Source: Cinnamomum chago
Taxonomy: Eukaryota; Streptophyta; Magnoliopsida; Laurales; Lauraceae
Length of the DNA stretch: 64,000 nt
Reading direction: 5' to 3'
Assembly: GCA_038049695.1 (NCBI GenBank)
Contig: CP142458.1
Span: forward strand, 60,235,501 to 60,299,500
The translations under genes and the position numbers were made by a program. Shown here one piece after another: positions 1 through 64,000 of this stretch. Each line of letters begins with the position of its first letter. The stretch's first letter is position 1. The notes beneath the pieces are model-generated. The model searched no databases, was not told the origin of the DNA, and was given only the letters and a program-made list of their open reading frames with translations.

Positions 1-10
1 TGGTACTCTT

Positions 11-730
11 TTGGCTGAAATACTACGACGGCTGGAGGACTTGAAGGAAAGCTCCAAAAATTCTGATTCATCCTCAAGCAAAGCTCGGAACTCCCAAGCC
101 AGTTCATTTGGCACTAATGGCAGCATACAAACACGAACCATGAAACTGGAGTTTCCTCGTTTTGACGGGACAAATCCGAACAGCTGGCTATTCAAAGCAA
201 AACAATATTTCAATTATCATCAAGTACCTGAGCAGCAGTGGTTGACCATCGCTGCCCTAAACATGGAAGGTGAAGCTATCGAATGGTTCCAGTGGTACAA
301 TGATTACGTGCCAGGAGCGACATGGGAGCAGTTTGTGCTTGCCATGGATGCTCGGTTTGGGCCATCAAAAAGCGAAGATTTCGCTGGCAAGCTATCCAAA
401 CTTCGACAGAATTCTACTGTGCTGGAGTACCAGCGTGAGTTTCAGCAGCTGTCCAATAGAGTCAAGGGACTCTCTGAATCCTATCTCGTTAGTCTATACC
501 TAAGTGGCTTACGAGATGACATAAGGATTGGGGTACAAAAATTAGAACCCACAAATCTCCCAGATGTGTTCAGTTTGGCGCGGTTACAAGAGGAGGAGGC
601 TAACCTGCGGCGGAGAATGTTTCGGACCGAAGGAGGGCGGCCAATAGTGGTATCCAATCCAACTGAACTCAAGCCTTCCGTTCCGGTTATAAAAGACTTA
701 CGGCGGCAGAGGCACGGGAAAGAAGATTGA
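11..730 (+). pseudogene. Ty3/gypsy gag (partial)
   Basis: Capsid-like gag of the chromovirus, open from the window edge; the true start is upstream because no ATG begins this frame here. It has the retrotransposon gag core, with a tryptophan-rich segment around residues 75–115 and the helical Ty3-gag region to about residue 190. The frame ends at a TGA at 728. The nucleocapsid zinc knuckle that should follow is in another frame immediately downstream. The sequence is consistent with loss of one base in the A-run near 689–692, so gag and pol are separated by mutation here. What is seen is a domain pattern; family placement rests on general knowledge of plant gypsy gag. Confidence 0.88.
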
Positions 731-2592
731 AAGGCCTATGCTTCCATTGTGATGAGAAATACACCCCAACTCACAGATGTAAAACACAAAAGCTGTTTTG
801 GGTGGAGGGGTTATTGCAAGGAAGCACGAGTTCAAGAGATGTACAGGAAGAAAATCTTTCCTTGGATACTATTGACTGCTCGGCGCCAACTGATGGAGTG
901 GATGAAGGATCGGCGCCAATTGATGAAGTGGACGAAGCATCACCACCCCAGATCTCTTTCCACGCCATAGCTGGAACAAGGGCCCCTCAAACCATGCGCA
1001 TCACTGGTACATTAAAACAGTGCCCCTTGACAGTCTTGATTGATAGTGGGTCCACACATAATTTCATCGATCCACTTATCATTCGCAAGGCAGATGTTCC
1101 AACCCAATCTGATTTAGAATTTGAAGTTATGGTTGCTAGTGGGGATCGTCTAAAAGGGAATGGGATTTCCAAGGGAGTTGTTATCCACTCGCAGGGTGTC
1201 CCTATCCAGGCTGACTTCTACCTTCTTTCTTTGGGAGGAGTTGATGCTGTGTTAGGCGCTCATTGGTTAAGAACTTTGGGCCCAGTTGTGTGGGATTTTG
1301 CTGCCTTGTCTATGTCCTTTAAACAGAAGGGGAAAGAGTATCAATTGAAAGGAATTCCAGCCTCTAATTCCAAGCTGGTCGATCCTGACAAGCTGGCCAA
1401 ACAGCTACCCAATTCTGCACAAGCTTTTGCAATCCAATTGCTAAGCATGGGTGCTCCTATTACACCACTGCTGGACCCACAAATGCAGCTTCTTCTTGAG
1501 GACTTTGATGATATTTTCTTGGAACCGCAGGGCCTACCGCCAAACAGAACCCATGATCATGCAATACCACTCATTGAAGGGACTCCACCAGTCAATGTGA
1601 AGCCATACAGGTATCCTTTCTTTCAAAAATCAGAAATAGAAAAAATTATTTCAGAGATGTTAAAGGATGGGATTATAAGACCCACAACATCGCCTTTCTC
1701 CTCACCCGTGCTCTTGGTAAAAAAGAAAGATGGGACATGGCGAATGTGTATAGATTACCGTGCATTGAACAAGGTCACGGTGAAGGATAAATTCCCCATT
1801 CCAGTTGTGGATGAGTTACTCGATGAATTAAATGGATCTACCATTTTCTCAAAATTGGATTTGAGGTCAGGATACCATCAAATCAGGGTGAAGACGGATG
1901 ATGTGCATAAAACAGCTTTCCGGACCCATGAAGGCCATTATGAGTTTTTGGTTATGCCCTTTGGGCTAACAAATGCTCCATCAACTTTTCAGGCCCTCAT
2001 GAATACTGTGTTCAAACCTCACCTGCGGAAATTTGTATTAGTGTTTTTTGATGATATCCTAGTATATTCAAAAAATCTTTTGGACCACATGCATCACTTG
2101 AAGATCGTCCTGGAAGCTTTACGTCACCATAAATTGTTTGCCAAAAGGCAAAAATGCATATTTGGTGCCAGTGAGGTGCAATATCTTGGCCATGTGATAT
2201 CTAAGAATGGGGTGTCCGTTGATCAAGACAAAATCCAAGGGGTACTCAGCTGGCCCACTCCTACTTCAATCAAATCCCTTAGAGGTGTTTTGGGCTTAAC
2301 TGGGAATTATAGAAAATTTATAAAGGATTATGGAAAAATTGCGGGTCCCCTAACAGCCTTGCTAAAAAAAAATGCCTGGGGATGGAATGAGGAAGCTGAC
2401 AAGGCATTTCACACACTCCAAAATGCTATGATAAAGGCCCCAGTCCTTGCTCTACTCGATTTCTTGCAACCATTTGTTATTGAGTGTGATGCTTGTGGGA
2501 CAGGGGTGGGGGCAGTCCTCATGCAATTTGGCCGCCCAATTGCTTATCTTAGTAAGGCTCTGCATGGTCGGAATTTGACATTATCCACATGA
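727..2592 (+). pseudogene. Ty3/gypsy pol: zinc knuckle, protease, RT, RNase H start
   Basis: Begins with a Cys-rich knuckle (CFHCDEKYTPTHRC, near residues 5–18). An aspartic protease with the catalytic motif LIDSGSTHNFID follows near residue 105. A complete reverse transcriptase has KKKDGTWRMCIDYRALN, the LDLRSGYHQI block and the catalytic FFDDILVYS near residue 440. The start of RNase H has its first catalytic Asp in IECDACGTGVGAVL near residue 582. The frame breaks at a TGA at 2590, where the conserved RNase H sequence continues in another frame from 2593. No ATG is needed because this is the continuation of a gag-pol frame. RT and protease motifs look intact; the damage is frameshifts. Confidence 0.95.
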
Positions 2593-3589
2593 AAAAGAAC
2601 TCTTAGCTTTAATCATGGCCGTTGGAAAATGGCGTACATATCTGTTGGGCAGGAGTTTTGTGATTAAAACCGATCATAGAAGTTTAAAATTCTTGTTGGA
2701 ACAAAAGATTGGGACTCCATTACAGCAAAAGTGGTTATCTAAGCTCATGGGCTATGATTATACTATAGAGTATAAAAAGGGACAAGAAAATTCTGCTGCA
2801 GATGCTTTATCTCGTGTCAATCATGAAGCTGAGATTGCTGCGATCTCCACAATTGTACCATCCTGGGTTGATAAAATCCGAGAATCTATTCAACAGGATC
2901 CATATTTTCAGAATCTATGTGATCGCCTAGCAAAAGGACTACTTGATTCAAACAAGTATGTTGCAAAGGATGGAATTTTTTGGTATAAAAATAGAATGAT
3001 GGTGGGACCCAACAACTCTTCCTTGAAAATGACAGTTTTCAATGAACTACATTGCTCCGCTACTGCAGGACATTCTGGGTTCCATAAAACTTCCAGGCGT
3101 GTGTCCAATTCTTTTTATTGGCCTGGTTGGAGAAGGGATGTCAAAAGGTGGGTCCAAGAATGTGATATATGCCAGAGGATGAAAAATGAGAATGTGCCAT
3201 TGCCTGGTTTACTACATCCTTTACCCATCCCAGATGAAGTGTGGCGCCACATATCCATTGATTTCATTGATGGCCTTCCCATTTCCTCTAACAAATCGAT
3301 GATTTTTGTGGTTGTGGACCGCCTTAGCAAGTATGCCTATTTTTTGCCTCTTTCACATCCCTACACTGCACAATCTGTAACCAAGCTATTTTTTGATAAT
3401 ATCTTTAAGTTGCATGGGATGCCAGCTACAATTCTTTCAGATCGGGACCCACTGTTCACAAGTACCTTTTGGAGAGAAATTTTTAAACTGCAGGGCACTC
3501 AATTGCGAATGACATCCTCCTATCACCCGCAATCTGATGGGCAGACTGAAGTAGTTAACAGGTGCTTGGAGAATTATCTAAGGTGTTAA
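2593..3589 (+). pseudogene. Ty3/gypsy pol: RNase H end and integrase core
   Basis: Continues pol after the break near 2590. The RNase H end carries KTDHRSLKFLL and the late Asp in SAADALSR. The integrase zinc-binding HHCC domain follows (GHSGFHKT then CDICQRMK), then the DDE core with Asp in ISIDFIDGLP, Asp in ILSDRDPLF and Glu in DGQTEVVNR. The frame ends at a TAA at 3587, and the integrase continues in another frame. Integrase would insert element cDNA into chromosomes; chromoviruses steer this with the C-terminal chromodomain encoded downstream. Confidence 0.93.
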
Positions 3590-4320
3590 TCGGTGATCAC
3601 CCAAAATCCTGGGTACGGTGGATTCCATTAGCAGAATGGTGGTACAATACTACCTTCCACTCAGCAACTAAAGTTACTCCATATCAAGCAGTCTATGGGG
3701 TGGCCCCACCTACTCTCCTTTCATATGTTTTGGGTACAACCCGTGTTGCAGCGATGGATGATGAGCTGCGTGATCGTGAAAAAGCCTTGATTCTGTTGAA
3801 AGATAATTTCAGAAAAGCGCAAGCTCGAATGAAACAGAATGCTGATAAACACAGAACTGAACGGGAGTTTGCTGTTGGAGATTGGGTCTACCTTCGTCTT
3901 CAACCATATAGACAAAGCACAATCTCTGCAAGATGATCCCAAAAGTTGGCTGCTCGTTACTTTGGCCCATTTCAAGTTTTGGAAAAAATAGGCACAGTTG
4001 CTTATCGCCTTAACCTCCCCGCAGAAAGCAAACTTCATCCAATTTTCCATGTATCCAAACTGAAGAAAAAGAATGGCCAAGATGTAATTCCACAGCCCTC
4101 TCTACCACCTCTTCATTCAGATGGGTCTTTGAACCCTTATCCTTCTGCAATTCTAGCTAGAAGAATCGTAAAACGTGGATCTGCAATCAGTGTTGAAGTT
4201 CTGGTTAGTTGGCTTGGAGCTCCAAACTCAGATGCAACATGGGAGAATTATCGTGATCTTGAAGGCCGATTTCCTCAATTTATCCTTGAGGACAAGGAAC
4301 GTCTAAGAGGGGGGAATTGA
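3562..4320 (+). pseudogene. Ty3/gypsy integrase C-terminus and chromodomain
   Basis: Integrase C-terminal region with the GPFQV-like block (ARYFGPFQVLEKIG) and the HPIFHVSKLKK motif, followed by a chromodomain-like segment at about 4150–4300 with aromatic residues in VLVSWLG and ATWENYRDL. An in-frame TGA at 3934–3936 splits it after the sequence TISAR. The context suggests a CGA-to-TGA change, the usual outcome of deamination of a methylated CpG. The final TGA stop (4318–4320) overlaps the first bases of the 3' LTR. Confidence 0.9.
4305..4317 (+). other. Polypurine tract
   Basis: The purine run AAGAGGGGGGAAT lies directly against the TG that starts the LTR, as expected for the plus-strand primer site of an LTR retrotransposon. 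Confidence 0.85.
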
Positions 4321-4710
4321 TACAGCTCTTTTACATCTAATTGCATTGCTTTGCATGGTGCTGATTAGGTGCTGATTAGATTAGTGGCCTGAGTGCTTGT
4401 GGGTAAGGCATGACCAGGTCTCAAGGAAATAAGGTGTCCCACATGGGTTTCTGTTGAAACTGCTTAGAGTACGTGGGATTCATTTTAGGGTGATTTGTTA
4501 TTTTTTCTAGACGTTGTAACAGTGTTGTTGGCTTGTTGGTATTTCTATATATATGTTAAGAAAGCTTATGAATAATATGAAGATTTTCCCTTTTCTCTGC
4601 AAACACAAGGTGCAATCTCCCTTAGAGATTATCCATCAATTGTTTTCACTCTTTGAGCAGTGACTCTTAAACTGTCACCATAGCTCGGGGTCGCAAAAAC
4701 CATCGTATCA
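4318..4710 (+). repeat. 3' LTR of the chromovirus
   Basis: The LTR is 393 bp and bounded by the inverted hexamer TGATAC...GTATCA. It contains a TATA-like segment (CTATATATAT near 4545–4555) followed by AATAAT and a CT-rich stretch, typical of U3–R. Sequence right of 4710 (GTTTCTCATC...) is duplicated at 38792 as GCTTCTCATC without the retrotransposon, so the boundary is supported by an empty site. Confidence 0.9.
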
Positions 4711-5096
4711 GTTTCTCATCATCTCATGAGTCACTTTACATTTGGTTCAAGGAATGTATTTTTATTCAAGACGGTTCCCAACACAGCGACTCCTAAAAAG
4801 GGTAAAATCACTTGAATCAATTTCAAGTGAGAGCAAGGGATGATTTTTGCACAGAATTGCCCCAATATGGTTACAAGACTTGAGCCCTGTGCACTGTCCC
4901 TTTGCCATTTCGCTCAACTAAAAATTAGAGAGAGTGAGGTGTGTGCTTCTCAGTATCGGATATCAGAATGTGAAAAACCAGCTTCGATCTGTGCTCACTT
5001 TCCCACGGCCTCTCTCTCATTCAACGCAAACCTACACACTCCCCTTATTCCATTCTTCAGGAACAGTAACTACACAAAACCTGCACATTACCATTC

Positions 5097-5228
5097 ATGG
5101 CATTTGAGGAGGAAGAAAGAGAGCAATACCTCGTTCCCATCTTCTTCTCGACCTTGGCCTTGTCGTCGGTTTGCGCCCTTCTTCTCGTTTTGTCTTTTGA
5201 TAGGGTTTTGAAGAAGCGTTCTCTTTAA
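5097..5228 (+). CDS. Conserved 43-aa membrane-anchored ORF (copy A), function unknown
   Basis: ATG at 5097 opens a 43-codon frame starting MAFEEEEREQYLVPIFF. It has an acidic N-terminus (residues 4–9), one hydrophobic segment suited to a membrane span (about residues 12–34) and a basic tail (VLKKR). The duplicate at 39180–39311 keeps ATG, length and stop, with three amino-acid differences. I do not recognise the family. It could be a first exon or gene fragment caught inside the surrounding CACTA-type element. No promoter or splice context confirms expression. Confidence 0.35.
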   Translation: MAFEEEEREQYLVPIFFSTLALSSVCALLLVLSFDRVLKKRSL

Positions 5229-5289
5229 TTACGAAGAGATGGGGATCTGCAGGGTTCTTTTTTTTAATAAAGGCGATCTGCGGTTAGGA

Positions 5290-5519
5290 TTTTTAAGAAA
5301 TACTTGCGCGCAAAAACAATAGAAATATATATTAAACAAAAAACATTTCCCGGGGCAATTAACGCGCCGGCTAAAGTATATTCGCCGGTCATTAACCTTT
5401 ACCTGGGAAAACAAGGATTCGGCAGAAAAATTAGAATGGCAGTAAAAGTTATATTTTCATCAGCATTTAACGATTGCGCTGGAAAAAAAATGGCAATAAA
5501 AGTACAAATTGTTGAAGTG
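5290..5519 (-). mobile_element. CACTA right-end subterminal region (copy A)
   Basis: Contains repeated CGCCGG/GCCGGC motifs spaced as in CACTA subterminal regions and ends GTACAAATTGTTGAAGTG at 5519. The better kept counterpart in B ends GTGCAAATTGTTGTGGTG at 39748, whose reverse complement resembles the CACTACAAGAAATTGC-type CACTA terminus. In A the end is fused directly to copia sequence (GTGTCCGGC...), a deletion relative to B. Confidence 0.5.
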
Positions 5520-6346
5520 TGTCCGGCATTGTATAATGTGCTATAATACCTTTCATTTCTAGAAATCTAGCAAACGGGGCCGGGTTACTACCCGATTCAG
5601 TATATCAACCGTAATACTCACCACCTCTATCAGATCTCACTATTTTGATTTTCATGTCTAATTACTTTTCTACTTCTGCCTTAAAAATTTTAAAGAATTG
5701 TAAAGCATCAAATTTTTCTTTAATCAAATAGACATAGCCATATCGTGAAAAATCATCGATAAAAGCGATAAAGTATTCCTCTCTCGTAAAACGTAAAATA
5801 TGAATTTTATCACATATATCTATATGAATAATTTCTAAGGGTGCAGAACTTCTTGTAGCACTTTTCTTGTTTGTATTGGTTTGTTTTCCCTTTATACAAT
5901 CAATACAAACACCATAATATGTGTTCTCTTACTCCCAACGTTCCATTATATTTTATGCTTGTAAGACGGCTAATCAAGCATGCACCTAGAGCTTTATCAG
6001 TTATTTGAAACTAACATTTTATAGCTTCTAGTAGGTCATTTGTATTTTCCTTTGCTTCGATGGAACCTCTAATGGTCCTCGAAATTGAGTTTGTAATAAT
6101 ACTTATTACAACCTTATTAGCCTTAATCCATTTATTATAGTTAGCCCTTTCATCAACTAAGCTCGCATCCGTAGGCATTGCTAGCTTAGACTCATCCAAA
6201 GCCATATCAAGGTCCAAGTAAGTAATAGCTAATAATAACATGTCCAGCCATTCAATAAAGTTTGATCTATCTAGCATGGGTATATTCACTAAAGTCGAAA
6301 GTGATGTTATGTAATTTGTAACTGAAGAAAAATAAACAAGTAACAA
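5520..6346 (-). pseudogene. Ty1/copia integrase and gag remnants (copy A)
   Basis: Reverse-strand remains of one copia element. Positions 5520–5915 match the integrase region seen at 40020–40373. Positions 5916–6346 match the gag N-terminus at 50700–51130 (motif NIPMLDRSNFIEWLD). The joint at about 5915 removes the zinc knuckle and protease region still present in B. Few bases are shared at the joint, which suggests a microhomology deletion. The coding sequence is truncated and non-functional. Confidence 0.8.
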
Positions 6347-7858
6347 TAAGTTATGTGATGCTTTGAATTTATCGACGCAATATTCTTAAATTTAAAAGTG
6401 ATATGCACATCATTGTAAAGCAATCTTTGGGTTGGAAAATAATATGTAAATATAACACTTTTCTTTGATTAATATGACAATGTTTATAATATGTGATGTG
6501 ATTGTATTGAATATATTCCTTTGGGTAAATCAAATACAAGCAAAACACTTTTATTAACCATGTCATATTCCAATTTCAAATTATGGACAATCGTACCTTT
6601 GGGCTTAATCGAACCATTTCCATTATGAAATTGTAATTTTAAGTGTTATCATATTCAAACAATAGAATTTGTACTACCTTAACTCAATTTAAAGAATTAA
6701 TCTATTATCTATAACGGGGTCGCTTTGGTGGCTACGTACCAAGTTAAAAAATTGTTGAATTCTTTAAATTGATAACAACACTGAAGTGATAAAGTTAGTT
6801 CATTCGGTCATCTAAGTGTGATGAACCAATCAATCAAAAATATTGGTCCATATGCACCATTACATAATTTCCGAATAACTTTATTATATTACATTTAAGT
6901 TGATTAGGCATCATTTCATAGATCAATGGTTAAAATTATCATTAATTGATCATTGATCAATACCTAATATCTTTAATTGATTCATCATAACCATACATCC
7001 ATTCAATCCAAGAAATAGACAACTCTAAATAATAAACCATAATGAGCATATCTAAATATTAACAATAAAATCGAACTATAATTTTGCTAAATAAGTAAAA
7101 CTAGCAGCGAAAGTATCAAAAAAAGAGTTAAACATAATGTTAAAAATAAAATATGCTCTAATTTAGAGCGATTAATCAGTCCTTCAGATCTGTCCATGTG
7201 ATAGATCTCAATGCCATCAATACATAGAAGAAAATGGATCGTCGATCCATGTCTAGATGTGTCTTTTATGATCAAAATAAGATCTTGACCGTTTATTATT
7301 GACCAATTTGTTTAATTCTGAAATTAATCAATGAATTCAAAATGCTATTTATGGCCATCACTATCAATTTAACGGCTATGATCGGATTGAATAAACAATA
7401 TATATGAATAATTAGAATCAAAGATCATATTATAATTTACAGTTTCATAGTTCATGATGAACTTTTAAACTTTGATTTGGGTCACTTTTGAAGCTTATTT
7501 TGGACAATTGAATGTACAAATATGTACCGTCTAATAAGTGGGTTCAACTGGAAAAAAAAATTCTCCAAAACTGAAATGGGCTTAGTGGGCCCTAAATGGG
7601 TCAGGCCCAACCCACGATCGGCCCATAAACTAGCCCATGCCATAACCTGACCCAGCCCAGAAAAGTCATGAATGGCAGGCCTGGTCAGGTTGGGCCGAAC
7701 CATAACACCCCGACCTGCCTAGCCCGGCCCAGCTACCCAAAAAAAAAACCGATAGCGTGCAAAATTGGTTAGTTTCAGTCAGTGGGCCGTCATGCGCACA
7801 GTGACGTCCGGGATAAAATCTGTGCACTGTTTTGCGCACAGGACAGCGCACAAAATCC
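6347..7858. other. AT-rich non-coding DNA shared with copy B
   Basis: No gene found. The stretch is AT-rich and almost identical to 51131–52660. It includes a GGCCCA-rich low-complexity patch at about 7570–7740 on both duplicons. It may be the long leader of the reverse-strand copia element, since a copia-type primer site and LTR follow at 8364–8743, but that link is inference. Confidence 0.5.
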
Positions 7859-8158
7859 TTTTTTTTTAATTTAAAAATTACATCAGAGGTTTTTATCTCA
7901 TGTTTGGTTATTATTATCCTTTTTTTTTTGCATGTTAGTAGCATGATAATGATAACATGAGAATATATCATAAAAGTCATAAGGAGTGTTTTCTTGCATG
8001 TTAGTAGCATGAAATAAAAACCACACCTTCTTACTTTTCTGATATATTCTCATGTTATCATTATCATGCTACTAACAAGCCAAAAAAATGATAACAATAA
8101 CCAAATATGAGATAAAAACCTCTGATGTAATTTTTAAATAATTTTTTTTTTAAATTAC
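7859..8158. repeat. Foldback element with about 130-bp arms
   Basis: Left arm (ATTACATCAGAGGTTTTTATC..., from 7877) and right arm (ending GATAAAAACCTCTGATGTAAT near 8131) are inverted copies. The inner arms repeat GCATGTTAGTAGCATGATAA and its complement. The copy in duplicon B (about 53965–54210) has lost most of the left inner arm, so only A can form the long hairpin. Confidence 0.75.
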
Positions 8159-8363
8159 AGAAAAATAATTCTTTCATTCCCATCTTTTTCATATTAGGTT
8201 GGGCACTGTAATACTCATTTCTGAGGCTATTATTATCAAATAAATTGAATACCCTTTATCATATATCCAAAATTTCTTTCCTCTGGGTATTTGAGTTTTT
8301 TACTTCGAAAGAATTCAGAAAGTCCATAAAAAGGATAATAGATCATTGGATTGAAATCAGCAG

Positions 8364-8743
8364 GCTCTAATACCAAATGTTAGAAAATCTTGGGTTTAAA
8401 AACCCTCTCTGAAATCAATCCAATAATACTGAAAACATTTAATCTAAACCCAGTAGAGTAGTAAAATGGTACATGATTGTGCCATCTTGAAATTCTGATC
8501 CAACAGAAGGTTGGTCTTCAATGGGGAATCACAACTCCCTTGTGCTTTGTCTTTTCTTCTCTGGTAAGTAATGGTTGCAGAAAAACTATCGTAGCCAAGA
8601 GAGTTACCCAGGTTGTCTTGTAGGCCATGAATGTCTCATTCCATCAAGAAGAGAAATAATATCCTTTAAATTAGCTGTTAATGGCAACCAGTAGATAACC
8701 TTTAAGACCATAAATAAAATCCAAAGAGGGACTTCAGATAACA
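8364..8743 (-). repeat. Probable Ty1/copia 5' LTR with primer-binding site (reverse)
   Basis: On the reverse strand TGGTATTAGAGC (8364–8375) resembles the initiator tRNA-Met primer site found next to plant copia LTRs. Two bases away, 8378–8743 is a 366-bp block bounded by TGTTA...TAACA, consistent with an LTR. The equivalent block in B is 54441–54816, with its first G mutated. It lies about 310 bp upstream of the GDSL start codon and is oriented away from it. No partner LTR was found. Confidence 0.55.
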
Positions 8744-9055
8744 AGGAAGTTGTGGTCAATGTGGGCATTGTGGGCCACCCCATTGAACAAAAAATGATAA
8801 AAAAAAAAAAAGTAAGATAAAAAGATAAGAAGATAAGTCAATAGAACAAGAAACCGTGTAACAAACCCACCCAAAACCAGCAGGAAAATAAGGAAAAAGG
8901 TAATAAGGAAGCAAGCATCTTACCTCATGGACGCGTCATATACTAGCCGTTACACAATGGTTCTTCTTTTTCAGTTCCACCACGTTTATACTCACATTCC
9001 AACATAACAAATTGTTGCATGCAATTGATTGAGTGGGTTTTCGAATTGAGTGAAA

Positions 9056-12000
9056 ATGGAAAAATCAAGCTCTAGGGTGAATTGGGTTCTTACCATTCTC
9101 CTATTTTTTAATTTCTCCATTGAGGTGCATGGATCATATCAAGTCCCAGCCATGTTTGTGTTTGGAGATTCATTGGTTGATAATGGGAACAATAACAATC
9201 TCTACTCTTTGGCCAAAGCTAATTACTTTCCCTATGGGATTGATTTCTATCAAAGGCCTTCTGGGAGATTTTCTAATGGAAAAACTGCAGTAGATATGTG
9301 GGGTAAGATCTTATCTAATGATTATTTAATCACCATTCATTACAGTTGCTGCATCATTTTACTCAATTGTAATGTTGATGAGGCTGGCTTTTTCAGGTGA
9401 GATGTTGGGACTTCCATATCTTCCAACCTTTGTACAAAGCAAAAGTAATGTTCGTGCAATGCTAAGTGGTGTTAATTACGCTTTAGTAGCAGGAGGCATC
9501 CTTGATGAGACAGGCCAGCACTTGGTAATCACTACTAACTGCTACTACAGCTGTATTCATAGATTGTTTTCACCAAATAAACCTTCACTAACTTTTGTTT
9601 TGTCAAATCAATATTCTTAAGAAACATTTTTAGTGAGAACCTGAGGTATAGTTCTAAGTTAATGATCATGAATTATGAGAGGATGTAAGCAGGCCAATCC
9701 GGGCCATAACCAAAATGTATTCAGATCCAGAGACATTTTATATTTGATAGGATTCAGATCCCTGTAGGACTCTTGTGTGTTGGACCCAGATCTTTCATCA
9801 ACTAATTAAAAGTCAAAAAATGAGATTTTATAGTTATGGACACAAATCTGAAAAAATTGTAAGACTCATATTACGTCATGTTTAGTAATTGGTAAGGAAT
9901 CTGTAGATTTAAGGATTTCTTATTGCCTCTGGAACAAGGCTTTCCTTACAAGAAAATTGTATAGTTAGGATTCGATAGGTGAAATTTGGTAACAGGTAAG
10001 GAACTCACAGATCTGAAAGATTTTATAACCTTCATCTTTCAGCTAAGATTTCCACATTGAATGTGGGGTAATCTTTAAAAATAAGGATCTCCCATGACAC
10101 AGATTTTCAAATTTTACAATTGTCAAATGTGGATTTTTCACTTCAACTTTGTAAAAAGCAGAAATCTTTTCTATGAGGATTTGGTTGTTAAATGTGACAT
10201 TAGTATACTCAAGTTAATACCTCAAAATATAACTACTTGATAATACAAGCGGGTCTTTAGAAACGGCAATACAATCCAAGCTTAGTAGACTATTAAACTG
10301 TTGATAAATAGATGAAGTTGGTTTTGGATATGGATCCTATGGTTGGATTGGAACGCACAAATCAAAATATCAATCTGAAAACTCACAGATCATATGTTCA
10401 TGGATCAACATCCATATCAGAATTTCTTGCGCAAAACAGGGTGCACAGCTAGGTTCCTTTTTTTTTTTTTCCTCCCAATCGAAGAGTTCAGCTTGGTTCT
10501 TGTAGAAAAGGCCCGTGAGAGTAAGAAAATCAAACTCCCAAGTTATGATAGCCAGATACTTCAAAATAAACAACGCATCATATCATATCATATCGTATTT
10601 AACTTCATTTTTCATGTGTCAAATTCATGTCCTCGTTGTATCCTTGATGTGTCCCCACAGTATCTATCCTGTGTATGGGCATGGTAGTTCCAAGTAGAGA
10701 GAGAGAGAGAGAGAGTACAGTCTCTTTTTTTTTTTTTTGTGTTGTTTTGTTTTGTTTGTTGTTTTCTTGAAGGCAAATGTAATCTCGTCTGTTAATTTTT
10801 GTGACAGGGAGGGCGTTTTAGTTTAAGCCAACAGGTGATGAATTTCGAGAGCAACATGAATGACTTGAGAAATGAAATGGGGCCAAAGAACTTGACTCAG
10901 TACCTTGCAAAGTCAATTGCTCTGATGGTAATGGGAAGCAATGACTACCTGATCAACTACCTCCTGCCATACCTCTACAATTCCAGCCACAACTACACTC
11001 CTCAGGACTATGCCGACCTCCTCCTCAATCACTACACAAGGCAGATACTGGTAATCTGAAACCATTGAGTTCTTCAACTTCATTTTTTTTTTTTCCTCTC
11101 ATATATATACACAAGGCCTCAATTAGCCATTCCTTTTTTCTTATCAAAAAAAAATAAAATAAAATTCTGGGTCTGGATCAGGACCTTAGCCAACCTGAAC
11201 CTGACCAATTTAGTAATTAGATTGAGCATGCTCACCTGGACCTAACCCAGAAGTTAAAACAGAGTCAATCTGAAACTTCAAATATTTTCTTGTAGGGTTG
11301 GGAGGTGGAAAAGCAAGTAGGGACTCAACCTGAACCTGATCCATTTATTAAATATAAATAGGTTAGAAAATTGACCTCAGTCCAAACCAGAAGTACACAG
11401 GTCAACCGAATCCTAAATCTACCTGATTGAGGTGGTGGGTCAAGTTAGAAACTGGCAGCACTCTCGTTGACATTTCCAACCCATTAATAGATGGGTTATG
11501 TTTGTTTTGGGCCACTACTTCTCTATTCTGAGAGTTGGGCTGACCCTTTTACTTTCTAGTCGAGTTCCTCTTGATATGGGGTGGTTCCATACTCACTAGA
11601 CAAGCCACCAACCCGACCTGACCGATCGCCACTCTCACTCCCCACAGAATAGGGCCAGATATGAGGCCTGACTGGACCAGAAAGTAGTAGGTCTGGATCC
11701 AATATTAGAGAGATCATCCCAGCTAATAGAGTGATCAGCTGACTCACTTGGATGTTAATCCATTTGAACTTGATCCCAATTTTATACAAAAATGAATTGC
11801 TGAAGAAACAATGGGCCTATTGAACTTATTACTAACCCATAAAAGTTGGTCATTGGGCCCTGAATTTTTGCCTGATTGATATCGGTTCCAGGTTTGGACC
11901 CACAATCAACAATTATGAAACTGATAATCTATCAATGGCATAAGTTACCATCTCAATCTTAGCTGGACTCTCTTATTGCAGGCAGTTCACAGTATAGGGG

Positions 12001-13613
12001 TGCGGAAGTTCTTTCTGGCTGGACTAGGCCCACTTGGTTGTATTCCTTACCAATTAGCACTGAACCAAACCCCGCCGGGGCAGTGTGTCTCCGGCGTTAA
12101 TGAGATCGTCGGACTATTCAATGTGGGCCTAAAATCTCTGGTCGACCAGCTCAATGGCAACCACACTGGGGCAATCTTTCTCTACGGCAACGCTTATCAA
12201 GCCGTCAGTGACATGCTCAATGACCCTTCAACTTATGGTGAGATACTTTCAATTATAACTGCAACTGGGCAGGCCCAAGCTATCCAAGCACAATTCTGTT
12301 TTATTTTGTTGATACTGATATTCAGAGACATGTGTAACCCGCTGGACTATACTTCAAGGGCTGGCTCAGCTCGTTAGAAAACAGGCATGCCACTCAATGG
12401 ACAATGGATTAGGCCCAGGACATACACATTTAGATGTAGAGCTGGTAATGGTTCCCATCCTAGCCAGATGAAATACTTTCCTGTATACCAAAACACCCAA
12501 AAAAATTGGGTTAGGGTTCCAAGATTTCTAGCCATTTTAGTTTGGGCCTCCATGTCCTTTATCCTGGCCTGAAGAAATCATATGGCCCAAATATCTGAAT
12601 GCTACAACTGTATATGTCACATCTATGAGGCTATAGTAAGTTAACAGAAGTAGGAAATCCTAAATGAGCACAAGCCCAAATTTAATATCCATTTAACTGC
12701 GCACCATTGGGTTTTTTATTTATTTTCTTTTCTTTTCTTTGCTAGCCAGGGGAGCTGGACCCATGAGAGACCCGCCAACTACTGGAGTGGACTCCAGCAC
12801 ACTCTGGGAAGAGAAAGCATGCCCACTCAAGGAGAGGATTCATACATCAATCACTAGATAGCTGGGTGAGATATGAGATAACCAAACAATTGTGAAGTCC
12901 CTATGTTCTCTACTCACCATTGGATTAAAATCCAAAAATTGATGCCTTCTAAAACCATTAAATTATAGGGTAATAGATCAAAGGGTTAGAATGATCTAAT
13001 GGGGCCGGATGATCTTTTGTATGCCCCTATGTGTTATTTAGATCTGTTGAGCCCCCACCACCCACATGATTGACATGGATCCACAAGGGGGATCTCATGA
13101 GAGGTGCTTAAGAGAGGGTGCCCCATATTTAGTAGGGAAATCCTTAAATGAGCACCATCCAAGTCTAGGTCTGTGTCTGGGTTTCGTCAGTGTCTTGACA
13201 AAAGATTTTGTGTATCATACGAACCAGAAGCCTAGACCCATTTTGTGTTCCATGTTCAGGTCCACATCAATTGATTTTGGTCCGGTCCAGCTATACTATG
13301 GACCCAACCCAATTCCCCATGGACATTTTATTTTGGCCATCATGGACAAGATATGAATGGACGGCTGATCCATCTTCATGCTTACATGACAGGGTTTCAC
13401 GTGACTAATGAGGGATGCTGTGGGATTGGGAGGAACAAAGGGAAGGTGACATGCCTTCCCCTCTCAATACCATGTGCAAACAGGGATCAATACATCTTCT
13501 GGGATGCCTTCCATCCAACACAAGCTGTCAATGCCATCTTTGCTCAGAGGGCTTTTTCTGGCCCCCCTTCATATTGCTATCCAATCAACATACAACAGAT
13601 GGCACTAAAGTAA
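9056..13613 (+). CDS. GDSL-motif esterase/lipase, apparently intact
   Basis: Five exons: 9056–9302, 9397–9524, 10808–11050, 11982–12237 and 13393–13613, all with GT–AG introns. Together they give 364 codons plus stop, normal for plant SGNH/GDSL lipases. Residues 1–27 look like a secretion signal. Block I is [15 protein letters not shown] with nucleophile Ser39, block III is MGSNDYL (Asn170), and block V is WDAFHPT with Asp329 and His332. Such proteins are usually secreted or cell-wall hydrolases of acyl esters; the substrate cannot be told. ATG 9056 is the first in frame; the preceding codons are not ATG. In block II, residues 112–113 are Leu-Val where the duplicate has the usual Ser-Ala; the glycines are kept. 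The duplicate at 55127–59840 is frameshifted. Confidence 0.9.
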
Positions 13614-13662
13614 ACAAATATTACTAGCCCCGTTTCATCTTGTTGTAGCATAGTTATGGATG

Positions 13663-13668
13663 AATAAA
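13663..13668 (+). terminator. Polyadenylation signal of GDSL gene
   Basis: AATAAA lies 50 bp after the GDSL stop codon. The same signal is kept in the duplicate at 59887–59892. Confidence 0.55.
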
Positions 13669-13894
13669 TATTTTGAAATATATGTATGTGTATGTGTATA
13701 TTCTCTTTCTCTGTGGCTTTAAGCTCTTTCTTTTGTGGTGACATGTATGCATTAAATAATGATCTATATGACTCTAATCCTGTGGTTTTTCAGTCAAATC
13801 AAGCTCAACCTCTTTGTATTTAGACCTAAAATTATACACATTTGGTTCCACGGGCCTCGATGTTAGACCTTGGCACGTTGTCAGAGATTTCTTC

Positions 13895-14510
13895 TTCCAA
13901 CTAGACTCCTGTAGGTGTGGAATTGACTGTTGACCTGGGAAGTCAAGCAGGAATTTGAATAATGACAAGCATTAGAACTTTTATCATTCACCGAGAGACT
14001 ACTTGGATCCATCGATGACGCGAAACAGAAAATCCCAACCTTAGATTCTTTTATTGTAAAAATGGATACATGGGATCGTGTTAACCAAGCAACATATTCC
14101 ACCATAGACTTGCTTAAAAAAATAGCTTATGAAAAGTTACTTTAAAAATAGTAACTATAGAGTGGGTTATATTCGTGCATTTCCTTACCGTGCACTCCGG
14201 TTGCTGGGGCCTACATGGATCCTCATAGATCATGCGACATAGAAGAGATGAAAGATCCAATCATGATGGACCCACACATAAAAAATGGGGTCAATCTCAT
14301 TCCTCTAGTCCTTCGCTCTATAGCTCATAAGTTTAATGCCTTTATATTAAAGAAAAAAGTTGACCTTCAATCCAATGCTTTAATTCATTCGGTGAGTGCA
14401 AATCCCTAGGTCTAGCGACGATCATGGGATTTTTCGTGTCTATGAACAGTTCAGATGGATCATAAGGTAGGCTTACTGAAAATTATCATCGTAAGGATGC
14501 CAAGGAACAT
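13895..14510. repeat. Dispersed repeat family, copy 1
   Basis: The block starting near CTCCTGTAGGTGTGGAATTG and running through ATAGTAACTATAGAGTGGGT recurs with moderate divergence at 20955–21600. Its later part (GGTGAGTGCAAATCCCTAGGTC) recurs at 20470–20640 and 62740–62930. No coding capacity; the element type is not identified. Confidence 0.65.
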
Positions 14511-14536
14511 TTTCATATATATATATATATATATAT

Positions 14537-14775
14537 CGCCAGCTCTCCTAAGCCGCAGCTTAACTTATCCTAAGTTAAAACATGGCTAGTTCCATAAATC
14601 AAACTTGATTATGCTGTTTTTTGCATAATGATCGTCTCCAAAATCGAGATAAATTCAATCAGAACTAGATTTTTCAATTTCATCATACAAAAAGCAGATA
14701 TAATCAACTTTGATTTGTAGGACCAACACTATTACAGCTTAGGATAAGTTAAGCTGCAGCTTAGGAGAGTCATGC
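14537..14775. mobile_element. MITE with about 32-bp terminal inverted repeats
   Basis: Left end CTCTCCTAAGCCGCAGCTTA and right end TAAGCTGCAGCTTAGGAGAG are inverted copies with one mismatch over about 30 bp. The element is about 239 bp and sits inside an (AT)n tract on both sides, so a TA-type target site is plausible but cannot be proved. Confidence 0.75.
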
Positions 14776-14799
14776 TATATATATATATATATATATATA

Positions 14800-14935
14800 A
14801 ATATTCAAGTGAGGGACTTTCCTTTTTGGGGATGTTTCAAATACAAAATGACTTTTGTATTTAAAGGGAGTACACCCTTTTATACTTAAAATCTCCTCAA
14901 GTGGTGAGAGAATCCCTCACTTGAATATCCTTATA
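14800..14935. mobile_element. Small foldback MITE
   Basis: ATATTCAAGTGAGGGA near 14801 and TCCCTCACTTGAATAT near 14915 are perfect inverted repeats at the ends of a segment of about 130 bp, flanked by AT repeats. Confidence 0.65.
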
Positions 14936-14939
14936 TATA

Positions 14940-15728
14940 AATATATAATATATATATATATATATATATTATGTACCACACCCATACATTTGCGGGTCTC
15001 TTTACAATTGCAAGACCTAGTCCGTTGTTGGTTAAGGTTGATCTTGAACCCTATAGCGCCATGTGCAGGAGTGATTAAGACAACTTCAGTCTTTCAATCG
15101 AGACTTATTTGTCCATAAGTAATCAGCATGGGAAGACTCGTTAAAATGATGACACGCAACACCGATATGCAAGAAAAACAACAAGATGCTCAAACGACCC
15201 CATGCAATGATGTGACATGCGACCTTTTGTTTCAGATGTTTGGTGTTCTATTGTTTTTGTACTTGCATGTTTGTTTTCTGAACTTTTCTTTCCACAATTA
15301 AAAAACGGCCTGAGCCCCACCCTGAGCCGGCTCTAGGCGGACTTTTTTTTTTTTTTTTTCATTACCTTTTCTTTCTTATGCTTTAGGACCTATTTGGATG
15401 TATGGTGAATTAAAATATGGTGAGGTGAAGCATCAAATTAAGAGAGAATAAAATATAAAGTGTTATGATAATATTTTGTTTTTAGTTATTTGATTTAGAA
15501 TCTTTTTGACTTTTTGTATATAAACGTAAAGTTTTTTTGTCTTTTAGTGGAAAAATGAAGTTTTTTTTTTTAAAGATGGAGGGAATGTTGAAATTATGTA
15601 CTTTTGATATGACCATTGTCAATTCTTGTCTGGATTCACTTCACTTCACTCTAACTTAGTTAAGTGTCAAACACGCCCTTAAGGGTAACTGAATTGCAAA
15701 AAGGGGAAAGAGAGACATGAGATCAAAG
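14940..15728. repeat. Repeat block X (direct repeat left of hAT)
   Basis: An (AT)n tract followed by TGTACCACACCCATACATTT and about 450 bp of sequence ending near GAGACATGAGATCAAAG. The same block, again preceded by (AT)n, recurs at 18607–19110 on the other side of the hAT element. Block X additionally contains a MITE at 15386–15678. Confidence 0.75.
15386..15678. mobile_element. Tourist-like (Harbinger) MITE
   Basis: A 293-bp insertion beginning GGACCTATTTGGATG and ending CAAACACGCCC, flanked by TTA at 15383–15385 and 15679–15681. Block Y at 19055–19070 is the empty site (CTTTTAGGATAATTG), which supports both boundaries. Confidence 0.8.
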
Positions 15729-18606
15729 TAGGCATGTCCCGTGCCACGGGCCAGGCCTTGCCAGGGATGGGCCGTGCCGTGCCAGGCCGGCGGACCAGGT
15801 GTGCGTCCTTCAAATTTTTTTCCTTTTTTTTTTCTTATCAGTATTAAAAATAAAAATTAGAACATAAGCACGGAGAATGACAAAGATATTTAAGTGGTTC
15901 GGTCAAACTCGATCTACTCCACTAAGAAAAGAGAACCATTTAGATCTTAACTTCTTGAAGGTTTCTAAATAGGATTACATTCAAAACCTTACAATCTTTT
16001 TTAGAAAATAAAAAAAGAATAAAAAATTTATATATTTACAAATTACAATGAAGGAAAAAGTAAAAAATCAGATGCGTAGTCCACTAATGTATTATGTTGG
16101 ATCATAATCTTCCATTGATGTCAACTCTTACTTCCTCTTGTCTGTCAAATACCAGTCTCGTAGGCAAACACAACACTCTACCATTTCTTCAGTTAGATTT
16201 GATTTTTTGTCATCCACCACACGTCCACCTATAGTAAAAGTCTGTTCTAATGCTACAAAAGACATTGGAATAGTCAATAGATCACGAGTCATGACGGCCA
16301 ACACTGAATAAACGCTTTTTTGTTGCTTTCATCAGGCTAAAAGGTCAAAACTAGATGCATCCTTGCACCCGTTTTACACCGACGTCAAGATACGATGATA
16401 ACTCCGTCACAATATTACTTGAGCTTGAGTTGGATGCCATGCCCGTGGACAGGGAAGAATACCACACATACCACTCACCGACACCTGTTTGCTGGACTTC
16501 TAAATAGCCCATACTAAGCTCAGTTGTACCCATTTTGCTCACAATAAAATTGAAAAAGTGCTTGTAAATTTGCCCTTATATGTGAAAAAATATTTAAATC
16601 TATATAATTCTTATTTTTATTTATTTCATCAATAAAAAATTGTACACAACTTAATTTTAACCTAGCATCAAATACAGCAGCTAAAGAAAATGTTATTGGA
16701 ACCTTTTTCCAATATTTATTAAATTTTTCTTCCATGTTTCTAATAGTGTTACTCAGTAAAAAAATGATCTCTAAATCTACTGAATTGTAAAGTAATTTTA
16801 AAAAGCTTCTTTAAAGCTTCATTAGATGTGGGATAGTATATCTCGAAAAAAAAATAATGTTGAAGTATAAAAAACTTCCATTAAATCTCTTATATGGGCA
16901 CATAACTTCCAATGTTCATCACTAATCATCAAATCTTGTGTATGAAAAGCACAAAATTCATTCAAAACAGTTTTCCGATCAAGTGCCTTGTTTAATAAAT
17001 CCTACATAAAATTACATCTATGTTCTACCTTTTTAGGCATTTTAATAGCTGATACGCCTTGCCTCGCACATATTTGGGTATACAATTGTCTTCTCTGTAC
17101 GTAGGAGAAAATAAATCTAACAATGTCTTTAATAGCATCTGTGTAACTTACAATATGCTTTAAACCAGCCTTTGTCAATGAGATTTAAGATGTGACAAAT
17201 ACATCTATTTTGAAAGATATAACTATCTATCAAAGTTGCAAGTGGCATCTGCATTCTCATTAATTCAATAGCCAATGTATTATTACTGGCATTATCTAAA
17301 GTTATAGATAAAACTTTTTCTTTAATATTATATTCATCTAGTTTTTCCAAAATAAATGTACTTATTCTAGTGCCATTGTGTGGCCATTCAAGACAGGTAA
17401 AACTAATTATACGTTTATTAATAATCCATTTTGCATGTATGTTATGTGCAGCAATACAAAGAAAACTATCACCCCCTTTAGAAGTCTACATATCTGTGGT
17501 TATGGCCATTATACCAGGAATTTCTGCAAGGTAAGTTTTGATATTTGTTTTCTCTTCCTGCCAGAGTCTAATAGCATCATTTCTTGCTATATTTCTTAAA
17601 ATACTGTGAAATTGTGGTTGACAGTATTTCTGGAACATTTTCAAAAATCTCATTTTCAACAAAAGAAAATAGTAATTCGGGTAACACAATCATCTTAACA
17701 AGATTTTGTTTAGCACTTTGTGCATTAAAAGAAAAAAGACTCAAACTACTACTACCACCACCACCATCAGCAGTAGAAATTTGGGTCTGTGAACCAAGCC
17801 TCTTTGTCCCTGCATCCGTCGGCTTATGTAAGGCTAAACATTTTGCCTATGTCTTGTCAAATGGGCGGTACCCGATTTTGACTCGGCACCATAAATCTTA
17901 CTACAAAATTTGCATTTTGCCTTTTCAACTTTCTTTCCATTTTCAATAACATCAAACCTTGTAAATACATCTCAAACTACTGAAGTTCTCTTCCTGTTTG
18001 TTGGTTTACGGGAACTCTGAGGAAAGGGGGGTGGTAAATCACCTACTTCATCCTGTAATTCAATAAAATCTTCTTTTACCCCTAAATTAACGGAAGAAGA
18101 TTCTGTGGAAAATCTTCTAGCCATATTTCAAAAAATAAAATTTATAAATAACAACAGTAATAGGCTAATAGCCTTCTTTTGTGATAATTAATATAAGAAA
18201 TGGGAGAAAATGAGAGTTAATATAATATAATATAAACTTATATATATACATATATATGGAATATCAAATTTAAATAATATAAATACCTCTAAATCTTTGA
18301 AGGTCCCTTTAATCTTGATTTTTGATGACTTAAACATTGGCCCTTCAAAAGCTTTTTGGAGAAAGTGAAAGAGTTGAATACTTTGAGAGAGAGAGCTATA
18401 AAATGTATAAAGAGTGAGAGAGAGTTGTGTAAATTGGTGAGGAATGAGAATAAGAGGGTTAGGGTATTTATAAACTTTGTAAAATGAAAAATGACATAAA
18501 ATACCCCTGATATAACCGTTTTATAGCTGTTGGGGGGGGGGGGTAAAATAGAATTCTTTTTATAAAAAAAAAGGGCATTTGGCAGTTTGGCGGGCCCGAG
18601 AAGACC
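15729..18606 (-). mobile_element. Decayed hAT transposon
   Basis: The left end, TAGGCATGTCCCGTGCC, resembles the TAGAGATGTC terminus of the smaller hAT at 52687–53874. The right end, at 18400–18600, shares GGGTTAGGGTATTTATAAAC, a poly-G tract and GGCGGGCC with that element, then runs into (AT)n. Between them is a broken reverse-strand BED-finger transposase. No clear target-site duplication remains. Confidence 0.7.
16351..18124 (-). pseudogene. hAT transposase, RICESLEEPER-like
   Basis: Read right to left, the start is at 18124 (MARRFSTESSS). A BED-type zinc finger follows, with CKFC near 17900 and a split His pair. Then come DAIRLWQEEKTNIKTYLAEI with the catalytic-core Asp in AITTDM near 17490, VLSITLDNASNN and CHILNL near 17200–17300, the DUF4413-like WKKVPITFSLAAVFDARLKL near 16680, and the start of the C-terminal dimerisation region (ELSSYLDV) near 16390. 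It is fragmented by several stops and frameshifts, so it is not functional. The family call rests on the order of these motifs. Confidence 0.8.
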
Positions 18607-18609
18607 ACA

Positions 18610-18652
<43 letters not shown>

Positions 18653-19110
18653 TGTACCACACCCATATATTTGTGTGTCTCTTTACAATTGAGAAGACCA
18701 AGTCCGTTGTTGGTTAAGGTTGATCCTGAACCCATAGCTCTATGTCCCGGAGTGAATAAGACAACTTCAGTCTTTCAATCGAGACTTATTTGTCCATAAG
18801 TAATCAGCATGGCAAGACTCGTTAAAATGAAGACACGCAACAGCGATATGCAGGAAAAACTACAAGATACTCAAACAACCCATGCAATGATGTGACATGC
18901 TACCTTTTGTTTTAGATGTTGGGTGTTCTTTTGTTTTAGTACTTATCTTGCATGTTTGTTTTCTGAACTTCTCTTTCCACAATTAAAAAAAGGCCAGAGC
19001 CCCAGCCTGAGCCGGCTCTAGTCGGACTATTTTTTTTATTTTTATTTTTTTTCTCTTTTAGGATAATTGAATTGCAGAAGGGGGAAAGAGAGACATGGGT
19101 TCAAAGGAAC
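18607..19110. repeat. Repeat block Y (direct repeat right of hAT)
   Basis: An (AT)n tract followed by TGTACCACACCCATATATTT and sequence matching block X at 14940–15728 to GAGACATGGGTTCAAAG. It lacks the Tourist-like MITE present in X. Confidence 0.75.
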
Positions 19111-20430
19111 CCCCAAATCGGGCTCTAGTCGGACTTTGCTGAGTCCTCGTCCCAACTCGATTTTCCTCCTCTTCTTCTTCTCAAGAACCCTCTTTCAAAT
19201 TCTTACTTAATAGAACCTGACCCAACAAGCTCTCTCTCAATATGCACTCTTGATGTTAGTCTCTATCTCTCCTCCTCCTCTCTCTCACTCATAGATGAAC
19301 AATTCAATGTGATCACTACGCTGAGTCACAAATCAGAATCTAACTCAACTCGGCTCAAGTTGAGGCCAATTCAAGTTCCAAGTTCCAATTGGAATTCAAC
19401 TCGACTCAGGGCAATCGGACAGACTAATTATTTGTGTTGGGCCTATTCATTGATTATTTAAAATTTTTCTCCTATGTTGGGTGACTAGTCACAAGTGATA
19501 CATTCATCTTGAAGACATGAGTGTGAAACGAAGTGTCAACACCACTGAACCATGAGTGTATCATATTTGTAAATTATATTAAACATCTTATTTAGGCCAA
19601 ACATGTCACTACTTTCTCAAAAAGTGAAATACAATATTTATGACCCACCTATCTCATTCCTGATCTCGTAATAAAAAAGACTCAATGTGAATGGATCCAA
19701 TGTTTTTACCTGTTTTTTTCTAGATACTTGCATTTCATACTTAGAGGACATAGGTAAGGACGTACGCCACAATGTGTGTATATAATTATTTTGCTGTTCC
19801 TTCCAGGGGTACCGACGGCTTGTAGAAGATATCAGAGTCCAAGCCCCTTTTGGGATCAACATGAATGCACTTTGATCATGGGAGGATTGTATCATGGAAA
19901 GGTCTCATTAATATTAATTTTTTCAGCATAAGCACATTAAAGCATAATGGTTTTTTAGGCTACACTATTTTTTTGAGGGATTTTTACGAAAAAATTAGCC
20001 TTATAATTAAACCGACTAGACAAATTGAACATTAAAAATATAAATTGATGGATTATGGTGCAGTAAATTTTTTTGAAAAAATTACCCCCGTGATGATATT
20101 ATCATTACCTATGTAATAATATCGTAATCCACCTTACACCCATTTTGCATTTATTCTACCCAACATAATCGATGTTCTAGCTTTTCCATCTCCATTTTCA
20201 ATGAAGTTTCTTTAAATATCAAAGAATAAAATGGTTCTTATCAAAAAGGAAAAAAAGGGAACCCATGTTTCGGATCCTACAAAAATTCCAATGCCTTAAG
20301 ATATTAGTTATAAATATTTGCTAGATCCCTATTGTGGATCCAAAAGTAGAAAGAGCTTTTTTCCTTTATGATACAATTACCAAAATAACTATGACTCTGA
20401 ACCTGGTCATTGGCCAACCCAATCAACCAT
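19111..20430. other. No gene seen
   Basis: AT-rich intergenic DNA with a CT-rich patch near 19240–19290. No coding, RNA or clear transposon signal was recognised. Confidence 0.5.
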
Positions 20431-21650
20431 CCGGTAAACATGGAATACAAGAAATAAACCGAACAATTATATATTACATAAAAAATTGACCCTCAATTCA
20501 ATAGTGCCGTCCATTTGGTGGTGTAAACCCCTAGGTCCCGTGACTATCAAGGGGTGTCCTGTGTGTGTGAACCGTTAGATGAATCACAAAGTGGGCTTGC
20601 TGGAAGTTCTCACCTTAAGGATGCACGTAGACATTTTCCCCATGGCCGGAGTAGTCTACCACACCCATCCTTTGTGTTTATTTACAATTGAGAAGACCAA
20701 GACCGGTGTCGGTCAAGATCAACCGTGAACTCTATAGCCCTATTTCAGTGAGTGATCAAGACTACCCTTCAAGCCATTCTTCTACAAGTCCGATCACACC
20801 TCCGAGTCACCAAGGTCCATCGCTGAGCTTAATTGTCTCAACCTTAATTGTCCTTTTCTTTTGTTTGAGGCCATTGTATAAACCTTAATTGTCTATATCT
20901 TTTGTTAAACTTTTAGCATTATTAATGAAATGTGTTTACTCTAAATTGTTATTGGTTTGTCCTCTACTGGACTCCAGTAGGTGTGGAATTGACTCCTCTT
21001 GGTCCGCCAAGTCGGGCAGAAACTTGAATAATGGCCAGTATCGAGTCTTTTATCATTTTGTTTGTGGACTCTTTGGATCCAACGATGACTTAGAACAGAG
21101 AAATCCCAACCTTAGATGCTTTTATTTTAAAATGGATACATACGATCATGTTAACCAAGAAACATATTTCCCTAGATTTACTAAATAAAGTAGCTTATGT
21201 GAAGCTACTTTTAAAATAGTAACTATAGAGTGGGTAATATTCCTGTGCATCTTTACTGTGCAAACCAGTTGCTAGGGCCCACACATCATGGGACATATGG
21301 GATGGAAAGATACACTCATGATGGACGTTAATTTGAAAATTGGCGTTTATCTTTATGTCTTTAACCCCATGGTCCTTGGCCCATAATTTTAACGGTTTTA
21401 TATTAAATAAAAAATTGACCCACAATTCAATAGTCCAGCCTATTTAGTGGTGCAAGCACCTAGATCCAATGACTATCAAAGGGCGTCCCATATTTGTGCA
21501 CGGTTCGGATGAATTGCAAAGCGGGCACACAGGAAGTTCTCGCCTTAAGGATGCACATAAACATTCCCCCCATAGAGTAGTTTACTTTACCCGTCTCTCT
21601 ATTTACATTTGAGAAGACCAAGAGCAGTGTCTATTTACAATTGAGTCCTT
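20431..21650. repeat. Dispersed repeat family, copies 2 and 3
   Basis: Two further copies of the family at 13895. Positions 20455–20770 carry GTGCCGTCCATTTGGTGGTG through GAGAAGACCAAGACCGG. Positions 20955–21600 repeat CAGTAGGTGTGGAATTGACT through the same TTAAGGATGCAC block. The downstream TTTACAATTGAGAAGACCA is also in blocks X and Y, so these pieces come from one long repeat. No intact ORF. Confidence 0.65.
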
Positions 21651-21689
21651 TACATCTACCCCACCCCCTAGGCATCTCTGGGACCCTAA

Positions 21690-22131
21690 GGGTGTGTTTG
21701 GGAAGGGGGGGAAAATGGGGGGGAGGAAAAAAAGGGGGGAAAGTGGAGGGAAAGTGCTTTTGGGGGGTGTTTGGGAAGGGGGGAGGGAAAATGGGGGGGA
21801 GGAAAATGGAGGGAAAAAAAGTGCTTTTTGCCTCAAAAATTTTCCCCCCAAAACAAGGGGGAAAATGAGGGGAAAGTGGGGAGAGAGGGGAGAAATGACT
21901 AAAATGCCCTCCTCCCTTTATTTGAATTTTTTTCAAGAACAAGGGTAAAATAGTCTTTTTTAATGTACCTCACTAAAAACAAAATTATACTTTTTCACTT
22001 TCTTTCCCCCTACTTTTTTACTTCCCAAACAAGAGGAGGGAAAATTAATTTTTCCTCCCCTCCCCTTCATTTTCCTTCCCCCTCAAATTTTCCCTCCCCT
22101 CCCCTCCCTTCCTCCCTTCCCAAACGGACCC
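21690..22131. mobile_element. Harbinger-type MITE, strongly G/C strand-biased
   Basis: A 442-bp element from GGGTGTGTTTGGGAAGG to CCTTCCCAAACGGACCC, inverted at the ends and flanked by TAA at 21687–21689 and 22132–22134. The left half is nearly all G and A with long G runs, and the right half is C-rich. TGTTTGGGAAGGGGGG occurs twice in the left half. Confidence 0.8.
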
Positions 22132-22399
22132 TAAAAGAGCTTGAGTGCGTATGAGAAATATACAGCCCGCTCATCGGAGAACATTGGTCTAATATGCTAT
22201 TTGTAACTGAGTAGTACATAATTAAGCTATTTACATTGGTCTAATAAGGCTAGCAATCCTAGACCAAATTGCTTAAAAATGACATAATTAAGCTAATGAG
22301 ATATTTAAGGAAAAAAAAAAAAAACTAAAGACTACAACAACCTTCTTGATACAGACATCCGCTTGAACGATCACTTTCTCTGTTTCCATCTTGTTTGTT

Positions 22400-22408
22400 A
22401 TATAAATA
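22400..22408 (+). promoter_or_regulatory. TATA box of LRR receptor kinase
   Basis: TTATAAATA lies about 60–70 bp upstream of the ATG at 22469, at a distance that suits a short 5' leader. Confidence 0.5.
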
Positions 22409-22468
22409 TACGAGAGTGCATTCTGTTTCTTTATTCGAGCTCTCCCCCTATCTTTAGACAAAACTAGT

Positions 22469-25400
22469 ATGCAGCTTCCCAACACGATTCTGAGTAGGAG
22501 ACTCTTTGCGGAGTCCTCTCTCTTTCATGTCACTTTTGTAGTTATTTGCATCAACTTGCTGTGCTTTGCAGAAGCTGCGAGTGCCATCCCCTTGAGAAAT
22601 GAGTCGGATCGGCTCGCTCTGCTCGCCATCAAGGGCCAGATATCTGATGGTCCCAACAGAATCCTGAGCTCTTGGAACCATTCTCTCCATTTCTGTATGT
22701 GGGGTGGTGTCACTTGTAGCAGGCGACATCCTCAGCGCGTCATAGCATTGAACCTCAGAAGCCAGAACTTGGCTGGCTATTTATCACCTCACATCGGAAA
22801 CCTCTCCTTTCTCAGGATTATACAACTCTCAAACAACAGCTTTCAAGGCCAAATTCCCCCCGAAATAGGCGGTCTGCGAGGACTCCTCTCTCTTAATCTG
22901 ACAAACAACTCTTTCAATGGAGAGATTCCTGGTAACTTGTCCCAGTGTTCAGAACTCAAAATTTTGGATTTATATGGCAATAAGATTGCTGGTAAAATTC
23001 CTCCGGAGCTTGGCTCTCTGTCAAATCTCATGTGGTTGTGTCTTCCCATCAACCATCTCATTGGCCACATTCCTCCATCTCTTGGGAACCTTTCATCTCT
23101 CACTCTTCTCGATTTATCCTTTAATGATCTATATGGAAACATTCCCGATGAACTTGGCCGACTGCGAAAGTTGGAATTTCTACAGCTCATCAATGATCAG
23201 CTTTCGGGTACCATTCCTTCTTCTCTTTATAATATCTCATCACTTACTCATTTTGACCTGGGGGCTAACAATCTGCATGGGACCATTCCACCTGATTTTG
23301 GCATCAATCTTCCAAACATCAAATGGTTTTCTCTTCGCAGAAACCTATTAGAGGGACCCATACCATATTCACTGAGCAATGCTTCTAGGATTGCACATCT
23401 CGCTTTTAATGGGAATAGATTTAGAGGATCTGTGCCTATGAATCTTGAAAATTTGCAAGCTCTTCTACGGCTTAATCTGGGAGGGAACCAACATGGCGGT
23501 GAGAAAGATGACATGGATTTCATCACTTCCTTGACCAATTGCAGCAATTTGTTCTTTTTAGGTTTAGACAATAATCGATTCAGTGGTGCATTGCCTTCCT
23601 CAATAGCTAACCTCTCTTCCCAGCTGACATATCTACTTTTAGGACAGAATCAGATATCTGGGACCATCCCGTCAGGAATTGAGAACCTTGCCAACTTGAA
23701 CTACTTGGGAATGGATGAGAACCTTTTTACAGGTAGCATTCCCAACCATCTTGGGAAGCTACAGAAGCTGGAAGTGTTTGACTTGAGTAATAACAGACTC
23801 TCAGGGAAAATTCCAGAGTCCCTTGGAAATCTCACAAGACTGTACCAACTCTATTTAGATGGGAATGATCTACAAGGAAGCATTCCATGGAGCCTTGGAA
23901 CTTGCCAACGCCTAGAGGAATTATCCCTCGCCAGAAACAATTTGCATGGTACCATACCGAAACAACTTCTGTATATTCCTCCACTGAGAGTGCTGCTTGT
24001 GAATATGAACTCCTTCAGTGGCCCTTTGCCATTGGATATCGATGGCTTGAAGAATCTTGAAATTCTGGATGTCTCCAACAACAAATTCTCAGGTGAAATT
24101 CCTAGCACTCTTGGCACTTGTACTCACTTGGAAAGTCTTTATATGAAAGTCAATTCCTTCCAAGGAAATATTCCTTCTTCCTTGAGTTCTTTAAAAGGCC
24201 TCGAGGAACTTGATCTTTCACATAACAACCTATGTGGGCAAATTCCAAGATATCTGGAGGAATTTCTGTTTCTACAGTATTTAAATTTGTCTCTCAATGA
24301 TCTCGAGGGTGCCGTGCCAGAGCATCGAATTTTTCAAAATGCCAGTGCATTTTCAATTCAGGGAAATAGAAAGCTTTGTGGTGGAATTACAAAATTGGGG
24401 TTACCTCCATGCTCCAAGCTAGCTCCAAAGAAACACAAGAAAGCTCTTCCTTTGATAGGAATAGTCATCTCAGGTGTTGTTGCAGTTCTCTCTCTCTTTC
24501 TGTTGTCATATTTTTTGGCTCATTACTGGTTGAAGAAGTCAAGCAAGAAGAGACCCATTATATCTTCAATGGGAGAGCGGTTTTTAAAGGTAACTTATGC
24601 AGAGCTTCTCAAAGCAACTGATGGTTTCTCATCAGCCAATTTGATCGGTGTGGGAAGTTTTGGCTTTGTATATAGAGGAATTCTTGATCAAATTGGATTG
24701 ATTGCTGCAATAAAAGTTCTCAAATTACAACAACATAGAGCTCCTAAAAGTTTTGTTGCAGAATGCAAAGCTTTGAGAAGCATCAGACATCGAAATATTG
24801 TTAAGATCCTATCTGTTTGCTCAAGCATTGATTTTACTGGCAATGATTTCAAGGCATTGGTTTTTGAGTATATGCCCAATGGGAGTTTGGACACATGGCT
24901 ACATCCAAATGAAGAGCAACAAAATTCAACATGTTTAAACTTCATTCAAAGGCTAAATGTAGCCATTGATGTGGCTAGTGCGTTGGATTATCTTCATCAC
25001 GATTGTGAAGCTCCAGTAGTTCATTGTGACCTCAAACCTAGCAATGTTCTACTTGATGAAGACATGGTTGCCCATGTGGGGGATTTTGGCTTGGCGAGGA
25101 TTTTCTCCAAAGATGTGGGTAATTGCTCTCAGACTCAATCCAGCTCAATTGGGATAAAGGGATCTATTGGATATGTCGCCCCAGGTAACATACTTTTATT
25201 ATGCCTTACATTATTATTCTATAGATCCCCTGGCATGCATGTTTCAATTTTTGGTATTTTATATATGTAATACTCAAGAGCCTTTTTTTTCTTCTTTTTT
25301 TGAGAGAATTTGCACATAGTATTAGGCACACTTATTAGTTGAAGCCACATGGGGTCATTCCAAACAAAAGAGAGGTCCGAGATAGAAAGACCAATGAAAC

Positions 25401-26000
25401 CTAGGGGAATGAAAATGTCATCCTCAATAGAGCAGCCTAATCCCATTATTTTTGGTCCTCAAATTAATGGTTTTAGTCTTTTGTGTTTCAATACAACAGG
25501 GAGAGAATAGTTCGTTGTGTCAATTTATGGCTTGTCGGCAGTTCACATTTAGATTGAAATAAATAAAAGAATGATCTCTTTTCAAATAAAGGTAGGAAAA
25601 CTACCAGTGGTTACTGACTCTCCTCAGCCATTTCATTTAGATGAAGGACGAAGTCAAATATTGGAGATTTGGCCAAGTCGCCTCATTTTCATATTGAATT
25701 CTGATCCATTTAATAGGTAGATCTGAATTTAAACAATTAATTTTTACTTTTAAGTAATATGCATGAGGTTTGGAGTCAACAATTTAAAAATGATGACTAA
25801 AGTGTAATTCGAAACTTATATTTGATTCGTTACATTTGGTATTTGGACTAAAAAGTTATGTCATTTGCAAGAGTTTTTTTATTTTATTTTTGTTATTAAA
25901 ATATTTCCCTTGCATATAAAAATTTATTAATTTGAATTAGTTACCATGAACACTCTTTAAATGTGGGCCCCATGCCCTCCAAATACATGCGCGCACATAT

Positions 26001-26032
<32 letters not shown>

Positions 26033-28457
26033 TCATTTTTAGGGATAGCAAAACACTTATGAACACTGTTTAGGTCACTGAGTCACCACTAATAAAGTAG
26101 ACTGGGCACGAAAAAAATCTATAAATGGGTAACGGATATATAATAAATCAGATCAAGTTTTGTTTAGTGTGGAGTCATATCTCAATCCACCGATGAATAT
26201 AAGTGAATTGATTGTCGAACATGAACGATTGCCAATCTCTTTATTTAATTATGTTTTATTATTTCCTTGTGCATGTGCATGTAATGGTGGTTTTCTTGGG
26301 TGGGTTGATGATGGTTTTATAAACTAGGGCCAGCAAAACCTAACCCGATCGACCCACCAACCCATCCCCGACCCATATATGACCCTCATACCCGACTCAC
26401 AGGTAAATTTTCCCAGACCCGCATTGGGGTCAAGTCAACCCACGTAACCCGTACAACCCACAATTAACCTTTTAAGTTTTCATCCAAAGTATATTAAATG
26501 GATTGTTTCAATGCTTAAATAGGGATTTTAGCATCAATGAACAGGAAATTATCGAATTTCAAAGCTCCAGCATTTGAAATTCCCAAATATCCACCCATGT
26601 GAAATCCAGAAATTTCAAATAAAGAAATGGCCTTATATATACTTAACCTTATTATATGCATATCATACATATTATCAAGGTGTATTTTAGAGTTTACAAT
26701 ACACATAAATGTGATGTATTTGTAAATGTGAAGGAAAATATTGTAGTTTCCTTGGTAACTAATGATACGAAGGACGTCGGGGCTACTGACTTTCAATGCC
26801 CCTTAAACACTCAATTCCCAATTTCTTAAACACTCAATCTCTAATTTCATTACTATAAGTCTCTAAATGTCACCAGAGTCATTTGACTTTGGTACACTTT
26901 TTCTTTTCTTTTTTTTACTTTTTTGCCTTCGATCCCAAGATATCATGGGTTTTTAAAAATCCATGATATCATGGGATCTAGGTAGCTTTTCAACTTTTGA
27001 CATTTGGAACCCATGATATCATGTGTTTTTAAAATCGCATGATATCATCGGCAAAAAAGTAAAAAACAAGTGTACCAGAGTCATACGACTCTGGTGACAT
27101 TTATAGAAATTGGGGATTGAGTGTTTAAGGGGCATTGAAATGTCATATCCCCTAATATATATACTCTCTGACATCATGTATTCTCATTTTTTCTGTTGGT
27201 TATTTTTTCTTTTTAATATTGCTCGCATTTTCTATTGCATGTTTGGGTTCTGAGAATGGGTTTTAATATGATGCCTATTTTTTTGCTCGAATTAACATGA
27301 AGTTGGTTTGTTGGAGTAAGATAACACTACCTGTCAGGTTCATTCCGTAGTTGAATTTAAAACTCCAATTCCAACTATTCAAAATCAGGGAGTGCATTTT
27401 TTTGGTGATGCTGGAAATGAAATGTGTCTTCATTCTTTTCTTTTCACTAACTCAAACCTCTATGGTTATTCTGGACTCAGACTCAGACTCGGACTTAGAG
27501 TCCTCAATTCTAATTGTGATTTATAGTTGGGCAAAGGCAAAATCAGCCCCAAATCTTGCTAATTGGATGGACAAAGGCAAGTCCAGCCCCAATTCGAATT
27601 GGACTCATGCTTGGACAATGACAAGTCCAGCCCAAGTTGATCCATTTATAGCCTTAGAAACCATAATTTAACTTTTTTTTCCTCAGTAGTGTCTTAAGAT
27701 GATATGAACTTCATTTTTATTTCGCATATAAAATGGGACAAGGCTTTGATGATCAATTGATCCTGGCAGTACAAACCTGCGCCTTCATGAAATCAATGGG
27801 CAAAGCAATCATTATGAAATCTCAGCTAAATAACTATAAATATGAATGAAATCATAGCCATTCGTTTGATAAGTAAATATATGATGTAACCATTATTAAG
27901 GAAGATCATAAGGAGAAATTCATGTCTCTGATGTTTGTGGGCCTAAGCTTGTGAAAATGATTTTGACATTTTTTTTGAACCATGTCTTGCTATTTCCTTT
28001 CACATAAAAAGCAGAGTATGGAATGGGTGGTGAAGTTTCTACATTCGGCGACGTGTACAGCTATGGAATCCTATTATTGGAAATGTTCACGGGAAAGAGG
28101 CCTACTGATGATGTATTCAAAGACAATTTAAGCCTTCATCAACTTGCTAAAATGGCATTCCCAGAAAGAGTGATAGAGATTATAGATCATCGTTTGTTGT
28201 TGGAAGGCAATGAGAACATTTCATCTAATGAAGACTACACTGAAATGAGTAGTAGGATGCATGAGTCCTTGCTTTCGTTGGTGAGAATAGGTATATCTTG
28301 TTCCGTAGAAGCACCGAAGGAACGATTGGAGATGCGAGATGTTATGCTGGAACTACAAGGAGTTAGAGACTTTTATCTTGGTGTCAACAAGTATAAAGCT
28401 AAGGAGAAGAAGGTCCTCCTGTCACTCGAAGGTCCATCGTATATTAGTAATTATTGA
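22469..28457 (+). CDS. LRR receptor-like kinase, subfamily XII (non-RD), apparently intact
   Basis: Two exons, 22469–25184 and 28015–28457, separated by a 2830-bp GT–AG intron, give 1052 residues. They encode a signal peptide (about 1–40), an LRRNT domain (NESDRLALLAIKGQISDG), about 22 leucine-rich repeats (LxxLxLxxNxxxGxIP), a Cys pair at CGGITKLGLPPC, one membrane span near residues 658–680 and a Ser/Thr kinase. Kinase signatures are GVGSFGFVYRG, AAIKVLKL, VHCDLKPSN and GDFGLAR. Cys replaces Arg before the catalytic Asp, marking the non-RD class that includes XA21, EFR and FLS2. The intron in the GYVAP–EYG activation segment is typical of subfamily XII. Members are plasma-membrane receptors, several sensing microbial peptides; the ligand here is unknown. 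A relic copy lies at 60130–60900. Confidence 0.92.
26779..27152. mobile_element. Foldback MITE in the kinase intron
   Basis: A 374-bp element whose ends (GGGGCTACTGACTTTCAATG and CATTGAAATGTCATATCCCC) are imperfect inverted repeats continuing inward over about 120 bp. The centre carries smaller palindromes built on ATGATATCAT. No target-site duplication is obvious. Confidence 0.7.
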
Positions 28458-28569
28458 GACATTGTTAGCTATTGTGATAAGGAATATGATGTTGAACACC
28501 GTTTTTCTTTCAAATAGTGTTTTTCAGTGTTGTCCTTAATAATGTGCTTATTATTGTCATTAGTGAAAT

Positions 28570-28570
<1 letters not shown>

Positions 28571-28627
<57 letters not shown>
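28571..28627. repeat. (CT)n and (AT)n microsatellite
   Basis: About 19 CT units followed by about 9 AT units, roughly 110 bp after the kinase stop codon. Confidence 0.95.
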
Positions 28628-28782
28628 CAATTCTTATATTAATGAATGTTGTTTAGTCATGAATGTGGATGGGTACTAGGAGAGGCTTGGGATAGCAACA
28701 GTCTATTTTGGTTTGTGATCCCTCGTGCTCATGCATCCATGTGGAAACAAGGTCATTTTCTGTGTTTGGAAGGGTGGAAAAC

Positions 28783-28905
28783 TACTTTTGAGAGGGCCCA
28801 CTGTCTTGCTAAATAAAAAATTGGCTTCAGGATCTATCCGTCTACAAAATATAAAACTCATTAATTGGGAGTAGTTATCCATTTGATCTTAGGCATTTCG
28901 ATGGT
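28783..28905. repeat. Short repeat pair, copy 1 (partner 29556–29665)
   Basis: Segments beginning TTTTGAGAGGGCCCA and TTTTTAAGAGGGCAAG share about 110 bp, including GATCTA...TCTACAAAATATAAAA and CGATCTAAGG/TGATCTTAGG. They lie on both sides of the LINE fragment. Confidence 0.65.
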
Positions 28906-29455
28906 CAGCAGAAGGGTCGTCATTGGCATTCCGATGCTCTCTCTTGCTATAGAGGCTGTGAAGATGATCTCCATCTCTTCTTCCTCCCTTCTTTGACTTC
29001 TAAACATTGCTGTGTATATATACCTTCAAAATGTAGAGCTTTCAACCTTTGGATGGCATGGCGCTTATCATTCCATCAGCCTATGCTAGAAGAGTTATCT
29101 TCTTTATTTATTGACTTTTTTTTTCAGCTATGAACTATCTTTGGAGAACTAGAAAAGATGTCATATTCAGAGACATTACTCCAGCTCTAATGACCTCCTT
29201 TTCACTGCTTAATCAAATCAGATTCCCCTCCCGTTAAGCTGCATCAAAAAACCGTTCTCAAGTCCTCCACTAGTTTCAATTCTTTATTTTTTTGGGACTT
29301 GTCGCTCTACTGTGATAATTATATATTGTTTGTTGTTTTTCTCTTTTGATAATTTTTTGTAATCTCCTTGGGATTCTCCTTTTGTAAATTTGGGGTTTGT
29401 TTTCAATAGTTCATCCTCTCTCAATCTATTGAATCTTGCATTACAACAAAAAAAA
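28906..29455 (+). pseudogene. 3' end of an L1-type LINE (zf-RVT region)
   Basis: Broken frames give a Cys/His pattern like the zf-RVT domain at the end of plant LINE ORF2 (CYRGCEDDLHLFF), then MNYLWRTRKDVIFRDITP, which matches the usual WxxRN..F ending. A T-rich 3' region with TTTTGTAATCTCC follows. No reverse transcriptase core is present, as expected for a 5'-truncated LINE. Confidence 0.5.
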
Positions 29456-29665
29456 TCTGTTGGATCTAATTAGGCCACGAAATAGATTTTTACAAGTTTC
29501 TATTATGACCATTTAATATGCACGACATGAATTTTTTTTGTGTGTAAAACCATTTTTTAAGAGGGCAAGACCATCATACTAGATAAAAATTGAATTTAGG
29601 ATCTAGTCATCTACAAAATATAAAATTCATTAGGAGTTGTCATTTATTCGATCTAAGGTCTTGAA

Positions 29666-30698
29666 ATAAACATTATGCAGAGTTTTTGCTGTGACAATTT
29701 ATTCACAACCTTAAATCTTGGAACTTGCAACAACCAATGGAATTTATGTTTTTATTATATTATTAATATTAGTACAAGGGAGAAAATAAGTCACACCTTA
29801 TCTAATTCTCAAATCCGACAATACGCTTTGATATCACTTTTGGAGGGAGATGGGAGGAGAGGAAAGAAAAATATGAAAAATGATAGTTTATTGCATTATA
29901 CTGAATTGAGTTACATCAAGCTAAGTTATAAACAACTAAAAGTAAACCTGCTAAAAGAAAACTCTTAACCAAAATAACAAAACACAATCCTAAAAGATAA
30001 CATAAATATAATAATAAAAAAAAAAGAATCCTAATAAAATAGAAAGCAGTCATAATCTATCCGATTAACTACAACGACCTAACCCCTCTAATGTGTTTAT
30101 CTAGTCAACGATGACTCTAACGTCACAAAATTTAGTCAACCAACCATAATCACAATCACGAAAAAGACACACCGATTTTATGTGATTCAGCCAGTGTGCC
30201 TATGCCAACAGAATAAAAGAGATAATCTATTCGTCTTAATTGTTCTCCTTAGGGTTGGGGTAACAATTTATCAATATAAATATTCTTAAGCTCTTAAAAA
30301 GCCATGCTACAAAGATCAAAATACCCTCAAACTCTAAATATATCTAGGGTAACTCACATACAACCAATTCGGTTAATTATTAGAATACAAGATACAAACC
30401 AACAATATCTTGAACACCCTAAAACGCATCAAAAAGAAAAAGGTGTGCAATTTTATTTTTTGATAATAGTTCATAATTTCTTTACTTTAATAGAAAGGCC
30501 AACAAAACAATGTCAGTCCAATACCAATACAAAGTAGACGTGCTTTTAGCTTTCACTGAAATATAAAGTGTGAGACTTAGTTTAAACCATGGTTTAGATG
30601 GCCCTGATTCTCAGGTTTAGATGGTTATGAATTTCATAGGTTTTTCAATTGGTCGTGATTTGGATGCTAGACTGAACAAATCTTTGAAGATGATATAT
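29666..30698. other. No gene seen
   Basis: AT-rich DNA with short chance ORFs only. Confidence 0.5.
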
Positions 30699-30699
30699 A

Positions 30700-30730
30700 C
30701 TAGCAAAACACCCCCGTACTAAGCACGGGC
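30700..30730 (-). mobile_element. Helitron-like 3' terminus
   Basis: On the reverse strand the sequence reads GCCCGTGCTTAGTACGGGGG, a GC-rich hairpin, then about ten bases and CTAG followed by T. This is the layout of a plant Helitron 3' end. The element body would extend rightward; its 5' TC end was not identified. Confidence 0.4.
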
Positions 30731-31437
30731 AATATACATTATTAAAAATATTATTTAATTTTATGATATAAATAATAAAAAATACAAACTAATAAGCTTT
30801 CTTAAGATTCACATAATTGAATTTTAAATAAACAATTGATACAAAAGTTTTAATATTTTAGTAGAAACTTGAAATATGATATTTTTGTATATATAAATCA
30901 TACTGAGATGGAAATAAATTATAAGAAATATAAAATATGATATTTTCCAATTAGATGCAGGCTTAGTAATGAGTTTTTTCTTTCTTTTTTTTTGTTTACA
31001 GTAGGTATGAATTTCTTGACTTTAACCCTTGCCAGGTTTAGGTTGGGCTTGGGTGTTAATTTGCTCGACTCACCTTCCCATTGATATCGCTACTTACCTT
31101 TCTTCGTGACAAACTTTATTTTTAAAAGTTATACTTGCAATAGATAATTATTTTGTTTACATGCATCCACTTGCACCACGGTAGAAAATAGGTTCCAAGA
31201 TTCAAGTGCATCCAGGAACATGTAGTAAAACCTTAAAGCAGACCAGCATATAAAATAGTACTTTACTTCAAAAATAAGAGCACAAAGTCATGGCAATCCA
31301 ACTTTAGGTAGAACACTCAAATCTCATATATCACATCCAACACGTAGATGGAGATTACAAGAAACAAACACAGAGAATGAAGAACTAATAGGCTTATATT
31401 AGAAACACAGTTTTACATTGGGCATTTGACAGGATGA

Positions 31438-31865
31438 GACTACAAGAAATTGCACTTTTGCCGGCACTAAATAAGCGTCAGTAAAGGTTTATAAAACGCC
31501 GGTGAAAACATTTCCGACGATTTCTCTTGCGCCAGCAATCCACTTGGAAAATTATGCTAGTGATACCACTTGCCGGCGAAAAAAGGTATCACCGGTAAAA
31601 TGCTATACATTACCGACGTTTTTTTTTTCCCGCCGGTAAATGAGGTTTATTTCGTTAGGCAAAGAGTTTTATTTTTTCAATAATAAACTTTAAAAAACTT
31701 TTGCCGACGTTATTTTGCGCCAGGAAAAGTGGTTTATTTTTTCAAAAATAAATTTAGAAAAACTTTCGCCGACATTATTTTACGCCGGGAAAATATTGAC
31801 AATTTACGAAAATCATTTTTTCAAACTTTTTTGTCAGCATTTTTTCTCGCCGGGAATATTTTTTT
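31438..31865. repeat. CACTA-2 left subterminal repeats
   Basis: Repeated direct and inverted short motifs of the type TTGCCGGCG, GCGCCAG and CGCCGGGAAAA alternate with AT-rich spacers, as in CACTA transposase-binding regions. Confidence 0.65.
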
Positions 31866-34800
31866 TAAATATATATTTTTTTAATTTACTTTTCCTTTAT
31901 ATATATATATATATATATACATACATCAATTCATTACAAACTTTCAACCTGTGCCCAATGAATAAATTGAAATTGCTAATCCCATTATCCAAGACCAAAT
32001 CTACTACACACTCAACATCCATTTCCATTCCAAAATCATCAAAAAATGAAACAAGAAAATTCATTCCACTTCATATTAATATTCAAACATCCTTTCAACA
32101 TTGAAAGCACTTTACCATTACCATTACAAAATTAAAACAAATGCTAACATTTTACTATGTACTAACATTTTAATGCCAATGCAAATTTACATATTCATAT
32201 ATGATCATTTCATTGTTGCACTATTCCAACACTTGCACCATTGTTTTAAAAAACTTCATGCATATCATTTTAACATATAGCAATCTATTACTTTGCATGC
32301 TTGGCCTTCATGTTGGTTGCATCCTAGTTGCATCGACTCTTTCAACAAAATTTGTTTTTCAATTGTCATTCAATCTGCATAAAAAAAAAAATAGCAAGAT
32401 TAACATATGAATAAGAATGTCATATGCACAACTTTTAGTGAAACCATAGAATAAAGCATGACTCTTCGAGTATTAAAGTTCCATGTGTCCTTAAATAGGT
32501 ACGAAAAGAGCTGATAACATACAGAGGCTACCACTCTCTGCAATACAGGAGGTGAAAATGACAGTGACAGAAGGGATGGGCAACATCTGGGTGTGCCTTA
32601 TTTCTGGAGATAGTGATGGTGTTGATATCTCAGTTAACTGGACAAAGGGGTGCTGAAATGTGGACTTTGGTTAGGTGGGGTCCATTTAGGAGCAGAAATT
32701 TGAATGGTTTGTCATATACCATGCACACAGCAACACACTACACACACCAATACTATATGCATGTACACAGCAAATCAGAATACAACTTCAACTTTCAAAC
32801 TAGAATGGCTTGTCATAAATCAATACACACAAATGAAGGAGATTTGTTAAAGAACTATATACTGCGTAACATCTTCCCTTCAACTTTCAAACTCCGCATA
32901 TAACTTCTAAGCATAATCTATTCAAAATCATAACAACAGCAACAGCAGCAGAATATTTAACTACATCAACATTCTCTAACAATAATTCAAAAAAAAAATA
33001 ACACAAATAAAACACAATAGCCAATTCTTAAGAGATCAATTTGGGAAACAAATAACAAAAATTTTAAATTCTAATGACAAACCCAACTCTGAAAATGACA
33101 GAGTTATAACATGGCCCAACTGGCCCGGTCCCAGATATGTTACATCCTGTATATTTGATACTCTATTCATCTCAAGAAGGTGTTTAATGATCATGAGTTC
33201 TTGGTTCATATGAAGTAAATCATGGTATTCATATCTTCACCAGAGTTCTTTTCCTATCCACCAATAAATTAATTTCATTGTCATTCACAGTCAGTGTTTC
33301 TGCACTTTATATGTAATTTGTGTCTGTAAGCTTTTGCCCTCATGAAAACTAATGGAATGATTATTCAGATCCTGATTCATAGTCAAAATTAGTACCAAAA
33401 GAAAATGATGGAAAAGAATAGAAACAATAGTTGAAGACATAATTTAAAATGAGAAGAGAAATAGCAGCAGAATATGATGGTGAGAGTAAGCTACCAGATG
33501 CAGAAGAAGTTCTTCCAAAAATACAGAAAAGGAAGAGGAGGATCACCTAAGACAATCCCAATAAATCAATAAAATTCACTCTAAGTTCATAACTCACCTT
33601 ATACACAAATTTATAGAAACACACATCCTAAAAAAAAGTCCTACCCAACCTATTAAACAAAACCTTCATAAAGCTATGCTAATTGCTAACCAAAAACAGA
33701 CTTCTAATTATATTTAAATATTAATCTCATTTATAGTTTTAGTTGCAAAAGACACTAAAAATAAGGACAACCATTCCATTCATGTCAGTCAGCCCCAAAT
33801 CGTGGTCCTTTGGATAGGCCTGGGTTAAAAAAAATCTCTTGCTCTTAAGTTTCTTAATCCTAGATTGAGTCAGAACCGGACCATGATAAAAGAAAATCAC
33901 TGAATGAAAATACATGATATAAACAACTACCTGAGTCCATAGATGTGTTGCGATTAGGGGTGCCAATTTCTGACTGGATCTAGTCTCAGGGGTTCAGGTT
34001 GACATTTCCAACCCAAATAATAAACCGGTCAGACCCTAGTTGGTCCTTGCTACTCTACCTGTCAACCCTACCAACCCAGACCAAGTATACTCCCGCATAA
34101 GACATTCTCCTACGGGATGTAGGAGTACAGAAAAATGGATAGGAGTCCTTCGTCACAGGCTTGACCACAATATTGTGATGATATCAATTTTCTCGATTAT
34201 CAAGATGAAATTGTCAACACAAGCAGGATAGACGCAATCAAAGTCCCAACAGTGCTCAAATATAGTGGCAAAAGATGAATTCATTTTGATTGAGCCCAAA
34301 GACTTTGGATCCACCTCAATCAAAGGTTTCTCTAAGAGAAAGGGATGAAAAATCAAATTGGATGGTCACATGGATATGGATTGGATCTATAATTTGTTGA
34401 ATTAAAAGAGGATTCAAAATAGGTCAGCATACCAGGCCCACATATATGGGCACCCAGTCATATGGGGTCCACAGCCCCATAGCTTCAAATCTTCTAATAG
34501 CACTACAAAAATCTCTTGCCCAAGGCATTACTAGCAAGAGCCAAACTACTCTTTGGATTTCTACTTAGTTTCTTTATTACATTTCTAATTGCAATAGGAT
34601 TCTATTATTTAGTGAATTTAATTTTTATGAGATTAGATGGATGGTAGGGTATCAAATCCAAGGTTGAAGTGTTTTTCGAGACTTATATAAGCAATATACA
34701 TAGGTCGTCCAGCCCTAGTCTTTGAATACTTTTCATATCATACTAATAAAGTTGCAATTCATGCAATTTTCCTTTTTTTTTTTTTTTTTTCCTCTCTTGG

Positions 34801-36062
34801 CTAAGTATCTCCCATTGGATTGAAGATCTTATTTAGTGGATATTGACATGAGCTACTATGCGACCTTTCTCCCTGTTTGACCGTGGATTTACTTTTGATT
34901 GAAGATAATTGGGGTGGCGGGTAGGTTCACAAATCAATTGAGTCACAATCAGACTTGGCTCCCCTGACTGAATCAATTTTCTATAGAGTTCCACTTATAA
35001 GTGCATATATCCATAGAGGAAGAAAGACTATTTCTATGTGTGTTCTAAGTCCTTAGTGTGCAACCAATGCTCAATCCCTCACATCTAAATGAATGGTCTA
35101 GACCTTGGAACAGCATCCCAAGTGACCAATTTGAGCTAGCTCACCTCTTCACACAACCAACCACACACACCACCTCCCCAAAAAATAAAAAATAAAAAAT
35201 AAATGTAATATTTCAATCTTTGCCATATAGCAAAAACATTGAATCTCTGGTTTTCTGCCCATCAGGTTAGAGAGGAATCGGGGAGCAAAAACTAAACAAG
35301 AAATAGCAAAAGTTCAGCATGCACAAGTATCATATTAGCCATATTTCATCAAAGTCCAGAAAGTTGCCGACAAGTAAGAAAAGATTTCCATGCAAAATAA
35401 AATCAATAGTAGTAGTTCAAGCTTCCTGCTCTGGATTTGAGGGGAAAGGCAAAACACACTTTCAGATTCAAAATCATGAAAAAGGACACCAAAACAAAAT
35501 GAATTATGAACCGAAAAGATTGCATGGACCACAGATCAGTTGATGATCTAGATGCACCCATGGCAAGCTATCCACTAGGAGAGTTACACAGTCCCATGCC
35601 AAACTGGAGGAAGATGAAACAGAGAAAAAGAATAGAAAAAAAAAAAAGTATTAATCTTTGAGAAATGATCTCAAGTGTATAATCACATGGGACCTTCCCA
35701 TGTACATGTAGTCAGTCCCCTTGTGCTAGCCCATACAAGGCCCACCTTGCCTTGATTCAATCCATTCCCACCGCACGTCCTACAATGAGAGAGAGATGCA
35801 GCATTGTCTTGACCAATTTGCACAAAAATGAACTTTAACTCAGACATTCAGGACCCATTTTTTGCATGAAATTAAATCCCTAGGTATTCTAAGAAATGCA
35901 TTCCTAGAAGTGACTAAAATTGAAGAAACGAAGATGAAGATCCATAAATGGCTATGAAATAGTTCACCCCTTCAAAGGAAAATGAATTAAAAGGAGATGG
36001 GAAATGAGTGCCGAGACATCAATCACCCTAGTAATTCAAATCCTACGAAAGTCAAGGCCTAT
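31866..36062. other. CACTA-2 interior, no gene recognised
   Basis: AT-rich DNA with an (AT)n run at about 31900–31920 and a T-rich run near 34770. Several short ORFs occur but none shows a domain I can name. Confidence 0.45.
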
Positions 36063-36542
36063 TTACTTTTGCCAAATATGAAAAGTAAAGTTGTGAGCTT
36101 GTGATGAATTGTCACTCACCTTTAGTTTGGCGGATGAAATGAAATCACTGTCAAACCCTTTCTTTGTCACTCCCTCTGTTTCGGGTCCAATGTGTAGGGT
36201 GCAAGGGGGTTTCACAATGGATCCTTCTTCATTCCTCTGTAGATGCAATTGTGGCTTGATGCCCATATCTTTTAAATCATCACGCGCTTTCCGAACACTT
36301 ATCCGAGTGAGCATTCTCCTTCCAAAAAGGTATGCAATCATTTTTGCAGGAGTCAATGTGCTCGTACCCCAAGCTGTAACCAGTACTAGCATCCCACGCA
36401 CGAGCAGATGGTCTCTCAGAATCTCATAATCATGCTTAAAACTGTTACAGCCGTAGTTACATGGGCACTTAATCACTATACTCCCGCCAGAATTCGCCTT
36501 CACGAATTCAATCGCCTTTGCTAATTCAATAAAAGAATTCAC
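36063..36542 (-). pseudogene. CACTA (En/Spm, TNP2-type) transposase remnant
   Basis: A 159-codon reverse-strand frame. The N-terminal half (SFIELAKAIEFVKANSGG, IKCPCNYGCNSF, LRDHLLVRGM) matches the layout of the transposase-associated domain at the start of plant TNP2-like proteins. Around residues 85–115, RKARDDLKDMGIKPQLHLQR followed by PPCTLHI resembles a segment from much further along in such proteins. The catalytic middle is therefore deleted. This identifies the surrounding DNA as CACTA-derived. Confidence 0.65.
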
Positions 36543-36619
36543 CCGGTCTATATACGGCTGTAACAGTTTTAAGCATGATTATGAGATTGTGGAGACCATC
36601 TACTCGTACGTGGGATGCT
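36388..36619. repeat. Inverted duplication of a transposase segment
   Basis: Arms 36388–36455 and 36553–36619 are inverted copies (core TAACAGTTTTAAGCATGATT and complement) with a few mismatches and a spacer of about 97 bp. The left arm is coding sequence of the transposase-associated domain; the right arm continues outside the frame. Confidence 0.85.
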
Positions 36620-38791
36620 GGTATCCTACGACACTAGCATCTTGTCCATATCTGTTCATATATGTAAAGTGATGGTACGCTCAAATTCAACCAATAGATG
36701 ATATAAAATAAATGCAAAAAAGAAAAATAAAAACAGAGAAAAAAGAACACAAATATAAGAAAAACAAAACAACAGTCTACACCTAAAATGCAAAACAAAA
36801 AATAAGAAAATAAGAAAAAATAACAATTAACTTAAGAATTTAGACAGATCAAGAATGATAAAATTTCCATTAAAGGAACAAGTACTTCTCTATCACATGC
36901 CAAAGACAATCATATAAAGAGGAGTGTGTGTGGTTTGTACTGTTTCCAATTAAAATATACTATAAGTACATGGTTTTGGCTCCACATATGACAAATCAGA
37001 TGTATGTGTAAAGAAGGAAGGATGCCCCCCACAAAAATGGATGGTTTAGGTTTGGATTTATAACAGATGTAGTTTTCTCGACATATCCTTTTCACAGACA
37101 TTTCAAGAATTTGATGATATTCAGAATATAATATACTCTTTTAAAATGTATGAATACCCTTATTTTAGTTTTAAAATTCTATACAACACTGTTACGATAT
37201 TATTGTGCTTGAAGGAAAGGGAATCTATAGGTTTGTCTTTGTAATTCAGGCGAACATGGTGGCAAGTATCAGTATATTTTGAAAATGCCCTGATAATATA
37301 CTAATATTTACTTTTTAAATTGATTTTTAGATATCATCATAGTTACAAATATTAGAAAACTGTGAAAATATCAAAAATAAAAATGTATGAAATGAGAGAA
37401 ATCTATAATATATCTTTAAGTGGTATTTTATTTTATTTTTCATTAAATCACAGTGTACCCATCTCAGATTTCCCATCTTCATCTCAACCTATCTCACAGC
37501 CTCATTTACTATTCACTATTTACATCTCAAAACATATTTCAAACCCAGCCATCACACCCTCTCATATCCATCATCACCATCCCAAAACTGCCCAGCACAA
37601 GATCTAAAATTCACACACATATTTGAAATCCATCAATAGTCCCAAAAAATATTACATAACTCCACCGTCATGTCAAGCTCATTCACCGATTCCATGCCCA
37701 TACATTCAAGCTGAAAATTTCAGTATATCATAATCAACAGTGGAAGAGCCCAGGGCACAGTTGGAAGATGTGCTCAATAACATAACATTGTGATTGCAGG
37801 GGTTTGTTTCCACTATCTTTAGGGGTTTGTTTGCTTCCAACAATTCTCATTCTTTGTTTGCAGGATTTCTGAGAATTCATATTAGGTGAAAGACATTCTC
37901 CAAATGCTGTCTACTAGTAGGATTTGCAAATGCTCAAGGACAACCCAACATTATAGAGAATTCCAAAAGCTACAAGTGATACTTCAGAAGGTTGAATTTT
38001 TAAAATATCACTAAATAAACAGAAATTTATTCCGGAAACTCTAGAGATGACAAGTGATATTGCTGTCACAAATTGCCAACTCATGGAATTGTCAAGAGAA
38101 ATTCCTCGGAACAAACAGGCCTTAGGAAATTGGATTCACAACATTATTCTAACCTAGTATAATTCAAGGCCTGACTTATTTATGAATCCAACCACGGGAT
38201 AAATCACACCCTTTTTTAGCCAAACCAGTAGTGAGGGCTTGGAGGCAGCGATGGAGCAAAATCCGTAAAATCCCCAAATTAAAGAAACCTGAAATCCCTT
38301 ACATCCCCAAAATCCAGCCCTAATCCTCATATCTATTCATATATTTGAGAACCTTCAAAAGCAATAAAATAGAAAATAAATCAGGATTGTGATGTTTTAC
38401 CTTGAGATTTTCGCAGAGAAAAGTAGAGAGAGCAGTTTGAGAGAACAGTGAGCAGAGAGAGACCTGGGTTCGTCTACCCCAAACGAACTGAATATCCTTG
38501 TCTCCAACCTTTGTTTCTACAAACCACAAAAACCCAATTTCAAACAAAAATTTAAAAAAAAAAAAAATGATCATCACACAAAGCATAAAAAAGAAGCCAA
38601 AACAAACCACAGAAGAATGCAGGCAATACTCATCTAATAAAAAAAAATTTCATGACAATCAGTTTTAATACACATCAACCCTGTTCAGAAACCACATTAG
38701 ATCAATACTCAATCCAATGTGTTTCCATGCAGTCAGTTTTAATACGCATGTTTGCCTGCAACAAGCATTTGATTTCTCATGAGAGCAAGAA
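36620..38791. other. CACTA-2 interior, no gene recognised
   Basis: AT-rich DNA containing a pyrimidine-rich stretch at about 37460–37600. No named domain was found on either strand. Confidence 0.45.
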
Positions 38792-39179
38792 GGCTTCTCA
38801 TCATCTCATGAGTCACTTTACATTTGGTTCAAGGAATGTATTTTTTTTCAAGACGGTTCCCAACACAGCGACTCCTAAAAAGGGTAAAATCACTTGAATC
38901 AATTTCAAGTGAGAGCAAGGGATGATTTTTGCACAGAATTGCCCCAATATGGTTACAAGACTTGAGCCATGTGCACTGTCCCTTTGCCATTCTGCTCAAC
39001 TAAAAATTAGAGAGAGTGAGTTGTGTGCTTCTCAGTATCGGATATCAGAATGTGAAAAACCAGCTTCGATCTGTGATCACTTTCCCACGGCCTCTCTCTC
39101 TCTCAACGCAAACCTACACACTCCCCTTATTGCATTCTTCAGGAACAGTAACTACACAAAACCTGCACACTACCCATTC

Positions 39180-39311
39180 ATGGCATTTGAGGAGGAAGAA
39201 AGAGAGCAATACCTTGTTCCCATCTTCTTCTCGACCTTGGCCTTGTCGTCTGTTTGCACCCTTCTTCTCGTTTTGTCTTTTGAAAGGGTTTTGAAGAAGC
39301 GCCCTCTTTAA
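39180..39311 (+). CDS. Conserved 43-aa membrane-anchored ORF (copy B), function unknown
   Basis: Second copy of the ORF at 5097. ATG, 43 codons and the TAA stop are all kept, and it differs from A at residues 27, 35 and 42. Here the upstream sequence is also open in the same frame from 38922, so the exact start is uncertain. One hydrophobic segment sits between an acidic head and a basic tail. No family recognised. Confidence 0.35.
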   Translation: MAFEEEEREQYLVPIFFSTLALSSVCTLLLVLSFERVLKKRPL

Positions 39312-39425
39312 TTATGAAGAGATGGGGATCTGCAAGGGTTTTGTTTTTTAATAAAGGCGATCTGCGGTTAGGAGTTTTTAAGAAATATTTGCGTGCAAAA
39401 ACAATAGAAAAATATATTAAACAAA

Positions 39426-39560
39426 CAAAAAGTCTACCTGGAGTAACTTTTTTGCCAGAATTTTTGACTACTCTATGATATCCCTTGAATATTCCCTTTA
39501 ATATTAATAGAATATTCAAGGGATATTATAGCTAAAAAGTTTGTCCAGATAGCACTACTG
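39426..39560. mobile_element. Mutator-type MITE, copy 1
   Basis: A 135-bp insertion, CAAAAAGTCTACCTGG...CCAGATAGCACTACTG, flanked by 9-bp TTAAACAAA (39417–39425) and TTAAATAAA (39561–39569). Duplicon A at 5331–5350 is the empty site with one TTAAACAAA. The ends match the element at 58801 in opposite orientation. Confidence 0.85.
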
Positions 39561-39864
39561 TTAAATAAAAAACATTTCCTAGGGCAATTAACACGCCGGC
39601 TAAAGTATATTCGCCGATCATTAACCTTCACCGGGGAAAATAAGAATTCGGCAAAAAAATTAGAATGGCAGTAAAAGTTATATTTTCCTCAGCATTTAAC
39701 GATTGTATTGGGAAAAAAATGCCAATAAAAGTGCAAATTGTTGTGGTGACCTGTCTCTGCAAGTTCATCTCCCTTTATAATAAGAACTTCTTTTTTATTC
39801 TAACTAAAACGACCAAAATCCAACAATGGCAACTCATAAAAAAGAACAACTAAAAAATCCAAAA

Positions 39865-40468
39865 TTAAATAAACTTATATACAATTATACTGAAAACCTT
39901 CCAATCAACACTAAAAACAAAGCAAAGATGGAAAAACAAAATTGAATCCAAATTGTTATAAACCATATCCATTAACGTTCTAATCCTTCTTTCGGCTACA
40001 CCATTTTGTTGAGGTGTGTCCGGCATTGTATACTGTGCTACAATACCTTCCATTTCTATAAATCTAGCAAAGGGGGTCGCCTCTATTGGATCTCACTACT
40101 TTAATTTTCATGTCTAATTGTTTTTCTACTTCTGCCTTAAAAATTTTAAAGAATTGTAAAGCATCAGATTTTTCTTTAATCAAATAGACATAGCCATATC
40201 GTGAAAAATCATCGATAAAAGCGATAAAGTATTCCTCTCTCGTAAAACATAAAATATGAATTTTACCACATGTATCTGTATGAATAATTTCTAAGGGTGC
40301 AGAACTTCTTGTGGCACTTTTCTTGTTTGTATTGGTTTGTTTTCCCTTTATACAATCAATACAAACACCATAATCGATGAAATCAAGATTGGGAAATAAT
40401 CCATTAGTCACCAATCTTTTTATTCTACGTTCAAAGATATGTCCTAATCTTTTGTGCCACAACCTTGA
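39865..40468 (-). pseudogene. Ty1/copia integrase, distal part
   Basis: Reverse-strand GAG-pre-integrase and integrase: SSRLWHKRLGHIFERRIKRL (zinc-binding His pair), CIDCIKGKQ, then the catalytic-core start LEIIHTDTCG and YFIAFIDDFSRYGYVYLIK. A deletion then joins it to the PQQNGVAERR segment near 39990–40020. The upstream (N-terminal) half of the polyprotein lies beyond CACTA-1, at 49818–51130. Reverse transcriptase is absent. The interruption at 40468/49818 is exact: removing CACTA-1 and one TGA restores codon continuity. Confidence 0.85.
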
Positions 40469-40471
40469 TGA
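40469..40471. other. Target-site duplication of CACTA-1 (left)
   Basis: TGA precedes CACTACTAG. The identical TGA follows the right end at 49815–49817. Confidence 0.85.
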
Positions 40472-40492
40472 CACTACTAGAAAAAAGGGTTT

Positions 40493-40610
40493 TTATATTG
40501 GTTACAAAAACTGTCCTATATCGGTTTTTCATATAACCGATATAATATCTTCAATCAAGATTTTTTATATTGGTTAATATTTTTTTTATATCGGTTACAC
40601 AGGAACCAAC
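40493..40610. repeat. CACTA-1 left subterminal repeats, outer part
   Basis: Several TATATCGGTT / AACCGATATAA motifs between the terminus and the TRIM-like insertion. Confidence 0.8.
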
Positions 40611-40615
40611 ATAAT

Positions 40616-41554
40616 TGTGACACCCCGGAGTCCCGCATCGACTATAGAGAGGAAAGTGAATGAGGTTATATGTAGAGCCTACACCCTTACCTTGCATGAG
40701 GCCTTTTAAAACCGTGCGGCCCCGGAAAAACGTAAAAACTCTGAGGTTAAGCGTGCTCGGGCGGGAGCAGTACTAGGATAGGTGACCTCCTGGGAAGTCC
40801 TCGCGCGTGCACACGGGCCAAAGCGGACAATATCATGCATGTGTGAAGGGTGGGGCGTTACAAATGGTATCAGAGCCAAGAGGCTACTGCACAGGGACGT
40901 ACAGCCCTAGATGGGTGGAATGTGACACCCCGGAGTCCCACATCGACTATAGAGAGGAAAGTGAATGAGGTTATATGTAGAGCCTACACCATTACCTTGC
41001 ATGAGGCCTTTTAATGGGTTGAGGCCCATCAGAAGCAAAACCGTGAGGCTCGTGGGTCAAAGCGGACAATATCATGCATGTGTGAAGGGTGTGGCGTTAC
41101 AAATGGTATCAGAGGATCTCCTCACCGGCAGAGGAGGCACGGGAGTGGAGTGCCGATGACGTAGAGTAGCGTCATCATTACTAGGCACATGAGAGACTCA
41201 CTTTGGGTCAAACATTATATTTTATTTATTAATTGTTATTTCTTCGTTGAACTTTCTTTCATTGACTCTATGTTGTTTTATGGCCTTAGTTTTTGGGATT
41301 GCCATAGTAATTAAATTAACTTTCACTTTACCTTTAATTGTTGCTTGCAACTTTAAATTTTAATTGAGATTTATTATTCATTGTTGATATCAATGTATGA
41401 ATTCCGCTATTGTTTTATGTTTTGAGGTTGAAATACATTATCCTCACAGCGGACTTACGATCCTTGGGCAAAAAAGGGCAAAATTTTTTAATTGGCCCAA
41501 AATTTCACTCTCCGGATTCGGTTTATTTTCTAATCGGGTTCGAGGGACGTGACA
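40616..41554 (+). mobile_element. TRIM-like LTR element with 5S rRNA segment (Cassandra-like)
   Basis: A 939-bp insertion flanked by ATAAT at 40611–40615 and 41555–41559, beginning TGTGACACCCCGG and ending ACGTGACA. LTR-like block 1 is 40616–40862, followed by primer site TGGTATCAGAGCC (40865). Block 2 is 40921–41101, again followed by TGGTATCAGAG. Block 1 contains a 5S rRNA-like segment, the hallmark of Cassandra elements; block 2 does not. The 3' 450 bp is unassigned, so the structure may be a recombinant. Confidence 0.7.
40737..40811 (+). other. 5S rRNA-like segment inside LTR
   Basis: The sequence from AACTCTGAGGTTAAGCGTGC through GGTGACCTCCTGGGAAGTCC matches the 3' two-thirds of plant 5S rRNA, including the box A, intermediate and box C promoter parts. 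It lies wholly within the LTR and lacks the 5' third of 5S, so it is a retroelement module and not a 5S gene. Confidence 0.85.
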
Positions 41555-41559
41555 ATAAT

Positions 41560-41820
41560 AATCTCTATATATAATATCGGTTAGAAAATATATGATATTA
41601 ATTTCTATATTTTATATCGGTTATTATAAAACTGATATTATATGCACATATTTTATATCGGTTATTACACATATTTTATATCGATTATTATGAAACCGAT
41701 ATTATATACACATATTTTATATCAGTTATTATGAAACCGATATTATATATACATATTTTATATCGGTTATTATGAAACCGATATTATATACACAATGATT
41801 TTACATCGGTTTTAAAATTC
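41560..41820. repeat. CACTA-1 left subterminal repeats, inner part
   Basis: Five to six tandem units of about 45 bp, each with ATATCGGTTATTATGAAACC and GATATTATATACACATATTT; each unit contains an inverted ATATCGGTT/AACCGATAT pair. Confidence 0.85.
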
Positions 41821-42064
41821 CTTAATATGCTGCTCCCTGTTCGGGCTCACTTGTTCTTTCCCTCATTTGTTTTTTTCCCAGCGCTCTCTCTCCCTCCAAA
41901 AACCCCTCTCTCCTCTCACTCACTCTCTTCTCTCCTCACTCTCGCTCTCTCTACTCTTCTCTCACTCTCTCTCCTCTCCCTGTTTCTTTCGCTCACTTCC
42001 GTTCTCTTTATCTCCTATTTTCCAACTTTGTTCGGCTAGCGGCTTTCAAGTTAAAGGCTAGAGC
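41821..42064 (+). promoter_or_regulatory. Pyrimidine-rich leader-like region
   Basis: A CT-rich tract (CTCTCTCTCC, CTCACTCTC...) directly after the subterminal repeats and before the first captured ORF resembles a plant 5' leader. If CACTA-1 is transcribed, this is a likely start region. A 23-base C run follows at about 42258–42280. Confidence 0.35.
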
Positions 42065-43036
42065 TTGATTCGGCTAGCCGCCTCCAAGTTGAAAGCCAGC
42101 CTCCGTAAGCTCTGCACGGACCACTTTTTTCCTTTACCTCCACGGACCACCTTTTTCCTTTCCCGTTGCCTGTCCCGCGCTCTGCTTTCCCCCTTCCTTC
42201 TCCCGCGCCCACGTTTTTCCTTCCCCGTTTTTCTTTCCCCTTCCTCCCTCTGCTTCCCTCCCCCCCCCCCCCCCCCCCCCTTCCCTTTTCAGGCATCTGA
42301 CTTTCCCCCTCTTTCCCGCCCCTCCACATCGCAGCCAGACTCGGCAAGCCTCCGCTTCCAGCAAGCTTTGCCAGAGGACCCCTCTCAGGTACTCAAGCAG
42401 CCAGATCTGGTTTCCCTTTCCCCTAACCCTTCTTCTGTTTCTCCTTTTCCAGTCTGCTGGGACTGTGCCGAGCTGGAACTTCTGCAAAATCATTTAGCTA
42501 GTTTGATCAATTCGGTCAAAGGCCAACACTCTTTAGGACATTCAAATCAGCCCCCAATCTCCCCAAACTTCCTTCCCCCCTTGAAACCCCCAGACCCTAG
42601 GCCCCCTAACATCCTCTATGCAATGCCTCTGCCTCAAACCCTCAGCCAGCACTTTCCTCCTGCTGCTAACAGTAACTGGCTCGATCTGTTCCTCCATTTC
42701 AAACCCATAGCCCCATCAGAATATTCCCCCTCTTCCCTAATAGCAGGCCAGCTAGTTATGAAAATCCCCTCCTCCATGATAGAACCCAGCAGAAACTCCT
42801 TCTTGTATCCTGCTATTGGGAGATTTTTTGGTAAAAGACCTACTGTAGAGTGGCTAACCCTCCTAGCAAACCCTTCCTGGAACCTTTCTAAGCCTTGCCT
42901 TATATCTCTTACAGATAAGGGCCTCTTGCTTTTCAGATTCAGCTCCAAGGAAGACAAGGACCTAGTCGTTTCACTATCTCCCTTCACCCTGGAAAACAGA
43001 AAACTTCATCTCCTCCCTTGGTCCCAGGGTTTCTAG
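42065..43036 (+). pseudogene. LINE ORF1-like fragment (DUF4283 domain)
   Basis: A 323-codon frame. The first half is low-complexity Pro/Ser/Phe-rich sequence with a poly-Pro run from the C tract and is probably not a true protein. The last 80 residues (about 42790–43036) read like DUF4283, the nucleic-acid-binding N-terminal domain of plant L1 ORF1 and related proteins: IGRFFGKRPTVEWLTLLAN, WNLSKP, LLLFRFSSKEDKDLVVS and LLPWSQGF. No CCHC knuckle follows; the next recognisable sequence is the LSM14-like segment. This is most likely a captured transposon or gene piece inside CACTA-1. Confidence 0.5.
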
Positions 43037-43098
43037 ACGCCATTGCTGCAAAAGCAGAAGCATCTGGTTCTGGGGGCTGTGCTGGGTTGGTCTTTTCC

Positions 43099-43200
43099 GA
43101 CATAGGTAGCTTGATTAGCCTTACATACGAGGACGAAATTCGATACGAAGGCATTCTCTTCCTCAACAATGTGATAGAATCTGTCATCGGCTTGAGCGAT
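43099..43200 (+). pseudogene. Captured LSM14/DCP5 (Scd6) N-terminal fragment
   Basis: The frame reads DIGSLISLTYEDEIRYEGIL, followed by an IESVIGLSDG segment. This matches the LSm14 N-terminal domain of plant DECAPPING 5 (YIGSLISLTSKSEIRYEGIL type), which acts in mRNA decapping and P-bodies. A possible splice donor follows at 43202 (G|GTAACC). Only one exon's worth is present, and it is in a different frame from the DUF4283 fragment. Confidence 0.65.
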
Positions 43201-44890
43201 GGTAACCTTGTTCTATTTGAAAACTATATTAAGGAATATTGGTGGGACAGCCAAACTACTATCCACACTATTTTAAGGAAATTTCATAGATTATATTTTA
43301 AGGAAATGCTTCTATTGGGTAGGATCATTGATCTAAAGATTGAAGTTGTAGGTTTTGATTGGTTGAGGGTTTTTTTTTAAATGCTAAATATGACTCATAC
43401 TATTGATCTCTAACTAGCTGAGCTATAATATGGGATGGTTGAACATTTTTTTAATATAATTAAAGAAAACATTTTGGTATGAATGCATGAGTAAATGAAT
43501 TGTTCTGTTTCAAGTGATTATTTTCCCTGCAGGAAATATGTTCTTTGTGCTAGACTTGTTGTGGGTGTTGTTTTGATCATTGTTGCCTATGCTATTTGGA
43601 TGGCTAGAAATTGGCTCCTCTTTGAGAAATTGTAGTCCATCTCAGTTAAGCTAAATGTTCCTACCTCAAGCTTCTCTTATATTTTTAATACCAAGTGGAT
43701 AAATGATTTTTTTTTTTTTGTTAATAGTTGGTCGTTGGTATTGGTCAGGCTTACATTCTTGTTAGTGTCATTGGCAGTTTTATAGCCTATAGGATGCATA
43801 TTTCCAAGCAAAGAAGTATGCAGCAGGATATAGCTGAAACATTCTACTATTAGAGATAAAACTAGTTCAGCCCTTCGTTGAGCCCCAAGAGAAACTGATT
43901 TAATTGGTTACATGAATGGAGTCTTAAGTAGATTTGTTTATAGAACCATTATATGTAACATGTTTCATGTTTATGCAATTGTGATCCATTGATCAACTTA
44001 ATGCATGGGATAGAGTCATTTCTGAAGGTCTGACATCTTTCTAGTAGTTAATTAATGCTGAAGTTAAAAGTAAATGTGTGTGCCTTGAAGCTCTCATGTC
44101 TCACAGTCTATATAGAAACTGACCGCCATTTTGCTTCTTGTGAAAAGCTGCATAATTATTTTATTCTCATGGGCTTGTTAGACCCATTGAATCCTTTAGT
44201 AATGTTTGCACTGATAATTGCATAGGTTGGATATGAAAAGCTAACTGTGGAGATCTTCAGAGCTGCTCTAGGTAATTTGGTTAATTTGAAGGTGTATGGA
44301 ACAGAGCATTTTATGGAGAAAAGGACACTATAAAGAGAAAGAGGAAAAAAGACTCCAAGGTATATGCTATGTGCTATGGTATTTGGTTACATAATCTGGA
44401 GTTCATCAAATCTAAATATTTGTCCTACTAATGATATTTCAGCTAAATATTCGAGGAGGGGGGGAAATTATATTCGAGGAGGGGGGGAAATTATACTTGA
44501 AAGAATATCAAACTCTACCTCTTATATGTGAAAGTTTTGCCATACTTTGTCTTGAAATTCTTATAGGACTTGTAAGTGCTTTTAAATTATCTATTTAATG
44601 GACTACATCTTTACCTTTTCCACTCCTATGAAATGAGGCTGACTTTTTCCTTTTTTTCTATATTACTGATATTGGTTGCAGGAGCGCCTCCATGGTCTTG
44701 AGATGCTTGGCTTATTTATTATAAGTGTGACGTTTCAGATCATAACCAATGGGTTTATATTTAAGTTGTTTTTTGCAGCCATGTATTAGTCAACACTTAT
44801 CGCAAAGGATCCAATAGTGGGGTTTTTTCTTTTAGTTTGGGATTTTTGTTTGAGTCATTAGTCAACACTTACAGCCTACTATTAGAGCTC
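43201..44890. other. CACTA-1 interior, mostly unassigned
   Basis: AT-rich DNA. Positions 43536–43635, after a CTGCAG acceptor-like site, translate to VAYAIWMARNWLLFEK, reminiscent of the end of plant LINE ORF2 proteins (weak). A 23-bp unit TATTCGAGGAGGGGGGG... is tandemly duplicated at 44448–44493. Nothing else named. Confidence 0.4.
44448..44493. repeat. Perfect 23-bp tandem duplication
   Basis: Two identical adjacent units, each with a run of seven G (44448–44470 and 44471–44493). Confidence 0.9.
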
Positions 44891-44893
44891 AGC

Positions 44894-45917
44894 TATCTAC
44901 CAGGTCCATGGCACTGTGAACCAGAGGAGGTTGAGTCTGTTACCCCATTCAGGGTAAAGAGAGAGATCATACTTATACTTTTAGTTGCTCTTTTCGTGTT
45001 ATATTTACTTGTATTTTTAATGTTCACCTTGATATTCTAGATTGGCGATCAAGTATGTGTGAAGAGATTTGTTGTAGAACCAAGATATGCTTGGGGCGGT
45101 GAGACACACCACAGTATAGGCACCATAAGTGAGATAGAAAGTGATGGTCTACTTATAATTGAAATTCCAAATGGACCTATTCCATGGCAAGTTGATCCTG
45201 CTGACATGGAAAAGGTGGAGAGTTTCAAAGTAATATCATATCATGTAGTTTTACTTCTTATCTTAAGTAACTTTGATTATGTCATATTTGCTTGGAACAT
45301 GGATGCAAGGTGCCAGGTGTGAGGAGCTGTTATAAGTATATTTTGTCATACAGCTTTTAGTTTCTAAAGTTACTTTCGTGAATTAATAAAATACAATGAA
45401 AGAATTCCCTAAATGACATAGGCACATAGCTATACTCCACCCAAAGGGCATATGTCTGTTGATTGTGAACCTCATTTGTAGAAACCAGATAACCTGAGCA
45501 TGCTGCACTCTTTTATGGGCTGAGCATTGCATAGTATGCCTTTCATAATGGTGGTGTTGATGTGTCTGACATGGCTGTGAGAGATAAAAAAAAATAATAG
45601 AAAAGGATGGCCTTGTCATGTTGATGTGTTCAGGACAGTGGCTATTTGGAGCTGGCAGGGTGTTTCCGGAAAGGAAGGTGGATGACCCACTACACAGATG
45701 TTGAAAAGGTAGATAGCTTGAAGGTTGGGCAGCATGTTTGCTATGGGTATGCAAGGCATGGGAAATGGAAAAGGTGAGAGCATTCAAGGTGGGAGACAAG
45801 GTGAGGATCAGAGGGGGATTGGTGACACCTAGGTGGGGATGGGGTATGAAGACACCTGCAAGCAGGGGTGAAGTGGTAGGTGTGGATGCGAATGGGAAGC
45901 TAAGGATCAGATTATGA
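44894..45917 (+). pseudogene. KEG: Captured KEG (KEEP ON GOING) ubiquitin ligase fragment
   Basis: Exonic pieces encode the C-terminal HERC2-like repeats of KEG, a RING–kinase–ankyrin E3 ligase of the endomembrane system that controls ABI5 turnover. Piece 1 (to 44953) reads GPWHCEPEEVESVTPFR. An intron of 87 bp, GTAAAG...TTCTAG, follows. Piece 2 (45041–45229) reads VKRFVVEPRYAWGGETHHSI and GLLIIEIPNGPIPWQVDPAD. Piece 3 (from 45634, after an AG) reads GYLELAGCFRKGRWMTHYTD. Piece 4 (about 45765–45917) reads VGDKVRIRGGLVTPRWGWGM and GVDANGKLRI, the protein's extreme end. RING, kinase and ankyrin parts are missing, and repeats between the pieces are deleted. Retained introns show DNA-level capture. 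Confidence 0.85.
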
Positions 45918-46078
45918 TGAAATATGGTTGGATCTTGCTTTCTATGGAGTGGGATTTTGGTGGGGGTATTTCCTATGGGTTATTCTCCTTCTATAAACAC
46001 TGATTCTCTTCTTCTTTCTCTTGCTATTGCAAATTCTTCTCCTTGTTTTTTCTTCTTATCTTCCTCTAGCAATCAGCA

Positions 46079-46394
46079 ATGGCTATACCTGCTGAAACCA
46101 AATTCCATGTTCTAGTTGTTGATGACAGCCTTATAGACAGGAAACTGATTGAAAGGCTTCTCAAAACCTCATCTTATCAAGGTATATTGTTATTCACTGA
46201 TGATGAGGAGAAAAAAAATCTCAACTTTGTAAATTTTTTTGGTTTTCTTCATCTGGGGTATTGAATTTTCTGTTTTTCTTTCTGGGCTTTGTGTTTTTAT
46301 AGTTACAGCAGTGGATTCAGGGAGCAAGGCTCTGGAATTCTTGGGCATACATGGTGAACAGGGAACCTCACCTTCTGGATCTTCAGAAAGTCAG
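46079..46394 (+). pseudogene. Captured type-A response regulator fragment
   Basis: Exon 1 (46079–46181) starts [20 protein letters not shown] and continues [14 protein letters not shown]. Intron 46182–46302 is GT–AG. Exon 2 (46303–46394) gives VTAVDSGSKALEFLGIHGEQ and ends at a GTAATT donor. This is the start of a plant type-A ARR, a cytokinin-inducible negative regulator. It includes the acidic DD pair of the receiver, but the phospho-accepting Asp and the rest of the receiver are absent. The upstream CT-rich sequence (about 45970–46078) may be the donor gene's 5' leader. Confidence 0.85.
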
Positions 46395-46434
46395 GTAATT
46401 GAAAGATTTCTTTATATCTGGTTTCAACTTGCAG

Positions 46435-47178
46435 TTATGGCTCTGCCTAGTGAAACCCGAAACAAGTCATCTAACTCACACCAAGTGCATCCAACTCTCA
46501 ATGAAAGATTACTTTCAAGCTTTTCCAGACGGGAAGTTGCAGTGCACCTTTGGCATGATCTGGAGAAGGTACTAAATAACCTCGTTTTCTACTTCTTCGC
46601 CCCCCGTCCCCTCCTCTAAATGGCTTGTTATAATCTCTTAGATTAGTTATTATACTGAATTAAATGATGAAGTTTTAGAATGACTTTTCGTTTGCGTATG
46701 AAGTGAGAGTTTATGATGATTCAGCTATTGCTATGTTATACTTTAGTTGTTTTTTCTTGTTTTGACTTTGCAATTATGGATGCAGGACCTGGAGCTCCAT
46801 CAATATTCAATTGTGTAAGATACTAAACTCATTTTGTTCAAAATAACAGAAAGATACTTGTAGTTAGACACTTTGATGAAATTCTGTTATGCCCAGGATC
46901 CTGAATATTACCGTTGGAGTCTATTGGTTGGCTTCAAGCCATTGCATGCTAGCCATGCCATCCTTATCATATTTACTAAGAGTGATTGATTTTTCCAAAA
47001 AAAAAAAAAACTGGAAGAAGGGAATGATGTCTTAGACATTTGAAATATTGGAGTCCCTAGAATTTATTAGTTAACACATTATGCCTGTACTTGTTGATGA
47101 CAGCCTCACAACTACGGTTTCATCCCTCGGACTCTTTGTGGGGATAATGGCCCAATGGATGTCTTGGTCCTCATGCAG
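46435..47178 (+). pseudogene. Captured soluble inorganic pyrophosphatase fragment
   Basis: Three exon pieces lie in order with splice-like borders. Positions 46435–46568 give LNERLLSSFSRREVAVHLWH, 46786–46814 give GPGAPSIFNC, and 47104–47178 give [20 protein letters not shown] followed by LVLMQ and a GT donor. These match the N-terminal half of plant cytosolic family I pyrophosphatase, which hydrolyses PPi. The exon encoding the KYELDKKTG region between pieces 2 and 3 was not found, so the gene piece is internally deleted. The metal-binding D in the DNxxD motif remains. Confidence 0.85.
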
Positions 47179-48105
47179 GTATCCATTTCTCTTGCTACAT
47201 GATTTCCATTTTGAAATTTATATTTGCAACATAGGTCTTCATGCAGTCACCAAGACACATAAGAGGTATTATTATAATGCCATCCTGAATTACAGTGTTT
47301 GCATATGGGCCTAGCATTCTGTATGATTGGAAGCCCTTTTTCAGCAATATAAATCCTTCATTTTTGAGCTTCACCATAATCAGGAAATGGAACAGAAGTT
47401 TCCTCAATGGAACAATCCATTCTCTTCATTGGTGATGTTTTGAAGTTGAATATGAATTATTGCCTACATATATTTTATAACTTACCATTTGCAAACTTTT
47501 GAAGTCATTCAATCAACAGTCATTTTCTACAAAATAAGTTGGTTGCTTGAATGAGGAGGATTTTCTTTAATTTCTTCATTGTTTTAGTAAGTCAATGCAA
47601 GCTACACCTAACCCACTATCTTACACTCATGCTCCTTAATTTAATACAATGATGACTACCTACTGAGTAGTATTGACTAATATTAAGCCATGTCTGGGTC
47701 AATCTAAGTTTTTTTTTTTTTTTGTTTTTTTCGATTGGGACGGACAAGTTTCAAGATGATGGATTGAAGGTTCTAGGGTTTCAATTAGGTCCTTTTTGTG
47801 TGTGCACCTTCTGTTTCTGCATTTTCTGTTCACTGATTTTTATGTGGTTCATCATACCAAAGTTTGGCTTTGGTGTGATTTACTGATTTACATATTCAAT
47901 TGCTTGTTGTGGATGGCTTACTTACTGGAAATGTCATAGGTCAATACTATGAAGATAGATTTTTGAGGTCGTCTGATTGAATTGCTTTGTAAAATGATTC
48001 AATTAATTATGCATTCATGAATTCTGAATATAAAGCAAAATATTGTGAATCTCATGGGTCCCTACAATTATTAATGTAAAATCTAGTTTTTTCTTAGCAT
48101 GTTCA
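47179..48105. other. CACTA-1 interior, no gene recognised
   Basis: AT-rich, intron-like DNA with a T-rich run near 47710. May include introns of the captured genes. Confidence 0.4.
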
Positions 48106-48119
48106 CTAGGTCAGCATCC

Positions 48120-48216
48120 ATCTTTGGTGCAACTTCTTCTCGTGAAGAGAGGGGGGCGTGTTATATATGGGGGCAAGCTTGGCGTGAACTCACAAATTAT
48201 GATAAACTATTTTCAG
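48120..48216 (+). pseudogene. Captured PDR-type ABCG transporter exon fragment
   Basis: The frame reads [20 protein letters not shown] followed by QIMINYFQ and a GTGAGC donor at 48217. This matches the segment after the first or second nucleotide-binding domain of plant PDR/ABCG proteins (ELLLMKRGGxxIYxGxLG). The preceding bases (CATCCATCT, HPS) may be a shortened PSIDIFEAFD region. The fragment is one exon end only. Confidence 0.7.
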
Positions 48217-49042
48217 GTGAGCATTTGTTCTTCATATTATCATTCTTTTGTTTTTGGATCTTTTTGAATTTTTGAATTTATACTTTAAAAAAATGTAGCA
48301 GTTGGAATTATTTACCATGTCTCACTATCTGATAAATTATATTAGCTTTATTATTCTTCTCATCTTATTCACAAATGACATTATTTGCAGCAGCTGAGCT
48401 TCAGCTATTGTCTTTGTTCATTTTTAACTAAATTGAACTTCATGGTTCCTTAATTAAAAAAAAATGGATTATAAAGTAAAAAGTGCATTTCTTTTGATTC
48501 TCATCATTTTAAGTTTTTATGATGGTAATAATGGTATCAACAACATGGCAGAAACATTACCCATTTAACATAAACTCTGTTAGACATATGAAGAAAAAAT
48601 TATTTCTTCACTCAGGATTCCTAATTTACTGTCATGATTTAATTGCCTATAAATCGATGGTTAGGAGAGAACTTCAGCTCCTTAGTTTGCCAGTATCAAA
48701 TTAATATGATGCAAGTGTTTGGCCACCTTAGTTTTGAGAATGTATTGTTGCTGTTGGTTGTTTTAGCAGTCGTCTACATTCTTCCCTTTCACCTTATGTA
48801 ATTCATGCTTGAGGCACTTCTGGAATGAGTCCTGGGCTTTAATGTGGTATGATTGTGGTGTTTGTTGTGTTCTTTTATTTTCTATGAGATGGATATGATC
48901 GATTCACTTATATAAGTAGCTGATGTAGTGGCCGGTGGGCCATCACGTTCATGAAAACTCCATATAAATCACGTTCTTTTGGTTTTTTTGTTTATATATA
49001 GTTCCAACTTTTTGTACATCCCATGGAAGACAATGTAGATAC

Positions 49043-49074
<32 letters not shown>

Positions 49075-49290
49075 ATATTTTCATAGAGATTTGTCTAGAC
49101 AAGCTTTATGTTAATTATTAATTAGTTATATATATATTTATATATATGATCACTTTATATATATAGTGCAAAGTTTTATTGGTGTACAGTGTACTGCAAT
49201 GGTACTGTAGGTTTATTTTATGGTATTGCAGGTTTTATAGGTACTGCAGCAATGCAAATTCTTTTGATAAAAAAAATGCATATATAATAT
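48217..49290. other. CACTA-1 interior, no gene recognised
   Basis: AT-rich DNA with (TA)n/(CA)n microsatellite at about 49036–49073. Confidence 0.4.
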
Positions 49291-49795
49291 TAAATCGGTT
49301 ACAGAACAAACGATATAATACAATCCCAAAAAACCGATATGACAAAGCCCTTTATAACCGATATTATAAATAATTTTTATATCGGTTTCACTCTTTTTTA
49401 TATTGGTTTTACAGTAATGTATGCTATAATTTCAGTTTCAAAACACATCAGTTCTCCGAAAAACCGATATTATAAATAATTTTTATATCGGTTTCACTCT
49501 TTTTTATATCGGTTTTACAGTAATGTATGCTATAATTTCAAAACACATCAGTTCTCCGAAAACCGATATTATAAATTTTTTTTATATCGGTTTCAATTTG
49601 TTTTATATCGGATTTACAGTAATGTGCTATAATTTCAGGTTCAAAGACATTAGTTGTCCAAAAACCGATATGAAATAATACACATATTATATCGGTTATA
49701 GTTGTTTATTATATCGGGGGTACTTTTATCGGTTTGAAGTTTACTGAAAAACCGATATAATAGGTCTTTTATATCGGTTTTTAGCCGACATAAAA
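49290..49795. repeat. CACTA-1 right subterminal repeats
   Basis: At least ten AACCGATAT or ATATCGGTT motifs. A unit of about 110 bp (ACAGTAATGTATGCTATAAT...CATCAGTTCTCCG) is repeated three to four times. Confidence 0.85.
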
Positions 49796-49817
49796 ACCCT
49801 TTTTTCTAGTAGTGTGA

Positions 49818-51130
49818 GTTCTCATTTAGTGACCCTCTTTTCATGCCAATGTGCAATCCACAATTAATGTGAGGTGTGTGTAAAGTTTGTTCATATATAG
49901 AATCTAACTTCAATCTATACAAACCATCACACATAACCATTCTCAATCAAAATATTATTGCTAAAAATATGCATAATGTCATGTCCAAAGTTGAAATTAA
50001 ATCCATTACAATCAAGTCTGGAAAACAAAAATCAAATTTCTAGAAATATCAGGAACCAAGAAAGTATTATCTAAATCCAAGGCATGATGAGTGTCAAACA
50101 CCAGCCTATAAGTGCCTACAGCTTCGACCCTTGATTCCTTTTTATTCCCCATCGTAATGGTTTTCTCGCTATCATTTGGAGTCCGCCTTGAAAGGAATCC
50201 AAGCACACAACCAGATACATGAATGATTGCTCAAGAGTGGACCCACAAAGAATTTGATGGGATATTAGCTAAGTTGGTTTCTTGACATACAAAAGATAAA
50301 TTGTTACCTCTCTTTTCAAACCAACTTTTACGCTTTAGGCAATCGTTCTTAAAATGCCCATTTTTTCCACAGAAAAAACATTTCTTCTGTGCACCTTTCT
50401 CTTTCCTGTTGGGCATTACTTCATGAACATTGGCTTTCTTTTTACATTTTCCTTTTTCTTTGGACTTATTTTGAGAAACAAAATTAATAGTTAGTTGTCC
50501 CTCAGCCTTAAGCCTCCTTTCTTCTTGATCAGCTTTTGCGATCAACTCACTCAATGACCACGGAGTTGAGCTCTGGTTGTAGGCTACTTTAAATAGGCCA
50601 AACTCGGGAGGAGGAGAATTGAAAATGAATTGCACTAAATAGTTTTCAGACACAGTCATATCAACTTCCTTCAATTTAGAAGCGATATTTGTCATTGTCA
50701 ATATGTGTTCTCTTACTCCCAACGTTCCATTATATTTTATGCTTGTAAGACGGCTAATCAAGGATGCACCTAGAGCTTTATCAGTTATTTGAAACTAACA
50801 TTTTATAGCTTCGAGTAAGTCCTTTGCATTTTCCTTTGCTTCGATGGAACCTCTAATGGTCCTCGAAATTGAGTTTGTAATAATACTTATCACAACCTTA
50901 TTAGCCTTAATCCATTTATTATAGTTAGCCCTTTCATCAACTAAGCTCTCATCCGTAGGCATTGCTAGCTTAGGCTCATCCAAAGCCATATCAAGGTCCA
51001 AGTAAGTAATAGCTAACAATAACATGTCCAGCCATTCAATAAAGTTTGATCCATCTAGCATGGGTATATTCACTAAAGTCGAAAGTGATGCAATGTAATT
51101 TGTAACTGAAGAAAAATAAACAAGTAACAA
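49818..51130 (-). pseudogene. Ty1/copia gag and protease part
   Basis: Reverse-strand N-terminal half of the copia polyprotein split by CACTA-1. Gag has the NIPMLDGSNFIEWLD start near 51060 and the UBN2-type core at 50760–50560. Zinc knuckle CFFCGKNGHFKNDC lies near 50350–50390. The protease-like region begins LWVHSGAIIHV near 50235–50250, where His replaces the catalytic Asp expected in a D-S/T-G triad. GAG-pre-integrase continues to 49818 and resumes at 40468. A stop and frameshift separate the gag halves near 50770. Not functional. Confidence 0.85.
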
Positions 51131-52686
51131 TAAGTTATGTGATGCTTTGAATTTATCGACGCAATATTCTTAAATTTAAAAGTGATATGTACATCATTGT
51201 AAAGCCATCTTTGGGTTGGAAAATAATATGTAAATATATTACTTTGCTTTGATTAATATGACAATGTTTATAATATGTGATGTGATTGTATTGAATATAT
51301 TCCTTTGGGTATAAATCAAATACAAGCAAAACACTTTTATTAACCATGTCATATTCTAATTTCAAATTATGGACAATCGTACCTTTGGGCTTAATCGAAC
51401 CATTTCCTTTATGAAATTGTAATTTTAAGTGTTATCATATTCAAACAATAGAGTTTGGGCTTAATCGAACCATTTCCTTTATGAAATTGTAATTTTAAGT
51501 GTTATCATATTCAAACAATAGAGTTTGTACTACCTTAACTCAATTTAAAGAATTAATCAATTATCTATAATTGGGTCGCTTTGGTGGCTACCAAGTTAAG
51601 AAATTGTTGAATTCTTTAAATTGATAACAACATTGAAGTGATAAAGTTAGTTCATTCGCTCATATAAGTGTGATGAACCAATCAATCAAAAATATTGGTC
51701 CATATGCACCATTACATAATTTCCAAATAACTTTATTATATTACATTTAAGTTGATTAGGCATCATTTCATAGATCAATGGTTAAAATTATCATTAATTG
51801 ATCATTGATCAATACCTAATATCTTTAATTGATTCATCATAACCATACATCCATTCAATCCAAGAAAAAGACTACTCTAAACCATAATGAGCATATCTGA
51901 ATATTAACAATAAAATCAAACTATAATTTTGCTAAATAAGTAAAACTAGCAGCGAAAGTATCAAAAAAGAGTTAAACATAATGTTAAAAATAAAATATGC
52001 TCTAATTTAGAGCGATTAATCAGTCCATCAGATCTGTCCATGTGATAGATCTCAATGCCATCAATACATAGAAGAAAATGGATCGTCGATCCATGTCTAA
52101 ATGTGTCTTTTATAATCAAAATAAGATCTTGACCGTTTATTATTGATCAATTTGTTTAATTCTGAAATTAATCAATGAATTCAAAATGTTATTTATGGCC
52201 ATCACTATCAATTTAATGGCTATGATCGGATTGAATAAACAATATATATGAATAATTAGAATCAAAGATCATATTATAATTTACAGTTTCATAGTTCATG
52301 GTCAACTTTTAAACTTTGATTGGGGTCACTTTTGAAACTTATTTTGGACAATTGAATGTACTAATATGTACTGTCTAATAAGTGGGTTCAACTGGAAAAA
52401 AATATTCTCCAAAACTGAAATAGGCTTAGTGGGCCCTAAATGGGTCGGGCCCAACCCACGATCAGCCCATAAACTGGCCCAAACCATAACCTGGCCCAGC
52501 CCAGAAAAGTCATGAATGGCAGGCCTGGTCAGGTCGGGCCGAACCATAACATGACTCGGCCCAGCCTATCCAGCTTGGGTAGCTAGGCTGGGCTAGTAAG
52601 GTCAGGTTGACACGACCTGCTTGGCCTGGCCTGGCCCAGCTACCCCAAAAAAAAAATGGTAGTGTGCAAAATTGGTTAGTTTCAGG
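51131..52686. other. AT-rich non-coding DNA shared with copy A
   Basis: Counterpart of 6347–7780. A segment of about 68 bp containing GGGCTTAATCGAACCATTTC is tandemly duplicated (51389–51456 and 51457–51524), unlike A. A GGCCCA-rich patch is at 52430–52650. No gene. Confidence 0.6.
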
Positions 52687-53874
52687 TAGAGATGTCAAAC
52701 CGGCACAACCCGCCATGGGGCGGGGCGGGGCGGGCTGGCAAGCCTGCTCTGTTTTTTTTTTTTTTTTTTCAGTATTAAAAAAAATGATTGATTGGGGATT
52801 TCCTACTACATCTCATGGGGCCCACCTAGGTGCACTTGTATTAGTGGAGTTAGGATGGATGGAATCATGGAAGTTCCAATAATTAAAAGAAAACCAACCC
52901 CATCATGTTATTTTAACCTTTTGGCTTAGTAGTTTTAAATTCTTGGTAATTTTTTATTTATATGTTATTAAGACTTAATCCAATTTTTAACGAAGTTGAG
53001 CTTATTGCCAAGTAGAGGTATTGGGGGGTGGTGAGACTTGAGAGTGAAGGGCTCAAGGGGGTGGAGTGAACAAAAGATGGGTCCAAGTCAGTGGGTCCCA
53101 GAGATTGGAATGCATATGAATTATCACCTTCTAGGTCAGGATTTCTTGATTTGAGTGGTTTATGACTTTATGTGACTATAGGACTGACAATCATTGCAAT
53201 CCTCACAATCTCAGTAGTCATTGATTGGAACTGTCCTTTGTCAAGTAGTGCAATGGGGTGGCTTTTAAGTTTTAACTCATCTATTTCAAGTCAACATGGA
53301 ATTGTGGGCTCAAGGATAAAAGGAGGAAAAGGTGAAGGTCGGGGTTTTACTCGGCTTCTCTTTAGGTCCGAAGGGATTAGTCCAGTCCGGAGAGCTTCTT
53401 AGCAAAAAAGGAAAAAAAAAAAAAAAACCAAGATCACGAAAAATGTGTGTGCTCAAGCTTGAGCATGGCCTTTTAGGCAATTTGTCACGATATACACTTC
53501 TTACGTAGAAATATTCGAGGGTTAGAGACTTAGAGTAGTATAAATAACACTAATAAATTTAGAAAAAGAATAGGAGGGTTAGAGTATTATAGACTTTGTA
53601 AAATTGAAAATGACACAAAATACCCCTTATATGATCGTTTTATGGTTGTTTGGGGGGGGGGGGGGTAAAATGGACAATTTTTTTAAAAAAGTCACTTTTG
53701 GGCGGGTCCATCCTGGCGGGCGACAGAGGGCAGCCCACGTGCCAGGTGAGCCTGGTGGGCCCAGGCCAAACGGGCCAACGGGCCCAGCCTCCTCTGCCCA
53801 GCACGGGCCGTGCCGGGCCACGACCCGTTGACTGGCGGGATGTTTGGCCCGGGCCAGCCCATTTGACATCTCTA
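52687..53874. mobile_element. Non-autonomous hAT element
   Basis: A 1188-bp insertion with perfect ends TAGAGATGTCAAA...TTTGACATCTCTA and 8-bp duplications GTTTCAGG (52679–52686 and 53875–53882). The empty site is in A at about 7768–7775 (GTTTCAGT). Its outer parts match the decayed autonomous-type hAT at 15729–18606. The middle (about 52790–53540) is unrelated filler with no transposase. Confidence 0.9.
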
Positions 53875-53964
53875 GTTTCAGGCAGTGGGCCGTCATGCGC
53901 ACAGTGACGTCCAGGATAAAATCTGTGCACTGTTTTGCACGCACAGTACACGCACAAAACCCTT

Positions 53965-54230
53965 TTTTTTTTTAATTTAAAAATTACATCAGAGGTTTTT
54001 ATCTCATGTTTGGTTATTATTATCATTTCATTAAAAAAACACACCTTCTGACTTTTCTGATATATTCTCATATTATCATTATCATGCTACTAACAAGCCA
54101 ATTTTTTTTTTAAAACCTCTAATAACAGTAACCAAATATGAGATAAAGACCTCTGATAATAGTAACCAAATATGAGATAAAAACCTCTGATGTAATTTTT
54201 AAATAAAAAATTTTGAATTACAGAAAAATA
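53965..54230. repeat. Foldback element, disrupted copy
   Basis: Counterpart of 7859–8158. The inner left arm is deleted and AACCAAATATGAGATAAA is duplicated in the right arm, so the long hairpin is lost. Confidence 0.7.
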
Positions 54231-54440
54231 AATCTTTCCTTCCCATCTTTTTTAGATTAGGTTGGGCACTGTAATACTCATTTCTGAGGCTATTATTATC
54301 TAATAAATTAAATACCCTTTATCATATACCCAAAATTTCTTTCCTCTAGGTACTTGAGTTTTTTACTCCGGAAGAATCCAGAAAGTCCATAAAAACGATA
54401 ATAGATCATTGGATTGAAATCAGCAGGCTCTAATACCAAA

Positions 54441-54816
54441 TATTAGAAAATCTTGGGTTTATAAACCCTCTCTGGAATCAATCCAATAATGCTGTAAATA
54501 TTTAATCTAAACCCGGTAGAGTAGTAAAATGATACATGATTGTGCCATCTTGAAATTCTGATCCAACAGAAGGTTGATTTTCAATGGGGAATCACAACTC
54601 CCTTGTGCTTTGTCTTTTTTTCTCCGGTAAGTAATGGTTACAGAAAAACTATAGTAGCCAAGAGAGTTACCCGGGTTGTCTTTTATAGGCCATGAATCTC
54701 TCATTCCATCAAGAAGAGAAATAATATCCTTTAAATTAGATGTTAATGGCAACCAGTAGATAACCTTTAAGACCATAAATAGAATCCAAAGAGGGAGGGG
54801 ACCGTTTCATATAACA
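54441..54816 (-). repeat. Probable copia LTR (copy B)
   Basis: Counterpart of the 8378–8743 LTR. It follows the reverse primer-site sequence GCTCTAATACCA and ends ATAACA; the first TG is mutated to TA. Confidence 0.5.
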
Positions 54817-55126
54817 AGGAAGTTGTGGTCAATGTGGGCATTGTGGGCCACCCCATTGAACAAAAAATGATTAAAAAAAAAAGTAAGATAAAAAGATAAG
54901 AAGATAAGTCAATAGAACAAGAAACCGTGTAACAAACCCACCCAAAACCAGCAGGAAAATAAGGACAAAGGTAATAAGGAAGCAAGCACCTTACCTCATG
55001 GACGTGTCATATACTAGCCGTTACACGATGGGTCTTCTTTTTCAGTTCCACCACCTTTATACTCACATTCCAACGTAACAAATTGTTGCATGCAATTGAT
55101 TGAGTGGGTTTTCGAATTGAGTGAAA

Positions 55127-56777
55127 ATGGAAAAATCAAGCCCTAGGGTGAATTGGGTTCTCACCATTCTCCTATTTTTTAATTTCTCCATTGAGGTGCA
55201 TGGATCATATCAAGTCCCAGCCATGTTTGTGTTTGGAGATTCATTGGTTGATAATGGGAACAATAACAATCTCTACTCTTTGGCAAAAGCTAATTACTTT
55301 CCCTATGGGATTGATTTCTATCAAGGGCCTTCTGGGAGATTTTCTAATGGAAAAACTGCAGTAGATATGTGGGGTAAGATATTATGTAATGATTATTTAA
55401 TCACCATTCATTACAGTTGCTGCATCATTTTACTCAATTGTAATGTTGATGAGGCTGGCTTTTTAAGGTGAGATTGTGGGACTTCCATATCTTCCAACCT
55501 TTGTACAAAGCAAAAGTAATGTTCGTGCAATGTTAAGTGGTGTTAATTACGCTTCAGCAGCAGGAGGCATCCTTGATGAGACAGGCCAGCACTTGGTAAT
55601 CGCTACTAACTGCTACTACAGCTGTAGAAAAGAAAGAGTTCATAGATTGTTTTCACCAAATAAACCTTCACTGACTTTAGTTTTGTCAAATCAATATTCT
55701 TAAGAAACATTTTTAGTGAGAACCTTAGGTATAGTTCTAAGTTTATGATCATGAATTATGAGAGGATGTAAGCAGGTCAATCCGGGCCGGAACCAAAATG
55801 TATTCAGATCTAGAGACATTTTATATTGGATAGGATTCAGACCCCGGTAGGACTCTTGTGTGTTGGGCCTAGATCTTTCATCAACTAATTCTTGAAAGTT
55901 AAAAAAATGAGATATTATAGTTTTGGACACAAATCTGAAAAAATTGTAAGACTCATATTAGGTCATGTTTAGTAACAATAAAGGAATCTATAGATTTAAA
56001 GATTTCTCATTGCCTCTAGAACAAGGCTTTCCTTACAAGGAAATTGTATAGCTAGGATTCGATAGGTCAAATATGGTAACAGGTAAGGAACTCACAAATC
56101 TGAAAGATTTTATAACCTCCATCTTTCAGCTAAGATTTCCACATTGAATGTGGGGGGTAATCTTTAAAAATAAGGATCTCCCATGACACAAATTTTCAAA
56201 TTTTACAATTGTCAAATGTGGATTTTTCACTTCAACTTTGTAAAAGGCGGAAATTTTTTCTCTGAGGAATTGGTTGTTAAATGTGACATTAGTATACTCA
56301 GGTTAATACCTCAAAATATAACTACTTGATAATACAAGCGGGTCTTTAGAAACGGCAATACAATCCAAGCTTAGTAGACTATTAAACTGTTGATAAATAG
56401 ATGAAGTTGGTTTTGGATATGGATCCTATGGTTGGATTGGAACGCACAAATCAAATTATCAATCTGAAAACTCACGGATCATATGTTCATGGATCAACAT
56501 CCATATCAGAATTTCTTGCGCAAAACAGGGTGCACAGCTAGGTTCCTTTTTTTTTTCCCTCCCAATCGAAGAAATCAACTTGGTTCTTGTAGAAAAGGCC
56601 CGTGAGAATAAGAAAATCAAACTCCTAAGTTATGATAGCCGGATACTTCAAAATAAACAACGCATCATATCATATCGTATTTAACTTCATTTTTCATGTG
56701 TCAAATTCATGTCCTCGTTGTATCCTTGATGTGTCCCCACAGTATCTATCCTGTGTATGGGCATGGTAGTTCCAAGT

Positions 56778-56808
<31 letters not shown>

Positions 56809-59800
56809 GTACAATCTCTTTTTTTTTTTTTGTGTTGTTTTGTTTTGTTTGTTGTTTTCTTGAAGGCAAATGTAATCTCGTTTGTTAATTTTTGTGACAG
56901 GGAGGGCGTTTTAGTTTAAGCCAACAGGTGATGAATTTCGAGAGCAACATGAATGACTTGAGAAATGAAATGGGGCCAAATAACTTGATTCAGTACCTTG
57001 CAAGGTCAATTGCTCTGATGGTAATGGGAAGCAATGACTACCTGATCAACTACCTCCTGCCATACCTCTACAATTCCAGCCACAACTACACTCCTCAGGA
57101 CTATGCCGACCTCCTGCTCAATCACTACTCAAGGCAGATACTGGTAATCTGAAATCATTGAGTTCTTCAACTTCATTTTTATTTTCCTCTCATATATATA
57201 CACATATACATGCCTCAATTAGCCATTCCTTATATCTTATAAAATAAAATAAAATTCTGGGTCTGGATCAGGACCTTAGCCAACCTGAACCTGACCAATT
57301 TAGTAATTAGATTGAGCATGCTCACCCGGACCTAACCCAGAAGTTAAAACAGAGTCAATCTGAAACTTTAAATATTTTCTTGTAGGGTTGGGAGGTGGAA
57401 TAGCAAGTAGGGACTCAACCTGAACCTGACCCATTTATTAAATATAAATAGGTTGGAAAAATTGACCTGAGTCCAAACCAGAAGTACACGGGTCAACCAA
57501 ATCCTAAATCTACCTGATTGACGTGGTGGGTCAGGTTAGAAACTGGCAGCACTCTCGTTGACATTTCCAACCCATTAATAGATGGGTTATGTTTGTTTTG
57601 GGCCACTACTTCTCTATTCTGAGAGTTGGGCTGACCCTTTTACTTTCTAGTCGAGTTCCTCTTGATATGGGGTGGTTCCATACTCACTAGACAAGCCACC
57701 AACCCGACCTGACAGATCGCCACTCTCCCTCCCCACAGAATAGGGCCAGATATGAGGCCTGACTGGACCAGAAATTAGTAGCTCTGGATCCAATATTAGA
57801 GAGAACATCCCAGCTAATAGAGTGATCAGCTGACTCACTTGGACGTTAATCCATTTGAACTTGATCCCAATTTTATACAAAAATGATTTGCTGAAGAAAC
57901 AATGGGCATATTGAACTTATTACTGACCCATAAAAGTTGCACATGGGCCCTGAATTTTTGCCTGATTGATATCAGCTCCAGGTTTGGACCCACAATCAAC
58001 AATTATGAAACTGATAATCTATCAATGGCATATGTTACCATCTCAATCTTAGCTGGACTCTCTTATTGCAGGCAGTTCACAGTGTAGGGGTGCGGAAGTT
58101 CTTTCTGGCTGGACTAGGCCCACTTGGTTGTATTCCTTACCAATTAGCACTGAACCAAACCCCGCCGGGGCAGTGTCTCCGGCGTTAATGAGATCGTCAG
58201 ACTATTCAATGTGGGCCTAAAATCTCTGGTCGACCAGCTCAATGGCAACCACACTGGGGCAATCTTTCTCTACGGCAATGCGTATGGAGCCGTCGGTGAA
58301 ATGCTCAATAACCCTTCAACATATGGTGAGATACTTTCAATTATAACTGCAACTGGGCCGGCCCAAGCTCTCCAATCACAAATCTGTTTTATTTTGTTGG
58401 TACTGATATTCAGAGACATGTGTAACCCGCTGGACTATACTTCAAGGGCTGGCTGAGCTAGTTAGAAAACTGGCATGCCACTTATTGGATTAGGCCCAGG
58501 AGTAACACATTTGGATGTAGAGCTGGTAATAGGTCCCATGAAAGGATCTTAAAACTTAACCCAAAATTTACTCCGTTGCAGATGAAATACTTTCCAGTAT
58601 ACCCAAACACCCAGAAAAATTGGGTTACGGTTCCAAGATTTCTAGCCATTTTAGTTTGGGCCTCCATGTCCTTTATTCTGGCCTGAAGAAATCTATGGCC
58701 CAAATATCCGAATGCTACAACTGTATAAATCATAACTATGAGGCTATAGTAAGTTACGAGAAGTAGGAAGTCCTAAATGGGCACAGGCCCATATTTGATA
58801 GAGTAATGCTACATGGACAAACTTTTTGGCCCGAATTTTGGCCAACCCCCATGGTTTGCATTGAATATCATAGTGATATTCAATGCAAACCATGGGGGTT
58901 GGCCAAAATTCGGGCCAAAAAGTTTGTCCAAGTAGACTTTTTGTATTTGATATCCATTTAACTGCGCACCATTGGGTGTCTTTTTTTTTTTTTCCCCTTA
59001 GCTAGCTAGCCAGGGGGAGCTGGACCCATGAGAGACCCGCCAACCAGCACAATGTGGGGAGAGAACACATGCGCACTCAAGGAGAGGACTCATGCATCGA
59101 TTCCTGGATAGCTGGGTGAGAAATGAGATACCCAAATAATTTAGTTATACCTATGTTCTCTACTCACCTTTGGATTAAAATCCAAAAATTGATGCCTTCT
59201 AAAACCATTAAATTTTAAGGCAATAGATCAAAGGGTTACGATGATCTAATGTGGCCGGATGATCTTTTGTATACCCCTATGTGTCATTTAGATCTGTTGA
59301 GCCCTCATCACCCACATGATTGGCATGGATCCACAAGGGGGATCTCATGAGAGGTGCTTAAGAGAGGGTGCCCCATATTTAGTAGGGAAATCCTCAAATG
59401 AGCACCATCCAAGTCTAGGTCTGGGTCTGGGTTTCGTCAGTGTCTTGACATAAGATTTTGTGTATCATACGAACCAGAGGCCTAGATCTATTTTGTGTTC
59501 CATGTTCAGGTCCACGTCAATTAATTTTGGTCCGGTCCAGCTATACTATGGACCCAGCCCATTTCCCCATGGACAAGACATGAATGGAAGGCTGATCCAT
59601 CTTCATTCTTACATGACAGGGTTTCAGGTGACTACTGAGGGATGCTGTGGGATTGGGAGGAACAGAGGGCAGGTGACATGCCTTCCCCTCTCAATACCAT
59701 GTGCAAACAGGGATCAATACATCTTCTGGGATGCCTTCCATCCAACACAAGCTGTCAATGCCATCTTTTCTCAGAGGACTTTTTCTGGCCCCCCTTCATA

Positions 59801-59840
59801 TTGCTATCCGATCAACATACAACAAATGGCACTAAAGTAA
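55127..59840 (+). pseudogene. GDSL-motif esterase/lipase, frameshifted duplicate
   Basis: Exon counterparts are 55127–55373, 55468–55595, 56901–57143, 58072–58325 and 59620–59840. Exons 1–3 and 5 have the same lengths as the intact copy. Exon 4 is 254 instead of 256 bp. Two bases are missing near 58174–58178 (CAGTGTCTCC versus CAGTGTGTCTCC), giving a stop at 58186 after 244 residues. Asp and His of block V (WDAFHPT) lie beyond it, so the catalytic triad cannot be completed. Block I (GDSL) and block II (NYASAAGGI) are normal. The first acceptor is AAG instead of CAG. The rest is close to intact, so the break is recent, or else an assembly error. Confidence 0.85.
58801..58943. mobile_element. 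Mutator-type MITE, copy 2, near-perfect palindrome
   Basis: A 143-bp insertion from GAGTAATGCTACATGGAC to GTCCAAGTAGACTTTTTG with 9-bp TATTTGATA duplications (58792–58800 and 58944–58952). From about 58812 to 58932 the two arms are almost perfectly complementary around a 3-bp centre (TAG). Duplicon A near 12680–12690 is the empty site. Confidence 0.9.
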
Positions 59841-59886
59841 ACAATTACTAGCCCCTTTTAATCTTGTTGTAGCATACTTATAGCTG

Positions 59887-59892
59887 AATAAA
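59887..59892 (+). terminator. Polyadenylation signal of GDSL duplicate
   Basis: AATAAA 46 bp after the last exon, matching that of the intact copy. Confidence 0.5.
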
Positions 59893-60129
59893 TATTTTCA
59901 AATTTGTGTATGTGTGTGTGTATTCTCTGGGGCATTAATGTATGCATGAAATAATGATCTATATGATGCTAAGCCTGTGTTTTTCAGTCAAATCAAGCTC
60001 AACCACTTTGTATTTAGACCTAAAATTATACCCATTTGGTTCTACGGGCCTCAATGTTAGACCTTGGCACGTTGTCAACTAGACTCCTGTAGGTGTGGAA
60101 TTGACTCTTGACCTGGGAAGTCTGTGTGC

Positions 60130-60900
60130 TCAAGCGCTGATTTTAGTGGCAGTGATTTCAAGGCATTGGTTTTTGAATACATGAAAAATGGGAGTCTAGA
60201 CACATAGCTGCACCCTAATGATAAGCAACTTCATTTGAGATGTTTAAGCTTCATTCAAAGCAGTGACGGCTCTAGAAATTAAAAATACTTATCTTCCACA
60301 AATTGAATAAATTTATTTTTACCTTTGTCAACATCAGTCGTCTACTTTTGATAATATTAGGGTTTTTTTCCTTTTAATACGTGGAGAATACTGTATTTAG
60401 AGGTTAAGTTAGGGTAAATGAAGATTTATTGACAAATTATCAGTTTTCTTTAAAAAATAAAAATTGGGCCCATTACTATTTTTTTTTTGTTTTGTTTTGG
60501 TAGACAAATGGTCTATTAATTTATGCATTGAGTGGGGTCAAAAACCTTCCATAACTTAAATTCATTAAAGAGATTTTTTTTATAATATTTTTCCGGATCT
60601 CAGTGGGGTCAATTGACCCCACTGGGATCCATGTAGCGCCGCTCATGATTCAAAGGCTAAATGTAGCCTTTGATGTGGCCAGTGTATTGGATTATCTTCA
60701 TCACTATTGCGAAGAACGAGTAGCACATTGCAATCTCAAACCTAGCAATGTCCTTGATGAGGACATGGTTGCCCATGTAGATGATTTTGGCTTGGCAAGG
60801 GTCTTTTCCAAATATGGTGATAATTGCTCTCAGCTGCTGAATCTAGTTCAATTGGGATAAAAGGATCTATTGGATACGTCGGCCAGATAAGGCATATTAT
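60130..60900 (+). pseudogene. LRR receptor kinase relic (kinase part)
   Basis: Corresponds to 24815–25184 of the intact kinase: DFKALVFEYMKNGSLDT, then a stop where the intact gene has Trp (TAG near 60207). After a hAT insertion it continues [29 protein letters not shown] and [12 protein letters not shown]. The catalytic Asp of HCD is Asn, one codon near SNVL is lost, and the frame shifts before IGYV. The extracellular LRRs and second exon are absent. It sits directly after the GDSL duplicate, in the same order and strand as the intact pair, but is more diverged than the GDSL copies. Confidence 0.85.
60261..60647. mobile_element. hAT-type MITE in the kinase relic
   Basis: A 387-bp insertion CAGTGACGGCTCTAG...GTAGCGCCGCTCATG with 8-bp ATTCAAAG duplications (60253–60260 and 60648–60655). 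Removing it restores kinase homology on both sides. Confidence 0.9.
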
Positions 60901-62630
60901 TTATTTATAGTTCTCTTGCAATATACTTTTAGTTGTTACTTTTTAGTGGAATAAAATTTTAGAATTCATAATTGGGTTGTGACAAGATTTAACGCTAGTT
61001 GTCAACCTATCTAACGCAACCCTCTTCTTTTACCTAGGCTTGTGACATGCAGTGAAAGAAAAACTAGAGGAGTCTTATTCTTGGTGAGAACCATCCACAC
61101 AATAGTATATAGCACAAGCTCTAACTCGGGGCCATGCCAATAATGAAGGAGGTGGGGCATGGAAAGATCATATTGAAATCTATAAGAAAGTAAAATATAT
61201 ACCCCATTAGATTATCCTAGCTCCTTGAACTGCACCAACTTGGGAGTTCGTAGAGCGATATAAGGTGTGGGTTTGCTCCCTATATTCGAAACTCAATACA
61301 GATTTGCTCCAGTGTGCCCATGTATGTGTTTGGTTGGTGCCGCACTGGGAATTGATTTTATTGGGTCAAAGACCTTAGGAATATCCACATCATAACAAAT
61401 AAAAGAATAAATTAAAAAACTACTTGAACTATGTCGTACAAGTTTTGATGATTTTAAAAGGGGCTATTTAGTTGGATTCCAGTCCAACAATGAGTAACAT
61501 CTAGATGGGTGTCGAATTTGGTCCTGTGGTAATTACTGCCGAAGTAGCGGGTGAGAGAGTTTACTTATTCAGAGGTGGGACAGATGGCCTAGAATTAGAG
61601 CGAGCACACGTAAACATCGTCCCAGCGGTTCTCATCTGAATGTTTCCGTGTATCTGCAAGTCGGGACCATTATGACTACTTGTTTAATAGATGTACGGAC
61701 CACTTGTAGCGTCCGTGGTGGTCTAGGTCCCAAACCCGACTCAGACTCCTCAAGCTTAATTAGACTCAGGCCTGGGCAATGGTGACTCCGGCCTAATCCA
61801 ACCCGTTTATTGCATTAGGATCAATATGTTTTTTACTCTAATTTTCTTAACGCATTACACTGTCATTTTTTTCCCTATTAGAAGTCTCTGGAGAGACTTT
61901 AGGATCATATTCTCTTAACATTAATTAAAATTTTGCTAACTTCACTTGTTGAGTGGAATAAGTATAAGCTATAACTTGAGATAAATCGGTAATGATGGTG
62001 GTGAAGAGTGTTCATTTAAAATTAGAGGGGAGCAAAGTAGACGTTATAAGGGGTGTAACGGCTCGGTTAACAACGTGTTTAAGGAAAAATGTTAACCGAA
62101 CTGTATTTTACTGTTTTTAGGTTTTAAAAGTCGTAACCGTAACTATACCCTAAAGAGTCGTTAAAAAACCGAACCGCGGTTAATTGTGTTAGATGGTTCA
62201 GTTACGGTTAATTGTCACTTAAAATATATTGTTTTTTTGTAAGAATGTAAAATACATACATGTTAAAAAGTCAAAACCAAATATCATAGACAACAAACTA
62301 CATAATTTCAAAACACTAAAGCAGCATTAAAATGTTCACATAGACAAATGAAATAATAAAGAGCATTTTTCCAACAAACAAATCATTGATCCTTCACATT
62401 TCCCTCTTTCAATTTTTTTCCAACGATTAGGGTTCAAAAGTTAAAATTGGTTATTTAAGTTATAAAATTACACAATACCCCATTTCTTCTTCTTTTTCTT
62501 TTAAATTTGGGTGTAATGCCTTTAGTTAGCTGTGTGTTTTGGAAAAACGGTTAACCGAATTGTTTTTCACAGTTTGGTTAGGTTAATAACTATAAGTCGA
62601 GATTGAAAACCGAAACCAAACCCATGATAG
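60901..62630. other. Kinase-intron-like DNA and unassigned sequence
   Basis: 61735–61815 (GACTCAGGCCTGGGCAATGG... through CCGTTTATTGC) is similar to 27605–27660 inside the intact kinase's intron, so part of the relic's intron survives. No second kinase exon was found. Positions 62040–62630 are bounded by AACGG/GGTTAACCG-rich sequence that may be another decayed element. Confidence 0.5.
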
Positions 62631-62639
62631 ACATATATA

Positions 62640-62930
62640 TAAAAATGCAGTCAATCTTATGTCTCTAACCCATGCTCCTTGGCCCACAAATTTAACGACT
62701 TTATGAAGTAAATCTTATGTGGCTTTATATTAAATTCATTAGTTTAACCCATTTGGTGGTGCAAGCCCCTGGGTCCAGTGACTATCAAAGCGTGTTCCAT
62801 GTGTGTGAACAATTCAGATGAATCACAAAGTGGGCAAGCTGAAAGTTCTCCCCTTAAAGTTGCACAAAGACATGCCCCCATAGAGTAGTCAACCGCACCC
62901 ATCCTGCGTGTTTGAGAGGGAATTTATGGA
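62640..62930. repeat. Dispersed repeat family, further copy
   Basis: CCATTTGGTGGTGCAAGCCC through CATAGAGTAGTCAACCGCACCC matches the copies at 20500–20660 and 21430–21590. Confidence 0.7.
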
Positions 62931-63690
62931 GTTTGTAACACGCTAGTCTCAATATCATACGCTGTGTCGCCTGCAACACGGGACGATTGTCAGCAGCAAC
63001 TTAGGTCTTTAGGCCAATTCACAATACCCAAAATGAAGAGTTTTTAACAGTTCAGGCATTTGCGCCCATCAAAGAGAAAAAATGAAATAAAATAAAAATG
63101 GACTGCCAAATATTTAATGAAGAGGATTTGTTTGTTTTTGAGTTGTCATAAATTCCATGGAGAAAAATAAGTGTGGCTATTTTTTCCATGGCATAATTCT
63201 TGACTCCAAAAAAGATGTGCAAGACTTAGGGGCTGTTTGGAAACTCTAGTCTAATTAATAAGAACTAATTAGATTGAGGTCTAAAATAAAACCTTTTAAC
63301 TTTTAAGTTCTAATTGAAAATTAATTTATTTGGTAAAATTATAAAAAAAAAGCCCTTATTTTTTGAGGAAGTTGGGGCCCGCTTTATGAATTGCAGGAAT
63401 TGAGGCCCACCTATTTTAAATTACAATGTCAAGCCCACCATTTGGGGCATTTTGAAATATTTATAAGATTATTTTTGTCCAAAACAGTACTTGTAAAATT
63501 TACATTTTCCACCTCCATCCACTTTAGCTAAACCAACACTAAAAAATAATCAGATCCCTTTAGCTTATTATTTTTAGATGGGAAAGATTTAATTTTTTAA
63601 ATAAACTCTAAAATAGACACTACAATTGGAGGTTTATCAAATGATTTAATATGTAAATAAGCTCTAAATCATAAAATAATAACTTTTTTA
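62931..63690. other. No gene seen
   Basis: AT-rich. GGGGCTGTTTGGAAACTC at 63227 looks like a Harbinger MITE end, but no partner end was found. Confidence 0.35.
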
Positions 63691-64000
63691 TTAGAATTAC
63701 CATACACCCTACTCATGAGCCAGTTTGGAAGAGACAGACTTATTACATAGTGGCTCTCATATGTGCCTCGATTCACTTCCACATTAGTGGCGCCCCACCC
63801 AACACACATGCACGTCCTTGTGCGGTAGCCTTCTAGCCCTCTTTGCCTGCCCCACCCACTAGTTGAAAGTCGGCTCTGATACCATTTGTAACACCTAGCC
63901 CTACATGCATGCATGATATTATCCGCTTTAGTCCAAAGGCTTCACAGTTTTATTTCTGATGGGCATGAACCCATTAAAAGGCGTAAGAGTGTAAGTTCTA
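63690..64000 (-). mobile_element. TRIM element related to the Cassandra-like one, cut by window edge
   Basis: On the reverse strand the LTR runs leftward from 64000 to about 63892 (CCTTTTAATGGGTTCATGCC ... TAGGTGTTACA). Primer site TGGTATCAGAGCC follows (63876–63888), then internal sequence GGCTACCGCACAAGGACGTG, which matches 40880–40905. The LTR is of the type without the 5S segment, like block 2 at 40921–41101. Confidence 0.7.

Follow-up and report, generated by a model that had tools for sequence, protein, structure and literature searches.

How does a single transposon come to hold pieces of at least five unrelated host genes? The question is raised by a CACTA element of 9,343 bp, at 40472-49814 of the window (the whole 64,000-nucleotide stretch of Cinnamomum chago DNA analysed here). 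It is best read as one non-autonomous CACTA of the Pack-CACTA type, a member of a large family of terminal type F1, and part of its cargo probably came from composites that move from one CACTA family to another. The number of donors had been thought exceptional, but it has a precedent: Tgm-Express1, a soybean element of the same superfamily, already combines exon and intron fragments from five unrelated host genes in one copy, although it is 5.7 kb long, has different donors, and the account of it that we draw on does not mention the same cargo in elements with other termini (PMC1947982). Less expected is that the array joining KEG, ARR and PPase fragments is not private to the element.

The boundaries of the element are clear. 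The left terminal inverted repeat (40472-40496, + strand, with CACTACTAGAAAAAAGGGTTTTTAT at its start) and the right one (49790-49814, - strand) are exact inverses over 25 bp, beyond which the two arms diverge; they begin with CACTA and are framed by the target-site duplication (TSD) TGA, read from the sequence at 40469-40471 and 49815-49817 (unstranded), as the earlier note had described. The subterminal motif ATATCGGTT occurs in both orientations (12 forward and 10 reverse copies in the element). The left arm (40472-41829, + strand), which contains these repeats, is broken by a later insertion at 40616-41554, and the right arm (48117-49814, + strand) is common to a locus with the same terminus (L053) and to one with a one-base variant of it (L052), the cargo strand of which yielded no captured domains when scanned. 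The terminal 18-mer CACTACTAGAAAAAAGGG has 425 + 430 occurrences genome-wide, against 0 + 0 for a reversed control. Helitrons have neither TSD nor inverted repeats and end in a 3' hairpin with CTRR; this identity was rejected because the element has both repeats and duplication.

A search of the + strand from 41830 to 49290 and of the entire - strand of the element matched no transposase family, so that within the regions scanned it lacks a transposase of its own, as had been claimed and as is typical of Pack-CACTAs. Completing the marks of the CACTA superfamily, one relative with exactly the same 18-bp ends (C1:106112083-106126653, flanked by ATC/ATA and thus without exact TSD) encodes Transposase_21 (7.5e-97), i.e., a tnp2 transposase. 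It shares parts of the left arm, being 81% identical over 160 bp at the left end, and 83% identical over 0.8 kb of the right arm. Same-ended relatives of this kind presumably supply the tnp2 transposase that would mobilise the F1 element in trans.

There is another full copy of the element, 0.4 Mb away (C8:59863056-59874011), with both ends, the same order of pieces, and, in each copy, one private insertion. This answers the doubt that the termini might belong to two different insertions: they belong to one element. The two copies also have matching flanks, for 2 kb on the left side and 0.5 kb on the right side, so the second copy is a segmental duplicate of one insertion, and we rejected it as an independent one. 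The F1 family is many-copied, but this cargo arrangement is a single insertion, duplicated with its flanks.

All cargo pieces lie on the + strand, and the five gene names proposed for them hold in Pfam, peptide and DNA comparisons, weakly so for ABCG, which leaves intact the central claim of a CACTA that captured parts of five or more host genes. The leftmost piece is a LINE ORF1 fragment (42120-43025), as the earlier note had proposed, supported by a match to DUF4283 just under the cut-off (Pfam, 1.8e-5), followed by an LSM14/DCP5 exon fragment (43026-43207; Pfam, 5.6e-5, under the curated cut-off); the two co-occur at other loci (L055, L056). In DNA, the latter is 86% identical to an LSM14/DCP5-like exon (L057), whose Met codon, the probable start, is ATT in the element. 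Rearranged, intron-containing fragments with SH3_15 repeats (44775-45907; Pfam, 2.1e-9 and 4.1e-8, above the cut-off) are 87% and 92% identical, over 44873-45625, to L067, a locus in which more KEG-like repeats occur; the Pfam match names the SH3_15 repeat, which we take to be that of KEG. The response regulator (ARR) fragment, presumably of type A, includes leader, exon 1, intron and exon 2 (45908-46412; Response_reg, 9.8e-5, under the cut-off) and is 94% identical to the locus L042, where exons 1-3 match this domain at 1.1e-10. Finally, the soluble pyrophosphatase (PPase) fragment (46413-47502; introns present; Pfam, 4.6e-9, above the cut-off) is 93% and 97% identical to the locus L043 (7.4e-51 for the exons there), of which it lacks 721 bp between 47099 and 47104. 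These likely source loci lie on four other contigs (ARR on C1, PPase on C2, LSM14 on C4, KEG on C10), and the captured pieces kept introns; like a Pack-CACTA, the element thus carries copies of host-gene DNA from other places in the genome.

The fifth assignment, a PDR-type ABCG exon fragment within the right arm (48117-48216), is the weakest of the five and would rest on a 38-amino-acid peptide match to a PDR transporter (E 7e-4). The piece has no Pfam match, and its 72-amino-acid open frame matched none of the solved structures. Copies of it are carried by three other loci, besides the duplicate, and the two partial matches that lie outside F1-type carriers belong to repeats, 95.5% identical to each other, where ABCG sits beside a glutamate dehydrogenase piece. 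The search for donors in the same genome thus gave source loci for LSM14, KEG, ARR and PPase, but for ABCG only second-hand copies and no intact source gene.

CACTA elements with three other kinds of termini (types F2, F4 and F5) carry overlapping portions of the KEG-ARR-PPase array. The three whole elements share with the F1 element portions of 744-1,388 bp, 96.7-98.4% identical, that cross the same artificial junctions. The F2 element (5,898 bp, TSD TAT), in which a domain scan found a KEG repeat only, has a single segment in common with it (1,388 bp, 97.0%), as does the F5 element (10,610 bp, TSD ACT; 744 bp, 98.4%), and the F4 element (8,498 bp, no exact TSD, GAT/ATT) shares 1,371 bp at 96.7%, plus two overlapping matches of 55-60 bp at 80%. 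Both ends were seen in all three. F4 and F5 are identical over the first 13 bp on the left, and in the F2 element even the left and right arms have no match between them, so that a lacking arm match is no proof of a separate origin of F2. One other CACTA carries RB_A, malectin (weak, 0.0021), KEG/ARR and Bax1-I, and another carries DUF7903, ARR/PPase and a multicopper oxidase.

Several junctions and boundaries recur among the 28 loci of groups A to D. The KEG|ARR junction at 45908 is present in eight of nine loci of group B, in all five of group C, and in one further locus (L041), and the ARR|PPase junction at 46412/46413 in 5/5 loci of group C and 4/4 of group D. The internal PPase deletion (47099/47104) and the boundaries 46022 and 47390 are found in all four loci of group D, 45563 in 4/5 and 46948 in 5/5 of group C, and 46238/46239 in 8/9 of group B. 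Other boundaries vary within groups A and B, and the B and D elements have in common pieces of 366 bp and 142 bp that the F1 element lacks.

Common joined pieces between unlike ends suggest that captured scraps pass between transposon families. Could the array instead have been assembled in the F1 lineage, from which the other types took their portions? This is possible but doubtful. Four of the five genome DNA searches scored 40 candidates each, out of 208-933 at first look, and among the loci seen the full array is only in the element and its duplicate, the portions of the others falling inside it; but these two copies count as one insertion. Furthermore, in the rooted tree groups C and D together are sister to the pair of element and duplicate (89/87), i.e., the element lies beside and not below them, although the test does not reject trees in which it groups with C or D (p-AU 0.078). 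A derivation of the element from C and D is possible, though the best tree does not favour it. The cargoes of C and D form one clade each (95/92 and 86/87), which would be in line with one uptake per type, then spread. The KEG/ARR tree has no source-gene root and, with L041 added, splits the element and its duplicate from the rest with a support of only 73. The order of events among array carriers is thus weakly indicated.

It is unlikely that the composite was built outside CACTAs, say within a Helitron or some other composite repeat, with each type capturing its own portion. L041 fits this idea, because it combines the KEG|ARR junction with bZIP, RPN10 and a longer ARR piece, and all three subterminal motifs tested are absent from it (RPN10, recognised via a PDB sequence, and MYB-CC, presumed from its motif, have no Pfam match there). 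The best tree also fits, in that it does not derive C and D from the element. Yet, CACTA-type ends appear wherever termini were seen (10 of 28 loci: 3/10 in group A, 2/9 in B, 3/5 in C and 2/4 in D, the second D element missing its outermost bases). Exchange between inserted elements, through unequal recombination or gene conversion, is still less probable as the cause of the sharing: templates abound, since many copies are 96-99% alike, and boundaries vary inside groups A and B, but cargo aside the compared elements have almost nothing in common that could pair, and several boundaries recur exactly in groups B, C and D. Finally, it is highly improbable that the cargo works as a chimeric gene or gives a regulatory RNA under selection, even if ARR and PPase kept splice sites and short open exons and the exons of Tgm-Express1 are spliced into chimeric transcripts (PMC1947982), because the LSM14 Met codon is altered, the KEG frames are broken, and no coding constraint is seen in the pieces of ARR and PPase relative to their source loci (in their first exons, 8 codon differences change the amino acid and 0 are silent; 13/439 differences in exons and 54/1148 in non-exons, p 0.16).

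We therefore favor circulating composites. The cargo would be dead, intron-containing genomic DNA, joined stepwise, KEG to ARR, then ARR to PPase. In the simplest account, such composites, once captured, would be re-taken by other CACTA families, and the F1 element would have gathered several ready-made modules. A possible route is that side-by-side or nested elements move as one unit, or that DNA is miscopied during repair; among the loci examined, no intermediate was seen, for instance one array enclosed by two CACTA types. We give about even weight to a broader idea: multi-gene cassettes form a common pool, passing between CACTA families with different ends, each of which multiplies its own portion, and many-donor elements arise mainly by trading ready-made cassettes, not by many separate captures from genes. 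The element likely has no role in the plant beyond being moved, and putative small RNAs against the source genes may be at most an effect of it.

Several known systems resemble parts of this picture. Pack-CACTA/Pack-TYPE elements also hold captured host DNA between CACTA ends, with multiple donors, most of them in maize Pack-CACTAs, but their capture is ascribed to neighbouring insertions with compatible ends, whereas here the same composite lies between unlike ends (PMC8903248). In grapevine, the ULP1 domain of one host gene is found in distantly related transposons, for which repeated independent capture (or loss) was invoked; here, the families have artificial multi-gene junctions in common (PMC2528002). 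Maize Helitrons collect several donors in sequential steps, but the element has the inverted repeats and 3-bp TSDs of a CACTA (PMC3288121). In the parts of the open-access literature that we searched, we found no description of cargo sharing across families. If cargo does pass between families, what becomes of a captured piece does not depend on its first family alone, and DNA transposons could, by exon shuffling, produce multi-gene chimeras more quickly than one would expect from rates of capture. Overlapping portions rooted by known source loci make the capture route testable in one genome.

Two further modules, with no source gene assigned, are also found elsewhere. The one at 47709-48122 (+ strand) is present at 98-99% identity in four other loci (in one from 47725 on), and part of it at 95-97% in two more. 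In one locus this module follows a CACTACGTCAAAA end, the first 13 bp of which are F2-like, and the left part of that locus has no match to the F2 element. The module at 43207-44530 (+ strand) is also carried by elements with the right terminus CACTACACCATAATAAT (type F3, known from this end and a fourth type besides F2, F4 and F5), which lies at three different flanks.

The CACTA element at 40472-49814 carries pieces of five host genes, a number of donors that the earlier note held to be remarkable for one copy. CACTA elements with several donors are already on record, as described for Tgm-Express1 (PMC1947982) and for Pack-CACTA (PMC8903248), and the finding as first given is therefore of a known kind. 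What appears to be new is that one composite array occurs in CACTA elements with unlike ends. One gene domain has been found across several transposon families and explained by independent captures (PMC2528002), but that case concerns a single domain, whereas here a composite array is shared together with its artificial junctions. We found no published description, within the open-access literature subset, of such an array and junctions common to unlike-ended CACTA elements.

As previously claimed, the five host-gene pieces have one orientation: the whole cargo lies on the + strand. It comprises a LINE ORF1 (DUF4283, 1.8e-5) piece with an LSM14/DCP5 exon (5.6e-5) at 42120-43207, a module of unknown origin (43207-44530), KEG (44775-45907; SH3_15, 2.1e-9 and 4.1e-8), the response regulator ARR (45908-46412; 9.8e-5), soluble pyrophosphatase or PPase (46413-47502; 4.6e-9), a second module of unknown origin (47709-48122), and, where the right arm begins, an exon of a PDR-type transporter, ABCG (48117-48216). 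The SH3_15 and pyrophosphatase matches exceed the curated Pfam cut-offs, and those to LSM14, response regulator and DUF4283 fall below them; the short LSM14 and ARR assignments are also based on DNA matches to source loci. The ABCG piece has no Pfam score and is assigned by its PDR-transporter match (E 7e-4).

A query with 43000-48300 gave 375 first-look candidates, 40 of them scored, and 28 loci were fetched beyond the window element and its duplicate. They form four groups by the segment shared: A (10 loci, within 43207-44530), B (9 loci, varied starts from 44775, ending at 46238/46239 in 8/9), C (5 loci, 45563-46948 or part) and D (4 loci, 46022-47390). Termini were seen in 3/10, 2/9, 3/5 and 2/4 of these loci, respectively. 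Group A ends in CACTACACCATAATAAT (type F3, right end only), with CACTGCACC at one locus. Group C has CACTACGTCAAAAA (F2), including a complete 5,898-bp element with target site duplication TAT; group D has CACTACAACAAATGGG (F4), with one element of 8,498 bp lacking an exact duplication and a second without its outermost bases; group B has CACTACAACAAATTGC and CACTACAAGAAATTGC (F5), with a complete 10,610-bp element flanked by an ACT duplication. Left and right arms match each other in F1 (the type of the window element), F4 and F5, and not in F2. Between types, the nine arms compared (F3 by its right arm only) gave a single 21-bp match, and the left ends of F4 and F5 have their first 13 bases in common. 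What the whole F2, F4 and F5 elements have in common with the window element amounts to 1,388, 1,371 and 744 bp, respectively (96.7-98.4%), and little beyond these segments. Two pieces, of 366 and 142 bp, are also common to B and D elements. The F5 element has further pieces of retinoblastoma A, malectin (weak) and Bax1-I, and the F4 element of DUF7903 and multicopper oxidase (loci L036, L048 and L049 on C11, and L016 on C4).

These segments span identical artificial junctions. The KEG-ARR junction at 45908 is present in 8/9 group B and 5/5 group C loci, the ARR-PPase junction at 46412/46413 in 5/5 C and 4/4 D, and an internal PPase deletion at 47099/47104 in 4/4 D. Because the junctions are the same, the sequences argue for common descent of the cargo in the different types, and against repeated capture. 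The KEG-ARR junction also occurs in a composite locus, L041 (C3:83614000-83619000; 93%), where it is the sole junction in common and a longer ARR piece is retained. This indicates that KEG and ARR were joined first, PPase probably being added later. Besides KEG and ARR, L041 contains pieces of bZIP (4.7e-8) and RPN10 (PDB match, 4.3e-16), and one that we take, by motif, to be MYB-CC-like.

A 12-row tree of 46022-46948, with the two source loci as its root, groups the window copy with its duplicate (99/96) and places this pair beside C+D (89/87); C (95/92) and D (86/87) each form one clade. Constraining the window element to join C or D was not rejected (p-AU 0.078). A KEG/ARR tree without a source-gene root splits the window pair from B+C with support of 98, which drops to 73 when L041 is included. 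These placements, though not firm, make it likely that the window element neither gave rise to the other carriers nor descends from them.

The earlier note proposed a search for the five donor genes, and likely source loci were located for four, all on contigs other than C8. ARR matches C1:118.94 Mb (94% identity with gaps, 96.4% without), where further ARR exons continue (exons 1-3, 1.1e-10). PPase matches C2:77.49 Mb in two parts (93% and 97%; exons, 7.4e-51), and KEG matches C10:59.60 Mb (87% and 92%), with more KEG-like repeats at either side; the window element lacks 721 and 336 bp of these loci, respectively. LSM14/DCP5 matches C4:7.69 Mb (86% across one exon), whose Met codon is ATT in the window element. 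The ABCG source was not found among 7 genome matches: five fall in the window, its duplicate and three further loci with this type of right arm, and the other two, loci L069 and L070 (95.5% alike), are repeats combining ABCG with a glutamate dehydrogenase piece, both read in translation (L069 peptides were matched against PDB). Twelve loci that score almost equally match the KEG piece at 45102-45562 with 88-89% identity (e.g. C11:17834090-17834580), which points to a further, perhaps young, repeat carrying it. Introns are retained in the cargo, and capture thus took place at the DNA level. Comparison of the ARR and PPase first exons with their source loci gives 8 codon differences that alter the amino acid and 0 that are silent; exons differ at 13/439 positions and non-exons at 54/1148 (p 0.16), small numbers that give no sign of coding constraint in these two pieces.

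The window element is 9,343 bp long, and the perfect inverse termini and TGA duplications reported for it hold: both ends start with CACTACTAGAAAAAAGGGTTTTTAT, are identical over 25 bp and are flanked by TGA. The 1.06-Gb genome contains 425 forward and 430 reverse copies of its 18-mer end and 0 of the reversed control, and the element itself has 12 forward and 10 reverse copies of the subterminal repeat ATATCGGTT. A 14.6-kb relative (C1:106112083-106126653) has the exact 18-bp ends, and its right arm matches that of the window element at 83% over 0.8 kb. This relative codes for Transposase_21 (7.5e-97), Transpos_assoc, DUF4218 and DUF4216, and is bordered by ATC and ATA, which are no exact duplication. 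Judged by this same-ended relative, the window element is a non-autonomous member of a transposase-bearing family, and the relative's transposase presumably mobilises it. Another element with exact F1 ends (L065/L066, C1:57523675-57537605; 13.9 kb, target site duplication TAG/TAG) has longest open frames that seem to resemble a retroelement polyprotein. At C1:89889977-89905932, ten F1-type ends in one orientation, spaced by ~1.7-1.8 kb, with a single opposite end 28.5 kb further on, look like a tandem array derived from a CACTA end.

A search for other copies with the same cargo, also proposed earlier, gave one further full copy among the candidates scored, C8:59863056-59874011. It shares both flanks with the window (2 kb at 96.3% on the left, 0.5 kb at 98.6% on the right); a second transposition is therefore rejected, and the copy is a segmental duplicate of the window insertion. 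The duplicate alone has a 2.45-kb insertion (L039/L010, C8:59864244-59866692) at the position of window 42585-42588, and it lacks the left-arm insertion at 40616-41554, which has tgacaccccggagtccc...ggtatcagag repeats, resembles a small LTR-type element and is presumably TRIM-like. The window element itself is inserted within a Copia element, with gag_pre-integrase and integrase to its left and Retrotran_gag_2 to its right, all on the - strand. The Copia-type flanking sequence at 38400-40476 is repeated near the window start, at 4711-5914.
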